Positions 1-54,933 of a DNA stretch of 54,933 bases are shown here, piece by piece. Numbering within the stretch: the stretch's first letter is position 1; every line of letters starts with the position of its first letter. Origin of the DNA: Ilumatobacteraceae bacterium (GTDB taxonomy: Bacteria; Actinomycetota; Acidimicrobiia; Acidimicrobiales; Ilumatobacteraceae); assembly GCA_021298435.1 (NCBI GenBank), contig JAJTFJ010000009.1:1-54933 (forward strand). The letters run 5' to 3'. A program made the translations under genes and the position numbers. The notes under the pieces were generated by a model that had not been told where the DNA came from, ran no database searches, and worked only from the letters and a program-made list of their open reading frames with translations.

Positions 1-155
1 TGCCCGCGTTGTTTTGCTGCACCCAAAACAATGTCGAGATGTTCTTTCAGCTCTCGCTGCCCCACGAATTCGTCGAGCTCTCGTGGACGCAAACTGACTT
101 CATCAGACACTTCATGATCTGACGCCAAGGCTGGATCTAAAAACTCATCCCGCAC
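1..155 (-). CDS. ruvB: RuvB Holliday junction branch-migration ATPase, N-terminal fragment
   Basis: Only the first 51 codons lie in the window; the gene runs off the left edge. The reading frame opens with GTG at 155 and gives MRDEFLDPALAS followed by the segment LRPRELDEFVGQ, the characteristic N-terminal region of RuvB that precedes the AAA+ domain. RuvB is the hexameric motor that, with RuvA, moves Holliday junctions during recombinational repair. The start overlaps the end of ruvA by 11 bases, so translation is probably coupled. No in-frame ATG exists near this position, which is why GTG was chosen. The Walker motifs are outside the window and cannot be checked. Confidence 0.9.
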   Translation of the reverse strand, partial: MRDEFLDPALASDHEVSDEVSLRPRELDEFVGQRELKEHLDIVLGAAKQRG

Positions 156-738
156 GACGTGCCCCTAACAAAGCCAGGGCATCACGCAACATGGATTCAG
201 AATCATCAGCAGTATTCAATTGGCGCATGGTGTCGCGAATCTCTTCAGTTCCGTACCCCAATGCAGTCAATGCTTCACGAACATCTGCAGCAGCCGATTG
301 CACAGAATCAATGGGGTCTCCGCTTGTGATCCCATCAATATTCAAACGTGACTTCAATTCCACCATCAGGCGTTCGGCAGTTTTCTTACCAACACCAGGA
401 ACAACGGTGAGAGCCGCAGTATCGCCCGACCCCACGATGCCAATGAGCGCAGTCGGTGCGTAGGTAGAAAGAATTGCCATCGCCATTGATGGACCAATGC
501 CATGTGTCGCAATCAAAATGTTGAAAGTGTCTCTTTCAACACGCGAGGTGAACGCAAACAAGGTATGTGCATCTTCACGGATGTGTTGATGGATATGAAA
601 GAACACCGGAACTGTCGGTTCACATTCACCAAACGTTGCGGTTGTGACATTGCATAAGTACCCAACGCCGGCAACTTCCAGAAGAACCGTGGAAGGAACG
701 AAACGTTCAAGGACGATTCCCCGCAAACTGCCAATCAT
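145..738 (-). CDS. ruvA: RuvA Holliday junction DNA-binding subunit
   Basis: A 197-residue protein of normal RuvA length. It starts MIGSLRGIVLERF, the usual RuvA opening, with the OB-fold domain first, then two helix-hairpin-helix segments (ATHGIGPSMAMAIL and VPGVGKKTAERLMVELK, roughly residues 80-130) that contact the DNA backbone, and a C-terminal domain III (DVREALTALGYG) that binds RuvB. RuvA tetramers hold the four-way junction in square-planar form. A longer frame exists upstream but the ATG at 738 forms an ATGA overlap with the ruvC stop, matching the family start. Gene order ruvC-ruvA-ruvB is the common one. Confidence 0.96.
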   Translation of the reverse strand: MIGSLRGIVLERFVPSTVLLEVAGVGYLCNVTTATFGECEPTVPVFFHIHQHIREDAHTLFAFTSRVERDTFNILIATHGIGPSMAMAILSTYAPTALIGIVGSGDTAALTVVPGVGKKTAERLMVELKSRLNIDGITSGDPIDSVQSAAADVREALTALGYGTEEIRDTMRQLNTADDSESMLRDALALLGARRAG

Positions 739-1259
739 CGAATGCTCCGAGCAATAGCCGCATCTCGCGATGCGATGAACGGTGCGATAGAGCAATGACA
801 CAGCGCAATGGCAGCTGCATCAGCTGCGTCGGCAGGCTGAGGTACTGCCTCAAGACGAAGACGTTGCTGCACCATCAGACCAATCTGTTCTTTGGTGGCA
901 CCACCCCATCCGGCAACCGTGTTCTTCACCTGCGATGGGGTGTACTGAGCAACATCACATCCGGCACGAGCAGCAAGAGCCAACACGATGCCACTGGCTT
1001 GGCCAACCCCCATGGCAGTGCGAACGTTGTTCTGAAAGAACACTTGCTCGATAGCAACAGCATGTGGCTTGAAGTCGGACAACAGACCTTCCACCTCGCG
1101 ATGAATCTCAGCAAGACGGTCATGAAGTGCTGCTGAAGGAGGGGTCCGAAGCACACCAATGGCAAGGGCTTTGATGTCCTGAGAAGAATTCATGCCCAGC
1201 ACCGCATACCCACAACGGGTAAGACCGGGATCGACCCCGAGGACCACTTGAGCGAACAT
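735..1259 (-). CDS. ruvC: RuvC Holliday junction resolvase
   Basis: A 174-residue crossover junction endonuclease. The sequence begins MFAQVVLGVDPGLTRCGYAVL; the metal-binding acidic residues of the RNase H-like fold are visible as D10, E71 in AIEQVFF, and D144/D147 in the PADAADAAAIALCH segment. It cuts Holliday junctions symmetrically and works with RuvAB, encoded directly downstream with a 4-base overlap. The start at 1259 has no Shine-Dalgarno sequence but sits 7 bases after a TAACAT -10 box, suggesting a leaderless message and an own promoter separate from the peroxiredoxin gene upstream. Confidence 0.96.
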   Translation of the reverse strand: MFAQVVLGVDPGLTRCGYAVLGMNSSQDIKALAIGVLRTPPSAALHDRLAEIHREVEGLLSDFKPHAVAIEQVFFQNNVRTAMGVGQASGIVLALAARAGCDVAQYTPSQVKNTVAGWGGATKEQIGLMVQQRLRLEAVPQPADAADAAAIALCHCSIAPFIASRDAAIARSIR

Positions 1260-1266
1260 ATGTTCT

Positions 1267-1272
1267 ATGTTA
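1267..1272 (-). promoter_or_regulatory. -10 box of a leaderless ruvCAB promoter
   Basis: Reading on the minus strand, TAACAT fits the actinobacterial TANNNT -10 pattern and ends 7 bases before the ruvC ATG. That spacing would put the transcription start at the start codon. No clear -35 hexamer was identified. Inferred from spacing alone. Confidence 0.5.
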
Positions 1273-1301
1273 CCCGAGGCCTTTGGCCGAAGGGCGGAAC
1301 T

Positions 1302-1754
1302 TCAGCGAGCAGCCTCGACAGCTGCGACAAGCTCTTCGACGGGCCTAAAAGTCAGGCCGGCAATGGCCTTGTGGGCATAGCGAATGACCCCATCTGCATC
1401 GATCACAAAGACGCTGCGTCGCGGATATCCCAATGGACCCACCGTGCCAAAGAGCCCAGCCACCGTCTTGTCGGTATCAGCGAGGAGCGGAAACTTGAAT
1501 CCGTGCTTGGATGCAAACTCTTCATGACTAGAGACATCCTGGGCAGAGACAGCAAGTACTTGCGCACCCACGGTGTCGAAAGCAGAGAGTTCGTTGTTAT
1601 AGGAATTCAATTGCTTCGTGCAGACAGGTGTGTCATCACCTGGGTAGAACACCAAAACAACAGGCTGACCCCGATACGAGGACAACGTGTATTCGCGGCC
1701 ACCAGTGCCAGGAAGTGTGAAATCGGGAGCGAGGTCCCCTACTGCGATAGCCAT
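1302..1754 (-). CDS. Peroxiredoxin, PrxQ/Bcp or AhpE type, single cysteine
   Basis: A 150-residue thioredoxin-fold peroxidase that would reduce hydrogen peroxide or organic hydroperoxides. The peroxidatic motif is [12 protein letters not shown] with T42 and C45; the catalytic Arg may be in the RRSVFVID stretch. C45 is the only cysteine in the protein: the position five residues later, where PrxQ proteins carry the resolving cysteine, is Asn. It therefore has to be recycled by an external thiol, and mycothiol is a likely candidate given mshC in the window. The start overlaps the yebC stop by one base (TGATG), so the two are co-translated. The exact subfamily (Bcp/PrxQ versus AhpE) is uncertain. 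Confidence 0.9.
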
Positions 1755-2500
1755 CAGCCAAGCTCCTGCATTAAAGCGTCGTCAATATCAAAGTTCGCAT
1801 ACACATCTTGCACGTCATCATTGTCCTCCAACATGTCCATGATTCGCAAAATTTGTTTTGCGTCCTCAATGTCGGTGACCTCGATAGATGTGGACGACAC
1901 CATTGTTGATTCAGCACTCTGCACAGCAATACCAGCTGCTTCAAGGGCATCTTTCACGTCGTAGACAACCGAAGAGTCCGTCAACACTCGCCAGGAATCT
2001 CCGTCACGCTCGATGTCTTCAGCGCCTGCTTCCAGTGCAGCCGACATCACAGTGTCTTCATCGAGAGATCCGTCCACGAGAACAACACCGCGACGTGAGA
2101 ACTGCCAACCCACTGCCCCGGGCTCTGCCAAAGAACCACCAAACTTGCTGAAGGCTGTGCGCACATCAGATGCAGTGCGATTGCGATTGTCAGTGAGCGT
2201 GTCGACAAGCATGGCCACACCACCTGGTGCGTATCCCTCGTACATAATCGTTTCGTAGTTCGCGCCATCGTTTTCACCGATGCCGCGCTTAATCGCGCGA
2301 TCGATGGCGTCCTTTGTCATCTGACCGGCTTTCGCCTTCAACACCATGGTGCGCAGTGCCGCGTTGGAGTCAACGTCGCCACCACCAGCACGAGCTGCTA
2401 CTTCAATCTGACGCGCAAGTTTCGCGAAGAGTTTTCCGCGTGCCTTGTCGGCTGCGCCCTTCTTGTGCTTAATAGTTGCCCATTTGGAGTGACCGGACAT
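1754..2500 (-). CDS. yebC: YebC/PmpR family protein
   Basis: A 248-residue protein starting [28 protein letters not shown], the invariant YebC opening. The three-domain YebC layout is intact, including [17 protein letters not shown] in the middle domain and an acidic C-terminus ([13 protein letters not shown]). Family members have been described as transcriptional regulators and, more recently, as factors acting at ribosomes stalled on proline stretches; the sequence does not distinguish these. It follows pdxT by 3 bases and precedes ruvC at one remove, the same neighbourhood as in mycobacteria. The ribosome site is weak (AAAGG about 9 bases upstream). Confidence 0.94.
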
Positions 2501-2503
2501 CGG

Positions 2504-3088
2504 TTACACCTTTCTCGCAGTTGTCATGGTTGTTACAAAGTATTCGTGTAGACGAGCATCGCCCGCCAACTCAGGATGGAAAGATGCCGCCAGCACATTG
2601 CCTTGACGCACCAATACTGGCTCATCACCGAGTCGACCGATGACTTCTACAGCCGCCCCCGTGCGCTCAATGCGCGGTGCACGAATGAAAACACCGTGGA
2701 ATTCCCCAAACGGCGTGTCGATTGCAGTCTCAAAAGAATCAATCTGTCGGCCGAAAGCATTGCGCCGAACCGAAATGTCGATCGCTCCGAAACTGCGCTG
2801 GTCGGGGCGACCATCAAGCACTTCGGATGCCAACAGAATCATTCCGGCACATGTGCCAAAGGCGGGCATGCCACTTGCAATGCGCTCTGCAATTGCATCA
2901 AAGAGACCCGAAGACAACAGCAGCTGTGACATCGTGCTGGATTCGCCTCCTGGCATCACCAGCGCATCAACATGTTCGAGCTGTTCTGGGGTGCGTACTT
3001 CCCGAACAGAGACGCCAAGGGAAGCAACACACTCAGCGTGTGCTGCGAATGCTCCTTGGAGAGCAAGTACTCCAACGACGGGGTTCAC
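2504..3088 (-). CDS. pdxT: PdxT, glutaminase subunit of pyridoxal 5'-phosphate synthase
   Basis: A 194-residue class I glutamine amidotransferase that releases ammonia from glutamine for PdxS. The catalytic triad is visible: C80 in FGTCAGMILL, and H171 and E173 in SFHPELAGD. The PGGESSTM segment forms the oxyanion region. The start is GTG at 3088, giving MNPVVGVLALQGAFAAH, which aligns with the family start; no better codon lies between it and the pdxS stop 34 bases upstream. PdxT delivers ammonia through a tunnel to the PdxS barrel, so the two products form one complex. Confidence 0.95.
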   Translation of the reverse strand: MNPVVGVLALQGAFAAHAECVASLGVSVREVRTPEQLEHVDALVMPGGESSTMSQLLLSSGLFDAIAERIASGMPAFGTCAGMILLASEVLDGRPDQRSFGAIDISVRRNAFGRQIDSFETAIDTPFGEFHGVFIRAPRIERTGAAVEVIGRLGDEPVLVRQGNVLAASFHPELAGDARLHEYFVTTMTTARKV

Positions 3089-3122
3089 CCGGAGGCCTCG
3101 AATCCATGCGAATGGGTACTAC

Positions 3123-4022
3123 TTACCAACCGCGCTCAGCGAAGCGCTGAGTTCCGTTGATCTCGTCCATTGCGATACCGGTCATCGGGGCACCAAGGCC
3201 ACGGCTGACTCGTGCAAGAACCTGTGCATCACGGAAGTGAGTGGTTGCTTCAACAATTGCCTTCGCACGTGGCGCTGGATCATCGCTCTTGAAGATGCCC
3301 GAACCAACGAATACTGCTTCGCCGCCTAATTGCATTGCGAGTGCCGCGTCTGCAGGAGTGGCGATGCCACCGGCGCAGAAAATGGGCACAGGGAACTTGC
3401 CTGTCTCTGCAATTTCTTGCACAAGACCAAGAGGTGCCTGCAATGTCTTTGCCCACTGGAACAACTCCGCGTTGTCAGCCTGGGTGATCTTGCGGATATC
3501 GCCAAAGATATTGCGAAGGTGACGGACAGCTTCCACGATGTTGCCGGTTCCGGCCTCACCCTTCGAGCGAATCATGCATGCGCCTTCTGAGACGCGACGA
3601 AGTGCTTCACCAAGATTTGTTGCTCCGCACACGAATGGAACTGTGAATCCAAACTTGTCGATGTGATGTGTTTCGTCTGCAGGGGTCAGCACTTCAGACT
3701 CATCGATGAAGTCAACGCCGAGGGCTTCGAGAATCTGTGCCTCCACGAAGTGGCCGATACGAACCTTGGCCATCACAGGAATAGTGACCGCAGCCTTGAT
3801 GCCCTCGATCATTTCAGGATCACTCATGCGAGCGACTCCACCATCACGGCGAATGTCTGCTGGAACACGCTCGAGAGCCATGACGGCACATGCGCCGGCA
3901 TCTTCTGCAATCTTTGCTTGCTCTGCATTGACGACGTCCATGATGACGCCACCCTTCAACATCTCAGCCAAGCCACGCTTCACGCGCTGGGTGCCGACAG
4001 AGGATCCGTTCGTTGAGGTCAT
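3123..4022 (-). CDS. pdxS: PdxS, pyridoxal 5'-phosphate synthase lyase subunit
   Basis: A 299-residue TIM-barrel enzyme that builds pyridoxal 5'-phosphate from ribose 5-phosphate, glyceraldehyde 3-phosphate and ammonia. Key residues are in place: D29 in GVIMDVV, K86 in [13 protein letters not shown] (first Schiff-base lysine) and K154 in [10 protein letters not shown] (second). The frame is open upstream to 4115 but the ATG at 4022 gives the expected [23 protein letters not shown]-terminus and lies 7 bases after a TAGCCT -10 box, so a leaderless message from this codon is likely. It heads the pdxS-pdxT-yebC-peroxiredoxin group. Confidence 0.96.
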
Positions 4023-4029
4023 GGTAAGC

Positions 4030-4035
4030 AGGCTA
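4030..4035 (-). promoter_or_regulatory. -10 box of leaderless pdxS promoter
   Basis: TAGCCT on the minus strand ends 7 bases before the pdxS ATG. The same hexamer precedes sepF and ileS at 6 bases and occurs in a spaced promoter before the DksA-like gene, so it looks like a house-keeping -10 sequence of this organism. No matching -35 was seen. Confidence 0.5.
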
Positions 4036-4037
4036 CA

Positions 4038-4054
4038 GAGGGCACCATGCCCTC
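4038..4054. promoter_or_regulatory. 17-bp perfect palindrome between the DUF3048 gene and pdxS
   Basis: Arms GAGGGCA and TGCCCTC are exact reverse complements with a CCA centre. It lies 26 bases after the DUF3048 stop codon and 2 bases upstream of the pdxS -10 box. It could end DUF3048 transcription as a hairpin without a T-tract, or be a repressor site in the pdxS promoter. The sequence alone does not decide. Confidence 0.45.
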
Positions 4055-4080
4055 CTGCCACTGAATAAGTGAGACGTTCG

Positions 4081-5166
4081 TCAGACTGCGGGGAACTTGA
4101 CCGTCTTCGGGTCAATTCCGGGTCCGACTGGAGCCAAGGAGTTCTTCCATGCCAGCTCGACCCATGTACGTCCTGGTGTCATACGTACGACTGCCCCATT
4201 TGCATCAGTCAATGTGAAAGGAACAAGACGATTTGGTCGTACCCAGTTAATGGGAATGAGTCCACCGTCGGTCATGACAAAGCCAGTTCCCTTACCCACA
4301 GTCAAAGCGTTCGGGCTCTTGCGGTCAGCCTTGCTGCGTACGTAGGTGACATAGAGAACGAGAACATTCTTTGTGTTCACCTGACCATCGTCAGCCATGT
4401 GGGGCTCAAGTTCACGCTTGAGATTTTCGGTGAAACGAACGAAGTTGCTGGTTGCCGCATCCCACTTCCAATACACCTTCACGTTGTACATCGACACCTT
4501 TGCACCATCAACAGCAGTGGACGTTGCAGGCTTTGCATCGCTGCTTCCGCGATAAGTGAACTGCGGCTGTGGTGGCACAGCTTCTTTCGGAGCCAATGTC
4601 CACAGGTCTGTCGTCTTGGCATACAAGTTGTGCGGAATCTTCTTGTCCTTGGCGCGGTAGTAACCGCCCTTGCCACGCGAAGCGCTGTATCCAACGTTGA
4701 CCAAATCACTATTGCTAATCGCACGAGTCACTCGATAGTTGCCACCGCTCCAAGCGAAGAGAGGCTTATTGAAAGAGCCCAAGATGTCGATGTCTTGTGT
4801 GCGGCCGCTGCGCAATGGTCCGACTGGGTCGCTGCCTTGGCTATGGAACACGGCTGCAAAACGTGTCAGCGCTTCCACGTTCTCTTCAAAAACGATGTCT
4901 GCTTTATTCAAACCAGTCTGAGGACGTGCTGCAGGATGATTATCGATCTTTGCTGTGAGTGCTGGACGAGCTGCCGCTGCTTTGTCTTCAATGGGCAAAC
5001 CTGACAATGGGTAGTTCACACCATCGCCTTGTCCGGGGACTGCTGGATTTGATCCATCTGCTGAAGAGGTGTCTGAAGAAGATCCTCCACCACCACATGC
5101 TGCAAGAACAGCAACAGCCAGGGCTGCTGCAGCCAAACGAATAATGGGGCGACGATTTCTAGACAT
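4081..5166 (-). CDS. DUF3048 domain lipoprotein (YerB-like)
   Basis: A 361-residue exported protein. The N-terminus [28 protein letters not shown] is a lipoprotein signal with lipobox LAAC and lipidated C24, followed by a Ser/Gly linker. The body carries the DUF3048 hallmarks: [29 protein letters not shown] and [26 protein letters not shown]. The biochemical role of DUF3048 proteins is not established; some sit near cell-wall genes in Firmicutes and Actinobacteria. The start at 5166 was chosen because it begins the signal peptide and comes one base after the stop of the M48-like gene, indicating co-transcription. Confidence 0.88.
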
Positions 5167-5167
5167 T

Positions 5168-5980
5168 TCAAATCTCCTTGAGAACAGCAATGCGTTCCGC
5201 TAACGACGGACGGGCAAAGACAACATTAGGAACTCTTGATGCTGAATCTGCGTCATTCAATGTGCTCTCTGGCAGTGCAAAACAGAATGGAGCAGCAACA
5301 CCAACGGAAATAGCCTCTTGAAACTGTGCACATTTTTCTAGCGCAGAGATCAATGCAGGTGGATAACGGGTGGCTTGACATGCAGAAATATCTGCCCAGA
5401 TGAGCGCACGAGCATCAACAGATCGGTCAACAACTTTCTGTGCAAGACGAGAAAGACCGACTCGAGACATCAGCGAATGAAACGAGATGAGGTACGCCGT
5501 CAGTGCAGCATCGCCTGACCTGATGCGCCACAACAGATGAGAGACAACTGCCTCAGTTTCTACTCGATCCATCACACGCAAGAAACCGTCAGAGACAACG
5601 ATGTTTCCATCAGAACCTGCTTCTGAAATCGCGAATGCAAGAGGAAAATCTGATGGCGTGACGTACATCGCAGGACGATGGTCGCCACTACTCATACGAA
5701 GACCTTCCACAACGTTGAAGAGACGCGCATGGTCATTTTCATCTGCAGTCGTCAACGACAGTTCCGCAAGAATGTTCTCTTCTGCGTTTCGTCCAATCGC
5801 CCATGCAAATGTGCCGAATACTGCCAAACCGAGCACGGCAAGCAGAGGCTGCCCGACGGCTAAACCAATCAGCAGAAAGAGAAGCGTCCCTACTGCTGTA
5901 ATCACCCACTCAAGTTTCTTAATGCGAGCCAAATTCGGTGCTGCTGACTCTTCAATGGGAATCCACTGTCGCTGATTCAT
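5168..5980 (-). CDS. M48/HtpX-like membrane protein lacking the zinc site
   Basis: A 270-residue protein with two adjacent hydrophobic segments (about residues 26-62). The part after them resembles HtpX-type M48 proteases: NVVEGLRMSSGDHRPAMYVTP, then AFAISEAGSDGNIVVSDGFLRVMDRVETEAVVSHLLWRIRSGD. In active members the last stretch reads HExxH; here it is H148-L-L-W-R152, so both the catalytic Glu and the second zinc His are missing. The third zinc ligand, Glu in an EFxAD motif, appears as L193-I-W-A-D. I infer a pseudo-peptidase, perhaps a binding or scaffold protein. It is followed one base later by the DUF3048 lipoprotein. The family match is by eye, so confidence is moderate. Confidence 0.7.
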   Translation of the reverse strand: MNQRQWIPIEESAAPNLARIKKLEWVITAVGTLLFLLIGLAVGQPLLAVLGLAVFGTFAWAIGRNAEENILAELSLTTADENDHARLFNVVEGLRMSSGDHRPAMYVTPSDFPLAFAISEAGSDGNIVVSDGFLRVMDRVETEAVVSHLLWRIRSGDAALTAYLISFHSLMSRVGLSRLAQKVVDRSVDARALIWADISACQATRYPPALISALEKCAQFQEAISVGVAAPFCFALPESTLNDADSASRVPNVVFARPSLAERIAVLKEI

Positions 5981-5998
5981 AGTTCCTTCCGTGCCGAC

Positions 5999-7168
5999 CT
6001 ATTGGTCGGACCCTCCAAGTCGATTTCTTCTCAAAAAGCGTCCTTCGAAGCGCTTCAGCATACGAGGTAGCTCAATCTTCGTGATGTTGTCGGCTTCCAT
6101 ACCGAGCGCCTTCTCGTACAACAGTACGTAATGGTCAGCTAATGCGTCGAGCGAATAGGACTGTGCGTGAATACGTCCTGCGGTTGTCAAACGAATTGCT
6201 AAACGAGGATCAGCAACAATTCGAGACATTGCAGATGCAAGAGCCTTTGCATTACCTGGTTCCACTAACAAAGCATTTTCACCATCGGTTGCAACATTGC
6301 GATACCCATCGATATCAGTGGAAACAACCGGAGTGCCAGCAGCCATTGCCTCGAGCAACACGATGCCGAACGATTCACCACGCAGTGACGGCGCACAGAA
6401 CAGAGACGCTCGACGAAGACGGTCAATCTTTTCTGCATCAGAAATTCGACCGAGCCATTCAATGCGCTGGTCATTCTTGTACTGATCTTGTAAGTGCTCT
6501 GTTTCTGGTCCATCGGATGCGATCCATAATCGAACATCCCCCGGCATCAGCGACACAGCCTCCAGCAGCACGCCAAGACCTTTTCGTGGTTCATGACGCC
6601 CGCAGAAGAAAATTGCGTTATCTCGCTGTTCCACAATCGGACCGCTGTAGGCCTCAAGATCGATGCCGTTGAAGAGAATTTCGTATTCACCACCGATGTA
6701 GCGCTGAGCAAGTTCAACAGCATCCGCAGAGACAGCAACTCGCACATCAATGCGTCGCGCAATTGGACGGCCCAGCTTCTGGAACGTCTTGTACGCCCCT
6801 GATTCCCCCGCCGAATGGAAGGTTGCAACAATTGGCGCAAGCTTGACGAGAACTGCGGTCAAGGTGGGACCGGGGACAAGAGGCTCATGCACATGGAGCA
6901 CGTCAAAGGCTTCGTCATTGAGAGCTCGGATAGTGCGGAAAGCAGCAGATGCATCGGGTGCCACGGGCGCCACCGAGCCGTTGATGGCTGTCGGAAGACT
7001 GTTGCCCAACGGCGTCACGAATGAATCGGGAGGTGGACCGTCACATGGACCAAGAACACGAACCTCGTGCCCCTTTTCTCGCAATGCCCGAGCGAGGCCC
7101 AAAACCTGCTGCTGCACTCCCCCTGGAATTGTGAGGCTGTACGGGCTCACCATTCCAATTCTCAACAT
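5999..7168 (-). CDS. pimA: PimA-like phosphatidylinositol alpha-mannosyltransferase (GT4)
   Basis: A 389-residue GT-B glycosyltransferase. N-terminal features are MLRIGMVSPYSLTIPGGVQQQVLGLARAL and FDVLHVHEPLVPGPT (acceptor side); the C-terminal GDP-mannose side has GRHEPRKGLGVLLEA and the ESFGIVLLEAMAAGTPVVST motif with the nucleotide-sugar Glu. PimA transfers the first mannose to phosphatidylinositol at the inner face of the membrane, the first step of PIM synthesis. The assignment is supported by pgsA and patA nearby, as in mycobacteria, where the five genes thrS-HIT-pgsA-patA-pimA are contiguous. The start ATG at 7168 lies 6 bases from the -10 box shared with the divergent oxidoreductase gene. 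Confidence 0.88.
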   Translation of the reverse strand: MLRIGMVSPYSLTIPGGVQQQVLGLARALREKGHEVRVLGPCDGPPPDSFVTPLGNSLPTAINGSVAPVAPDASAAFRTIRALNDEAFDVLHVHEPLVPGPTLTAVLVKLAPIVATFHSAGESGAYKTFQKLGRPIARRIDVRVAVSADAVELAQRYIGGEYEILFNGIDLEAYSGPIVEQRDNAIFFCGRHEPRKGLGVLLEAVSLMPGDVRLWIASDGPETEHLQDQYKNDQRIEWLGRISDAEKIDRLRRASLFCAPSLRGESFGIVLLEAMAAGTPVVSTDIDGYRNVATDGENALLVEPGNAKALASAMSRIVADPRLAIRLTTAGRIHAQSYSLDALADHYVLLYEKALGMEADNITKIELPRMLKRFEGRFLRRNRLGGSDQ

Positions 7169-7173
7169 GCGAC

Positions 7174-7180
7174 TAGGTTA
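7174..7180. promoter_or_regulatory. Shared symmetric -10 element between pimA and the divergent oxidoreductase gene
   Basis: TAGGTTA sits in the exact middle of the 17-base gap, with 5 bases on each side. Read on the plus strand the box is TAGGTT ending 6 bases before ATG 7186; read on the minus strand it is TAACCT ending 6 bases before ATG 7168. Both start codons are therefore at the expected transcription start of a TANNNT box, and one element can serve both directions. Confidence 0.6.
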
Positions 7181-7185
7181 CGGGA

Positions 7186-8100
7186 ATGACTCAGGTTGAT
7201 AAGTCCTTCCGTCCCGCCCTCTCCGTTGTCGCGACACCAAATAAGCGTCGCGCCATCCTCGATTTAGCCGTCGAGGCCGAAAACCGTGGATTCAGCGGTC
7301 TTGCATGCCCCAGCCTTGGCGGCACCATGGGGCTCTGCGTCTCATTGGCGCACGTGACATCGCGCATCAACTACTGGACCTCGATCCAGCCGATTTACTA
7401 CAGCCACCCAGTGGAAGCTGCGAACACAGTTGCCCATATCAACGAAATGTCGAACGGGCGATTCCGCTATGGCATCGGCGTCAGCCATGGTCCCGTCACT
7501 CAACGTCTCGGCGTTGAGACTGGAAAGCCATTGTCCGACATCAAGAACTACGTAGCAGCAATGCGCACGAATGAGCGTTTTGGTGGTCAACTTCCCCCGA
7601 TCTATTTGGCCACTCTCCGCAACAAGATGCTGGAGCTCGCAAGTGAAATCTCAGAGGGTGCGATTTGGGCAAACGCATCCCTCAGCCACATGGCAACACA
7701 ACTCGGAGAAGTACCGACAGCGGTGCGGGATGATTTTTTCCTCTCCAACATGATCCCGACAGTTATCGACGACGACATCGAAGCTGCACGCGCTATCAAC
7801 CGTCGCACTCTCACCGGATACGTCTCACTGCCGAACTACCGCAACTACTGGCGCGCTGCTGGATACAACAACGAGATGGATTCCATCGAGGAAGCACTCA
7901 ACGCTGGCAACAAAGAAGCACTGACCGGACTCATGACAAACGAATGGCTTGATGACTGCACCATCAGCGGGTCAGCATCTCATGTTCGTGAACGTCTTGC
8001 CGATTGGGCCAACGCAGGCGTCATGCCCATTGCGGTGATGTCTTCGACAACAGGCGGCCAGGCAAAAGCAATTGCCGAACTGTTCGAAACCTACAACTGA
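7186..8100 (+). CDS. Luciferase-like (LLM class) oxidoreductase, probably F420-dependent
   Basis: A 304-residue TIM-barrel protein of the bacterial luciferase superfamily. Recognisable segments are LAVEAENRGFSGLACPS near the N-terminus, ISRTNYWTSIQP-like sheet region (SRINYWTSIQPIYYSHPVEAANTVAHINEMSNGRFRYGIGVSHGP), PPIYLATLRNKMLELASEISEGAI, and a C-terminal VRERLADWANAGV. The phrase pattern around NGRFRYGIGVSHGP is the cofactor-binding region of F420-dependent members. The substrate cannot be read from sequence. F420 use is supported by an F420:NADPH reductase gene at 16664-17338. The 3' end overlaps arsC by 10 bases in convergent orientation, leaving no room for a separate terminator. Confidence 0.85.
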   Translation: MTQVDKSFRPALSVVATPNKRRAILDLAVEAENRGFSGLACPSLGGTMGLCVSLAHVTSRINYWTSIQPIYYSHPVEAANTVAHINEMSNGRFRYGIGVSHGPVTQRLGVETGKPLSDIKNYVAAMRTNERFGGQLPPIYLATLRNKMLELASEISEGAIWANASLSHMATQLGEVPTAVRDDFFLSNMIPTVIDDDIEAARAINRRTLTGYVSLPNYRNYWRAAGYNNEMDSIEEALNAGNKEALTGLMTNEWLDDCTISGSASHVRERLADWANAGVMPIAVMSSTTGGQAKAIAELFETYN

Positions 8101-8477
8101 GACAACAGTTCTTCGACGTGTGATCGAATCTCATCACGGATTCGTCTCACAACATCAAGCGGCTGACCTTTCGGGTCGTCCAGTGGCCAGTCAATGTATT
8201 TCTTGCCAGGGATATACGGGCATGTGTCTCCACAGCCCATCGTGACAATGACGTCCACAGACTTGAGAAGTTCATCGTTGAATTTCTGTGGGACATAGCC
8301 CGCAATATCAACGCCCACTTCGTTCATCACTTCGATTGCAACGGGATTCACATGTTCCGCTGGTTCAGAACCACCAGAGAGAATCAGTACTTTGTCGCCG
8401 GAAAGACTGCGGGCAAAACCCGCAGCCATCTGCGAGCGACCAGCATTATGAATGCACAGGAAAAGAACTCCGGGCAT
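8091..8477 (-). CDS. arsC: Arsenate reductase, low-molecular-weight phosphatase fold
   Basis: A 128-residue protein that reduces arsenate to arsenite. The anion-binding P-loop is C8-I-H-N-A-G-R-S (CX5RS) and the later cysteines C82 and C86 lie in VTMGCGDTCPYIPG, the ArsC pattern; DWPLDDP supplies the general acid. Because the genome encodes mycothiol synthesis (mshC nearby), a mycothiol/mycoredoxin-dependent mechanism is possible, as in Corynebacterium ArsC, but a thioredoxin-coupled one cannot be excluded. Start ATG shares one base with the aqpS stop (TAATG), so it is the third gene of a tightly coupled arsI-aqpS-arsC unit. Confidence 0.92.
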   Translation of the reverse strand: MPGVLFLCIHNAGRSQMAAGFARSLSGDKVLILSGGSEPAEHVNPVAIEVMNEVGVDIAGYVPQKFNDELLKSVDVIVTMGCGDTCPYIPGKKYIDWPLDDPKGQPLDVVRRIRDEIRSHVEELLSQL

Positions 8478-9142
8478 TAGTCAGTACCTTTCGATGGCCA
8501 CAACGTTGTGATGAGGACAAAGCCAACAAGCCCACCGATGATTTGCATCAGAGCGAACATTGGCCACGACTGAGGCGCGATTCCTGCAAAGGAATCTGAG
8601 AACATACGACCAAAGCCCACTGCAGGGTTCGCGATACTTGTTGACGAAGTAAACCAATACGCACCAGTGATCCACGCAGCAACAAGAGCGGCAACATTTG
8701 CACGCGCATGTGTGCCACCCCAGATAATCAACAAGAGTCCGACCGTTGCCACGACTTCTGAGAACCACGTGGGACCACCCTCGCGAATCTTCATTGACTT
8801 TTCAATAAACGGATGGGCAAACATCACATTTGCGATAACGCACCCAACGACGGCGCCAGAAAACTGCGCAACAATGTCGGATGCCACTGAGGACCACGAT
8901 GACTTGCCATCAAGGAAATGTCCGACGACTGTGACAACAGGGTTAAAGGAAGCGCCAGAGATGGGCCCGAAAATGGTGATGAGTCCAAACAGTGCACCAC
9001 CCGTTGCAATTGCATTAGCAAGCAACTGCACTCCTACATCTGATGTGAGGTTTTGGGCCATGATGCCCGAGCCCACGACCGACATCACCAAAAGAGCAGT
9101 GCCCAAGAACTCCGCACCGAAGCGACGTGAATTCAACTGCAA
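8477..9142 (-). CDS. aqpS: Aquaporin-family channel of the arsenic cluster (AqpS-like)
   Basis: A 221-residue MIP-family channel with six hydrophobic segments. The two half-helix motifs are visible: N67-P-V in SGASFNPVVTV (first Ala replaced by Val) and N172-P-A in SIANPAVGFGR. The residue right after the second NPA, normally the Arg of the selectivity filter, is V175. From memory, AqpS of Sinorhizobium also carries Val there and passes arsenite out of the cell after ArsC reduction. No ArsB or ACR3 pump gene is present in the cluster, so this channel is the likely arsenite exit. Start is TTG at 9142, 10 bases inside arsI; a second TTG six bases later is an alternative. Confidence 0.85.
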   Translation of the reverse strand: MQLNSRRFGAEFLGTALLVMSVVGSGIMAQNLTSDVGVQLLANAIATGGALFGLITIFGPISGASFNPVVTVVGHFLDGKSSWSSVASDIVAQFSGAVVGCVIANVMFAHPFIEKSMKIREGGPTWFSEVVATVGLLLIIWGGTHARANVAALVAAWITGAYWFTSSTSIANPAVGFGRMFSDSFAGIAPQSWPMFALMQIIGGLVGFVLITTLWPSKGTD

Positions 9143-9579
9143 CCCTCAGGTCCGCAGCAACTGCCGGTATCAGGAACACCCAGGATGATGGGCATGGGCT
9201 TGAGCGATGTGTCTTGCGGAGCGTCAGCCAAGACTGTGTACCACTCCCATGGCAACTCCCCGCCCTTAATCCACACTTTGTCTTGCACTGCGAAACAACA
9301 TGTGGTGCTCTCTTGCAGTTCAATGGGTAATCCCACATTGACTGCATGTTCCATCTTTGCTGCCACCTGCTCGGTGTCTTCGACTTCAACGCCCACATGG
9401 TTTAACGTGCCAGCGTCACCATGACCTTCAATCAGAACCAACTTGAGTGGTGGGTTCTCAATGGAGAAATTGGCGTATCCTTCACGCACTTTTGCTGGTC
9501 CGACACCAAACATCTTGCTGTAGAAAGAAATCGCTTCTTCTATATTGCCGACATTGAGTGCAAGCTGAACGCGTGACAT
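9133..9579 (-). CDS. arsI: ArsI/CadI-family vicinal-oxygen-chelate lyase
   Basis: A 148-residue glyoxalase-fold protein starting MSRVQLALNVGNIEEAISFYSKMFG. It has the family features: H61 in TLNHVGVEVED, the vicinal pair C94-C95 in STTCCFAVQDKVWI, E112 in WEWYTVL, and a Cys-rich tail ending CCGPEGCS. Characterised ArsI enzymes are iron-dependent C-As lyases that demethylate trivalent methylarsenicals; the mycobacterial homologue CadI is a cadmium/arsenic-induced protein. The ATG at 9579 has a strong ribosome site (GAGGAG, 5 bases), and a near-consensus promoter lies upstream, unlike the leaderless genes around it. A longer frame to 9606 is less likely. First gene of arsI-aqpS-arsC. Confidence 0.88.
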   Translation of the reverse strand: MSRVQLALNVGNIEEAISFYSKMFGVGPAKVREGYANFSIENPPLKLVLIEGHGDAGTLNHVGVEVEDTEQVAAKMEHAVNVGLPIELQESTTCCFAVQDKVWIKGGELPWEWYTVLADAPQDTSLKPMPIILGVPDTGSCCGPEGCS

Positions 9580-9642
9580 GGGGACTCCTCTTCGATGAAC
9601 GAGCACGACAATGCGCGCACATCAGATAATTAGATAGTCGTC

Positions 9643-9671
9643 AATATATCCAGCACATTGATGGTTGTCAA
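9643..9671 (-). promoter_or_regulatory. Promoter of arsI-aqpS-arsC
   Basis: On the minus strand TTGACA (9671-9666) and TATATT (9648-9643) are separated by exactly 17 bases, an almost perfect primary-sigma promoter. Transcription would begin near 9636, giving a leader of about 57 bases with a GAGGAG ribosome site. The ArsR palindrome overlaps the -35 hexamer. Confidence 0.75.
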
Positions 9672-9674
9672 TGT
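9655..9674. promoter_or_regulatory. Putative ArsR operator
   Basis: ACATTGA and TCAATGT are exact reverse complements separated by 6 bases. The site covers the -35 region of the arsI promoter and touches the -10 box of arsR, so one bound ArsR dimer could repress both directions. TCAAT/ATTGA half-sites are typical of ArsR/SmtB operators. Confidence 0.65.
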
Positions 9675-9679
9675 ATGGT
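9674..9679 (+). promoter_or_regulatory. -10 box of leaderless arsR promoter
   Basis: TATGGT ends 6 bases before the ATG at 9686. This spacing argues for 9686 as the true start codon over the in-frame TTG 9665 or ATG 9671, both of which lie inside the operator. Confidence 0.5.
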
Positions 9680-9685
9680 GGAGGC

Positions 9686-10003
9686 ATGGCATCTGCAAAG
9701 TCGATTCCCCTGACCAAGAGACCGTTAACGGATTCTTCGGCAGAAGAACTAGCCGTTGGTTTTGCCGCACTCTCCGACCCAGTGCGACTGCGCCTATTTG
9801 ATCTCGTATGGCGCGCCGGCAGCAATGGAGTGTGCTCCTGTGATCTTGTTGAGCCACTCGAACGCAGCCAACCAACGATTAGTCATCATCTCAAGGTGCT
9901 TCGCGAAGCAGGACTCGTGGAATCTCGCCGCGAAGGGACATGGCTCTGGTATTCAGTTGTGCCAGATGCGCTCACCAGTGCACAGGCATTTCTCTCTCGT
10001 TAA
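9686..10003 (+). CDS. arsR: ArsR-family arsenic-responsive repressor
   Basis: A 105-residue winged-helix repressor. The metalloid site is C50-S-C52 in GVCSCDLVEPLERSQ, directly before the recognition helix SQPTISHHLKVLREAGLV; this is the usual place in actinobacterial arsenic sensors. Only these two cysteines exist, so a third thiol ligand seen in some ArsR proteins is missing. Arsenite binding should release the operator at 9655-9674 and induce both arsR and arsI-aqpS-arsC. The start at 9686 follows from the -10 spacing. Its last codons and stop lie in one copy of a 13-base tandem repeat shared with the patA stop. Confidence 0.92.
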   Translation: MASAKSIPLTKRPLTDSSAEELAVGFAALSDPVRLRLFDLVWRAGSNGVCSCDLVEPLERSQPTISHHLKVLREAGLVESRREGTWLWYSVVPDALTSAQAFLSR

Positions 10004-10024
10004 ACGAATTTTCTCTCGTTAAAC
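9993..10024. repeat. Direct repeat of 13 bases carrying both convergent stop codons
   Basis: TCTCTCGTTAAAC occurs at 9993-10005 and again at 10012-10024, a 19-base period. The palindromic TTAA in copy one supplies the arsR stop and in copy two the patA stop on the other strand. It marks the right-hand junction of the arsenic cluster with the conserved PIM gene block. Confidence 0.8.
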
Positions 10025-10939
10025 AAAGTGGTCGCCGTAGCCAGGGTCACTTGGCCAATTCGGCTGAAACAAATGCCATTGTTCCGGAGCACGACGAATC
10101 AAGCCTTCTAGTTCCACGGCGAGTGCTTGTGTTCCGGCGGTAATCGCGGTGCGAAGTTTTCCTTCTCTATCCAGCGGTAACGGTGGACGAATCACAGCAT
10201 GGTGACCATCCACGGAACTCGTGAAATACGTTGCAACTGGAAGCACTGCTGTGTTCCCTCTGATTCCTAACATCGCTGGTCCAGCGGGAAGAGTTGTCTT
10301 CTCCCCAAAGAAATCCACTTCGATCCCGCCGCCCTGAATGTCTCTGTCAGACAACAAGCAAACAATTTCATTGCGCTTGAGTGCACCAAGAATTGCAGGG
10401 GCCGCAGCAGGACCAAGTGGAACAACATTCATTCCCAAGTCGCTTCGCAGTTTCGTAAACCACTCAAATAACTCTGGTGGATTCAGTGGCTCCACAATCA
10501 CAGTCATGCGATGACCACGATCAGCCATCCATCGTCCTGCCCACTCCCAGCCTCCGAGATGCGGTAACGCAAGAATTGCGCCATTGCCCTTCTCCAACGC
10601 TTCTTCAATGTAGTGGAAGCCATCAGCGCTGAAACAGCGATCAACATGTTTCTTTGACAGATTCGGTAAGCGGAAACTCTCCGTGTAATACCTCATGTAG
10701 CTGTCGAAGGCCTGTTGCGATGCACGGCGCAACGACAAGCCTTTGAGAGCAGGATTCACACGTTGCAGGTGACGCTCCACCATGAGCCGCTTACTACGTA
10801 ACGACAATGCAATTCCTGGAGCAAGCAACGCCGCTGCACCTTGCGCGACAGGTCCTGGAGTCACTCTGGCAATGAGTGAACCCAATTTGTACCCACTCAC
10901 TGTCAACGAGTCAGTGAGCTCGTCAAAGGGACTAGCCAT
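10019..10939 (-). CDS. patA: PatA-like phosphatidylinositol mannoside acyltransferase
   Basis: A 306-residue member of the LpxL/HtrB acyltransferase family. The catalytic HX4E motif is visible in ALPHLGGWEWAGRW, followed by RHEPLNPPELF-like region (VIVEPLNPPELFEWFTKLRSDLGMNVVPLG) and DRDIQGGGIEVDFFGEKTTLPAGPAML, which corresponds to the membrane-side pocket. In mycobacteria PatA acylates the mannose placed by PimA. The gene follows pgsA with an 8-base overlap, so the PI-phosphate synthase and the PIM acyltransferase are co-translated. The frame is open to 11086 but the ATG at 10939 is chosen because it fits the overlap and the domain start. pimA, normally next, lies beyond the arsenic insert. 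Confidence 0.87.
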   Translation of the reverse strand: MASPFDELTDSLTVSGYKLGSLIARVTPGPVAQGAAALLAPGIALSLRSKRLMVERHLQRVNPALKGLSLRRASQQAFDSYMRYYTESFRLPNLSKKHVDRCFSADGFHYIEEALEKGNGAILALPHLGGWEWAGRWMADRGHRMTVIVEPLNPPELFEWFTKLRSDLGMNVVPLGPAAAPAILGALKRNEIVCLLSDRDIQGGGIEVDFFGEKTTLPAGPAMLGIRGNTAVLPVATYFTSSVDGHHAVIRPPLPLDREGKLRTAITAGTQALAVELEGLIRRAPEQWHLFQPNWPSDPGYGDHFV

Positions 10940-11636
10940 TGCGTTGACGCTTGCGCTGTCGCGATACGACCGACAGTTGGCGTCGTGATGCACGAGCACT
11001 TTGACGAGACATACGTCGAACTGTGCGCACATCTCTCTTTGCTTGAGTCGTCGAGGAGACTTCCGCTTGACGCCACACCTGAACAAATCGCTGAATTGCA
11101 GTGATCACCGTCAATGCGAGCATGATCCACAAAATGGGGACAAGCAGCGAGTCGAACAATAGACCAATACACAAAACGATGATTCGTTCTGCACGCTCCA
11201 TCAGGCCGCCCTTGGCATAGAGACCCAGTGCCTCGGCCTTTGCTCGCTCATACGAGATCAGTGACGACACACCCATGATGGCCATCGGCAGGAGTGCAAG
11301 ATGAGGCGACTTCTCCGATGCAAAGAACCACGCCACTCCACCGAAAAGGACAGAGTCGGTTACACGATCAACAACGGAGTCGAAAAATGCTCCGCGCTGA
11401 CTCGCAGTATTTGATGCTTTCGCTAATGCTCCGTCCAACATGTCGGGCAAGGCAGCAAGAATGACCAAAGCAAGGCCACCCTGTAACGCGCCATTACCAA
11501 TCGCAGAGGCTGCAGCAATGGCAAAAAGGATGCCGAGAACAGTGAGATGGTCAGGAGACATGCCAGTGCGGCGCAACAACATGCCCACTGGACGTACAGC
11601 CTTTTCAATAGGCGTTCTGAATCTGCCATCAAACAT
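10932..11636 (-). CDS. pgsA: Phosphatidylinositol phosphate synthase (CDP-alcohol phosphatidyltransferase)
   Basis: A 234-residue membrane enzyme with about six hydrophobic segments. The CDP-alcohol signature reads DMLDGALAKASNTASQRGAF followed by FDSVVDR: all Asp and Gly positions are kept, but the Arg of the usual DGxxAR is Lys. By position between the HIT gene and patA it corresponds to mycobacterial PgsA1, which joins CDP-diacylglycerol and inositol phosphate to make the precursor of phosphatidylinositol. The C-terminus is a strongly basic tail rich in Arg and Ser. Start ATG 11636 (MFDGRFRTPIEKAVRP) fits the family; the frame upstream overlaps the previous gene. Confidence 0.88.
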   Translation of the reverse strand: MFDGRFRTPIEKAVRPVGMLLRRTGMSPDHLTVLGILFAIAAASAIGNGALQGGLALVILAALPDMLDGALAKASNTASQRGAFFDSVVDRVTDSVLFGGVAWFFASEKSPHLALLPMAIMGVSSLISYERAKAEALGLYAKGGLMERAERIIVLCIGLLFDSLLVPILWIMLALTVITAIQRFVQVWRQAEVSSTTQAKRDVRTVRRMSRQSARASRRQLSVVSRQRKRQRNG

Positions 11637-11646
11637 TGAGTGAACG

Positions 11647-12153
11647 CTAGTCCCGTGCAGACGACTCGGGAGCGGATTCAGCGTCGGGGTTTTCTTCAAC
11701 GAGACATTCAACGATGTCTCCATTCACTGCATCCACCAGCACTAATCCACGCTGACGAGGTGGCTCTTCCACGCTGTAGCAAAAGATGCGCCATGTGGGG
11801 CGACTACGCAGACCACGCCATACCTGCTGAGCCGAAGCATGACCCACAGGGAATCCGACTTTTCGAGTGGCTCGAACAAGGGCTTCAGATTCATCAATTG
11901 TCATCCGCCAGCCACTACTAAAGCTGATAATTGCCATTGCCCCGAGAAGACACGCACCAAACAACAGTCCACGGTTCACCAAGACTGAATCATTCGATGT
12001 GCCGAGTTGCCAGGCAAGTAAGCACAGGAGTGCAACAACGCCGTACAGGATGCCAGGGATACGTCGGCGGCTGTTATCCGGAAAGTCATAAGCGGCGACA
12101 TTGTCAACCGCATTCAAATCTTCAGGAAGTTCGTCACGAATATCGTCGGTCAT
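11647..12153 (-). CDS. Small membrane protein between HIT gene and pgsA, function unknown
   Basis: A 168-residue protein I cannot assign. It has an acidic N-terminus (MTDDIRDELPEDL), two membrane segments (GILYGVVALLCLLAWQLG and RGLLFGACLLGAMAIISF) and a soluble C-terminal part of about 85 residues that ends acidic. ATG 12153 forms an ATGA overlap with the HIT stop, and pgsA starts 10 bases after its stop, so it is part of the thrS-HIT-pgsA-patA operon. A role in the lipid pathway is suggested only by that position. Confidence 0.8.
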   Translation of the reverse strand: MTDDIRDELPEDLNAVDNVAAYDFPDNSRRRIPGILYGVVALLCLLAWQLGTSNDSVLVNRGLLFGACLLGAMAIISFSSGWRMTIDESEALVRATRKVGFPVGHASAQQVWRGLRSRPTWRIFCYSVEEPPRQRGLVLVDAVNGDIVECLVEENPDAESAPESSARD

Positions 12154-12662
12154 TGGTCCCCCTTGGGCCATGCAGCACGAACTTTTGATGCCGTGAGCGA
12201 GAGTGGTTCTGGAATGGTGCGAGTATCTGCCACCGATGTCATGAAGTTTGAATCCCCATTCCATCGGGGAACAACGTGCACATGCAGGTGACGAGCAATA
12301 CTGCCACCTGCAGCTGCTCCGAGGTTGATTCCTACGTTCAGTGCATCAGGCGTATGCGACATCTTTAATGCCACCGTTGCATTCGTGACGTTTGCCCACA
12401 GATCACGGGCTTCATCAATTTCAAGATCTTCGAGATGTGCAACTTCGCGAAATGGCAATACCAGGAGATGTCCCGAGGCATACGGATACGCATTCAGGAT
12501 GACAAAGGAATGCTCGGAACGATGAACGATATGTGTTTCTTCATCAGACATCTGAGAGTTCAGAATGCGCGTGAAGACAGATTGCGAGTCATCTGATGTC
12601 TCGGCAGTCCCCTGCCCCACATACTGGGCTCGCCACCCATTCCATAATTGATCGAGCGACAT
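12150..12662 (-). CDS. HIT-family nucleotide hydrolase/phosphorylase
   Basis: A 170-residue histidine-triad protein. The triad is in SIARHLHVHVVPRW (HxHxHxx), with the upstream sheet HSFVILNAYPYASGHLLVLPFREV. The matching mycobacterial gene between thrS and pgsA1 encodes a diadenosine tetraphosphate phosphorylase, so an Ap4A-degrading role is likely; proximity to thrS fits because aminoacyl-tRNA synthetases produce Ap4A. Its ATG follows the thrS stop directly (TAAATG) and its stop overlaps the next gene by four bases. Confidence 0.92.
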   Translation of the reverse strand: MSLDQLWNGWRAQYVGQGTAETSDDSQSVFTRILNSQMSDEETHIVHRSEHSFVILNAYPYASGHLLVLPFREVAHLEDLEIDEARDLWANVTNATVALKMSHTPDALNVGINLGAAAGGSIARHLHVHVVPRWNGDSNFMTSVADTRTIPEPLSLTASKVRAAWPKGDQ

Positions 12663-14639
12663 TTATTGTCCGCCTGATTGCCCTTCAGCAACTTCGTGCG
12701 CAATACGTGTCAGGAACTCAGTGACCTTGACATCACGCTCTACTTCGCCACCACGCGGGTTCACACCAACAGACCCGTTGGCGACATCGTCATCTCCGAC
12801 GACAAGAACATAAGGCACCTTGCTTGTCTTTGCATTGCGAATGCGCTTACCCAATTGTTCATCAGCATGATCAATGTCAACGCGCAGTCCTGCGGCTTTC
12901 AATTGAGCAACAACCTGTTGCGCATAAGCGTCATGTGCCAAAGCAACTGGCAGAACACGAACTTGTTCCGGTGACAGCCACGTGGGAAAAGCACCGGCGT
13001 AATGCTCGATGAGAACTCCGAAGAATCGCTCAATGGAACCGAACAGAGCACGATGCAACATGATCGGACGATGACGAGCACCGTCTGAACCGATGTACTC
13101 AAGGCCGAAACGTTCTGGAAGGTTGAAGTCGCATTGAATCGTGCTCAACTGCCACTTTCTTCCGATTGCGTCACGAACATCGATATCGATCTTCGGACCA
13201 TAGAAGGCGGCATCGCCTTCCTTCATCTTGTACTGCACTCCGTGACGATCAAGCGCCTCTTTCAGTGCAGCAGTGGCCTTCTCCCAAATCTCATCGGATC
13301 CCACTGATTTGTCAGGATCACGAGTCGACAGATTGAATTCAAAGTCTTCAAACCCAAACCGGCGAAGTACCGACATGATGAAGTCGAGAAGAGAAGCGAT
13401 TTCATCTGCCATCTGCTCTTCGGTGCAATAGATATGGCTGTCGTCTTGCGTAAAGCCTCGAATACGCAAGAGTCCGTGCAATGTGCCCGCACGCTCATAT
13501 CGATACACATTGCCGAGCTCAAAGAGACGAAGTGGCAATTCGCGATAACTGCGTTGACGACTGTTGAAAATGAGACAGTGCATCGGACAGTTCATCGGCT
13601 TCATGTAGTACGTGCCGTTGTCCATTTCCATCGGCGGGTACATACCGTCCGCATAGAAGTCAAGGTGACCGGACTGTGCAAAGAGGTTCGCATTCGCAAG
13701 ATGTGGCGTGTACACGAATTGGTAATCACCGTCTTGATGTCGCTGGCGGCTGTAGTCCTCCATCAGTTTGCGAACAATCGCGCCCTTAGGATGCCAAACA
13801 GCGAGTCCGCCACCCAATTCTGTAGGGAACGACAAGAGGTCTAGTTCATTCGCCAGACGGCGATGATCACGCTTGCCTGCTTCTTCCAAACGATGAAGAT
13901 GTTCTTTGACAGCCGCATCGGATTCCCACGCGGTGCCATAGATGCGCTGCAGCATCGGACCCTTTTCATTGCCACGCCAATACGCGCCCGCAACTTTCAT
14001 CAGTGCAAAGTGACCAAGTTTTGCCGTTGTCGGTACATGGGGCCCGCGACAGAGGTCGACAAACTCATCCGTGTTGCGATACACACTGATGGTGTCGCTA
14101 TCGCCCACTTCAGCGGCGTCACTACCGTCGGCAGCACCTGAGGTCACACGTTCGATGATCTCGCACTTGTACTTCTGTGAAGAGAAGAGAACCAATGCCT
14201 CAGCTGCAGACATCTCAGAACGAACAAACGGCTGGCTGGCCTTCATGATCTCGCGCATCCGTGTTTCAATCGCAGCGAGATCATCATCAGAGAACGTGCG
14301 TCCGCCGGGCAACTCAAAGTCGTAATAGAAACCATCTTCGATTGCCGGCCCAATTGAGAACTGCGCTCCGGGGAATAACTGAACGACAGCTTGCGCAAGA
14401 ACATGCGCGGTGGAGTGGCGCAACACGTGACGACCCTCGTCGCTGTTGTCCGTAATCACAGACACCGTGACGCCATTTGTCAGAGGAGCACTGAGGTCGA
14501 CTTCGACGCCGTTAATGGTGCCTGCGACAGCAGCCTTGGCCAAACGAGAGCCGATGGATGCCGCCAAATCAGCAACGTTGGAGCCCTGTGGCAACGAACG
14601 GGAGGACCCGTCCGGAAGGAGTACGGAGATATCAGCCAT
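12663..14639 (-). CDS. thrS: Threonyl-tRNA synthetase
   Basis: A 658-residue class II synthetase. Domain order is TGS (1-62), the N2 editing domain with HSTAHVLAQAV and YRNTDEFVDLCRGPHVP, the catalytic core with motif 2 (YRYERAGTLHGLLRIRGFTQDDSHIYC) and zinc ligands C in MNCPMHC plus two His, motif 3 (MLHRALFGSIERFFGVLIEHYAG), and the anticodon-binding domain. It charges tRNA-Thr. A TAGAAT -10 box (14654-14649) ends 9 bases before the ATG. It heads the operon that continues into the HIT, pgsA and patA genes. Confidence 0.97.
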   Translation of the reverse strand: MADISVLLPDGSSRSLPQGSNVADLAASIGSRLAKAAVAGTINGVEVDLSAPLTNGVTVSVITDNSDEGRHVLRHSTAHVLAQAVVQLFPGAQFSIGPAIEDGFYYDFELPGGRTFSDDDLAAIETRMREIMKASQPFVRSEMSAAEALVLFSSQKYKCEIIERVTSGAADGSDAAEVGDSDTISVYRNTDEFVDLCRGPHVPTTAKLGHFALMKVAGAYWRGNEKGPMLQRIYGTAWESDAAVKEHLHRLEEAGKRDHRRLANELDLLSFPTELGGGLAVWHPKGAIVRKLMEDYSRQRHQDGDYQFVYTPHLANANLFAQSGHLDFYADGMYPPMEMDNGTYYMKPMNCPMHCLIFNSRQRSYRELPLRLFELGNVYRYERAGTLHGLLRIRGFTQDDSHIYCTEEQMADEIASLLDFIMSVLRRFGFEDFEFNLSTRDPDKSVGSDEIWEKATAALKEALDRHGVQYKMKEGDAAFYGPKIDIDVRDAIGRKWQLSTIQCDFNLPERFGLEYIGSDGARHRPIMLHRALFGSIERFFGVLIEHYAGAFPTWLSPEQVRVLPVALAHDAYAQQVVAQLKAAGLRVDIDHADEQLGKRIRNAKTSKVPYVLVVGDDDVANGSVGVNPRGGEVERDVKVTEFLTRIAHEVAEGQSGGQ

Positions 14640-14648
14640 GAGGACCCC

Positions 14649-14654
14649 ATTCTA
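14649..14654 (-). promoter_or_regulatory. -10 box upstream of thrS
   Basis: TAGAAT on the minus strand ends 9 bases before the thrS ATG, giving a leader of only about two bases. No T-box leader is possible in this 44-base gap between plsC and thrS. Confidence 0.45.
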
Positions 14655-14683
14655 CGGAGTGGGTTGGGGCGAGAACCCCCTCA

Positions 14684-15436
14684 TTATGAGGCTGTAATGA
14701 CCGCTTGCTCCGTCGGCAAGGACTCCGCCTTCTTGGTGGCGTAGACGTTTTTGTACTCCTGGCCCGTTAATTCTCGAATCTCAAACATCAATTCGTCGGT
14801 CAACTCTCGCAAGACGAGGTGATCGTCACCACGGTCGAGATAGCGCTGCGGAAGAATTGGCTGACCGAATTTCACGGTGCACTGCAGGCCAACTTTCGGC
14901 AGGAATTTGTCGGGAGGTTGAATCTCTCGTGTACCGATGATGCCCACCGGAATAATTGGACACCCGAGTTTCACTGCAAGTCGTGCCGCACCGGTGTGGC
15001 CTTTATACAAAACTCCGTCTCGACTGCGGGTTCCTTCTGGATAAATTCCGAACAGTTCTCCCCTGCGAAGAACATTCTCTGCCGCAATCAATGCACCTTC
15101 ACTTTTTGAACCACCCGCGCGATCAATCGGAATCATTCCTAATGCAGGAAACAGATGTTTCGTTTTCCATGAATCCATGTACTCGGCTTTGCCAACGAAA
15201 CTGATCTGTCGTCCGGCGTACACCATCGTGAAAACCGAGTCGAAGAAACTGATGTGATTCGGACACAGAATTGCTGGACCTTCAGTGGGGATGTTTTCTA
15301 ATCCCTCGAGAGTGACTTTCCAGAAGCTATTCAGTACTGGCCGAATGACTCGCCGTACACGGCGCTGCGCTCTGCCAGTTCCTGGCAATGCTGCAGAAGA
15401 AATGTCTGCAGAATCTGAAGTATCGAGCGGAGCCAT
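14684..15436 (-). CDS. plsC: 1-acylglycerol-3-phosphate acyltransferase (PlsC family)
   Basis: A 250-residue acyltransferase. The catalytic motif NHISFFD (HX4D), the substrate motif GIYPEGTRSRDG and the later PIIPVGIIGT block are all present. It makes phosphatidic acid from lysophosphatidic acid, upstream of CDP-diacylglycerol and so of the pgsA reaction encoded nearby. The N-terminal 25 residues are Ser/Asp-rich and not conserved in the family. A TAATGT -10 box (15451-15446) ends 9 bases before the ATG. Specificity for lysophosphatidate is inferred from family only. Confidence 0.9.
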   Translation of the reverse strand: MAPLDTSDSADISSAALPGTGRAQRRVRRVIRPVLNSFWKVTLEGLENIPTEGPAILCPNHISFFDSVFTMVYAGRQISFVGKAEYMDSWKTKHLFPALGMIPIDRAGGSKSEGALIAAENVLRRGELFGIYPEGTRSRDGVLYKGHTGAARLAVKLGCPIIPVGIIGTREIQPPDKFLPKVGLQCTVKFGQPILPQRYLDRGDDHLVLRELTDELMFEIRELTGQEYKNVYATKKAESLPTEQAVITAS

Positions 15437-15512
15437 CTCGAGCGAACATTACCCCGTATTCGAGACGCTGTGAACGGGGTGCGCGATGATGCGACCCAGC
15501 AAAGAAAAGGGG

Positions 15513-16658
15513 CTATTTAGGGCCGACGGCTTCAGCCAGTTCAACGCCTAAAAGCGATGCTGCTGCTGACACATCGTGACCCTGTGCCGCAGCTGAGTCG
15601 ATTGCCGCAACTGCTCCTGGCGTATCGAGATCATTATCGAGGCATGCACGAACGTTCTCCAACACATCGGAGGCGGTTCCGCCAACAGAACCCTTCCAGG
15701 CGACAAGACGCGCATGATTACGTGGCATGAGGTCTTCGTCCCATTCCCACTCGTTGCGATAGCTGTGCTCGATAATCGCAGTACGAATAGAACGTGGATC
15801 CCATTCAGTGCGGAGTTTGTCAACGAAGACAAGATTGCCAAGGCTCTTTGACATCTTCTCGCCATCTTTAAAGACCATCGCAACATGCATCCAGTGCTTC
15901 ACAAAGGTTTCACCAGTCGCGGCTTCTGACTGAGCACGCTCACATTCATGGTGCGGGAAGATCAAGTCGCTTCCACCGCCATGAAGATCAATCGTCGTGC
16001 CCAGTTCACGAAGCGCAAGAGCAGAACATTCAATGTGCCAGCCAGGGCGACCGGCACCCCATGCGGTGTCCCACGCTGGTTCATCCTCGGCAGACGGATG
16101 CCACAACACGAAGTCCAACGGATTGCGCTTGTGAGGGTCGTCAACGTTGCCGCCACGTTGACGAGCGAACTCAATCATCTGTTCGTGGGAGTAATGAGAG
16201 ACGTCACCAAAGGACGGGAACTTGGTGACATCGAAATACACCGAGCCGCCGGCCGCATATGCAAACCCGCGGTCGAGTACCTCACCAATGAACTTACGGA
16301 TATCAGTGATGGCAGATGATGCACGAGGAGTGCTGAACACTGGAAGTGCATTAAGGGCAACCATGTCGCGGTTGAAGCGGGCTTCCTCCCCTGCAGCAAG
16401 ATCCAAATAATGAACACCGAGTTCACGAGCTTTCGCAAACAACGGATCATCAACGTCTGTAACGTTTCGAACGCACTTGACGGTGTGTCCAAGGTCGATG
16501 AGACGACGTTGAACGATGTCGTACATCACGAACGTTGATGCATGACCAAGATGGGTGGCGTCGTACGGCGTGATACCGCACGTATACATGAGGACAGTTT
16601 CACCTGGGGTGAACGGAACGACCTCGCGGCGCGCCGTGTCGTACAACCTCATGGACAT
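15513..16658 (-). CDS. mshC: MshC, cysteine:glucosaminyl-inositol ligase of mycothiol synthesis
   Basis: A 381-residue class I synthetase fold. The HIGH region reads MYTCGITPYDATHLGHA with zinc ligand C27; this ITPYDATHLGHA form marks MshC and differs from the PTVYDxxHIGN form of CysS. Other features are WHIECSALALRELG with HGGGSDLIFPHHE (zinc ligands) and KMSKS in DGEKMSKSLGNLV. The enzyme joins Cys to GlcN-Ins, the penultimate step of mycothiol. At 381 residues it lacks the long C-terminal anticodon-binding part of CysS. It is 5 bases downstream of the F420 reductase gene, linking two redox cofactors in one unit. Confidence 0.92.
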   Translation of the reverse strand: MSMRLYDTARREVVPFTPGETVLMYTCGITPYDATHLGHASTFVMYDIVQRRLIDLGHTVKCVRNVTDVDDPLFAKARELGVHYLDLAAGEEARFNRDMVALNALPVFSTPRASSAITDIRKFIGEVLDRGFAYAAGGSVYFDVTKFPSFGDVSHYSHEQMIEFARQRGGNVDDPHKRNPLDFVLWHPSAEDEPAWDTAWGAGRPGWHIECSALALRELGTTIDLHGGGSDLIFPHHECERAQSEAATGETFVKHWMHVAMVFKDGEKMSKSLGNLVFVDKLRTEWDPRSIRTAIIEHSYRNEWEWDEDLMPRNHARLVAWKGSVGGTASDVLENVRACLDNDLDTPGAVAAIDSAAAQGHDVSAAASLLGVELAEAVGPK

Positions 16659-16663
16659 AGGAA

Positions 16664-17338
16664 TCAGGCCTTCGCCCGTGGATCTCTCTTGATTCCAGTC
16701 AGCTTCGGTGCCACTCGTGTCTTGTAGCGAACATTGAGCTGCAACAGAACTGCGGTAAACGCTTCGATAGCTGTTGCATTAGAAAGCTCGCCTGCGTCGA
16801 GTGGACGGCAGCCAGGAATACGTTCCGTGATTTCCATCGTGATGCGCTTTGCGTCATCGTCATCGGAACAAATGAGAACGTCGGAGTCAATCGGATCACC
16901 GAGATGGCCCAACTCTGTTGCAGGAAGGTGATGAAATGCAGCGACAACACGACACTCTGGCACTGCTGCCTGAACGTGTGCCGCAACACTTCCACGTGGA
17001 GGCATCAATGGCTGAAACTCGTGACCGACTCGCACCAATGCGTTAGCCATGCTGATGACCACTTTGCCGGCCAAGAGCCCAATGTGTTCTTGGGCAGTAG
17101 TAGCTGCGCCTTCCCATGGAGTAGCAAGAACCACCACGTCACATGCAGAGGCAGCTTCATTGTCCCCGGCCTCGATGGCCAAATTCAGATCAGGCCACTT
17201 GGCCTTCAAGCCGTCAACAGCCTCTAGTGCTCGATACTTCGATCGAGAGCCGATAATGACTTCATAGCCAACCGACGCCAAACGAGCGCCAAGGGCACTT
17301 CCGGCAGGCCCGGTTCCTCCGAGGATTCCAATACGCAT
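16664..17338 (-). CDS. fno: NADPH:F420 oxidoreductase (Fno/NpdG type)
   Basis: A 224-residue Rossmann-fold protein with the nucleotide loop MRIGILGGTGPAGSALGARLASVGYEV and ISMANALVRVGHEF, VAAFHHLPATELGHLGDPIDSDVLICSDD, and a C-terminal helix typical of F420-dependent NADP reductases. It exchanges hydride between NADPH and coenzyme F420 and so supplies or drains reduced F420 for enzymes such as the LLM protein at 7186-8100. The promoter region is the 47-base gap shared with the divergent fabI-like gene; no clean TANNNT box was found on this side. Confidence 0.9.
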   Translation of the reverse strand: MRIGILGGTGPAGSALGARLASVGYEVIIGSRSKYRALEAVDGLKAKWPDLNLAIEAGDNEAASACDVVVLATPWEGAATTAQEHIGLLAGKVVISMANALVRVGHEFQPLMPPRGSVAAHVQAAVPECRVVAAFHHLPATELGHLGDPIDSDVLICSDDDDAKRITMEITERIPGCRPLDAGELSNATAIEAFTAVLLQLNVRYKTRVAPKLTGIKRDPRAKA

Positions 17339-17372
17339 TTGATAGAGCCTTACACATAGACCCCTACCGAAC

Positions 17373-17378
17373 TACGGT
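17373..17378 (+). promoter_or_regulatory. -10 box of leaderless fabI promoter
   Basis: TACGGT ends 7 bases before the ATG at 17386, and no Shine-Dalgarno sequence is present. It follows the same pattern as the other leaderless starts in the window. Confidence 0.5.
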
Positions 17379-17385
17379 CATAAGC

Positions 17386-18153
17386 ATGGGTCTTCTTGAC
17401 GGTAAGAAAATTGTGGTGACAGGCGTGTTGACAGATGCGTCGCTCGCCTTTCGAGTCGCACAGCTTGCGCAGCGCGAAGGAGCCGAAATTGTGCTCACCG
17501 GCGCTGGTCGGGCACTCTCGCTCACGCAACGCACGGCTCGTAAACTCGACACTCCCGTAGAGGTCTTTGAGTTCGATGTCACCAATGCCGCACACGTCGA
17601 ATCAGTTCGTGAACAAGTGCGCGCCTCCTTAGGCCGTGTAGACGGTGTTCTCCATGCCATTGGCTTTGCCCCCGAGATCTGCCTCGGCGATGATTTTCTT
17701 GCTGCTCAGTGGAGTGACGTTGCCATCGCCATGGAGATCTCTGCCTACTCCTTGAAGACAATGGCCGATGCATTTCTTCCTCTTATGCAGCCAGGCTCCA
17801 CGATTGTTGGTCTCGACTTTGACAACACCGTTGCATGGCCTGCCTACAACTGGATGGGTGTTGCAAAGGCAGCGTTCGAAGCGACGAACCGCTATCTCGC
17901 AAAAGACCTCGGCCCACGAGGCATTCGATGCAATCTTGTTGCTGCTGGCCCGATCAAAACTATGGCTGCGAAATCCATTCCCGGCTTTAAGAAGTTCGAA
18001 GACATTTGGGATGAGCGTTCACCTCTGGGGTGGGATGTCACTGACTCCACTCCCGTCGCAAAGACAGTTCTTGCTCTGATGTCCGATTGGTTCCCCGCAA
18101 CTACTGGTGAAGTCATTCACGTTGATGGCGGCTACCACGCCATGGGCGCATAG
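17386..18153 (+). CDS. fabI: Enoyl-ACP reductase, FabI/InhA type
   Basis: A 255-residue short-chain dehydrogenase fold that reduces trans-2-enoyl-ACP with NADH in the last step of fatty acid elongation. It opens MGLLDGKKIVVTGVLTDASLAFRVAQLA, has VLHAIGFAPE, and the catalytic YX6K as PAYNWMGVAK, with the preceding Phe/Tyr region GLDFDNTVAWPAY; the end LSDWFPATTGEVIHVDGGYH is very close to mycobacterial InhA. It is therefore InhA-like. No mabA partner is adjacent. The next gene follows after 6 bases and may be co-transcribed. Confidence 0.94.
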   Translation: MGLLDGKKIVVTGVLTDASLAFRVAQLAQREGAEIVLTGAGRALSLTQRTARKLDTPVEVFEFDVTNAAHVESVREQVRASLGRVDGVLHAIGFAPEICLGDDFLAAQWSDVAIAMEISAYSLKTMADAFLPLMQPGSTIVGLDFDNTVAWPAYNWMGVAKAAFEATNRYLAKDLGPRGIRCNLVAAGPIKTMAAKSIPGFKKFEDIWDERSPLGWDVTDSTPVAKTVLALMSDWFPATTGEVIHVDGGYHAMGA

Positions 18154-18159
18154 ACCACA

Positions 18160-20157
18160 GTGTCAAATCGTCTCGTCGACGCAACGTCTCCGTACCTACG
18201 CCAGCATCGAGACAACCCCGTTCACTGGTATCAGTGGGGTGACGAAGCATTTGAAGAGGCTCGCCGCACGGGTCGCCCGATTTTGTTGTCGGTGGGGTAT
18301 TCAGCATGCCATTGGTGCCATGTCATGGCCCATGAAAGTTTTGAAGATGACGCCACAGCAGCGGTCATGAACTCTCTGTTCATCAATGTCAAAGTTGACC
18401 GCGAAGAGCGTCCGGACGTTGATGCCGTGTACATGGATGCCGTACAAGCCCTCACGGGGCGAGGAGGATGGCCAATGACGGTCTTTCTGACTCCCGACGG
18501 TGAGCCGTTCTACGGCGGCACGTATTACCCACGCGAAACATTTGTCAAGCTCATGAATGCAGTCGATGATGCCCGGACGAATCGTCGTGACGAACTGCAA
18601 CAGAATGTTGATGCCCTCGTTGAATCCATTGGACGCACTGCTCTCATTGCACCGGCAGATGACATCGACACTCCTCGTCTCATTTCATCGACCGTTGATG
18701 CTCTACGAACCAACTTTGATTCCACCTGGGGCGGATTCGGTGGCGCCCCGAAGTTCCCTTCAACGTTTGCGCTCGACTTGCTCATGCGGATCTACTCCGT
18801 GAACAAAGATGCCACCCTCCTGCCACTCGTGCGCACGTCACTTGATGCCATGGCTGCCGGTGGAATGTATGACCACTTGGGCGGCGGCTTCTCTCGATAC
18901 AGCGTTGATAACCAATGGCTTGTCCCGCACTTTGAAAAAATGCTGTACGACCAGGCTCTCCTCACTCGGGTCTATTTGCATAGTTGGCAACTCACTGGAG
19001 AACCTCGCGATGAACAAGTTGTTCGCGAGATCATCGCCTACATCGCTCGCGACCTCACCCATTCTCTCGGAGGCTTCTACAGCGCCGAGGATGCTGACTC
19101 GCTAGACGAGCACGGACATTCCGAAGAAGGCGCGTTCTATACATGGACCCCTGATGAAGTACGTCGCGCAGTCAGCGGCGATGCAGAGACTGTGCTTCAG
19201 TACTGGGACATCAGTGATGATGGCAATTTTGAAGGTCGATCGATTCCGAATCGCATTCGCCAGCGAGCCGACATCATTCGCCCCGCCCACATTGTGACGG
19301 CGCAACAAGAAATGTTGGCTGTTCGCTCGCAGCGCCCACGCCCTGGTCTCGACAACAAAGTCCTCACCGAGTGGAACGCAATGATGCTTTCTTCTTTGTG
19401 TGAAGTTGCTGCCGCCTTCGAGGACCAGACATACATCGCGATGGCAACTGCCAATGCACGTTTTCTTGTCGACAATCTCCGCATGCCCGATGGCTCATGG
19501 CGTCGCAGTTGGCAATCCGACGCCACACCGTCTGCACGACACAGCGCACTCGCACATGACCTTGCACATGTTGTTGATGCGATGACGCGGATGTATGAAC
19601 TGACCTCAGATCATGAATGGCTCACAGTCGCCATTGAGACTGCACAACATTTGATTGAACATCACTGGGACGCTGAACATGGCGGGCTCTTCACTGTGGG
19701 CAGCACTGCCGAACAGCTCGTCGTTCGTCAGAAGGACTTGATGGACAATGCCACCCCATCTGCGAACTCAGTCGCAGCGATGGCATTCCTCCGTCTTTCA
19801 GCAATCACAGGTGATGAATCGTTGAGGCAACGTGCTCACGACATCTTGCGCTTGCTTGCTCGCGTCGCACCCAATGCTCCTTCGGCATTTGGCAATGCAC
19901 TGGCTGCTGGTCTTCTCCTTCACATCGGTACCACCGAAGTCGTGATTCCGGGAACTGAGAAGTCACTGATCTCCGTCTATCGCGAACAATGGAGGCCACA
20001 TGCAGTGATCGCATGGGGTGCACCAACAGAGTCACCGTTGTGGAGTGGAAGAGAACCCGGTGCGGCCTATGTCTGCCGTGATTATGTGTGCCTCTTGCCG
20101 GCAACCACCCCTGACGACATGCGTCAGCGGCTACTCACCACCGAGAACGGTGAATAA
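18160..20157 (+). CDS. DUF255 thioredoxin-domain protein (YyaL/SPATA20 family)
   Basis: A 665-residue protein. The N-terminal DUF255 domain has the signature RQHRDNPVHWYQWG and a thioredoxin-like CHWCHVMAHESFEDD site, then RGGWPMTVFLTPDGEPFYGGTYYPR. The remainder is an (alpha/alpha)6 barrel like those of N-acylglucosamine epimerases (for example KVLTEWNAMMLSSLCEVA). The family is widespread from bacteria to mammals and its reaction is not established. The start is GTG at 18160, six bases after the fabI stop. The 3' end overlaps the convergent nitroreductase gene by 23 bases. Confidence 0.92.
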   Translation: MSNRLVDATSPYLRQHRDNPVHWYQWGDEAFEEARRTGRPILLSVGYSACHWCHVMAHESFEDDATAAVMNSLFINVKVDREERPDVDAVYMDAVQALTGRGGWPMTVFLTPDGEPFYGGTYYPRETFVKLMNAVDDARTNRRDELQQNVDALVESIGRTALIAPADDIDTPRLISSTVDALRTNFDSTWGGFGGAPKFPSTFALDLLMRIYSVNKDATLLPLVRTSLDAMAAGGMYDHLGGGFSRYSVDNQWLVPHFEKMLYDQALLTRVYLHSWQLTGEPRDEQVVREIIAYIARDLTHSLGGFYSAEDADSLDEHGHSEEGAFYTWTPDEVRRAVSGDAETVLQYWDISDDGNFEGRSIPNRIRQRADIIRPAHIVTAQQEMLAVRSQRPRPGLDNKVLTEWNAMMLSSLCEVAAAFEDQTYIAMATANARFLVDNLRMPDGSWRRSWQSDATPSARHSALAHDLAHVVDAMTRMYELTSDHEWLTVAIETAQHLIEHHWDAEHGGLFTVGSTAEQLVVRQKDLMDNATPSANSVAAMAFLRLSAITGDESLRQRAHDILRLLARVAPNAPSAFGNALAAGLLLHIGTTEVVIPGTEKSLISVYREQWRPHAVIAWGAPTESPLWSGREPGAAYVCRDYVCLLPATTPDDMRQRLLTTENGE

Positions 20158-20734
20158 CTTCATCAACTGTTTTGCGCTGCCGAGTTGCACTACGACCTCG
20201 ACGCGTTTCTTTCTCTGTTGCATGACCGAGAGCCACTGTTCCCAGAATTTGCACATTGTCTGGCAATTGAAACTCTGCTCGTAGTTGTGGTTCGTTTGCA
20301 TGAGCAAAGAACAATGCACTGAGTCCGTTGTCTTCTAGCGCCAAGAGGAATGTCATCGTCGAGAACGATGCGTCAATTGTCCAATATGGTGCCACCCAGG
20401 CATCGACAGATTCACCAAGTCCCGTGTGGGCTTTGTCATCTTCTGAATATCGCTGCAAGTACGCCGAGGTATCAGCAAGCATGAGAGCAATCACTGGCGC
20501 GGTCAAGAGATGCGGGAATGCGAAATTCTCACGCTTGCTCTGCGGCAATGCAGTGTCCCAGTAGCGAGACGTCTCTTGTCCCTGCAGTAACAACACATGC
20601 CACCCCTGCGACTTCCCTGCACTCGGAGCACGCAGTCCTAATTCAATGCATGATTCAAGCAGTGCAGGATCAACAGAATCCGGACGAAAAGAACGAGTCA
20701 TCCGACGCGAACGAACGACGTCGGCGAAAAGCAC
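20135..20734 (-). CDS. Nitroreductase-family flavoprotein
   Basis: A 199-residue FMN-fold protein starting at GTG 20734 (MLFADVVRSRRMTRSFRPDSVDP), the usual nitroreductase opening. FMN-binding features are RRMTRSF and LRAPSAGKSQGWHVLLLQG near the N-terminus and the sheet-helix LQILGTVALGHATE near the end. The domain also forms the C-terminal half of FbiB, which acts in F420 maturation, but the ligase half is not present here and the substrate is unknown. The start lies 4 bases after the stop of the upstream gene, so the pair is co-transcribed. An upstream ATG at 20818 would force an 80-base overlap and is rejected. Confidence 0.82.
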   Translation of the reverse strand: MLFADVVRSRRMTRSFRPDSVDPALLESCIELGLRAPSAGKSQGWHVLLLQGQETSRYWDTALPQSKRENFAFPHLLTAPVIALMLADTSAYLQRYSEDDKAHTGLGESVDAWVAPYWTIDASFSTMTFLLALEDNGLSALFFAHANEPQLRAEFQLPDNVQILGTVALGHATEKETRRGRSATRQRKTVDEVIHRSRW

Positions 20735-20738
20735 AGCG

Positions 20739-21398
20739 TTACGAGCGTGCGCCGAGCTTGACGAGGCTCTCTGCCATCGTCCAGCCGTGAACGATAAGAA
20801 CGCCACCCTTCTTGGCATTGACGCCTTTGAAGAGTGATGTGATTTCGTCAGAGATTTTCTCAGGCTTCAACGACACATGATCGAGGAAACCACTTTGACC
20901 GCCTGATGCGACCGTGAAGGACTTCTCGTCATACGTTGCATCAACTTTGAAGCGACGAGCCAAACGCTTGCCCCATGCACGAGCTTCGCCATCTGCGCGA
21001 TGTTCAAAGCGAGGAATGATGTCGGTGAGGGACTTGAACGCTTCCATGCCATCGGCTGATGGGAAACGACTACCGACAACAACGTCTTCGTCAGGGAATG
21101 CCATGAGTGCGCGGTGATAGGCCTCGCCCATGAGGCCCTTCAAGATGGAATCGCGCTTTGCAGTGCGCTTGATGGTCATCAGTCCGAGCAGCACACATGG
21201 TGTTCCGCCAATGCGCTCGAGAGTGGAGAAGGTGACACCGTGCAGTTTTCCGTCAAGGCGAGCAAGTGTGCAGAGCACCCAGTCTTGCTGTGCCTTCTGA
21301 AACTGCTCAAGGCCAAAAGAACCCTCAATGGTCAGCATCTCTTCGAGCTGAGCCTCTGTAAGGGCACTGCTGTCCTGTGTGGTGACTTCCAACGACAT
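20739..21398 (-). CDS. Conserved hypothetical protein, possibly GNAT-like
   Basis: A 219-residue protein I do not recognise securely. It contains WVLCTLARLDGKLHGVTFSTLERIGGTPCVLLGLMTIKRTAKRDSILKGLMGEAYHRALMAFPDEDVVVGSRF, a strand-strand-helix layout that resembles an acetyltransferase fold, and a second half with VNAKKGGVLIVHGWTMAESL. No signal peptide or membrane segment. It precedes the nitroreductase gene by four bases. The start at 21398 gives MSLEVTTQDSSALTEAQL; the frame is open to 21470, so the true start may be upstream. Confidence 0.7.
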   Translation of the reverse strand: MSLEVTTQDSSALTEAQLEEMLTIEGSFGLEQFQKAQQDWVLCTLARLDGKLHGVTFSTLERIGGTPCVLLGLMTIKRTAKRDSILKGLMGEAYHRALMAFPDEDVVVGSRFPSADGMEAFKSLTDIIPRFEHRADGEARAWGKRLARRFKVDATYDEKSFTVASGGQSGFLDHVSLKPEKISDEITSLFKGVNAKKGGVLIVHGWTMAESLVKLGARS

Positions 21399-21500
21399 AG
21401 AACCGAGTGACTCCCTAAGGCTTTTCGCGACGACAACGCCGACAACAACCCCTCTATTCTGCCATTCCAAATGTCGGAACCCTGAAACGGAGCCGAATAA

Positions 21501-24500
21501 TCAGATGATTTTCACCGCATTTGACCCAAAAGTGAGTCGAAGCGGGGCTACAGCCTTCTCAATATCCACCAAATGCCCAGACCCAAGGTCAAAGACCTTG
21601 CCACCAGCTAGTTGCAATCGCACTGGTGAATCACCGGGGAACTCAGAAATGATTGTCTTTAGTGCATCAAGTTTTGTGCTGTTGAATCCCGACGGCAGCG
21701 AGATCAGAACTTCTGAAATGCGCACATGAAGATTCTCTGGAACGACGATGCGTTGTGCTGAAAAGCTTGCAGGAGCATCTTCGCGTCGATTCAGTCGGCC
21801 AGACACTGTGATGACTTGATCATCGGATAACAGATGACCGAACTCGCCAAGAACTTTTGAGAACACAGTCACTTCAATCGCAGCATCCAAGTCTTCCAAC
21901 ACAAATGTCGCCATCTGATCGCCACGCTTTGTGAATCGGCGATTGAGCGATGTCATCACTCCACCAATAGTGACATTGCCTGCTTCGCGAGTTTCAAGGT
22001 CACGAATAGAACTTGTGGTCATACGACGCAATGCATTCTCAACCCCGCGCAGAGGGTGATCAGAGATGTACAGACCCAGCATGTCTTTTTCGTGACGCAA
22101 TTGGTCGGGCTTGGCGAACTGCAAGTCAGGAATAGCAATCTCTGACGACCAACCGCTATCGCTCGACTCTTCCAATTCACCGAAGAGCGACATCACGCCC
22201 TTTTCTTCTTCACGACGCTTTGAGACTGCATTATCGATGATCGACTCAAACACCATCAGCAAGCCGCGGCGAGGGTGACCTAACGAGTCAAAGCCGCCAG
22301 CCTTGATGAGGGACTCCACTGCCCGCTTGTTCAATGCTTGTTCAGGAGCTCTCTTTGCAAAATCATGGAACGATTCGAACGGGCCATTGGCATCTCGTTC
22401 TTCGACGATCTGTGCGACAAGACCTTCTCCGACATTGCGCACCGCAGAGAGAGCAAAGATGATGCGCTTCTCACTGTCTGTACAGATGGCTTCAAAGTCG
22501 GCACGACCAGCATTGACATCAGGGTTTGAAACTGTGATGCCCATCGAACGGCAATCTGCGAGGTGCACTGCAGCCTTTTCGTAGTTGCCCTTGACCGACG
22601 ACAAAAGCGATGCTGAGTACTCAACCGGGAAATGCGCTTTGAGATATGCCGTTTGATACGAGATCAATCCGTATCCGAAGGTGTGGCTCTTGTTAAACGC
22701 ATAGTCAGCAAACTTGCGAATCACACCGAAGAGGGTTTCACCAAGCTCGCGGCCGTATCCGGTTCTTTCACAACCATCGACAAAAGCACCTTCTTCTTTT
22801 GCCATGGCGACGTGATCTTTTTTGCCACAGGCCTTTCGCAAGTTGTCGGCTTGTGCAAGGTCGTAGCCGGCGAACTTTTGCGCGACGCGCATCATACTCT
22901 CTTGGTACACCATGAGTCCGTAGGTGTCGTGCAGAAGCTCTTTTGCTTCGGGGTGGAAGTACTCAGGCACTTTGCGATGGTTCTTGTAGTCCGCGTAGTC
23001 ATAATGCATGTTCACGCTCATCGGACCTGGTCGATACAACGCAAGAACTGCACTCACGTCTTCGAATGACGTGGGCTTCATCGACTTCAACAATGCTCGC
23101 ATCGGCGGAGACTCCAACTGGAAAATACCGATGGTGTCTCCCCTGCCCAACAATTCGAATGTCAACTTGTCGTCAAGTGGCACATTGTCGATGTCGAAAT
23201 CAGGGTCGCGTTGCCGGCGAATCATTTCCACTGCGTCTGTGATCACGTCAAGGTTGCGCAAGCCCAAGAAGTCCATCTTGAGGAGCCCAAGTTCTTCCAC
23301 GGCGTGCATTTCATACTGCGTCACGATGGGAGCTTCATCAGCCTTTAAATCGCCCACTGGCTTGCGCTGAATAGGCAGATACTCCGTGAGTTCCTTTGGC
23401 GTAATCACCACAGCAGCTGCGTGAATACCGTCGGAGCGCTTCAGGCCTTCAAGACCACGCGCCACATCAACCACCTTGGCTGCAACTTCGTCAACAGCAA
23501 TCAGGTCTCGTAATCCCTGAGCGTCGCGATACCCATCTGCAAACTTGTCGTTGAATTCGAGACATGCAGCTAAAGGTGTGTCGCGGCCCTGGTTCAGAGG
23601 CGGCATCAACTTTGCAATGCGGTCGCCCACTGCATACTCATGACCCAACACTCGCGCCGCGTCGCGCACGGCGTTGCGTGACTTAATGGTGGCGAAGGTG
23701 ATGATTTGAGCCACATGATCGCGACCGTACTTATCCGCGGCATACCGAATCATGTGATCGCGATAACGAGAGTCGAAGTCCATGTCGATGTCGGGCATGC
23801 TCACACGCGACGGGTTAAGAAAGCGTTCGAACAGAAGGTCGTACTTCAAGGGGTCGAGTTCGGTAATACGTAGGCAATAGGCCACCGCACAACCAGCAGC
23901 AGAGCCACGACCAGGTCCGACTCGAATGCCTTCATCTTTGGCGTGCTTGATGAGGTCCCACACGATGAGGAAGTACGAACTAAAGCCCATCTGTTTGATG
24001 ACACCGAGTTCAAACGCGACACGCTCCACCACTTCAGCAGAGAGGTCTTGGCCCCAGCGCATTTTCGCGCCTTCCCAGGTGAGGTGTTCGAGATACTTCT
24101 CGTCGTTGGCGAACTCTTGAGGAATCGGGAAAACGGGCAGGTGGTACGTTCCCAATTCAATCTCGACATTGGAACGCTCTGCGATCCACAACGTGTTGTC
24201 ACAACTTGTGGGTTGTTCACGCCAGAGATACCGCATCTCTTCCGATGTCTTGAGATAGTGCTCATTCCCTTCAAAGCGGAAACGATCTTGGTCACGCATG
24301 AGCGCACCGGTTTGCACACAGAGCAATGCGTCGTGAGCCTCATGGTCGGCCTGATTGACATAGTGCGAATCATTGGTTGCGAGAAGTGGTGCGCCAATCT
24401 TGTTTGCGATCTCAATCAACTTGGGGTTCGTGCGCAACTGATCTGCAATGCCGTGGTCTTGCACTTCAACGAACAGATTGTCTTTACCGAAGATGTCTTG

Positions 24501-25028
24501 CAGGCGGCCCGCTTTCGCGATGGCTCCCTTTTCGTCGCCGTTGAGAAGTGACTGCAGCACGTGTCCACCAAGACAACCGGTCGTTGCGATGAGGCCTTTG
24601 GAGTGACGCTCTAACAATTCCCAGTCGATACGTGGCTTGTAGTGGTAGCCCTCAAGGAAGGCAAGGCTGGACAACTTGATGAGGTTGCGATAGCCCTCAT
24701 TCGTTTCGGCCAACAGAGTCAGGTGGTAGTACTGCTTTTGGCCGCGTTCGTCTGCGCCGCCGTTGTCATCCATCTTTCCGCGACGCGCAATGCGTTCTGT
24801 GCGGTGGTCGAAGGCCATATAGGCCTCTGTACCGATGATGGGCTTAATGCCCTGCTTCTTGCATTCCTTATAGAAGTCGATGACGCCATACATGTTGCCG
24901 TGGTCGGTGATTCCCAATGCAGGCTGGCCGTCTTGCACCGCTTTTGACACCAGTTCATCGAGGCGCGCTGCACCGTCCAACATGGAAAATTCAGTGTGAA
25001 CATGCAGGTGTGTAAACGATGACGACAC
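21501..25028 (-). CDS. dnaE: DNA polymerase III alpha subunit
   Basis: A 1175-residue replicative polymerase of the DnaE1 type. Domain order: PHP domain from the start (FTHLHVHTEFSMLDGAARL, with its metal-binding His/Asp residues intact, suggesting possible proofreading activity), the C-family polymerase core with VGPGRGSAAGCAVAYCL and the catalytic MPDIDMDFDSRYRD, fingers with DGIHAAAVVI, helix-hairpin-helix, and a C-terminal OB fold (NVTIGGVMTSLNRRFTKRGDQMATFVLEDL). A GTG exists at 25034, but the GTG at 25028 is 7 bases after AAAGGAG, a much better ribosome site, so it is preferred. Confidence 0.96.
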   Translation of the reverse strand: MSSSFTHLHVHTEFSMLDGAARLDELVSKAVQDGQPALGITDHGNMYGVIDFYKECKKQGIKPIIGTEAYMAFDHRTERIARRGKMDDNGGADERGQKQYYHLTLLAETNEGYRNLIKLSSLAFLEGYHYKPRIDWELLERHSKGLIATTGCLGGHVLQSLLNGDEKGAIAKAGRLQDIFGKDNLFVEVQDHGIADQLRTNPKLIEIANKIGAPLLATNDSHYVNQADHEAHDALLCVQTGALMRDQDRFRFEGNEHYLKTSEEMRYLWREQPTSCDNTLWIAERSNVEIELGTYHLPVFPIPQEFANDEKYLEHLTWEGAKMRWGQDLSAEVVERVAFELGVIKQMGFSSYFLIVWDLIKHAKDEGIRVGPGRGSAAGCAVAYCLRITELDPLKYDLLFERFLNPSRVSMPDIDMDFDSRYRDHMIRYAADKYGRDHVAQIITFATIKSRNAVRDAARVLGHEYAVGDRIAKLMPPLNQGRDTPLAACLEFNDKFADGYRDAQGLRDLIAVDEVAAKVVDVARGLEGLKRSDGIHAAAVVITPKELTEYLPIQRKPVGDLKADEAPIVTQYEMHAVEELGLLKMDFLGLRNLDVITDAVEMIRRQRDPDFDIDNVPLDDKLTFELLGRGDTIGIFQLESPPMRALLKSMKPTSFEDVSAVLALYRPGPMSVNMHYDYADYKNHRKVPEYFHPEAKELLHDTYGLMVYQESMMRVAQKFAGYDLAQADNLRKACGKKDHVAMAKEEGAFVDGCERTGYGRELGETLFGVIRKFADYAFNKSHTFGYGLISYQTAYLKAHFPVEYSASLLSSVKGNYEKAAVHLADCRSMGITVSNPDVNAGRADFEAICTDSEKRIIFALSAVRNVGEGLVAQIVEERDANGPFESFHDFAKRAPEQALNKRAVESLIKAGGFDSLGHPRRGLLMVFESIIDNAVSKRREEEKGVMSLFGELEESSDSGWSSEIAIPDLQFAKPDQLRHEKDMLGLYISDHPLRGVENALRRMTTSSIRDLETREAGNVTIGGVMTSLNRRFTKRGDQMATFVLEDLDAAIEVTVFSKVLGEFGHLLSDDQVITVSGRLNRREDAPASFSAQRIVVPENLHVRISEVLISLPSGFNSTKLDALKTIISEFPGDSPVRLQLAGGKVFDLGSGHLVDIEKAVAPLRLTFGSNAVKII

Positions 25029-25123
25029 GCCCACACTCCTTTACACATCCGCGACTTAACTGATTCCACCGATAGCCGAGGGCACGACTGAGGTGGGCTT
25101 CACAAAGGTAGCAGTCAGGTGGG

Positions 25124-26230
25124 TCAGGCCTTCAGAGCCAACAACGGCACCAGCATCTCATCAGCAGTCAGTGACCCATGACGACACACCAGGTCGAAAG
25201 CTCCGCCATCCAAAGGCTCCTCAAAGCTCACCGGCGCATGCGCTGCAAGAGCCACGTCACCCATTCGCCGGATCACCGCATCACTCACTCGCGGACCAAA
25301 CCAATTTTCTTCCAGCACCTGCTGTTTCGTGACAACCCAGGCCACATCGTCATATTGGCGGGCTGCATCTAGTAGTGCGCCTTCACGTCCACGACGAGCA
25401 TGCAACCAGCGAAAGCGCCCTTCACCCGATTGGTGGTGGACATGTTCTGTCACCGATGCCATCGGAACAATCGTGTTGTCACCCACATGCACTTGACCGT
25501 GGTCAGCTGTGACAATCAGAACAGTGTCGGGCGGAAGCACTGACAGCACATTCGCAACCAGATTGTCAGCAGCGCGCAACTCGGCTGTGTAGTGGTCAGT
25601 GAAACCTCGCTCATGGGCAATCTTGTCAATGCCGTCGTAATAGGCGTACACAAAGTCCTCGCCAGCAGCCAAGGCTTCACGAACAATCACAGGGATACTG
25701 CTAGGCGCACGCCACCCCATGTGTTTCACCCCATCAAGATGAGCCAGAGTAAAACCACTGCCCTCAAGTTCAGCCTTACTCAACACAGGAACACTGGAAC
25801 CGAGGAATGGCGGACATGGCTGCGTCTGTTGCGGTGGATAGCGCCGACGAAGATCGCCGTTCTCATCCCCCCAGCGCAGAACATTCATGACAGTGTCACC
25901 CATATCGACGCGATACCCGATCAGGCCATGCTCACCTGGAGAGAGCCCGGTTACGAGCGAGGTGAGAGCTGTTGCTGTCGTCGACGGCGCCACCGTTGTG
26001 ATGTGGCCACCCGTCATCGAAGCAAGAGTGGGCATGTGCTCGGCATAGGTCTGCAACTGATTCCAGCCAAGTCCATCGAGAAGGAGAACCACAATGCGTG
26101 GGGCACCCTGAACCACCCCAGGCATCCATGAGGGCACCGTACGAGGCCCTCCAGGCGCGCAGAGCACAGGAATGATGTCGGACAGACATCCGGCCGAATA
26201 TCGGGGCAGGACGGGGGATGGAGTGCTCAC
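25124..26230 (-). CDS. Nucleotide pyrophosphatase/phosphodiesterase-family protein
   Basis: A 368-residue alkaline-phosphatase-superfamily enzyme. Metal and nucleophile positions are visible: D in VVLLLDGLGW, nucleophile Thr in TTVAPSTTATALTSLVTG, D and H in AYYDGIDKIAHERG, DH in VTADHGQVHVG, and H in VCRHGSLTADE. No signal peptide, so it is probably cytoplasmic. Substrate unknown; phosphodiester or pyrophosphate bonds are likely. Start GTG at 26230 is divergent from the Rrf2 gene with a 29-base gap. It precedes dnaE in the same direction with an 89-base gap. Confidence 0.85.
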   Translation of the reverse strand: MSTPSPVLPRYSAGCLSDIIPVLCAPGGPRTVPSWMPGVVQGAPRIVVLLLDGLGWNQLQTYAEHMPTLASMTGGHITTVAPSTTATALTSLVTGLSPGEHGLIGYRVDMGDTVMNVLRWGDENGDLRRRYPPQQTQPCPPFLGSSVPVLSKAELEGSGFTLAHLDGVKHMGWRAPSSIPVIVREALAAGEDFVYAYYDGIDKIAHERGFTDHYTAELRAADNLVANVLSVLPPDTVLIVTADHGQVHVGDNTIVPMASVTEHVHHQSGEGRFRWLHARRGREGALLDAARQYDDVAWVVTKQQVLEENWFGPRVSDAVIRRMGDVALAAHAPVSFEEPLDGGAFDLVCRHGSLTADEMLVPLLALKA

Positions 26231-26247
26231 CCCCCTAGTTCACCACC

Positions 26248-26253
26248 TACGAT
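26248..26253 (+). promoter_or_regulatory. -10 box of leaderless Rrf2-family gene
   Basis: TACGAT ends 6 bases before the GTG at 26260. The same hexamer and six-base spacing to a GTG recur at 52205-52219, which supports both assignments. Confidence 0.5.
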
Positions 26254-26259
26254 GGGCTT

Positions 26260-26718
26260 GTGCGAGTTTCTACACGAGGTGATTATGCGTGCAGGGCACT
26301 TTTGTCTCTGGCGTTACACACCGAAACCGGCACGCCCACCTCTGTTCGCGACATCGCAGACCGCACTGGTCTCCCCCAGCCCTACCTGGAGCAAATTCTT
26401 CTTGCCCTCAAAGGTGCTGGCCTTGTGCGTTCCAAACGCGGCGTGGGTGGCGGATATGTCCTTGCAAAGGCCCCCGCAGATATTCGTCTCTCAGAGATCA
26501 TTTCTGCCGTTGATGGCCCCATCACGCTTGGCGACTTCGGTCAGCCCCATCAAGACGGTTCATGTGACCACGAAGGTCAATGTGTGCTTCTTGCTATCTG
26601 GGATGTCGCAGGTCAGCACATGCGCGAGCACCTTGATGCATACACACTTGAGTCCATCGCAGCAGCTGCAGCGGGCAATGGCCCTTGGCCAAAGGCTGAT
26701 CCTCACCATCACCACTAA
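26260..26718 (+). CDS. Rrf2-family transcriptional regulator
   Basis: A 152-residue winged-helix regulator opening MRVSTRGDYACRALLSLALH with GLPQPYLEQILLALKGAGLVRSKRGVGGGYVLAK as the DNA-binding helix and wing. Two cysteines form a CX5C in GSCDHEGQCVLL, where IscR, NsrR and RsrR hold an iron-sulfur cluster; the third Cys of IscR/NsrR is absent, so a [2Fe-2S] cluster with His or Glu ligands, or no cluster, is possible. The protein ends DPHHHH; those His codons are part of a terminator-like hairpin. Target genes are unknown; the divergent phosphodiesterase is one candidate. Confidence 0.9.
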   Translation: MRVSTRGDYACRALLSLALHTETGTPTSVRDIADRTGLPQPYLEQILLALKGAGLVRSKRGVGGGYVLAKAPADIRLSEIISAVDGPITLGDFGQPHQDGSCDHEGQCVLLAIWDVAGQHMREHLDAYTLESIAAAAAGNGPWPKADPHHHH

Positions 26719-26732
26719 CGGTGAATGAGGAT
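26699..26732. terminator. Bidirectional hairpin between the Rrf2 gene and rluD
   Basis: ATCCTCA pairs with TGAGGAT and TCACC with GGTGA, separated by small internal bulges and a six-base loop. On the plus strand CTTT follows. It overlaps the last codons of the Rrf2 gene and ends just before the rluD stop, so it can serve both convergent genes. Confidence 0.55.
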
Positions 26733-26734
26733 CT

Positions 26735-27667
26735 TTAGTCGATTGTTCGCACTGAACACTTCGCGATAACCGCCGCCATGTCAGCAGGCAGTTTTGCTTC
26801 GAAGGTCATCTCTTCACCGCTGCCGGGGTGAATCAACGTCAAGCGTCGCGCGTGCAACATCGGACGAGGCGCAACGAGAGCAGACCGTGCACCGCCATAC
26901 ATCGAATCACCGACGACAGGATGACCCACTGCACCAAGATGCACACGAATTTGATGTGTTCGACCAGTTTCCAATGTGCATTGCACCAGTGTCACTTCAA
27001 CAGGATCATTGAATGTCTCTTGCACTTCAAGATGTGTGCGCGCCCATTTGCCACTGTTGACAACTGCCATCTTCATCGGGTCTCGCGGGTGACGACCAAT
27101 GGCTGCATCCACTGTTGCAGTGGGCGAATCAAAACGACCCCATGCGAGTGCCAGATACTCACGACCGACTTCATGTTCTTGCAGAGCTGCAACGAGCGAG
27201 TCATACGCCCGTTGCGTGCGAGCAACAACCATCATGCCGGTGGTTCCCGAGTCAAGACGGTGGACGATGCCTGGGCGACCAGGCTGACCAACCGTGGCCA
27301 CTTCGGGATACAACGCAAGAATTCCGTTTACCAGCGTGCCATTGCCATGGCCTGACGCAGGATGCACAACGACTCCAGCAGCTTTATTGATCACGATGAT
27401 GTCGTCATCGACGTAGACAACATCCAACACAACTGAAGCATCAGGCCCTGGAAGAACAGGAACAGGAATCTTGTCGAGATCAACAACAACTGTTTGACCT
27501 TCTTTCAGACGCGATTTTCCAGAAGTCACGACAGAACCATCAATCTCGGTCCCACCATCAGCAATGAGTTTGGTTGCATCAGAACGAGAGATATCTGCAA
27601 TCAGCGACACCACGCGGTCAATACGTTCACCGTCTAACGCGGCCGGAACTGTCTCTTCAACTTTCAT
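26735..27667 (-). CDS. rluD: RluA/RluD-family pseudouridine synthase
   Basis: A 310-residue enzyme with an N-terminal S4 RNA-binding domain (GERIDRVVSLIADISRSDATKLIADG) and a catalytic domain with GIVHRLDSGTTGMMVVART, where the Asp of HRLD is the nucleophile, and LETGRTHQIRVHLGAVGHPVVGD. It isomerises uridine in large-subunit rRNA. Its ATG overlaps the lspA stop by four bases; lspA-rluD is a common bacterial pair. Confidence 0.94.
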   Translation of the reverse strand: MKVEETVPAALDGERIDRVVSLIADISRSDATKLIADGGTEIDGSVVTSGKSRLKEGQTVVVDLDKIPVPVLPGPDASVVLDVVYVDDDIIVINKAAGVVVHPASGHGNGTLVNGILALYPEVATVGQPGRPGIVHRLDSGTTGMMVVARTQRAYDSLVAALQEHEVGREYLALAWGRFDSPTATVDAAIGRHPRDPMKMAVVNSGKWARTHLEVQETFNDPVEVTLVQCTLETGRTHQIRVHLGAVGHPVVGDSMYGGARSALVAPRPMLHARRLTLIHPGSGEEMTFEAKLPADMAAVIAKCSVRTID

Positions 27668-28146
27668 ATGTGCCTCTCGAGACGTTTCGCTTCCCTGTAC
27701 TCACGGAATAAACCCAAAATCAATACACCTGCGCCGACAGTAATCGCCGAGTCAGCTGCGTTGAACACAGCGAACCACTGAAAATCAATGAAGTCCACAA
27801 CATGCCCATGCAGCCAACCATCACCACGAAAAACGCGATCGGCAAGATTTCCGATGGCTCCACCGATAATCATTGCAAGACCGTATGCAGCGAAAACTGT
27901 TTCTGCACGCACGGCAGCACGAATCAATAACGCCACTGCTACCAGAGCAACAATGCCCACGACAGGACCAAGGTCTTGAGCCTGAGAAAAAGCAATACCG
28001 CTGTTGAAACCCAATGCAAAACGAAGCGTCCACACCACATCAATGGTGCGACCATCATCTAATGCATTCACGGCCCATGATTTTGACCATTGATCAACAA
28101 GGACAATGAGGGCAACAACAAGCGCCAAGCGGCGCGGAGATGGCAT
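27664..28146 (-). CDS. lspA: Lipoprotein signal peptidase
   Basis: A 160-residue, four-helix membrane aspartyl protease that removes the signal peptide from prolipoproteins such as the DUF3048 protein at 4081-5166. The catalytic dyad is in GNLADRVFRG and FNAADSAITVG, and the VDQWSKSWA and NSGIAF motifs are present. Start ATG 28146 (MPSPRRLALVVAL) follows the DksA-like stop by 16 bases; the frame extends to 28188 but would then overlap that gene. Confidence 0.95.
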   Translation of the reverse strand: MPSPRRLALVVALIVLVDQWSKSWAVNALDDGRTIDVVWTLRFALGFNSGIAFSQAQDLGPVVGIVALVAVALLIRAAVRAETVFAAYGLAMIIGGAIGNLADRVFRGDGWLHGHVVDFIDFQWFAVFNAADSAITVGAGVLILGLFREYREAKRLERHI

Positions 28147-28162
28147 GGAAAAACTGGGCGAC

Positions 28163-29146
28163 CTAACGGCGGCCCAGTCCACCAGCACGCTCGGTCACCA
28201 ACTCGGTCGCCCACGGCAATGCCTTGAGGCGCTCACGAGGAATTGGTGAACCCGAAACACTGGAATAGCCGTATTCGCCAACCTTCATACGAGCCAATGC
28301 AGCATCAATCTCTTCGACTGTCTGACGAGCAAATGCTGACAGTGTGAGGTCCTGCTCGCGCTCCACCACCATGGTGTCGCCTTCGCCGCCTTCATCGTCG
28401 AACTGCACGTCGCCCATTTCGGCGTCGGCAATCATCGCATTTGCTTCATTCTCAAGACGATTTGCCTGGCCGACCAACTTGACACGCTCGTCATTCAACA
28501 ATTCACGCTGCGAGAGAAGAAACTTCATGTCGAAGTCCTTCGTAGCGGTGATGCCGTCTTTCGTTTCGCCCTTGACAATCACGTGACGCTTTGGTGGTTC
28601 AACCTTCTTCAGCGGAATTCGCGGTGGCATCGCTGGAGGCATAGGAGCAGCAACGGGAGCTGCCTTCACTGCTGCAGATGCAGCTTTCTTAGCATCAGCC
28701 TTCTTTGGCTCAACCTTGGGGGCTGGCGCAGCTTTCTTTGGATCAACCTTTGGTGCTGCTGCTTTCTTCGCAGGAACAACCTTCTTGGCTGGTGCAGCCT
28801 TCTTTGCGGGAGCCTTCTTCGCAACGACCTTTTTCGCTGGTGCAGCCTTTTTCGCAACAACTTTCTTCGCGACAACTTTCTTGGCTGGTGCAGCCTTCTT
28901 TGCAGGAGCCTTCTTGGCCACAACCTTCTTCGCTGGTGCAGCCTTCTTAGTCACAACTTTCTTGGCCACAACCTTCTTCGCAGGAGCTTTCTTCGCAGCG
29001 GTCTTCTTGGCTGGTGCAGCCTTCTTCGCAGCGGTCTTCTTGGCTGGTGCAGCCTTCTTCGCAGGCGCGGCCTTCTTTGCCGGAGCCTTCGATGCCACCT
29101 TCTTTGCTGGCGCCTTCTTAGCGGGGGCCTTCTTCTTGGTTGCCAT
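28163..29146 (-). CDS. DksA/TraR-like protein with Lys/Ala/Pro-rich N-terminal half and no zinc cysteines
   Basis: A 327-residue two-part protein. Residues 1 to about 165 are low-complexity repeats of AAPAKK and VVAKK type, very basic, like histone H1 or mycobacterial HupB tails, so DNA or RNA binding is likely. The C-terminal part looks like DksA/TraR: a coiled-coil-like region ending in QTVEEIDAALARMKVGEYGY and the family pattern SGSPIPRERLKALPWATELV. In zinc-binding members this reads CxxCGxPI and later CxxC; here the four positions are S295, S298, L316 and E319, so no zinc site. It probably binds RNA polymerase without metal. It has a strong ribosome site (GGAG) and its own promoter at 29216-29188. 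Confidence 0.82.
   Translation of the reverse strand: MATKKKAPAKKAPAKKVASKAPAKKAAPAKKAAPAKKTAAKKAAPAKKTAAKKAPAKKVVAKKVVTKKAAPAKKVVAKKAPAKKAAPAKKVVAKKVVAKKAAPAKKVVAKKAPAKKAAPAKKVVPAKKAAAPKVDPKKAAPAPKVEPKKADAKKAASAAVKAAPVAAPMPPAMPPRIPLKKVEPPKRHVIVKGETKDGITATKDFDMKFLLSQRELLNDERVKLVGQANRLENEANAMIADAEMGDVQFDDEGGEGDTMVVEREQDLTLSAFARQTVEEIDAALARMKVGEYGYSSVSGSPIPRERLKALPWATELVTERAGGLGRR
28660..29130 (-). repeat. Degenerate tandem repeats coding the Lys/Ala-rich tail
   Basis: Short in-frame units coding for A-A-P-A-K-K and V-V-A-K-K alternate about 20 times; on the plus strand they appear as repeated CTTCTT and GCTGGTGCAGCC blocks. The region also creates long false open frames on the opposite strand. 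Boundaries are approximate. It is a likely site for length variation by slippage or recombination. Confidence 0.85.
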
Positions 29147-29187
29147 GATGATCTCCTTCACCGAACTTTCGCCCGTGTTGCCCCGAG

Positions 29188-29216
29188 AGGCTACGACCCG
29201 AAAGGGGGTAACTCAA
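29188..29216 (-). promoter_or_regulatory. Promoter of the DksA-like gene
   Basis: TTGAGT (29216-29211) and TAGCCT (29193-29188) are 17 bases apart on the minus strand. Transcription would start near 29181, leaving a leader of about 35 bases with a GGAG ribosome site. The -35 overlaps the ileS stop codon. Confidence 0.6.
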
Positions 29217-32200
29217 CGACTTACAGCAACAAGTACAGCGATGGATGTCCCTTCAATGGACACGGTGCGCTCGAGGCTCGAGTTCCACACCACCTCCACC
29301 GCAAGGGTTTCACCAGCAATCAAAGCCTCATGAGGGGCCAATTGAGCATGAACTGCGTCATCGGCCCCCAAGGTCAAAACAATCCGATCAGAGACGTTGA
29401 GATCGGCATCTCGGCGAGCTTGTTGCACCGCGCGCACCACGTCTCGGGCCAAACCTTCGGCCTCCAACTCTGGCGTGAGGGTGATATCGAGAAGGACGAC
29501 TCCCGCACCACCAGCCAATGGAGCACTGGCAGAGTCCGACTTGGTCACCAATTTGAGCGCATATTCACCGGGCTGCAATGTCTCCCCTGCCACCAAGATC
29601 GTGTCGCCGTCTTGCGTCCACTCGCCCTTCTTCACAGCAACGATGACCTGTTGTGTGTTCTTTCCAAGACGAGGCCCCACAACTGCTGGCACCACTTGCA
29701 ACTCATGTGACGCGACAGCATCAACATCAGCAGTCAAGAGCACCTCACGAACATTGACTTCGTCTTTCACGATGTCGAGATAATTCTCTAGAGACGACGC
29801 ATGAGGCGACGCCACCGTTAACGAAGCCAATGGCAAACGAACGCGACGGCTGTTCGCCTTACGAACCGACAGTGCAGATGAGCACACATCACGCACCATG
29901 TCCATCGAAGCAACGAGTGCTGCATCACATGGCAATGAAGCCGAGGTGGGCCAGTCAGCAAGATGCACACTCGGAGCATCAGCGCCGTTCAAGCCTGTAC
30001 TGATCTCGTCAGTAATCAGGGGCAAGAGTGGAGCCGAAATCTTTGTGACGTAATCAAGAACCGTGTGCAATGTGTCAATGGCGTCTTGATCGCCTGCCCA
30101 GAAACGATCACGACTACGACGGATGTACCAGTTGGTCAGGACGTCGAGGAAGGTGCGAATTGTTTGGCACGCTGCGAACAGGTCATAGGAATCCATTGAT
30201 GCCGTGACACTGTCAATCGTGTCGGCCAACTTGGACAGCACATATTGGTCGAGAACATTCTTCGAATCAGTGCGGACAGAACCGGTTTTGCCCTCGGCAT
30301 TGGCATACAGCGACAAGAAGTAATACGAGTTCCACAACGGCAAGAGCACTTGACGTACCGTGTCACGCATACCCACATCGGTGACCGAGAAATCTCCGCC
30401 GCGCAGAATCGGCGATGACAACAGATACCAACGCATTGCATCAGCACCATGTGAATCAAAGACACCCATCGGGTCTGGATAATTGCGAAGGCTCTTTGAC
30501 ATTTTTGCACCGTCGTCACCGAGAACAATTCCGTGACTTACACATGAAGCAAAGGAAGGACGGTCAAACAGTGCCGTTGCAAGAACATGCAATGTGTAGA
30601 ACCAGCCGCGCGTTTGGCCGATGTATTCCACAATGAAGTCACCGGGATAATGGTTTTCAAACCAGTCGCGATTCTCAAACGGGTAATGCACCTGAGCAAA
30701 TGGCATTGAACCACTTTCAAACCAGCAGTCAAGTACTTCAGGGACGCGGCGCATCATTGACTTCCCCGTTGGGTCATCAGGGTTTGGTCGGACCAAGTTG
30801 TCGATGCCAGGACGATGCAGGTCATTTACTTCGATGCCAAAGTCTCGACTGAGATCTTCAATCGAGCCATACACGTCGATACGTGGATAGGTCGGGTCAT
30901 CGCTCTTCCACACGGGAATGGGAGAACCCCAGAATCGATTACGACTAATCGCCCAGTCACGAGCGTTGCCGATCCACTTTCCGAAGTTGCCATCTTTGAT
31001 GTGCTCGGGAGTCCAGTTGATGTTCTGGTTCAGTCCCACCATTCGGTCACGGAAGGCAGTGACTTGCACGAACCACGATGAGACCGCGCGATACACAAGC
31101 GGCTCCGCGCAACGCCAACAATGGGGGTAGCTGTGGTTATAGGTGTCATGGCGAATCACCACACCCATTTCTTTCAAAGCTTTAATCACGTCAGGGTTTG
31201 CATCAAACACGTGACGACCCACCCACGGAGTGATTTCTGCGGTGTACTGACCATGCTCGTCCATCGGACAAATCGTCGGAATGCCCGCTGCATTGCACTC
31301 GTTCTGGTCATCCTCACCAAAGCCAGGGGCCATGTGCACAACGCCCGTGCCATCTTCAGTCGTCACAAACTCTGCACCGAGCACCTGGAAAGCATTCTCT
31401 GTATCCGCAAAGAACGGGAACAGAGGCGTGTAACGGCGGCCCACAATCTCTGAACCCTTCAGAGTCGCGACTTGCTCTGCACCTTCGAGTTCCTTTTCGT
31501 ATCCGCCGAGACGTGCGGCAGCCAAGATGTACTTGTTGCCATCGGGGTGAGCCATCACTGCGTAATCAACATCGGGACCCACTGCGAGTGCGAGGTTCGA
31601 AGGCAACGTCCACGGCGTGGTCGTCCATGCAAGAATCTTCTCCCCTGTTTCCAATTGGAAGGACACGGTGAGCGCAGGATCTTGACGATCGCGATACACA
31701 TCATCCATGCGAGTTTCGGTATTGCTCAACGGAGTTTCACAACGCCAGCAATATGCGAGTACACGGAACCCTTCATAGATGAGGCCTTTGTCCCACAATG
31801 TGCGGAATGCCCACATGACACTTTCCATGTAGGGCGTATCAAGTGTCTTGTAATCGTTTTCGAAGTCAACCCAACGCGCTTGACGTGTGACATACCGTTG
31901 CCATTCGTCGGTGTAGCGAAGAACGCTTGTGCGACATGCATCGTTGAACTTGTCAATACCGAATTCAGTGATCGCCGGGTGCCCAGCGATGCCAAGTTCT
32001 TTCTCTGCTTCGACTTCTGCAGGAAGACCATGACAGTCCCAACCGAAACGACGCTCGACTCGACGACCCTTCATGGTTTGATAACGAGGGACGGCATCTT
32101 TCACGAATCCGGTGAGCAGGTGACCGTAATGCGGAAGACCATTGGCAAATGGCGGACCGTCATAGAAGATGAATTCGTTGTCGCCATTGGGACCGGCATC

Positions 32201-32308
32201 GCGCGCTGCCACGCTTGCTGCAAAAGTCTGGTCACGTTCCCAGCGAGCAAGGACGCCCTCTTCAAGGCGAGGAAAGTTCGGCTGAGGGTCGACCTGCGGA
32301 TATGTCAC
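29213..32308 (-). CDS. ileS: Isoleucyl-tRNA synthetase
   Basis: A 1031-residue class I synthetase. The HIGH motif appears as [11 protein letters not shown] and the KMSKS motif in [14 protein letters not shown]; the editing domain ([15 protein letters not shown], and [15 protein letters not shown]) and C-terminal anticodon-binding region are present. The HYGH form and total length match the type-2 (eukaryote-like) IleS known from many Actinobacteria, a class often naturally insensitive to mupirocin. Start is GTG 32308, 6 bases after a TAGCCT box, indicating a leaderless message. Confidence 0.96.
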
Positions 32309-32314
32309 GCCGTA

Positions 32315-32320
32315 AGGCTA
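32315..32320 (-). promoter_or_regulatory. -10 box of leaderless ileS promoter
   Basis: TAGCCT on the minus strand ends 6 bases before the GTG start of ileS. No ribosome site is present, consistent with leaderless translation. No T-box leader is present. Confidence 0.5.
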
Positions 32321-32366
32321 GGGCGCGGGCTCCCCACGACCACGGAACCTCAATGAATTCAGCGAG

Positions 32367-32606
32367 TTATCGAACGAGAATTGAAGTGAGAACTTGCAAT
32401 CCGATGATGAGTACAAGTGGAGAAAGGTCGAGTCCGCCCATTGGGGGCAAGACACGGCGAATCGGTGCAAGGACTGGCTCGGTGATGCGATGTAAAAACG
32501 CAACGACTGGCGCAAGTGGGCTGTCATAGCGAATGGGGAAGAACGACAAAATCGCACGAGCGAAAATGACGAACACGTAGAGCTGAACCAGTTGAACAAG
32601 AATCAT
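32367..32606 (-). CDS. yggT: YggT-family membrane protein
   Basis: A 79-residue protein with two hydrophobic segments around a conserved central loop, AFLHRITEPVLAPIRRVLPPMGGLDLSPLV, the YggT signature (P-x4-R-x3-PxxGxxDxSP). The function is unclear; in Gram-positive bacteria it is regularly encoded next to sepF and ftsZ and has been linked to division-site or osmotic functions. It starts 15 bases after the sepF stop. Confidence 0.93.
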   Translation of the reverse strand: MILVQLVQLYVFVIFARAILSFFPIRYDSPLAPVVAFLHRITEPVLAPIRRVLPPMGGLDLSPLVLIIGLQVLTSILVR

Positions 32607-32621
32607 GACAACGTCAGCTAC

Positions 32622-33149
32622 TTAGTAGCCGCCACCTGGCTTTAACAAGTACACGCCGGTACCGACTTTTTCCATCGTTCCACTGAGCGCGTAACACATG
32701 CCGCTTGCAAAGTCGATCACACGACGAGCCATTTCGCGATCGGCACCTTCAAGATTGACAATCACTGGAACGCCTTCCTTGAAGTGGTCAGCAATTTCTT
32801 GTGCTTGATTGAAGTTGCGCGGACGAACAGTAACTGTGTCGCCAACTGCGGGGACTGGACGAACTGTTGGTGCAGTGCGAGGAGCACCGATGGGGCGAAC
32901 TTGCAAACCAGAATCATCGGGACGACGCGTTGCACCTGTGTCATCAACACGTGTGGGTCGCGGAGCAGGACGTTGCGTTTCTGACGAGTACTCGGGGTCG
33001 TATCCGCCACGACGAGTCAGTGGCTCGTTGCCTGATGCTTGACGCTGTGGACGCGCTGGGCGCTCATATTCCATCGACATGTCGTAATCGTCATATGCCT
33101 CATCGCCATTGAGACCTAGATAATCCATTGCTTTACGGAGAAACGACAT
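32622..33149 (-). CDS. sepF: SepF, membrane anchor and organiser of FtsZ
   Basis: A 175-residue protein. The first residues MSFLRKAMDYLGL form the amphipathic membrane-binding helix; a Pro/Arg-rich, acidic linker covers about 20-95; the C-terminal globular domain (TVRPRNFNQAQEIADHFKEGVPVIVNLEGADREMARRVIDFASGMCYALSGTMEKVGTGVYLLKP) carries the FtsZ-binding and dimer surfaces. Actinobacteria lack FtsA, so SepF is the likely sole FtsZ anchor here. The ATG follows a TAGCCT box by 6 bases and an adjoining 16-bp palindrome may control it. Confidence 0.95.
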   Translation of the reverse strand: MSFLRKAMDYLGLNGDEAYDDYDMSMEYERPARPQRQASGNEPLTRRGGYDPEYSSETQRPAPRPTRVDDTGATRRPDDSGLQVRPIGAPRTAPTVRPVPAVGDTVTVRPRNFNQAQEIADHFKEGVPVIVNLEGADREMARRVIDFASGMCYALSGTMEKVGTGVYLLKPGGGY

Positions 33150-33155
33150 GCTGAA

Positions 33156-33161
33156 AGGCTA
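33156..33161 (-). promoter_or_regulatory. -10 box of leaderless sepF promoter
   Basis: TAGCCT on the minus strand ends 6 bases before the sepF ATG, with no ribosome site between. It shares one base with the palindrome at 33161-33176. Confidence 0.5.
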
Positions 33162-33176
33162 ATGCACTCGTGCATT
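33161..33176. promoter_or_regulatory. 16-bp perfect palindrome at the sepF promoter
   Basis: AATGCAC and GTGCATT are exact reverse complements around a TC centre. It lies directly upstream of, and touches, the sepF -10 box, the position expected for a repressor site or an activator binding next to RNA polymerase. No regulator can be named. Confidence 0.45.
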
Positions 33177-33194
33177 CGTATGTGGGAGTTCCGA

Positions 33195-33220
33195 GCCAAG
33201 TTTTGAGGCCAAGTTTTGAG
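33195..33220. repeat. Two tandem copies of a 13-base unit between yggS and sepF
   Basis: GCCAAGTTTTGAG occurs twice back to back. It lies in the 90-base gap upstream of the sepF promoter. No function is evident. Confidence 0.7.
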
Positions 33221-33239
33221 CGGATCAACCGAGTGTTTT

Positions 33240-33887
33240 TCAGTGCGCTATTCGGGGCCCAAATAGCCGACTACCGATGCGAACCATCGTGGATCCACAC
33301 GCGACCGCCACCAGATAGTCATCCGACATTCCCATGGAACATTCAGCAAGGTGCAGCGAATCAGCCAATGATCGCAGGGACAAAAAAGCCTTTTCTGCCT
33401 CAGCAATGTCGCCCGACGTCGGCCCAATCGTCATCAGACCCCTTACCACTAATCCTGCGTCCTGCCCCGCCGCCAGCAACGACTCGACCTCCGCGGGAGC
33501 AACACCGGACTTGGTGTCCTCATTGGTCGTATTCACCTGCAGCAGGATTTCCGCCCCCGGAGCTCGCTTCCCCAGCTCTGAGATCACCGACAGTCGGTCG
33601 ACCCCTTGCCACAGCGAGATGTAAGGGGCTAACTGACGAACCTTGTTGGACTGAATTGCACCAATGAAATGCACCGGCAGTTCAATGGGTGCTTCAGCAA
33701 CCTTTGCCAGTACTTCCTGGGCGTAGTTCTCCCCCACGGCATCACACTCAGCAATGACTGCAGCTCTGATTGCATCGTGACCGAAAGTCTTCGTCACAGC
33801 GATGATGGCCACCGGAGACGAACTCGCATGTGCGATTTCGCTACGAATCTGTTGCACTCGAAGAGCGACCTCTTGCGGGTCGATCAC
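33240..33887 (-). CDS. yggS: PLP-binding homeostasis protein YggS/PLPBP
   Basis: A 215-residue fold-III PLP protein. The PLP lysine is in IIAVTKTFGHDAIRAA, with GENYAQEVLAK, PVHFIGAIQSNKVRQL and the end motif LSMGMSDDYLVAVACGSTMVRIGSRLFGPR (here CSMGMSDDY). It has no known enzyme activity and buffers pyridoxal phosphate and amino-acid pools; the pdxST genes in the window make the cofactor. Placed between ftsZ and sepF as in many Gram-positive division clusters. Start GTG 33887, 9 bases after the ftsZ stop. Confidence 0.93.
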   Translation of the reverse strand: MIDPQEVALRVQQIRSEIAHASSSPVAIIAVTKTFGHDAIRAAVIAECDAVGENYAQEVLAKVAEAPIELPVHFIGAIQSNKVRQLAPYISLWQGVDRLSVISELGKRAPGAEILLQVNTTNEDTKSGVAPAEVESLLAAGQDAGLVVRGLMTIGPTSGDIAEAEKAFLSLRSLADSLHLAECSMGMSDDYLVAVACGSTMVRIGSRLFGPRIAH

Positions 33888-33896
33888 GAGAAGTCT

Positions 33897-35003
33897 CTAC
33901 TTCAGGAACGAAGGAACGTCGAAGTCGTCATCATCATCTGACAATGGGTCAGAGTCAGAGAAGATGTCGCGCACATTGCTCGTCGGACGAGAGTCAGAAG
34001 AGCGTGAACTGCTGGTGCGAGTTCCGAAACCAGCGTTGCCGCCAGCTGTGGAATCCCAGCGTTCAAAGCCAGCTGCGATAACAGTGACCTTGATTTCGTC
34101 GCCCATCTCGTCGTCGATGACGGTACCGAAGATGATGTTTGCATCTTGATGTGCAACTGCGTGCACAACTTCTGCTGCTTCGTTGACTTCGAACAAGCCC
34201 ATGCTGGATGGACCAGTGATGTTGAGCAAGATGCCACGAGCGCCGTCGATTGCTGCTTCGAGCATTGGACTGGAGATTGCATCGCGAGCCGCAGTGACTG
34301 CACGCTTGTCGCCACTTGCGATACCGATGCCCATCAGAGCAGAGCCTGCACTGGTGAGAATCATCTTCACGTCAGCAAAGTCGGTGTTAATCAAGCCTGG
34401 GGTCGTAATCAAGTTCGTGATGCCAGCGACGCCCTGCAAGAGAATCTCATCGGCCATCTTGAATGCATTGACCAACGATGTCTTGTCGTTCGCAACCGTG
34501 AGCAAGCGATCGTTCGGGATCACGATCAACGTGTCCACTTTTTCCTTGAGGCGCTGGATGCCGTTGTCTGCCTGAACAGCACGGCGGCGACCTTCGAACT
34601 GGAACGGACGAGTCACAACACCAATGGTGAGTGCACCCAATGACTTTGAAATCTCTGCGATGACTGGCGCTGCACCTGTTCCGGTACCGCCACCTTCGCC
34701 CGCAGTAATGAAGACCATGTCGGAACCGCTGATGAGCTCTTCAATCTCTTCGCGATGTGCTTCTGCTGCTGCACGACCTACATCGGGATCGGACCCTGCA
34801 CCAAGACCGCGAGTGAGGTCACGACCAATGTCGAGCTTGACATCTGCGTCGCTCATCAGCAATGCCTGGGCATCAGTATTGACTGCTACGAATTCGACTC
34901 CGCGCAGACCGGCATCGATCATGCGGTTGACAGCGTTAACGCCGCCGCCGCCGACACCAATAACTTTGATGACAGCGAGATAGTTCTGTGGTGCTCCGGC
35001 CAT
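33897..35003 (-). CDS. ftsZ: FtsZ, tubulin-like division GTPase
   Basis: A 368-residue protein. Nucleotide-binding features: [15 protein letters not shown], the tubulin signature [12 protein letters not shown], and the T7 loop NTDFADVK with catalytic Asp. A short Ser/Arg linker leads to the conserved C-terminal peptide [10 protein letters not shown], which binds SepF and other partners. The ATG at 35003 gives [16 protein letters not shown]; a GGAGG site lies 9 bases upstream. The 109-base gap from ftsQ can hold a promoter and contains a hairpin around the ribosome site. Confidence 0.97.
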
Positions 35004-35009
35004 GAGCCA

Positions 35010-35024
35010 TTTCCTCCGAAGAAA
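35010..35024 (-). promoter_or_regulatory. Small hairpin holding the ftsZ ribosome-binding site
   Basis: In the RNA, UUUCU and AGGAAA flank a UCGG loop, placing the GGAGG sequence partly in the stem, 6 bases from the ftsZ start codon. It might lower ftsZ translation. Short and AU-rich, so stability is doubtful. Confidence 0.3.
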
Positions 35025-35112
35025 CGTCCAAAAAGGACTGTGTGCCTCAATGTTTCCACAGTGAGCGCCATTTTTGTGGGAATTACGGGCTCCAGCCCCC
35101 AATACATCCCTA

Positions 35113-36294
35113 TTAACGCTGCTGAATGGTCGGTTCGCCTGTCGAAACGTCAACAACGGCCAATGTGGCAGGGTCTTGGCGACGGAAAAGCACGACAACT
35201 GCCACCAGCTTGTCTTTGAGATCAGACGGCGGGCCAAAACGCACAACAGTCCCACCCTTGAGAATCATGGAGAGCTCCCCGCCACCAGTGAGATCTAACG
35301 CTTTTACCTTCGGGCGAATCTCAGAAGGAAGCGCAAGCACTAACTGAGCAGCAGCACGGAACACATCATCTGCCACGGCGCCGGCTTCAAGACTCGGACC
35401 CTGCCCTCGTACTTGGAGATACTTCGTGGGCCAACCAGTAAGAACTGTGATGACGTGACCACGAGCGTCGACAACCCGCGCTTTTTGGTCTGCCCCGAGA
35501 TACCAGACCACGGGGACTCGCTCGGCGATTTCGACAAGTGCTCCTCTCGGGAAGTCGGTGGTGATTCGCACTTCAGACACCCACGGATCTTTCAGCAGTT
35601 GTTCCCGAGCCTCTGCTGTGTCAACGGTGAATACCGATGCACCTTTCAGCACATCGGTCACTTTTTCAATTGTGGCCGGAGAGGTGTACACCACACCTTC
35701 AAAGCCCACCTTACGAATAGCAAAAAGCGGAGAGGCCAATACACCCATCACAAACACAATGAAGCCGACAATCACGCCGCCGAGCTTGAGCCACTTGACC
35801 CGCTTCAGACGCTCGCGGCGTTCCCGTCGACGCTGACGCTCATCGAATCGCGGATCAGGACGGTCATCATCCACGATGACAACGCGATCAAGATCTTGAT
35901 CATCAATAACGACTGTGCCACCACTGTCATCGGACATGTCAACGACGTCAGCACCACGTGCCAATGGTTTCAATAACGGATCTGCAGGAGCAGGCGTGAG
36001 GTCATACTCATCATCGCCACCGATCACGATGACATCAGCGCGATATCCATCTGAATCATCTGGCGTGAGTGAGATCACTTCAGCATCTGTCGTCGCAGTA
36101 TCCAGTGGCATCAGGTCTTCAGTGAGGTCCTCGGTCTGATCTTCAGAGCGAGGATTGTGTGCCGGTGGTCGCTGCACACCCTTTGTAGGCCCAAACAAGT
36201 CAGACAACTCACGCAACACTTCATCACTGACTTCCGTGACAGAGATTTCTGGTGGAAGTTCTTCAGGATCATGATCATCATGAGAGTTATTCAC
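35113..36294 (-). CDS. ftsQ: FtsQ/DivIB-family division protein
   Basis: A 393-residue bitopic protein, longer than typical because of a cytoplasmic N-terminus of about 165 residues that is strongly acidic (many Asp/Glu). A basic stretch ([18 protein letters not shown]) precedes the single membrane segment ([18 protein letters not shown]). Outside are the POTRA domain ([35 protein letters not shown]) and the FtsQ beta domain ([30 protein letters not shown]). It joins FtsL/FtsB in regulating septal synthesis. GTG start overlaps murB by 8 bases. Confidence 0.93.
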
Positions 36295-37315
36295 TGATAT
36301 CTCCCATCAACAACGCCAAGCCATGGCTGGCATTCACGCGATCAGGGTCGGTGTGACGAGGATCAGCAAAACGACCCATGACTTCTTCATCAAAACCAAG
36401 CAGACACACTTCACTTCGCAAAAGAACACCGTGCTGCTTCAACACAGTGTCTTGCACATGTGACATCACTGCGACAATGTCGGATGCTGTCGCCCCATCA
36501 GACGCCTGAATGAAATTCGCATGTTTTTCTGAAACGCGTGCTGCACCCACTTGGAATTCTCGTAATTGACATGAGTCAATGAGAGCGCCTGCGCTTCCAG
36601 CCCCCGGCGCAGGGTTCACGAAGACAGAACCGGCATTTCGTCCACCTGGTTGATGTTCACGACGCCATGCAACAACAGCATCCAATTCTTTTTGCCCGTC
36701 AGACACTTCACAACTGGTGGTGGCCAGTTTTGCTGCAGCCACGATGTGATGGGGCGCGAGTGCAGAACCGCGAAAATGCAGACCCAATTGCTCAGTCGGA
36801 ACCGAGATGCAGTTGCCAGACCGCAAGGACACCACCAGTGCTGATTGCAGTGTGTCGACCATCTCTGCACCGTGTCCGCCGGCATTCATTCGGACGGCTC
36901 CACCCACGCTTCCGGGAATACCCACACACCATTCCAACCCGCCGCGGCCAGCCTTCACTGTACGGCGCGCCAATACGGGCATCGTGACAGATCCTGCAAC
37001 AACGACATCATCTCCATGAAGTTCAATGACTGCTTCGTTTGCGGGTGCAGAAACGAAAACAACTAGTCCGTCTACCCCAGCGTCAGAGATCAAAGTGTTG
37101 CTCCCTCGACCCACTACGTGGACAGGAACATTCTGATATCGCGCAGTCACTGTCGCGAGTGCTTGCAGATCATCTAGCGCAGACACAGTCACCGTTGCAG
37201 CAGCTGTTCCACCAACGGCATATGTCGTGAGATTGCTGAGTGGACGATTGACGAGAACCTCAATGCCTACCGATTGCACTTCAGCGATCAATGCATCAAG
37301 TTCTGCGCGTGACAT
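36287..37315 (-). CDS. murB: UDP-N-acetylenolpyruvoylglucosamine reductase
   Basis: A 342-residue FAD enzyme that makes UDP-MurNAc. FAD-binding segments: NLTTYAVGGTA, VVGRGSNTLISD and GIPGSVGGAVRMNAGGHG; the catalytic Ser lies in GRNAGSVFVNP and the final Glu in VLLRSEVCLLG. ATG 37315 shares one base with the murC stop (TGATG); a GTG three bases earlier is also possible. Genes murC-murB-ftsQ are tightly coupled. Confidence 0.95.
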   Translation of the reverse strand: MSRAELDALIAEVQSVGIEVLVNRPLSNLTTYAVGGTAAATVTVSALDDLQALATVTARYQNVPVHVVGRGSNTLISDAGVDGLVVFVSAPANEAVIELHGDDVVVAGSVTMPVLARRTVKAGRGGLEWCVGIPGSVGGAVRMNAGGHGAEMVDTLQSALVVSLRSGNCISVPTEQLGLHFRGSALAPHHIVAAAKLATTSCEVSDGQKELDAVVAWRREHQPGGRNAGSVFVNPAPGAGSAGALIDSCQLREFQVGAARVSEKHANFIQASDGATASDIVAVMSHVQDTVLKQHGVLLRSEVCLLGFDEEVMGRFADPRHTDPDRVNASHGLALLMGDISE

Positions 37316-38730
37316 CACTGCCCTGCCTTTCGCAGATCATCCGGAAATGTCTCGATATCTCCACATCCCATTGAGATACACACGTCACCAGACTGAATCG
37401 TTTCTGCAACAAAATCCACGATGTCTTGGCGCGTCGGCGCCCACACCACCTGTGCCGTGGGATGCGCAGCGCGAATTGCATTGACAACTAGTTCCCCGGT
37501 GACACCTTCAATAAAAGCAGTTCCCGATGCGTACACATCTGTCACAACAACAATGTCGGCATCATCAAAGCAGTCGGCATATGTATCTGCCATTGCTGCA
37601 ATACGGTGAAAGCGGTTCGGCTGGAAGACCGCAATGGTGCGGCCCGTGCGAGAAGGATGGCTCGAGGCGGCAGCAATGGCCGCTTCAATTTCAGCTGGCA
37701 AGTGCGCGTAATCATCAATCAGCAAAGCTCCGCCGAAGTCGCCGCGTTCTGTGAACCTTCGAGCAACACCAGAAAAAGAAGTAACAGCCGAACATGCAGT
37801 GTTGGCATCGACTCCGAGACTGGTCGCCATTGCGACTGCTGCTGCGATATTCATGGCGTTGTGATCGCCACGTAAAGGTGACACGCAGATCAAATTCTGT
37901 CCATCAATTCGAATTGAGATTTCAATGCCATCTGTCGTTGGTGTCACTGCATCTATCCGCACATCAGACGCTGATGCTCGGCCGAATGTTCGCAGTCTCT
38001 TTTGAGCCGCGAGCGCTTTGATCACTGGACGACTCAAGAGATCATCGGCATTTGCGACGACATATCCGCTAGTCCGTTGTGCTGCATCAACGAAGCACAG
38101 TTGCACCTGTTCAAAGGAACCGAAATAGTCCAAGTGATCAACATCAATATTCGTGATGATCAGACTTTCTAATGGCAGAACATCCAGCGTGCCGTCGCTC
38201 TCATCACATTCAAGAACAAACAATGGCCCATTTCCATGGCGCGCTCCTACTGGCATGCCACCGACTTGCCCACCCACAATGCACGAAGGGTCTCTTCCTG
38301 CAGTAACCAAGATGTGGGTCAGAAGTGCTGTGGTAGTGGTTTTCCCATGAGTACCTGCAACACCAATGCTTTCTGTGATTGCACATAAAGAAGCAAGAAG
38401 CCCTGAGCGATGACGAAGAGGAATTCCCTTTGTGCCTGCCTCAACAAGTTCACTATTACTCGCTGGAATCGCTGTCGAGAACGTGACGACATCAGCACCA
38501 TGAACAGCTTCGGCGCTATGCCCTAGAGAAACAGCAATACCTTCGTGACGCAGAATCTCGATGACTTCTGAATCACGCATATCAGACCCCGAGACCTGAT
38601 GACCGCGAGCAGCAAGGAGACTTGCGAGTGGACTCATGCCTGGCCCACCAATTCCGACAACATGACAGCGTCGACTGACCGAGAGATCAATCAACTCTTC
38701 AGGTTGGCGACGAGATGGCAACGGAGACAT
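37315..38730 (-). CDS. murC: UDP-N-acetylmuramate--L-alanine ligase
   Basis: A 471-residue Mur ligase that adds the first amino acid to UDP-MurNAc. N-terminal Rossmann motif HVVGIGGPGMSPLASLL, the ATP P-loop GVAGTHGKTTTTALLTHI, the central LIITNIDVDHLDYFGSFEQV and the C-terminal domain with FQPNRFHRIAAM are as expected. Starts 29 bases after murG with no obvious ribosome site. Confidence 0.96.
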   Translation of the reverse strand: MSPLPSRRQPEELIDLSVSRRCHVVGIGGPGMSPLASLLAARGHQVSGSDMRDSEVIEILRHEGIAVSLGHSAEAVHGADVVTFSTAIPASNSELVEAGTKGIPLRHRSGLLASLCAITESIGVAGTHGKTTTTALLTHILVTAGRDPSCIVGGQVGGMPVGARHGNGPLFVLECDESDGTLDVLPLESLIITNIDVDHLDYFGSFEQVQLCFVDAAQRTSGYVVANADDLLSRPVIKALAAQKRLRTFGRASASDVRIDAVTPTTDGIEISIRIDGQNLICVSPLRGDHNAMNIAAAVAMATSLGVDANTACSAVTSFSGVARRFTERGDFGGALLIDDYAHLPAEIEAAIAAASSHPSRTGRTIAVFQPNRFHRIAAMADTYADCFDDADIVVVTDVYASGTAFIEGVTGELVVNAIRAAHPTAQVVWAPTRQDIVDFVAETIQSGDVCISMGCGDIETFPDDLRKAGQ

Positions 38731-38759
38731 GGGTAGTCCATTGTTCCACGCGACAGTGG

Positions 38760-39863
38760 TCAGAGAGCGGCGTTCCTGATGACATCGACCAAACGGCTAC
38801 TGCGATGGGCCTCCCCCATCTGTCGAGCATTTGTTGCCAACCGATTTCGTGCGTCTGAATCATGCAAGATGTCCACAATGGCCTTCACTGCCGAACCATC
38901 GGTACATTGCGACTCGCTCACCACACACGCCGCATCAGCATCACCTAACCACTGCGCATTCAGTTTCTGATGCCCGTCCGCACTGACTTCCCACGGCACA
39001 ACCACCGCAGCAATTCCTACCGTGACAATTTCTGCAACCGTGCTAGCTCCGGCACGCACCACAAGAAGGTCCGACGCTGCATACACCTGAGCCATGCGAC
39101 TCTCGTACCCCACCCGCTGGTACACAACCCCGTTAGGGGCAGTCGGTGGTGTCTCATCGACAAAGCGCTTTCCACAAATGTGAAGAACATGAATGCGAGG
39201 AATCGGAGTGCACGCTTCGAGCAATGAAGGCACCAACGCATTCAAAACTCCCGACCCAAGGGAGCCACCCATCACAGTGACCAGTAGCGCATCGGCTTTC
39301 ACTCCTAGCTCTTCTCGAGCAGCAGACCTGCTGGCCACAACATCAAGGTGGCGCAACGCTGAACGCACGGGAGCACCAGTGACGGTGGCACGAGGAAGAT
39401 CAACACCAGGAAACGCGATTGCAGATACTGCAGCATGTTTTGCCTGGCGGCGAGTAGCTAGTCCGGGCATCCGGTCATAACTCACACAGACCAACGGAAC
39501 ACCAGCAGCAATCGCTGCAGCCGACATTGGCTCACTCGCATACCCACCCACGGAGACAACAACATGGGGTTTCCATGTTCTGATGAGCGCACGAGCCATG
39601 AGACGACTCCGCAACAAACGCACAGGAAGAATCAGATTGCGGGCAATGCCTTTTGGGCTCATTGAGCGTTGGAGACCTGAGATTGGCAAGTACTCGGCTT
39701 CGATTGGAGAACCCTTCATCAGAGACTGCTCGACGCCTCGGCGTGAACCGACATATCTCAATTCCGAAGAATCAATTCCTGATTCCATCAAGGATTCAAC
39801 AATGGCTTGCGCTGGGATGAAATGCCCGCTCGTACCGCCACCGGTGACTACTGCAAAAACCAC
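38760..39863 (-). CDS. murG: MurG, lipid II synthase (UDP-GlcNAc transferase)
   Basis: A 367-residue GT-B (GT28) glycosyltransferase at the inner membrane face. The first glycine loop is VVTGGGTSGHFIPAQAI and a later one VTVMGGSLGSGVLN; UDP-GlcNAc contacts are in RAGASTVAEIV and GHQKLNAQWL. The usual HEQNxxPG motif is changed to VSYDRMPGLATR, so the Glu-Gln pair is missing. GTG 39863 (MVFAVVTGGGTSGHF) is chosen; TTG 39899 would overlap ftsW by 23 bases. Lies between ftsW and murC, the standard place. Confidence 0.92.
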   Translation of the reverse strand: MVFAVVTGGGTSGHFIPAQAIVESLMESGIDSSELRYVGSRRGVEQSLMKGSPIEAEYLPISGLQRSMSPKGIARNLILPVRLLRSRLMARALIRTWKPHVVVSVGGYASEPMSAAAIAAGVPLVCVSYDRMPGLATRRQAKHAAVSAIAFPGVDLPRATVTGAPVRSALRHLDVVASRSAAREELGVKADALLVTVMGGSLGSGVLNALVPSLLEACTPIPRIHVLHICGKRFVDETPPTAPNGVVYQRVGYESRMAQVYAASDLLVVRAGASTVAEIVTVGIAAVVVPWEVSADGHQKLNAQWLGDADAACVVSESQCTDGSAVKAIVDILHDSDARNRLATNARQMGEAHRSSRLVDVIRNAAL

Positions 39864-39876
39864 GAAACGCTGCGCC

Positions 39877-41076
39877 TTACTTCTTTGCGTACCGAGCAAC
39901 GTTCAACAACAAACCAATTGCAGCTAACGAAGCGATCATCGAAGAACCACCGTATGAAAGGAAAGGAAGAGTAAGACCCGTCATTGGCATCATCCCGACA
40001 ACCCCACCGATGTTGACAATGGCTTGAATCCCAAACCACGCAGAGATTCCACCGGCGATGAAGGCACCATGCATGTCCGAGGCAGACAATGCAATTTGAA
40101 TCCCGAAGAAGACCAACAGCAGGAATCCACCAATCACCAAGATGGTTCCCAGGATCCCTAGTTCTTCTGCAATCACAGCAAAAATGAAGTCGCTATAGGC
40201 AAGTGGGACATATCCCCACTTACTGGTGCCAGAACCAATTCCTGTTCCACTCCACCCGCCATTGGCGATGCTTAGCAGTGCTTGATACACCTGATATCCA
40301 CTGGTTGCCTTGTTCGCTTCCAAGTCGAGGAATGCAAGCAAGCGCTCACTCGCACGTTGCGCATAATTGAGAACAAGCACGCCGACGAAGAAAAGTCCGA
40401 CAGACGTCGCAGCCACTTGCCGAAGAGGCATCGACGACATGTACATCAGAGCAAGAACAATGCCGGCAAAAATGATTGCACTGCCATAGTCCCTTTGAAG
40501 CGCGCAGAGACCAGCAGTGCCTCCGAGTGCGATCAGCAATGGGAGCAATACAGACGCCTTGATCTCTACCAAACGGTGACGCGTTGACATCAGATTCGCA
40601 CAGAACAAGATCAGTGCAATCTTCATGAACTCAGAAGGCTGAAAACGAAACGGACCAATGTCAAGCCAGGCCTTCGCGCCGTTAATGAACTGACCTTTGA
40701 AAAGAACAATGGCATTGAGAGCAACGATGACTGTCGTGACAGTGCCCAACAATTTTCCGTTCTTCCACACGCTGTACGGCTGGCGATATGCCATCCATCC
40801 GGCAAGTGTGCCGAGAAGTACCCACACAAATTGCTTTGTGAACATGCTCCACGCTGACGACCCAGAGTGAAGATTTGTGACAGACGAAGATGACAGCACC
40901 ATCACTAAGCCAAGAAGAACAATCAGGAAGACAATAATGATGATCCAATAAAAGGCTGGCGGTGGCTTCTCAAGCGACAAACGAGAGTTTTGCTTATCGG
41001 CGATACCAGTACGACGCAGAACGCTCAGCCGTCGATCTCTCAACGATTGTTGAGTACGAGTTGTTTCATTTGCCAT
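39877..41076 (-). CDS. ftsW: FtsW, septal SEDS glycosyltransferase
   Basis: A 399-residue SEDS protein with about ten membrane segments after a basic cytoplasmic tail of about 45 residues. Conserved features are INGAKAWLDIGPFRFQPSEFMKIALI, GYQVYQALLSIANGGWSGTGIGSGTSKWGYVPLAYSDFIFAVIAEELG, and PMTGLTLPFLSYGGSSMIASLAAIG. It polymerises lipid II at the septum with FtsI. ATG 41076 overlaps murD by 11 bases; the longer frame to 41157 is inside murD and rejected. Confidence 0.95.
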   Translation of the reverse strand: MANETTRTQQSLRDRRLSVLRRTGIADKQNSRLSLEKPPPAFYWIIIIVFLIVLLGLVMVLSSSSVTNLHSGSSAWSMFTKQFVWVLLGTLAGWMAYRQPYSVWKNGKLLGTVTTVIVALNAIVLFKGQFINGAKAWLDIGPFRFQPSEFMKIALILFCANLMSTRHRLVEIKASVLLPLLIALGGTAGLCALQRDYGSAIIFAGIVLALMYMSSMPLRQVAATSVGLFFVGVLVLNYAQRASERLLAFLDLEANKATSGYQVYQALLSIANGGWSGTGIGSGTSKWGYVPLAYSDFIFAVIAEELGILGTILVIGGFLLLVFFGIQIALSASDMHGAFIAGGISAWFGIQAIVNIGGVVGMMPMTGLTLPFLSYGGSSMIASLAAIGLLLNVARYAKK

Positions 41077-42415
41077 TGGTCGCTCCCCTGCCAAAATGCT
41101 CACGCACACACTGAGTGAAGTGTTCGCCACGCTCGTTGTAATTGCGATACCAGTCATAACTCGTGCAACCAGGCGACAACAGAACCGCGACGCCTGGCGA
41201 TGCCATTAAAGCTGCCATCTGAACAGCACTCTGCATATCTCGCGCGGTCTTCACCTCGCACACACCGTCGAACGCAGCCGCGACAAGATGAGCATCATCC
41301 CCAATAGCCACCACGCCCACCATTCGATGAGGTTCCGTTGCCATCTGATTGAGATCAAGATCTTTATTCCGTCCGCCTGCAATCAGCACAACAGATTCAA
41401 AGGCACGAATGGCCGTGAGAGCAGCATGAGGACTCGTGGCCTTTGAATCATCGAACCACGCGCTTCCATCAAAATCCCCAATGTGCTCAATGCGGTGATG
41501 AGCCGAAATGAAGTTTGACAGGGCTGCGGCGAGGCGACCTGCGGGGACAAGCCCTGATTCAACCACTAACGCCGTTGCAGCGAGAGAATTCGTGATGTCA
41601 TGCGGCATGGAACGCCACAGATTCTTGATGTCACATACGGGACCATCTGGTGACACAAGCTGTTCTCCTTGTACGCAATACAGAGCATCAGACATCCCAA
41701 ACGAGACCGTACGTGCCAAAGAGCGTTGCGCAGCTGAAGTAATGAGTTCATTCCCAGCGGGAAAGACTGCGACGTCTGAATCAGTGACGAACTTCCACAT
41801 CTGTTCTTTGGCAGATGCGTAATCGTGAATGTCCGAATGCCAATCAAGATGGTCCGGAGCAAAGTTCAGCCATACCGACGCATTGCAACGAAATTGCGTT
41901 GTATACCTCAACCGAAAACTGGAACATTCAACAACGAACACATCGACATCGCTATCGACTGCTGCGACAAAAGGAAGATCCGTGTTTCCCACTTCCGCAA
42001 CACGGAGACCGTTCTCCCGAAGAAGATGCGCAGTGATCATTGTGGTTGTTGTCTTGCCATCAGTACCCGTGACACCCAGAATGGGTCGCGGTCCGCCAAC
42101 TCTGCTCTGCTCCCATTCATAGGCAACATCAATCTCGGTTCGTATGGCCATCCCCCGCTGCGTTGCCGCAACGATGGCAGGGTGCGAGGGAGGAACACCT
42201 GGTGCTGGCATCAACGTATCCACTCCATCAAGAAGCGCGTCAACAGCACCATTGACATTCATATCAATCAGGACTGCGCCAAGTTCATTGGCCAATGCCT
42301 GATGCTCACTTGAGATGCGATTGTCTCCCAGCGTCACTGAGATGCCGCGCGCACTCATTGCCCGCGCAACCGCGGTACCTGTCAATGCGAGCCCAAGGAC
42401 GGCAACGCGCTGCAT
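41066..42415 (-). CDS. murD: UDP-N-acetylmuramoyl-L-alanine--D-glutamate ligase
   Basis: A 449-residue Mur ligase adding D-Glu. N-terminal VAVLGLALTGTAVARAM, P-loop GVTGTDGKTTTTMITAHLL, the carbamate-Lys and metal-site regions ECSSFRLRYT and NFAPDHLDWH, and the C-terminal DSKATSPHAALTAI and LLSPGCTSYDWYRNYNERGEHF motifs are present. The last is a clear MurD mark. It starts two bases after the mraY stop. Confidence 0.95.
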   Translation of the reverse strand: MQRVAVLGLALTGTAVARAMSARGISVTLGDNRISSEHQALANELGAVLIDMNVNGAVDALLDGVDTLMPAPGVPPSHPAIVAATQRGMAIRTEIDVAYEWEQSRVGGPRPILGVTGTDGKTTTTMITAHLLRENGLRVAEVGNTDLPFVAAVDSDVDVFVVECSSFRLRYTTQFRCNASVWLNFAPDHLDWHSDIHDYASAKEQMWKFVTDSDVAVFPAGNELITSAAQRSLARTVSFGMSDALYCVQGEQLVSPDGPVCDIKNLWRSMPHDITNSLAATALVVESGLVPAGRLAAALSNFISAHHRIEHIGDFDGSAWFDDSKATSPHAALTAIRAFESVVLIAGGRNKDLDLNQMATEPHRMVGVVAIGDDAHLVAAAFDGVCEVKTARDMQSAVQMAALMASPGVAVLLSPGCTSYDWYRNYNERGEHFTQCVREHFGRGATNGK

Positions 42416-42417
42416 AT

Positions 42418-43476
42418 CTATCGACCCGCGAAGTTGTCGGCGATGTTCGTGAAGTCAGCGATGAATATTCCGAGCGCCAAAGCAACAAACACACCAGAGA
42501 TAATCCAGAAGCGAATGATGACTGTCGTCTCAGGCCAACCCAAAAGTTCAAAGTGATGATGAACAGGCGACATGCGGAAGAGTCGCTTCTTGCGGCCTGA
42601 CGCCTTGAACACCGTCATCTGCAACGCCACAGAACCTGACTCCATCACATTCAGTGCACAAATAATGGGAAGCAAAAGATGCGTGTTGGTCGTCACGGCT
42701 AACAGGCCGAGGGCTGTGCCGATTCCGAGTGCTCCGACGTCGCCCATAAAGATTCGCGCGGGTGCGGCATTCCACCAGAGGAAACCACCGCATGCACCAG
42801 CAAGTGACGCAGAGAACACAGCAAGGTCGAGCGGATTGACCAAGTGATATACATCGGGATTTCGGAACGCCCAGTACGCAATGACAGTAAAAGCGAGGAA
42901 GCCAAACAAGGCAGACCCTGCCGCAAGACCATCGAGACCATCAGTGACATTGACTGCGTTGGTTGTTGACCACACCATGAATGCTGTCCACAACACCCAG
43001 ACAATGTTGGGCAACTCCCAGCCCGGGAAGTCAAAGCGGGTGAAAGACAGGGTTTGACTGACGCCAGTACCGAGCCCGAGCCAGACCATCACCAGAATCA
43101 CTAAGCCGAAAGTGATGAAGCCCTTTTTCTTCCAGAAGATTCCACGGTTGTGAGATTTACGCACCTTGAGAAAGTCATCAAGAAAACCCATGGTGGCAAG
43201 AATTGCGACGCCTGCCCACATGATCATCGCCTGATCAGAGAACGCGATGCCATCGCGAAGATGAGCAGTAAACCAACCAATGAAGGCAGAAAAGAGAATT
43301 GCAATCCCACCCATCGTGGCGGTGCCCTGCTTCTTCATGTGATGGACAGGACCATGATCCTCAGAACCGAGGATGGGTTGTCCCTTGCCAAGATTGTCAA
43401 AGAACATGATCAGACGGCGTGTACCAAAAAGAGACAAGAGCATCGAAACAGCACCAGCTATGAGTACAGCAATCAC
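42418..43476 (-). CDS. mraY: Phospho-MurNAc-pentapeptide translocase (MraY)
   Basis: A 352-residue membrane enzyme with about ten helices that makes lipid I. Signature segments: GPVHHMKKQGTATMGGIAIL, the magnesium site NVTDGLDGLAAGSALFGF, and the end GRKKRLFRMSPVHHHFELLGWPETTVIIRFW with the HHH motif. Its ATG overlaps the murE stop by four bases. In most bacteria murF lies between murE and mraY; here there is no room. Confidence 0.97.
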   Translation of the reverse strand: MIAVLIAGAVSMLLSLFGTRRLIMFFDNLGKGQPILGSEDHGPVHHMKKQGTATMGGIAILFSAFIGWFTAHLRDGIAFSDQAMIMWAGVAILATMGFLDDFLKVRKSHNRGIFWKKKGFITFGLVILVMVWLGLGTGVSQTLSFTRFDFPGWELPNIVWVLWTAFMVWSTTNAVNVTDGLDGLAAGSALFGFLAFTVIAYWAFRNPDVYHLVNPLDLAVFSASLAGACGGFLWWNAAPARIFMGDVGALGIGTALGLLAVTTNTHLLLPIICALNVMESGSVALQMTVFKASGRKKRLFRMSPVHHHFELLGWPETTVIIRFWIISGVFVALALGIFIADFTNIADNFAGR

Positions 43477-44909
43477 AGTTCGCTTCCCTTCTTATGTGAC
43501 AGCGCCGACTTCGCAACGTCGACATCATTAAACGGATAGTGGACGCCAGCGACCTCTTGGGTCGCCTCGTGTCCCTTTCCAGCAATCACCACTATGTCAC
43601 CACGCCCAGCCATTGAAATGGCGGATGCAATGGCCTGAGCACGATCAGCCTCGACGTAAACCTCACACGATTCGCGAGAAATACCACGAACAATCTGTTC
43701 CATGATTAATGCAGGATCTTCACTTCTCGGATTATCTGATGTGACAATCACAGCGTCAGCTTCCTGGGCAGCGGCACCCATTAACGGACGCTTCCCTGCA
43801 TCTCTGTCACCACCACAACCGAATACAACAATGAGTTTGTGTGAACACACTGCTCGCGCCGAAGCAATTACTTGTTGTAATCCATCCGGGGTATGTGCGT
43901 AGTCCACCACAACAGAGAATCCCAGTTCATTCGGAACAGATTGGAAACGCCCAGGAATCTGGCCCAATGAAGCGCAGCCATCAATCATTGCGTCGACGGG
44001 GACTCCTAACTGATCACAGGCTGTGACTGCTGCAAGAGCATTCATCAAAGTGAATCCTCCACCCATTGGCAATGCGATGAGATAGTTCTTCCACCGAAAG
44101 GAAACACTGTCAACACGAATGGTCGCGTCAGAAACATCCGACTGTGCATACGGCACCATCGGTATCGCTGCAACGTCGAGAAGCAATTGTCCACGCGGGT
44201 CATCGCTGTTCATGACACCAAGCACAGCTTGTTGTGGAGTGAAGAGTTTTGCCTTTGCGGCAAAATAGGCCTCATCTGTCTTGTGATAGTCAAGGTGATC
44301 GCGCGAAAGGTTTGTGAAGACAGCGACATCAAACATCACTCCTGCGACACGATGCTGGTCTAGTGCATGTGATGACACTTCCATCACAACATGCGTGACA
44401 CCGTTTTCGACACATTCATGCAAAAAAGCCTGGAGATCAATCGCCTCGGGAGTTGTCCGCACATTGGTGAGGGTTCCCATCACTTCTACGGATTTCCCGT
44501 CAGCGCGCAAAATGGAAGCAATAATCGATGCCGTCGAAGTTTTTCCGTTAGTACCCGTGATTCCGACCGTGGTGAGGCCACGAGCCGGAAATGAGAAAGC
44601 TGCAGCTGCAAACAGTCCCAACACTTCACGCACATTCGGCACCGTCATCACCGCAACGGTCTCGGGAACTCCCTCTACTGGCGAATCAACAAGTAATGCA
44701 CACGCACCGCGAGAGATTGCCTCTAGTGCAAAACGATGACCATCAAAAGATTCACCGCGCACACAACAGAACACATCACCAGCCGAGACAGATCGTGAAT
44801 CTTGAGTGATACCGGTGATTGTCGTATCAGTGCCCGATAGGACGACCGAGCTAGCAGTGGCTGTGCTTAAAGCACTTGCACTAATTGGGGAAATTGAGTA
44901 CCGCGACAT
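43473..44909 (-). CDS. murE: UDP-MurNAc-tripeptide synthetase (MurE)
   Basis: A 478-residue Mur ligase. N-terminal domain with ITQDSRSVSAGDVFCCVRG, P-loop GITGTNGKTSTASIIASIL, VMEVSSHALDQHRV and TNLSRDHLDYH in the core, and a C-terminal domain with VDYAHTPDGLQ and SDNPRSEDP. The DNPR form of the last motif is that of enzymes using meso-diaminopimelate rather than lysine, so the peptidoglycan is probably of the DAP type. No MurF domain is fused: the protein is of normal length. Starts 15 bases after ftsI. Confidence 0.95.
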   Translation of the reverse strand: MSRYSISPISASALSTATASSVVLSGTDTTITGITQDSRSVSAGDVFCCVRGESFDGHRFALEAISRGACALLVDSPVEGVPETVAVMTVPNVREVLGLFAAAAFSFPARGLTTVGITGTNGKTSTASIIASILRADGKSVEVMGTLTNVRTTPEAIDLQAFLHECVENGVTHVVMEVSSHALDQHRVAGVMFDVAVFTNLSRDHLDYHKTDEAYFAAKAKLFTPQQAVLGVMNSDDPRGQLLLDVAAIPMVPYAQSDVSDATIRVDSVSFRWKNYLIALPMGGGFTLMNALAAVTACDQLGVPVDAMIDGCASLGQIPGRFQSVPNELGFSVVVDYAHTPDGLQQVIASARAVCSHKLIVVFGCGGDRDAGKRPLMGAAAQEADAVIVTSDNPRSEDPALIMEQIVRGISRESCEVYVEADRAQAIASAISMAGRGDIVVIAGKGHEATQEVAGVHYPFNDVDVAKSALSHKKGSEL

Positions 44910-44924
44910 GTCTGCACAACACCT

Positions 44925-47030
44925 TTAGTGTCCAGCAGACTTCACACCAGGTGTGCACCCAGTGCCTGTACCTGTCGCCTGAATGCCAAGTTCATGCATC
45001 ACTGTGGGAACAAGTCGAGCAAACACTGGCGCAGCCGCCGTGCTACCGAAGCGGTCACGTGATGAAGCATCGGGTTCGTCGATACTGACCAGCATCGTCA
45101 CTCGAGGATTTGCTGCAGGAAAGAAACCGGCAAATGAGGCAAAGTAGCGACGGCCACCACCATCTGTGGTGTACGTACCGTTGCCCTGCACTTTGTATCC
45201 GGTTCCGGTTTTGCCAGCGACTTGCATGCCCTTGACCTTCGCGTTCGTTCCCGTGCCATGACAGACAACGTCACTCATCATGCTGATCATTGTGTCCGCT
45301 GTAGCGGGTGTGAGAACAGGACGAGTTGTTGATGCGTCCACTGGTCGACGCTTACCCGTCTTATCAATCGTCGCCGAGACAAGTCGTGGCGCTACATATG
45401 TTCCCTTGTTAGCAACAGTGTTTACTCCCGCAATGAGCTGAAGAGGCGTCGCTGCAAGTCCGTAGCCGTACGAAACAGTGAACTTCTCAGTGCCTCGCCA
45501 CTTACTTGCATCAGCCAAGATGCCGCGGCTTTCTCCTGGGTATCCCAAACCTGTCTTTGCGCCAAAACCAAAGGCTGCAAGATAGTCATGAAGTCTCTGT
45601 GGCGGAATCTTCTCTGCAGCCATGATCGTGCCGATGTTCGAGCTTTGAACAAGAATGCTGCGAACATTCATGTCAATCACACCATGTGGCCACGCATCAC
45701 GAATCAAGAATCCGTCGACTGTTCTTGATCCTGGAACCTGAAACGCTGTCTCTGCTGTCACTGCGCCTTCATTGAGTGCTGCACCAATGCTGAACACTTT
45801 CGCAACTGAACCAGGCTCATACGCTTCGACCGCAGCAAAGTTGCCCGTTGCCAACATCGCGGTACCAGCATCATTACGACGAACATTCGACATGGCGTAA
45901 ATCTCGCCAGTTACTGTGTCCATCACAATTGCGGTTCCGCCCTTTGCGCCCAAATTATTCACGCGTGCAAGAAGTTCAGCATCTGTATGAAACTGAATGT
46001 TCTTATCGATCGTGAGTACTAAGTCATCACCAGGGACAGGAGACGAAGTTGTGCTGTTCACGCCGGCGATAGAGCGACCACGTTCGTCAACTTCACGAAC
46101 AGTGCGACCATCTTTGCCTGACAAAATTTTGTTGAACTGCAACTCAAGACCAGAAGTTCCAAGTCCATCAGGGTCGGTTTTGCCGATGAGTGCTTGCGCA
46201 ACGCCACCTTCAATTTGTCGCGAGGGTTCTGTATATGAATAGATGCCAGGCAACCCGAGACCTGTCAGAACAGCAGCCTCTTCCTTCGACATTTCGCGAG
46301 AGATGTAATGAAACTTCGAACCTGGCTTAGCAAAACTTGAAGCCATGGCAGCTTCTTTTTCCGGAGTCAATTGCAGGAAAGGAGCCAATGCCCTAGCTGT
46401 GGCAACCGGGTCAACAATCTCGCGCGGGTCTGCATACACAGTCACGCTGGGAACAGACAATGCGATCTCGTTGCCCTTGCGGTCAAAGATGACACCGCGA
46501 GAGGCACGAATGATGTTCACCCTCGTGCGCTGATCAACGCTGGCTTCGTAGTAGCCAGCACGATTAAACGTCTGCAGGGATACCACACGTGCAGAAATCA
46601 TGATGAGCAGAATGGAAAGAAGTGCGAGAGAGAACTTCAGACGCTTCTTGATACGACGATGAGCATCTTTTGATGTGATCTTGTTGGTGCGAAATTCATT
46701 CGGAACTTCACCAGAGAACGCCATTTTTGTATTCCGCCAAATGTCGGAAGCCAATTGCGACACTGCGGTTTCAAAGACACTGCTCTGTGGCGCTGCTTCA
46801 CGTGACTGCGAACGGGTGCGCGATGATCCTTCACGTGGTGCAGTTGAGCGTGAAGAAGCCGGACGCGAGGAAGACCCGCGAGCGCTGGAGCGTGAAGAGC
46901 TGGAGCGTGAAGAACTGGAACGTGAAGAACTAGACCGAGCCGATCCGGACGAAGAGGCTCGCGGCGTGGCCGAACGGTTAGTTGTCGAGTGCGAACGAGT
47001 GCCGCGACGCGTTGGCTCGCTTGAACTCAC
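44925..47030 (-). CDS. ftsI: FtsI/PBP3 septal transpeptidase with Ser/Arg-rich cytoplasmic tail
   Basis: A 701-residue class B penicillin-binding protein. Residues 1-80 are mostly Ser and Arg with RSSSS repeats; a linker leads to one membrane helix (about 132-151), the pedestal domain starting RASRGVIFDRKGNEIALS, and the transpeptidase domain with S408-V-A-K (EPGSVAKV), S463-S-N and K607-T-G. It cross-links septal peptidoglycan together with FtsW. Start is GTG with a four-base GTGA overlap on ftsL. The low-complexity tail is unusual for PBP3 and may interact with nucleic acid, membrane or partners, or be phosphorylated. Confidence 0.95.
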   Translation of the reverse strand: MSSSEPTRRGTRSHSTTNRSATPRASSSGSARSSSSRSSSSRSSSSRSSARGSSSRPASSRSTAPREGSSRTRSQSREAAPQSSVFETAVSQLASDIWRNTKMAFSGEVPNEFRTNKITSKDAHRRIKKRLKFSLALLSILLIMISARVVSLQTFNRAGYYEASVDQRTRVNIIRASRGVIFDRKGNEIALSVPSVTVYADPREIVDPVATARALAPFLQLTPEKEAAMASSFAKPGSKFHYISREMSKEEAAVLTGLGLPGIYSYTEPSRQIEGGVAQALIGKTDPDGLGTSGLELQFNKILSGKDGRTVREVDERGRSIAGVNSTTSSPVPGDDLVLTIDKNIQFHTDAELLARVNNLGAKGGTAIVMDTVTGEIYAMSNVRRNDAGTAMLATGNFAAVEAYEPGSVAKVFSIGAALNEGAVTAETAFQVPGSRTVDGFLIRDAWPHGVIDMNVRSILVQSSNIGTIMAAEKIPPQRLHDYLAAFGFGAKTGLGYPGESRGILADASKWRGTEKFTVSYGYGLAATPLQLIAGVNTVANKGTYVAPRLVSATIDKTGKRRPVDASTTRPVLTPATADTMISMMSDVVCHGTGTNAKVKGMQVAGKTGTGYKVQGNGTYTTDGGGRRYFASFAGFFPAANPRVTMLVSIDEPDASSRDRFGSTAAAPVFARLVPTVMHELGIQATGTGTGCTPGVKSAGH

Positions 47031-47491
47031 GGTGCGCCCACCACTGTCTTCTTCAATCGACCAAATTCATCCAGTGGGGATTCATTTGCCGCTACAACAT
47101 CTGCATCAACTTTGCCCACGGTGGCTGCAACCTCTGCTGCAATGCCAGCAGGAATATTCACGATTGTGACGCCCTGGCTAGGGACCATGCCCATTGCGCG
47201 AGCTTGTTCTGTCAGGACTTCTGGAGACTGCAAGCTTGCACGTTCTGCACGAAGTGTGTCGAAATGCTCACGGGCACGGGAGATGTCGTAGTTCAACTTG
47301 TCAATCTTCATTTGTTGCTGGGCCATATGAGCACGTACCGCAACGACCAATCCCATCGCAAGCAACACAGATGCTGCACCGACAGCAAAGACCACATAAC
47401 GACGATCTTCTTTCGGAACAACTGTGAGCCGTGGACGTGAGTCGTCGTGACGCGGTGCAAGCACTGAAGAGAAACGAAATGCAACAGCCAT
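47027..47491 (-). CDS. ftsL: FtsL-like septum protein
   Basis: A 154-residue bitopic protein: basic cytoplasmic N-terminus, one membrane segment (YVVFAVGAASVLLAMGLVVAV, about 32-52), then a heptad-like coiled coil (MKIDKLNYDISRAREHFDTLRAERASL) and ARAMGMVPSQGVTIVNIP, the usual end of the FtsL-type fold. It links FtsQ/FtsB to FtsW/FtsI. Identification rests on topology and position between rsmH and ftsI, because sequence similarity in this family is low. Confidence 0.88.
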   Translation of the reverse strand: MAVAFRFSSVLAPRHDDSRPRLTVVPKEDRRYVVFAVGAASVLLAMGLVVAVRAHMAQQQMKIDKLNYDISRAREHFDTLRAERASLQSPEVLTEQARAMGMVPSQGVTIVNIPAGIAAEVAATVGKVDADVVAANESPLDEFGRLKKTVVGAP

Positions 47492-47492
47492 G

Positions 47493-48443
47493 TCAGTTCA
47501 TCTCTTCTTGCGAGAGTTTTTCGACGACACGCAACCGGGCAGATGTAGAACGGGGATTTGTGAGTTGCTCTGACTTAGACGCTTCACGAGATACGCGAAC
47601 ACGCTTCACCGTGCGAACAGCAGAGCAACCGCAAGGAAGATTCGGAGGACATGTGCAGTCCCCTGTCTCGGCCGTGCGCATCACTGACTTCACGATGCGA
47701 TCTTCGCCAGAGTGATACGACAGAACTGCAAGACGAGCACCAGGCGCCAATGCTGCGATTGCATCACGCAAAGCAATTGGCAAGATGCTCAGTTCCGAGT
47801 TCACTTCAATACGCACCGCTTGGAATGTGCGCTTTGCAGGATGACCGCCGCGACGCCGTGCAGGCGCAGGAATGGCACTACTCACCACGTCAGACAGATG
47901 TGATGTTGAACGAATAGGTCGTGACGCCACAATCGCTTTAGCAATACGGTCCGCGAAGCGCTCATCGGCGTTGAGGCGCAACATTCGTGCAAGCGCATCG
48001 GCGTCATAGCCATTGACCACGTCGTCAGCACTGAAACTTTGTGAGCGATCCATTCGCATGTCCAACGGAGCATCAAAACGATAAGAGAATCCGCGTTCGG
48101 CAACATCGAACTGGGGCGATGACACGCCGAGGTCGAAAAGGGCACCGGCCAACGAACCAATGCCTTCTTCGGCCACGACGGTGGCAAGCGAATCAAAGCG
48201 GGCACGCCGGAGGGTTGCGCGTCCGCCACAATCAGCTTGAGAAAGAACCGCTGCTGCAGCGGCGAGAGCGACATCATCTTGGTCAATGCCAAGCAAACGA
48301 AGCGCAGAGTGCGCACGAAGAAGTGCGACAGAGTGTCCGGCACCACCCAAAGTGGCATCTAAGAACACACCGTTGTTCATCTCTGCAAAAACATCGACAA
48401 TCTCAGCGAGCATCACCGACTCATGAACGAATGCAGCGTTCAT
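47493..48443 (-). CDS. rsmH: 16S rRNA m4C1402 methyltransferase (RsmH/MraW)
   Basis: A 316-residue SAM-dependent methyltransferase opening MNAAFVHESVMLAEIVDVF, with the SAM loop FLDATLGGAGHSVALL, GIDQDDVALAAA and LFDLGVSSPQFDVAERGFSYRFDAPLDMRMD, then RRRGGHPAKRTFQAVRIEVNSEL. A conserved Cys cluster (CTCPPNLPCGCS) lies near the end. ATG 48443 has AGGTG five bases upstream. The frame stays open to a GTG at 48641 that overlaps the mraZ stop; that 66-codon extension coincides with the structured RNA and does not fit the family start. Confidence 0.95.
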   Translation of the reverse strand: MNAAFVHESVMLAEIVDVFAEMNNGVFLDATLGGAGHSVALLRAHSALRLLGIDQDDVALAAAAAVLSQADCGGRATLRRARFDSLATVVAEEGIGSLAGALFDLGVSSPQFDVAERGFSYRFDAPLDMRMDRSQSFSADDVVNGYDADALARMLRLNADERFADRIAKAIVASRPIRSTSHLSDVVSSAIPAPARRRGGHPAKRTFQAVRIEVNSELSILPIALRDAIAALAPGARLAVLSYHSGEDRIVKSVMRTAETGDCTCPPNLPCGCSAVRTVKRVRVSREASKSEQLTNPRSTSARLRVVEKLSQEEMN

Positions 48444-48469
48444 GACAACACCTGTGCCATTGCTGTGGC

Positions 48470-48601
48470 GACCTGCGGTCCCCGGCAGCTTTCCGGATAG
48501 CGAGTGCAGCCCAGATTTATCCCTGGGACGTGCGCGATGGCAGCGGGCGGAGTTGATGCAAACCACCGTGCCATCCGGAAAACTGCCCGAGACCGCTGGT
48601 C
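48470..48601 (-). ncRNA. Candidate cis-regulatory structured RNA between mraZ and rsmH
   Basis: On the minus-strand RNA the arm 48601-48573 pairs with 48498-48470 over 29 positions with only two mismatches (A-A and G-G) and two G-U pairs. The 74-base loop can form two hairpins: CCCAG with CUGGG (48527-48510), and GGCA/GGUGG with CCGCC/UGCC in the upstream half. The element lies in the only large gap of the division operon (194 bases) and ends 26 bases before the rsmH start. Position and lineage recall the mraW RNA motif reported upstream of mraW (rsmH) in Actinobacteria; I cannot confirm a match to its consensus. Confidence 0.7.
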
Positions 48602-48637
48602 CAAGGCGTGTTGATAGGTCAGTCGAAGCATCAGCGA

Positions 48638-49075
48638 TCACGCGCCCGCTCCAGCGATCTTCTCGGTGCCGGCACTAATGGTGCGCTCATGGCGCTCCGG
48701 CTCCCAGATTTCCACTCGGTCAAAGGAACCGGCGACAACGACTTTGGCGCCCAGGGAGATTCCCGCGTAAGCACGCAACTTTTCGTCAATGTTCACTCGA
48801 CCCTGAGCGTCAATGGTGACTTCCACAGTGTTCGCAGCCAAGGCACGTCGCTGTTCTTGGCTCATCTCGCCAGAACGAACTTTTTCCAACACCTGAGCAA
48901 CATCGCTCTCGAAGGCCTCAGCGGTCATGACGTCAATGCACTTATCGCGTCCAAAAGAGAGGTAACAGCGGGGCTCTAACCGAGGACGGAATGCAGCAGG
49001 CAACGCAAGACGACCCTTGGGGTCTACGACGAGATCTGCTCGCGAATATCTGTCGCAGTCAACGAAGACACCCAT
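48638..49075 (-). CDS. mraZ: MraZ, transcriptional regulator of the dcw cluster
   Basis: A 145-residue protein with two AbrB-like MraZ repeats: DPKGRLALPAAFRP in the first and TIDAQGRVNIDEKLRAYAG in the second (DxxGR motifs). MraZ forms rings that bind direct repeats in its own promoter. The N-terminus MGVFVDCDRYSRADLVV differs from the usual MFxGxYxxxLD. The only in-frame start before the domain is ATG 49075, which lies 52 bases inside the lipoate-ligase-like gene. The usual triple TGGGN boxes were not found upstream; one copy at most. Confidence 0.88.
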   Translation of the reverse strand: MGVFVDCDRYSRADLVVDPKGRLALPAAFRPRLEPRCYLSFGRDKCIDVMTAEAFESDVAQVLEKVRSGEMSQEQRRALAANTVEVTIDAQGRVNIDEKLRAYAGISLGAKVVVAGSFDRVEIWEPERHERTISAGTEKIAGAGA

Positions 49076-49611
49076 GCCTCTGGACTCCACGAGCGATACA
49101 ACACGCATTGCAAACGTGCACCGTCTCGCCCGCGTCGTTGGCTAATGCCCACCAACTTGTGATTACCAACGAAAACTTCGCCGGGAGAAGTACTGGCAAA
49201 ACACACACTGCGGCCATACGTGCCAGCTGTGAATTCACCACGATATGTCTCTGCCTGCGCCCATGGTGACAACGCTTCGCAGAACACATCACCGAGCCAC
49301 AACATCGACGCACTCACATCGTCGACGAATAAAGAATCGTCCCGCGGAATTGTGATGTCAATCCACACCGACTCTGTGGGGTGCACAAAAACCGCTCCAC
49401 CGCCACTGCGTCGACGAACAACCTCGAGACCAAGATCTGCCGCAGCTGCAGCATCAACATCGCCTGTTTGCTGAGTAGAACCCAGGATGATCGCTGGTGC
49501 TTGCACCGTGCACCACCACAATGCGCGCGTCGGCGCCGGATTCATGGCATGAAAATCAAAAGCAGACCCCTGCCAATCGTGGCGTACCCACGGAGATTGG
49601 CGGTCGGTCAT
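49024..49611 (-). CDS. Lipoate/biotin ligase-family (BPL_LplA) protein
   Basis: A 195-residue protein with the cofactor transferase core: VVRRRSGGGAVFVHPTESVWIDI corresponds to the RRxSGGGAVxH motif and VGNHKLVGISQRRGRDGARLQ holds the catalytic Lys. It is shorter than LplA (no C-terminal accessory domain), so it may be an octanoyl/lipoyl transferase or a divergent ligase; substrate uncertain. It lies 18 bases downstream of the HNH gene and overlaps the start of mraZ on the same strand. Confidence 0.82.
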   Translation of the reverse strand: MTDRQSPWVRHDWQGSAFDFHAMNPAPTRALWWCTVQAPAIILGSTQQTGDVDAAAAADLGLEVVRRRSGGGAVFVHPTESVWIDITIPRDDSLFVDDVSASMLWLGDVFCEALSPWAQAETYRGEFTAGTYGRSVCFASTSPGEVFVGNHKLVGISQRRGRDGARLQCVLYRSWSPEAWVSSLTATDIREQISS

Positions 49612-49629
49612 GGCTCCACTCTTGCCGTT

Positions 49630-50127
49630 TTAACTGGCACGAGCCAAGTACGGCTTCCACTCCTCGGGAATACGAGGAACGGAATACATAATCCAGGACA
49701 GTTCCCGAGGGGCTTGTGGCGGATGCGCCAGCTTCATCCCGGCTTCTTCTGGAGTGCGGTCACGCTTACGAAGATTGCATCCACGACATGCGGCAATGAC
49801 GTTGTCCCATTCATTTTTTCCACCGCGCGAACGAGGCATCACATGATCGATGCTGTCGGCTGCTCCACCGCAGTATCCGCAGATGTGATTATCGCGAGCA
49901 AATACGGCTCGTCGAGACATCGTGGTGCTGCGCTGATACGGAACTTTCACCATGTATCGCAAACGAATGACAACTGGTGACTGAACAGAGAAACGCTCCG
50001 AATGAACTCGGGTGCCGTCATCAGCCACGATCTCTGCTTTATCGAGCAAGACAAGACAAATGGCTCGACGCGCGGAGACGACACTGAGCGGTTCGTACGT
50101 TGCATTGAGTACGAGCGCGCTCCTCAT
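49630..50127 (-). CDS. HNH endonuclease-fold protein
   Basis: A 165-residue protein common in Actinobacteria. The N-terminal half (MRSALVLNATYEPLSVVSARRAICLVLLDKAEIV) is the conserved domain seen in these proteins and the C-terminal half is an HNH domain with a zinc knuckle: CGYCGG, DHVMPRSRGGKNEWDNVIAACRGCN. A nuclease role is possible but no biological function is established. Start ATG 50127 is the conserved one. A single chromosomal copy in an operon with lplA-like and mraZ does not suggest a mobile element. Confidence 0.88.
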   Translation of the reverse strand: MRSALVLNATYEPLSVVSARRAICLVLLDKAEIVADDGTRVHSERFSVQSPVVIRLRYMVKVPYQRSTTMSRRAVFARDNHICGYCGGAADSIDHVMPRSRGGKNEWDNVIAACRGCNLRKRDRTPEEAGMKLAHPPQAPRELSWIMYSVPRIPEEWKPYLARAS

Positions 50128-50179
50128 CACTATCTCGCCCGCAACCGAGAGAAAGAAGAAGACCGTCGTGCGATGAACA

Positions 50180-50446
50180 TCAGCGAGCCTGATTCCATTC
50201 TTTGCACCACGCGAGATAATCGAGCACATCGATGGTGCGAACTTCTACATCCCTCGAACCGTGTTCGCCGCCATATTGGGTGACGAGTCGGAACTCGATG
50301 TAGTCAGCTGGTGGAACTGGCAAAAACGGTGCCCGTCTCCACCAACCATCAGGAGACAGACGAGATAACTGGCGCAATGCAGTGCCCCACAAATGAGGTC
50401 TCACAGCAACGGCGAGAATTGCCGAGGGAGTGACCAGTGACTGCAT
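50180..50446 (-). CDS. Small conserved actinobacterial protein, function unknown
   Basis: An 88-residue protein with a conserved core: DGWWRRAPFLPVPPADYIEFRLVTQYGG and VLDYLAWCKEW. I recognise this pattern from uncharacterised actinobacterial proteins but know no function. ATG 50446 is preferred over TTG 50467 because a TACTGT -10 box (50459-50454) ends 7 bases before it. It precedes the HNH gene by 52 bases. Confidence 0.8.
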   Translation of the reverse strand: MQSLVTPSAILAVAVRPHLWGTALRQLSRLSPDGWWRRAPFLPVPPADYIEFRLVTQYGGEHGSRDVEVRTIDVLDYLAWCKEWNQAR

Positions 50447-50453
50447 ACTGCCC

Positions 50454-50459
50454 ACAGTA
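50454..50459 (-). promoter_or_regulatory. -10 box of leaderless promoter for the 88-residue protein
   Basis: TACTGT on the minus strand ends 7 bases before ATG 50446; no ribosome site is present. The promoter may also drive the HNH, lplA-like and division genes downstream. Confidence 0.45.
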
Positions 50460-50493
50460 CAAGACAATCAGCCGTGCACTCCGAAGAGAAGCA

Positions 50494-50823
50494 CTAGTCC
50501 CGGGGGAAATTAACGCGAGGTCGTGGGATTTTCTGCGCAAGGTCTTGCACACCAGCACGACCGATGAGACGAAGTTGGCGCTCAATCAACATCGCGAAGA
50601 ACAACATGCCGATAAATGCACCGAAAGCCACGAGGTAGTGAATCTGCAACGTGGCAACGATCCCGACGAGACATGCGACCATGCCGAGCAATGACCACCA
50701 GACACGCTTAGCCGAATGGCTGTAGAGACCCTTCGACGACACTGCCGAGGCAAACTTCTCGTCAGCACTCAGTTGATGTTCGATCTCCCGAAGGATTCGT
50801 TGTTCGTCGTCAGACAATGGCAC
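50494..50823 (-). CDS. DUF3040 small membrane protein
   Basis: A 109-residue protein. MPLSDDEQRILREIEHQLSADEKFA is the DUF3040 signature, followed by two membrane segments (SLLGMVACLVGIVATLQI and LVAFGAFIGMLFFAMLI). DUF3040 is nearly confined to Actinobacteria, often near dinB and the dcw cluster; its function is unknown. The start is GTG 50823. The 84 bases to dinB hold no other gene. Confidence 0.9.
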   Translation of the reverse strand: MPLSDDEQRILREIEHQLSADEKFASAVSSKGLYSHSAKRVWWSLLGMVACLVGIVATLQIHYLVAFGAFIGMLFFAMLIERQLRLIGRAGVQDLAQKIPRPRVNFPRD

Positions 50824-50907
50824 GACTTGATTGTCTCACTCTGAGCGCCCAAACACAAAGCAGGAATGAACCAATTTCTTCCCTGTTCCGAGCGACATGT
50901 CACACAG

Positions 50908-52167
50908 TCACTCACCATTGGCTTCTGGCCCAAAGGGATTCTCCCCCGGACGACGGGAATCAAGGGTGCTGGCGGGACCAATGAGACCAGGGCCAAACTT
51001 CTCCGCAATGGAGTCGATCGCCCGACTGGCGGGGACCCATTGTTCCTCGACATCTTCGGGGCTTTCACCCCCATCGTCAAATAACCGTGGCGCAGCTCCC
51101 GCACTCTCACCGAGTTTTTGGGCATGTACCCCAAGGAGACGAACACCCTGCGAGTAATCCAGAGATGCGAGAAGTGGCTCTAATGCAGCGACCATTGATG
51201 GCCCCGTTGTGAGCGGAACAGAGGGAGTTGTCGACCGAGTCACAGATTCAAATGATGAGAACTTCACTTTCAGCATCAATGTTCCTGCCGCAATGCCGGC
51301 TTCACGGGTGCGACGAGCCACGGCATCACACAGACGCACCAAATGATGATGAAGTTCTTCGTGAGTAGTGATGTCACGCGAGAACGTTTCTTCATGCCCA
51401 ATCGACTTCGCCACCCTCTCGGGCTCTACTCGGCGATCATCAATACCATGTGCCAGTGCATAGAGATGACGCCCATGGGAATCACCTACTGCACTCACAA
51501 GAATCGGAAGGTCGATTGCTGCGAGATCGCCAATGGATCGGATGCCCAATGTGTCCAATCGTTTCAAGGTGGCAGGACCAACTCCCCACAAACTTTGCAC
51601 GGGTAATGGATGAAGAAACTGAATCTCATCGCCGGGCAGAACTTCATACACACCAAAACCGGGTTCGATTCCGCTGGGACGAGCTTTGGGTTTTGCAAAC
51701 TCAGAAGCCATCTTTGCGATGAACTTGTTGGGGGCAATGCCCACCGTGCACGGCAGTTGGGTGTGTTCAAAAACGCGTTCACGAAGCAACGCTGCAACTT
51801 GCTGCGCATCCCCCAACAAAGAACGTGCTCCGGTGACATCAAGAAATGCTTCATCAACAGAAATCTGCTCCACCAATGGTGTCACCGTTTCAAAAATGTC
51901 GTGCAGTTGATGACTCACTTCTAAGTAGTGGCTCATGTCGGGCGGCAAAAAGATTGCATCAGGGCACAGTCGACGAGCAACGGCCGACGACAGAGCCGAA
52001 TACACACCAAACTGGCGAGCTTCATACGACGCCGCCGACACGACCCCTCGCCCCCCAGTGCCACCTACGACAACAGGCAATCCCCGTAATTCAGGGTGAC
52101 GCAATAGTTCCACCGATACGTAGAACGCGTTCATATCAATATGCAGGATTGAACGATGGTCGGTCAC
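50908..52167 (-). CDS. dinB: DNA polymerase IV (Y family)
   Basis: A 419-residue translesion polymerase. Catalytic acids are in ILHIDMNAFYVSVE and SVDEAFLDVTG; VGIAPNKFIAKMASEFAKP and the helix-hairpin-helix WGVGPATLKRLDTLGIRSIGDL follow, then the little-finger domain. The stretch APRLF near residue 375 resembles a beta-clamp-binding motif. GTG start at 52167 has GGAG very close and a TAGCGT box 8 bases upstream, so leaderless or short-leader translation are both possible. No LexA box was recognised. Confidence 0.95.
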   Translation of the reverse strand: MTDHRSILHIDMNAFYVSVELLRHPELRGLPVVVGGTGGRGVVSAASYEARQFGVYSALSSAVARRLCPDAIFLPPDMSHYLEVSHQLHDIFETVTPLVEQISVDEAFLDVTGARSLLGDAQQVAALLRERVFEHTQLPCTVGIAPNKFIAKMASEFAKPKARPSGIEPGFGVYEVLPGDEIQFLHPLPVQSLWGVGPATLKRLDTLGIRSIGDLAAIDLPILVSAVGDSHGRHLYALAHGIDDRRVEPERVAKSIGHEETFSRDITTHEELHHHLVRLCDAVARRTREAGIAAGTLMLKVKFSSFESVTRSTTPSVPLTTGPSMVAALEPLLASLDYSQGVRLLGVHAQKLGESAGAAPRLFDDGGESPEDVEEQWVPASRAIDSIAEKFGPGLIGPASTLDSRRPGENPFGPEANGE

Positions 52168-52204
52168 TTCTCCTGACGCTAGTTCAGCAACAGCAATGCC
52201 CGCC

Positions 52205-52210
52205 TACGAT
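52205..52210 (+). promoter_or_regulatory. -10 box of leaderless promoter for membrane protein-IMPase-glpK
   Basis: TACGAT ends 6 bases before GTG 52217, the same arrangement as at the Rrf2 gene. Five-base inverted arms TGCCC (52197-52201) and GGGCA (52211-52215) flank the box and might be an operator. Confidence 0.5.
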
Positions 52211-52216
52211 GGGCAG

Positions 52217-52477
52217 GTGCCTCAACAGGCAGACTCACTCTCCGCTCTCCCCTCCACGGTGGCGCGCGTCCTTGCATTCATCGCCATCCTCGTCGGCGGA
52301 CTCGCCGGTGCACTGATCGGATACGCGCTCGTTGACATTCAGGCCGAAGATGCCTCTGGCTTCCTTCTCGGTATCGGCATCCTTCTTGGCTCAGTCAGTA
52401 GTGCCGGCGGCACAGCAGTTGTCGCAGTGCTTGTTCTTCGTGCATTAGGTGAATGGCGAGAGATCGCTGACAAGTAA
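52217..52477 (+). CDS. Small two-helix membrane protein, function unknown
   Basis: An 86-residue protein with two membrane segments (VLAFIAILVGGLAGALIGYALVDI and FLLGIGILLGSVSSAGGTAVVAVLVLRAL). Its in-frame ATG at 52196 lies upstream of the -10 box, so GTG 52217 is preferred. The stop shares one base with the next ATG (TAATG), tying it to the inositol-phosphatase-family gene. Confidence 0.75.
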   Translation: MPQQADSLSALPSTVARVLAFIAILVGGLAGALIGYALVDIQAEDASGFLLGIGILLGSVSSAGGTAVVAVLVLRALGEWREIADK

Positions 52478-53274
52478 TGAGTCAACTCGGTCTTGGCAAC
52501 GAACTGCGCGCTATTGCTGAACAGCTAGCGCGTGCAGCGGGCGACATGGCACTTGCAGGACGCAAGAGCGGCGATGTCACTGCCACGACGAAGTCGTCCC
52601 CCACCGACATGGTGACGCAGTACGACAAAGCAAGCGAAGACATGATCACTGCTGGTCTTCGGGATCTGCGCCCTGACGACGGCATTGTCGGCGAAGAAGG
52701 CGCAAGCCGCGATGGCACCTCTGGCATCACGTGGCACATCGACCCCATTGATGGCACTTCAAACTTCTATTTCGATATTCCCATGTGGGCTGTATCTATT
52801 GGTGCCGTCGATGAGCACGGCCCCATCGCAGGTGCGGTGTATGCCCCAGCTCTCGGAGACATGTTCACCGCAGCGCGTGGCGAAGGTGCCACATTGAACG
52901 GAAACCGTATTTCAGTGAGAGACAACACGGTTCTCAGCGATGCGCTCGTGTGCACTGGCTTTAGCTATCACGTGAGTCAACGAGAAGAGCATGCCAAGCG
53001 TGTTGCAACCATGGTGGGCCAGATTCGTGACATTCGACGTTTCGGTGCAGCTGCTATCGACTTGTGCTTTGTTGCATGCGGTCGACTCGATGCTTACTTC
53101 GAAGAGCACCTCAATTCATGGGACTTGATTGCTGGACAAGTCATTGCAACTGAAGCAGGCGCCATCGTCACCAATTTCTCAGGCGACACCGTGACACCAC
53201 AAGAAGTGCTTGCAACTCAGCCCGGTGTGCAGAAAGCTCTTATCCGACTCATCGCAGATTCCACAAAGGCATAA
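52477..53274 (+). CDS. Inositol-monophosphatase-family phosphatase
   Basis: A 265-residue Mg-dependent phosphatase. Metal motifs are VGEEGASRDG, WHIDPIDGTSNFYF and NSWDLIAGQVIATEAGA. Members hydrolyse inositol 1-phosphate, histidinol phosphate or fructose bisphosphate. Inositol is needed for phosphatidylinositol, PIMs and mycothiol, all indicated in this window, so inositol phosphatase is a fair guess; histidinol phosphatase is the main alternative. glpK follows after two bases. Confidence 0.88.
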   Translation: MSQLGLGNELRAIAEQLARAAGDMALAGRKSGDVTATTKSSPTDMVTQYDKASEDMITAGLRDLRPDDGIVGEEGASRDGTSGITWHIDPIDGTSNFYFDIPMWAVSIGAVDEHGPIAGAVYAPALGDMFTAARGEGATLNGNRISVRDNTVLSDALVCTGFSYHVSQREEHAKRVATMVGQIRDIRRFGAAAIDLCFVACGRLDAYFEEHLNSWDLIAGQVIATEAGAIVTNFSGDTVTPQEVLATQPGVQKALIRLIADSTKA

Positions 53275-53276
53275 CA

Positions 53277-54743
53277 ATGGGTGTTGTACTTGCATTAGAC
53301 GCTGGCACAACGGGTGTTCGTACTCGTGCAGTCTTCGATGACGGACGTCAATCGTTTTCTGCTTATCGAGAGTTTCCGCAGTATTTTCCTCAGCCAGGCT
53401 GGGTGGAACACGATGCCAACGAGATTTGGGCTGCGATTGCAGCCACTCTTGCTGAAGTTGTTGCTCAACTCAATGAGCCCATTGCAGCGATCGGCATCAC
53501 CAACCAACGAGAAACGATTCTCGCGTGGGACCAGCGCACCGGAGAACCGTGTTCGCGCGCCATCGTGTGGCAAGACCGTCGCACTGCCGCACGCTGTGAA
53601 GAACTTGCTCCGCATCTCAGCACTGTTCGTCGTATCACCGGTTTAGTTCTTGATCCGTATTTCTCGGGCACAAAAGCTGCGTGGATTGCCGCACATCATG
53701 ATCTTCCAGCTGTGCCTCATCTTCGTATTGGCACGATTGATACATGGCTTGTGTGGAAGTTGACGAACGGCGCATCCTTTGTCACCGACCCGAGTAATGC
53801 CAGCCGCACCATGTTGTTCGACATCACCACCATGCAGTGGAGCGACGAAATGTGCGCACTCATTGGCGTGCCACGTGAGGCACTCCCCGAGGTGCGACCA
53901 TCAAGCAGTCGTTATGGCGTCACAACAAATGTTCCTGGTGTTCCGAGCGGAATTCCCATCTCCGGCATTGCAGGCGATCAACAAAGCGCTCTCTTCGGAC
54001 AGATGTGCACACAACCCGGCATGGCGAAGAACACGTATGGAACTGGAAGTTTTGTTCTTCTCAATGTCGGCACAACGTGCCCCACGCCAACAGACGGAAT
54101 GTTGACAACAGTTGCGTGGGATCTTGGCGATGGCGCACCGGTATATGCACTGGAAGGCGCAATCTTTGTCACCGGGGCTGCAGTGCAGTGGCTGCGCGAT
54201 GGACTCGGCATCATTCGCAATGCATCTGAGATTGGCGATCTCGCTGCAACGGTTCCTGATTCAGGTGGCGTCTACGTTGTTCCAGCATTCACTGGCCTTG
54301 GCAGTCCATGGTGGGACCCACATGCGCGAGGAACAATTGTGGGCATCACCCGCGGAACAACAAAAGCTCACATTGCTCGCGCCGTCATTGATGCCATGGT
54401 GTTCCAAACGCGTGATGCGATTGATGCAATGACAGTCGCTGGTGGCGTCACATTGAACGAGCTACGTGTTGACGGCGGTGCAGCAGTGATGGATGCCATG
54501 CTGCAACGACAAGCCAATGAGTTACGGGTTCCCGTGCTGCGGCCGACCGACCACGAAACAACAGCGTTAGGTGCCGCGTACTTGGCAGGACTCGCAGAAG
54601 GTGTGTGGTCAAGCATCGACGAAGTGTCGCAAATGTGGCAACTGGATCAACGCTTCGAACCTGCGGAAGAAAGTGGCGATCACGCCACGTGGCTACGTGC
54701 CGTTGAGAGATCTCGACACTGGGCTCAGGACACTCCTGAATAG
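53277..54743 (+). CDS. glpK: Glycerol kinase
   Basis: A 488-residue FGGY kinase making glycerol 3-phosphate. It starts MGVVLALDAGTTGVRTRAVFDD (phosphate loop), with ITNQRETILAWDQRTGEP, AIVWQDRRTA and ISGIAGDQQSALFGQMCTQPGMAKNTYGTGSF, and LRVDGGAAVMDAMLQRQAN. The DQQSALFGQ and YGTGSF segments mark GlpK among FGGY kinases. It is the last gene of the plus-strand operon and faces a ROK kinase gene. Confidence 0.93.
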   Translation: MGVVLALDAGTTGVRTRAVFDDGRQSFSAYREFPQYFPQPGWVEHDANEIWAAIAATLAEVVAQLNEPIAAIGITNQRETILAWDQRTGEPCSRAIVWQDRRTAARCEELAPHLSTVRRITGLVLDPYFSGTKAAWIAAHHDLPAVPHLRIGTIDTWLVWKLTNGASFVTDPSNASRTMLFDITTMQWSDEMCALIGVPREALPEVRPSSSRYGVTTNVPGVPSGIPISGIAGDQQSALFGQMCTQPGMAKNTYGTGSFVLLNVGTTCPTPTDGMLTTVAWDLGDGAPVYALEGAIFVTGAAVQWLRDGLGIIRNASEIGDLAATVPDSGGVYVVPAFTGLGSPWWDPHARGTIVGITRGTTKAHIARAVIDAMVFQTRDAIDAMTVAGGVTLNELRVDGGAAVMDAMLQRQANELRVPVLRPTDHETTALGAAYLAGLAEGVWSSIDEVSQMWQLDQRFEPAEESGDHATWLRAVERSRHWAQDTPE

Positions 54744-54773
54744 TTCGCAGTCGGCATAGGTGCCACTGACGAA
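54744..54773. terminator. Hairpin between glpK and the ROK gene
   Basis: TTCG-CAGT-GGCA pairs with TGCC-ACTG-CGAA around a TAGG loop, 12 pairs with one bulged base on each side. It starts right after the glpK stop in a 39-base convergent gap. No T-tract follows in either direction, so termination strength is uncertain. Confidence 0.5.
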
Positions 54774-54782
54774 CAGAGTGAA

Positions 54783-54933
54783 TTAACCGACCACTTCTCC
54801 GACGAGCAGTGCTGCACCAATCGCGCCAGCCTTTTCTCCGAGCGAAGCAGGAACAAGTCGCGGATGCGGGCGCATCTCTGACGAATAGAGCGATTGCGAG
54901 AACTTTTCTTCCAGCACATCAATTCGTGTGGCA
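54783..54933 (-). CDS. ROK-family sugar kinase, C-terminal fragment
   Basis: Only about the last 49 codons are in the window; the frame runs off the right edge. The translation reads ATRIDVLEEKFSQSLYSSEMRPHPRLVPASLGEKAGAIGAALLVGEVVG. The ending (PASLGxxAGxxGAALL) is that of ROK kinases such as actinobacterial polyphosphate/ATP glucokinase. The catalytic and zinc motifs lie outside, so specificity is unknown. Confidence 0.75.
   Translation of the reverse strand, partial: ATRIDVLEEKFSQSLYSSEMRPHPRLVPASLGEKAGAIGAALLVGEVVG

Follow-up and report, generated by a model that had tools for sequence, protein, structure and literature searches.

A structured RNA that occurs across the class Acidimicrobiia lies between mraZ and rsmH and probably acts in cis on the translation of rsmH. 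The window, the whole 54,933-nt stretch of Ilumatobacteraceae contig JAJTFJ010000009.1 analyzed here, carries the element on the minus strand, the same strand as mraZ and rsmH. Our tentative reading is that this leader is an operator controlling rsmH translation and that its likeliest ligand is RsmH itself, recognizing a mimic of its rRNA substrate. Among the matches listed from open-licence PMC papers, none concerned RsmH autoregulation or an acidimicrobial leader RNA.

The mraZ stop codon and the ATG of the conserved rsmH core are separated by a gap of 194 bases, as the original prediction had stated, and both genes are on the minus strand. The predicted folding energy of the minus strand over this region (48437-48641, 205 nt) is -95.9 kcal/mol (z = -4.95), and 0 of 200 shuffles were equally stable; for the plus strand (48444-48660, 217 nt), z = -2.95. 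The fold and its pair list give an outer helix of 30 pairs, three of them G-U, with two 1x1 mismatches, enclosing two hairpins in a predicted three-way junction. The helix had been foreseen with slightly different counts (29 positions, 27 paired, two G-U), and the two small enclosed hairpins that had been described are both present in the fold. Two covariance models were used, R1 built from 30 sequences of the window's genus and R2 from an order-wide alignment, and the parts of the element are as follows.

48470-48604, minus strand: the whole RNA element, 135 nt (R1 match 134.4 bits, R2 match 118.8 bits)
48570-48601, minus strand: 5′ arm of the outer helix (fold, pair list, and helix covariation)
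48470-48501, minus strand: 3′ arm of the outer helix, which in many other genera holds the ribosome binding site and start codon (fold, pair list, and locus comparison)
48535-48568, minus strand: hairpin A, an inner hairpin with a near-invariant loop (alignment A1 columns 37-70, helix 2)
48542-48553, minus strand: loop of hairpin A, ACUCCGCCCGCU, of which the CCGCCCG part matches 16S rRNA around C1402 (alignment and 16S comparison)
48547, minus strand: the C equivalent to C1402 in the ungapped 16S match
48506-48533, minus strand: hairpin B, with the conserved apex GGAnAnAUC (helix 3 covariation and invariant columns of A1)

In the alignments, the most conserved bases are at the hairpin tips rather than around a junction pocket, and conservation peaks at the tip of hairpin A. 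Some distant variants are short, about 107-112 nt, with hairpin B absent or diminished, and in those lineages it is therefore dispensable. Distant class members of this length (L188, L191, L192, and L203-L207) keep the long helix and hairpin A and lack most of hairpin B.

The element is a real, selected, covarying RNA, beyond what chance would produce. Across 30 same-genus sequences (26 of them distinct), 94.6% of cells pair, and sliding the partners by 1-3 columns lowers pairing to 32-47%. Thirteen of the 46 pairs in this set have changes on both sides, with 52 both-side-change cells compared with 15.9 (sd 3.5) in shuffles. The order-wide alignment comprised 50 of 66 loci, after removal of ten same-genus sequences, one near-repeat, and the five weakest (L042, L045, L050, L052, and L054). 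Its pairing is nearly as complete (92.7% of cells), with both-side changes at 35 of 39 pairs and 306 such cells compared with 90.2 (sd 8.8) in shuffles. The original prediction had read selection on RNA structure from the G-U pairs of the stem and had proposed a covariance model from relatives with a check for covarying pairs; that analysis found the covariation, and the selection is borne out by it.

Among the genomes searched, model matches near rsmH are confined to the class Acidimicrobiia. Within the window's genus, rsmH was detected in all but two (G016 and G019) of the genomes comprising 31 relatives and the 1.53-Mb, 76.5% complete source genome (of which the window is contig 32), and the element was present in all 30 same-genus genomes with a detected rsmH. 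R1 recovered it in 23 of 26 loci of other genera and families, finding none in L034, L048, and L056; at E<=10 it matched 125 of 200 family genomes, eight weakly (best E 0.017 to 7.2), and at E<=0.01 it matched 82 of 148 genomes of the order. R2 matched 112 of 148 genomes of the class at E<=0.01. Twenty-two of these matches were weak (E 1.1e-5 to 0.0075), all from genus g250. Each of the seven weak class matches inspected, five of the 22 from g250 and two others, lies directly before rsmH and after mraZ and has the CUCCGCCC loop, L208 reading CUCCUCCGCCC; in six of the seven, a stem start codon stands 13 nt from the element end, in phase with rsmH by spacing. The five g250 matches inspected are genuine. 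In 94 of 94 distinct class loci the gene downstream is rsmH, and for 55 of the 94 the RNA models rather than rsmH had led to the locus. No match was obtained in several near-complete genomes of the class, among them G091, G151, G173, and G140 from the same family and order, and strict search filters may hide the element in some; it is therefore widespread but not universal.

At the level of the phylum, 17 of 296 genomes matched, 15 of them in the class. The two matches outside it (L193 and L194) have neither rsmH nor mraZ in the stretch seen and look like chance hairpins. Antisense matches of R1 and R2 at element sites were likewise set aside, being due to the inverted repeat and scoring far lower than the sense strand (39.6 vs 134.4 bits in the window). 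The record titles of 28 pattern matches name Ilumatobacteraceae, Acidimicrobiaceae, or Actinobacteria/Actinomycetota, and three name Bifidobacterium breve; the bins so titled (L070, L072, and L080) carry an acidimicrobial element, and their titles are probably wrong labels. Some pattern-matched relatives are also titled acIV, and several isolate names point to lakes (Baikal, Erken, and Pavin).

The same intergenic position is occupied elsewhere in the phylum by the mraW RNA (RF01746), which is listed as a candidate RNA for Actinomycetales in PMC2864571 and, according to PMC3890552, was observed in the C. glutamicum transcriptome. The original prediction had noted that the location matches this motif, after mraZ and before rsmH, and it does. 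The proposed search with the mraW model, however, came back empty: RF01746 had no match in the window at the gathering threshold (50 bits), none in 48300-48800 at E<=10, and none in 20 relatives at E<=5. Run with strict filters over 149 phylum genomes, it matched nine at E<=0.001, seven of them over the cut-off and all outside Acidimicrobiia. Conversely, R2 with filters off scored mraW elements at 19.8 bits or less, about equally on both strands. Membership in the mraW family is thus ruled out by the models in both directions. The two RNAs have in common a long helix, a conserved pyrimidine-rich apical loop, and a place as candidate cis-regulators, and the mraW RNA follows mraZ in the eight of nine matched loci that contain rsmH. 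They differ in that the mraW RNA has one terminal hairpin, with loop ACUUCCCC in seven of these eight loci and without CCGCCC, whereas the Acidimicrobiia element has two hairpins and loop ACUCCGCCC. In the eight mraW loci, in-frame rsmH starts lie downstream, or at or beyond the 5′ edge of the RNA, and none lies in the 3′ arm. Of the two options left by the original prediction, a divergent member or a new class, the unmatched models and different loops fit the new class better. The lower stem in the window's genus has GGUCUC/GGGACC-like letters as in mraW; we give these no weight because most other families in alignment A4 do not keep them. ACU and CCC are common to the mraW loop ACUUCCCC of L057-L064 and the element loop ACUCCGCCC, and both RNAs occupy the same genomic position. 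It is possible that the two RNAs have a common ligand, although their models do not match.

Outside the window's genus, the 3′ arm of the helix typically reads like CCGGGGGGCUGCGGAUGAGC, a purine-rich Shine-Dalgarno stretch followed after about six bases by AUG or GUG. Among 78 such loci (one duplicate, L187, removed), a start codon falls within -18 to -9 of the element end in 52, with its first base exactly at -13 in 44. The stem start is in frame and open into rsmH in 32 loci, opens a short ORF that ends at an in-frame rsmH start in nine, and leads elsewhere in 11; the remaining 26 have no stem start. In-frame or coupled stem starts thus number 41 of 78 outside the genus vs 0 of 16 within it. 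The proportion in frame, 32 of 52, exceeds one third with a binomial probability of 2.9e-5, uncorrected for relatedness. For 30 of the 32 in-frame loci, with one duplicate row set aside, predicted unpaired probabilities have a mean of 0.018 over the Shine-Dalgarno stretch and of 0.10 at the start codon. Six loci (L137, L132, L140, L040, L125, and L169) have a stem start that opens a peptide of 6-19 residues whose stop overlaps or abuts the rsmH start (TGATG, GTGA, or ATGA), and leader-peptide coupling is possible in them.

The window's own genus is organized differently: it has largely given up the stem start, and the element is spanned by an open, in-phase frame that shows no constraint on codons. 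The relevant features of the window are the following.

47493-48641, minus strand: rsmH (mraW) reading frame in its longest form (ORF list; relatives in 57 of 61 genomes)
48638-49108, minus strand: mraZ reading frame as listed, whose true start is probably further in (ORF list and relative matches)
48638-48641, minus strand: GTGA, in which the mraZ stop overlaps an in-phase GTG with a frame open to rsmH (29 of 29 same-genus loci with both genes)
48444-48446, minus strand: ATG starting the conserved rsmH core, with AGGTG before it (sequence)

Stem positions -18 to -9 hold no start codon in any of 16 same-genus loci; a GTG in frame stands at -7 in L004 and L016. In the window, 24 nt separate the ATG at 48446 from the helix. 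Besides the GTGA start, which GGAG precedes in the window, each of the 16 loci has an ATG or GTG in frame where the element ends or soon after, so that two starts may be used. From the GTG into rsmH, the frame is open in all 29 same-genus loci with both genes and takes nine different lengths, all multiples of three. Frame +1 has only two stops in 29 same-genus sequences, so that an open frame by itself is little evidence; more telling is that the lengths vary in phase. Over 13 chosen pairs, some sharing sequences, pN/pS is 1.01 in the element (both rates near 0.088), 0.75 in its flanks, and 0.18 in the rsmH core. As for mraZ, most matches from same-genus relatives start at residue 28 and some at residue 11, which puts its true start probably near 49075. 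The listed frame overlaps an upstream minus-strand ORF at 49024-49611, which looks like a lipoate/biotin ligase by its motif RRSGGGAV; a further minus-strand ORF at 49630-50229, with a CGYC...DHVMPRSRGG stretch, is presumably an HNH endonuclease.

The near-invariant loop of hairpin A raises the question of what recognizes it. Among the 94 loci, CUCCGCCC is present in 86, CCGCCCG in 82, and ACUCCGCCCG in 78. The best 10-mer match of loop ACUCCGCCCG in the relatives' 16S genes is ACACCGCCCG, at C1402, with nine of ten positions identical and seven in an exact run. This was the best 16S match in all four genes in which the site was found; in a fifth 16S locus, L160, our script did not find the site, and no 16S gene was found in the source genome itself. 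C1402 is the base that RsmH methylates at N4, as stated in PMC5053481 and PMC13317604. Composition-preserving shuffles of the loop reached one mismatch in 243 of 200000 cases and shared a 7-mer with the site in 8936 of 200000, and the match is therefore suggestive rather than proof. The rest of the conserved loop, CCCCUA before and CUU after, is unlike 16S. In genus g250 the loop is CUCCGCCCA, with the last matching base dropped (five of five loci examined), and in distant lineages it relaxes to CUCCGCCCU, CUCCACCCG, or CUCCGCCCA. We also looked for a partner in trans: the loop complement GCGGGCGGAGT occurs twice in the source genome, once as the element's own antisense.

Together, we propose that the long helix would hold its 3′ arm double-stranded and, in the many genera in which the ribosome binding site and start codon of rsmH lie in that arm, keep them from ribosomes. 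The tip of hairpin A would act as a copy of the 16S sequence around C1402, and because of this likeness the recognizing protein is most likely RsmH itself, a plausible ligand that we put forward with reserve. When in excess over unmethylated 30S subunits, RsmH would bind the loop and the helix would stay closed; otherwise, the helix might be opened by ribosomes arriving from mraZ or initiating directly. So stable a helix is expected to be closed by default and to need an opener, for which the simplest candidate is coupling to the translation of mraZ. Within the window's genus, the start would have shifted downstream, to a position whose first base falls between 1 nt ahead of the element end and about 60 nt past it. 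The leader there would now be an open frame, in phase, that begins at the mraZ stop codon, and the ribosomes under control would be those that cross the helix or abut it. Counting against the proposal are the absence of stem starts at -18 to -9 in the window's genus, the 26 other loci without a stem start and the 11 in which it leads elsewhere, the shortness of the 16S match, the base lost from it in g250, the mraW loop without CCGCCC, the base-independent RNA contacts of the RsmH homologue METTL15 in vitro, and the class genomes in which no match was found. A bolder version, which we consider doubtful, is that RsmH reads and perhaps methylates a decoy of its 16S target (the loop C at 48547) in its own mRNA, thereby sensing, by way of a class-wide mimic of the decoding centre, the supply of unmethylated 30S subunits and setting its own translation and, through it, an early dcw step. 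The direct evidence concerns rsmH only; an effect on all the wall and division genes downstream, which the original prediction had envisaged, is conjectural.

The open frame of the window's genus invites a quite different explanation, that the region is only the coding sequence of an RsmH N-terminal extension and no regulatory RNA. Translation of rsmH from the GTG at 48641 through the region had been named in the original prediction as evidence against a structured RNA, and the frame is indeed open and in phase in the genus, changing length by multiples of three and beginning at a GTGA overlap with GGAG before it; in genus g2 (L032, L118, and L119), the frame across the element is in phase too. 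Against this, the pN/pS of 1.01 contrasts with 0.18 in the rsmH core, and other loci of the order do not hold to one phase: the 47 outside g1 and g2 divide 21/14/9 among phases 0, 1, and 2, with three unassigned, and ten have a stop in or after the element. The element evolves as RNA rather than as codons, and pure protein coding was rejected on these three observations; the covarying pairs also count against it, and as a full explanation an N-terminal extension is exceedingly improbable. A small-molecule riboswitch, responding for example to SAM or SAH, cofactor and product of RsmH, would suit the leader position and the three-way junction, and RsmH does use SAM. Such a switch is nevertheless very unlikely given that the most conserved bases are in the hairpin tips rather than in a junction pocket, that no terminator-like site was found in 48300-49300, and that no Rfam riboswitch matched. 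A promoter was also sought in 48300-49300, and none was found.

Two further alternatives accept the structure and assign it other partners. The 30-pair helix of the window could be an RNA-processing site at which RNase III separates the mraZ and rsmH mRNAs and sets their stability or frees the start site. Long double helices are typical RNase III substrates, but the enzyme needs neither a conserved loop nor hairpin B, and cleavage leaves the start codon fixed at -13 unexplained; we consider this reading unlikely. Its precedent is the occurrence of stable excised RNAs in the E. coli mraZ-rsmH operon, though inside coding regions (PMC6156199). It is possible, if somewhat unlikely, that the element is an rsmH translational operator whose start site is hidden in the same way and whose loop is bound by some other factor, such as a ribosomal protein, an assembly factor, or another RNA-binding protein. 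The same structural and positional evidence applies to such an operator, much of the conserved loop (CCCCUA and CUU) is not 16S-like, and METTL15, a homologue of RsmH, contacts the RNA backbone without base preference in vitro, as described in PMC10828496. What speaks for RsmH over another factor is that the loop matches 16S best at the RsmH site and that the downstream gene is rsmH in every one of the class loci.

Binding by RsmH would place the element among known cases of substrate mimicry. In S15, L20, S4, and other ribosomal-protein leaders, a cis RNA of the gene for an rRNA-binding protein partly resembles the rRNA site of that protein, and here too a covarying RNA structure lies in cis to the gene of an rRNA-binding protein; the gene, however, encodes an rRNA methyltransferase, and its binding is putative. 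KgmB acts at G1405, close to C1402, and in the sgm work of Kojic et al. in 1996, a CCGCCC hexanucleotide shared with 16S rRNA was reportedly implicated. Both sgm and kgmB, which encode 16S rRNA methylases, are negatively autoregulated at translation, as set out in PMC2791848, and imitation of rRNA by ribosomal-protein leaders is likewise a precedent (PMC7247131). The sgm and kgmB genes are resistance genes of antibiotic producers, whereas the Acidimicrobiia element is class-wide, sits on a housekeeping enzyme, and has a covarying structure.

No Rfam 15 family matches the Acidimicrobiia element, a class-wide structured RNA in one of the most conserved operons of bacteria. It suggests a way, open to experiment, in which the amount of an rRNA-modifying enzyme could be kept in step with the supply of ribosomes. 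Should RsmH prove to be the ligand, a nearly universal housekeeping methyltransferase would join the ribosomal proteins, with their substrate-mimic autoregulation, and the resistance methylases, with their translational autoregulation, and a role would also be suggested for the unexplained mraW RNA of Actinomycetales.
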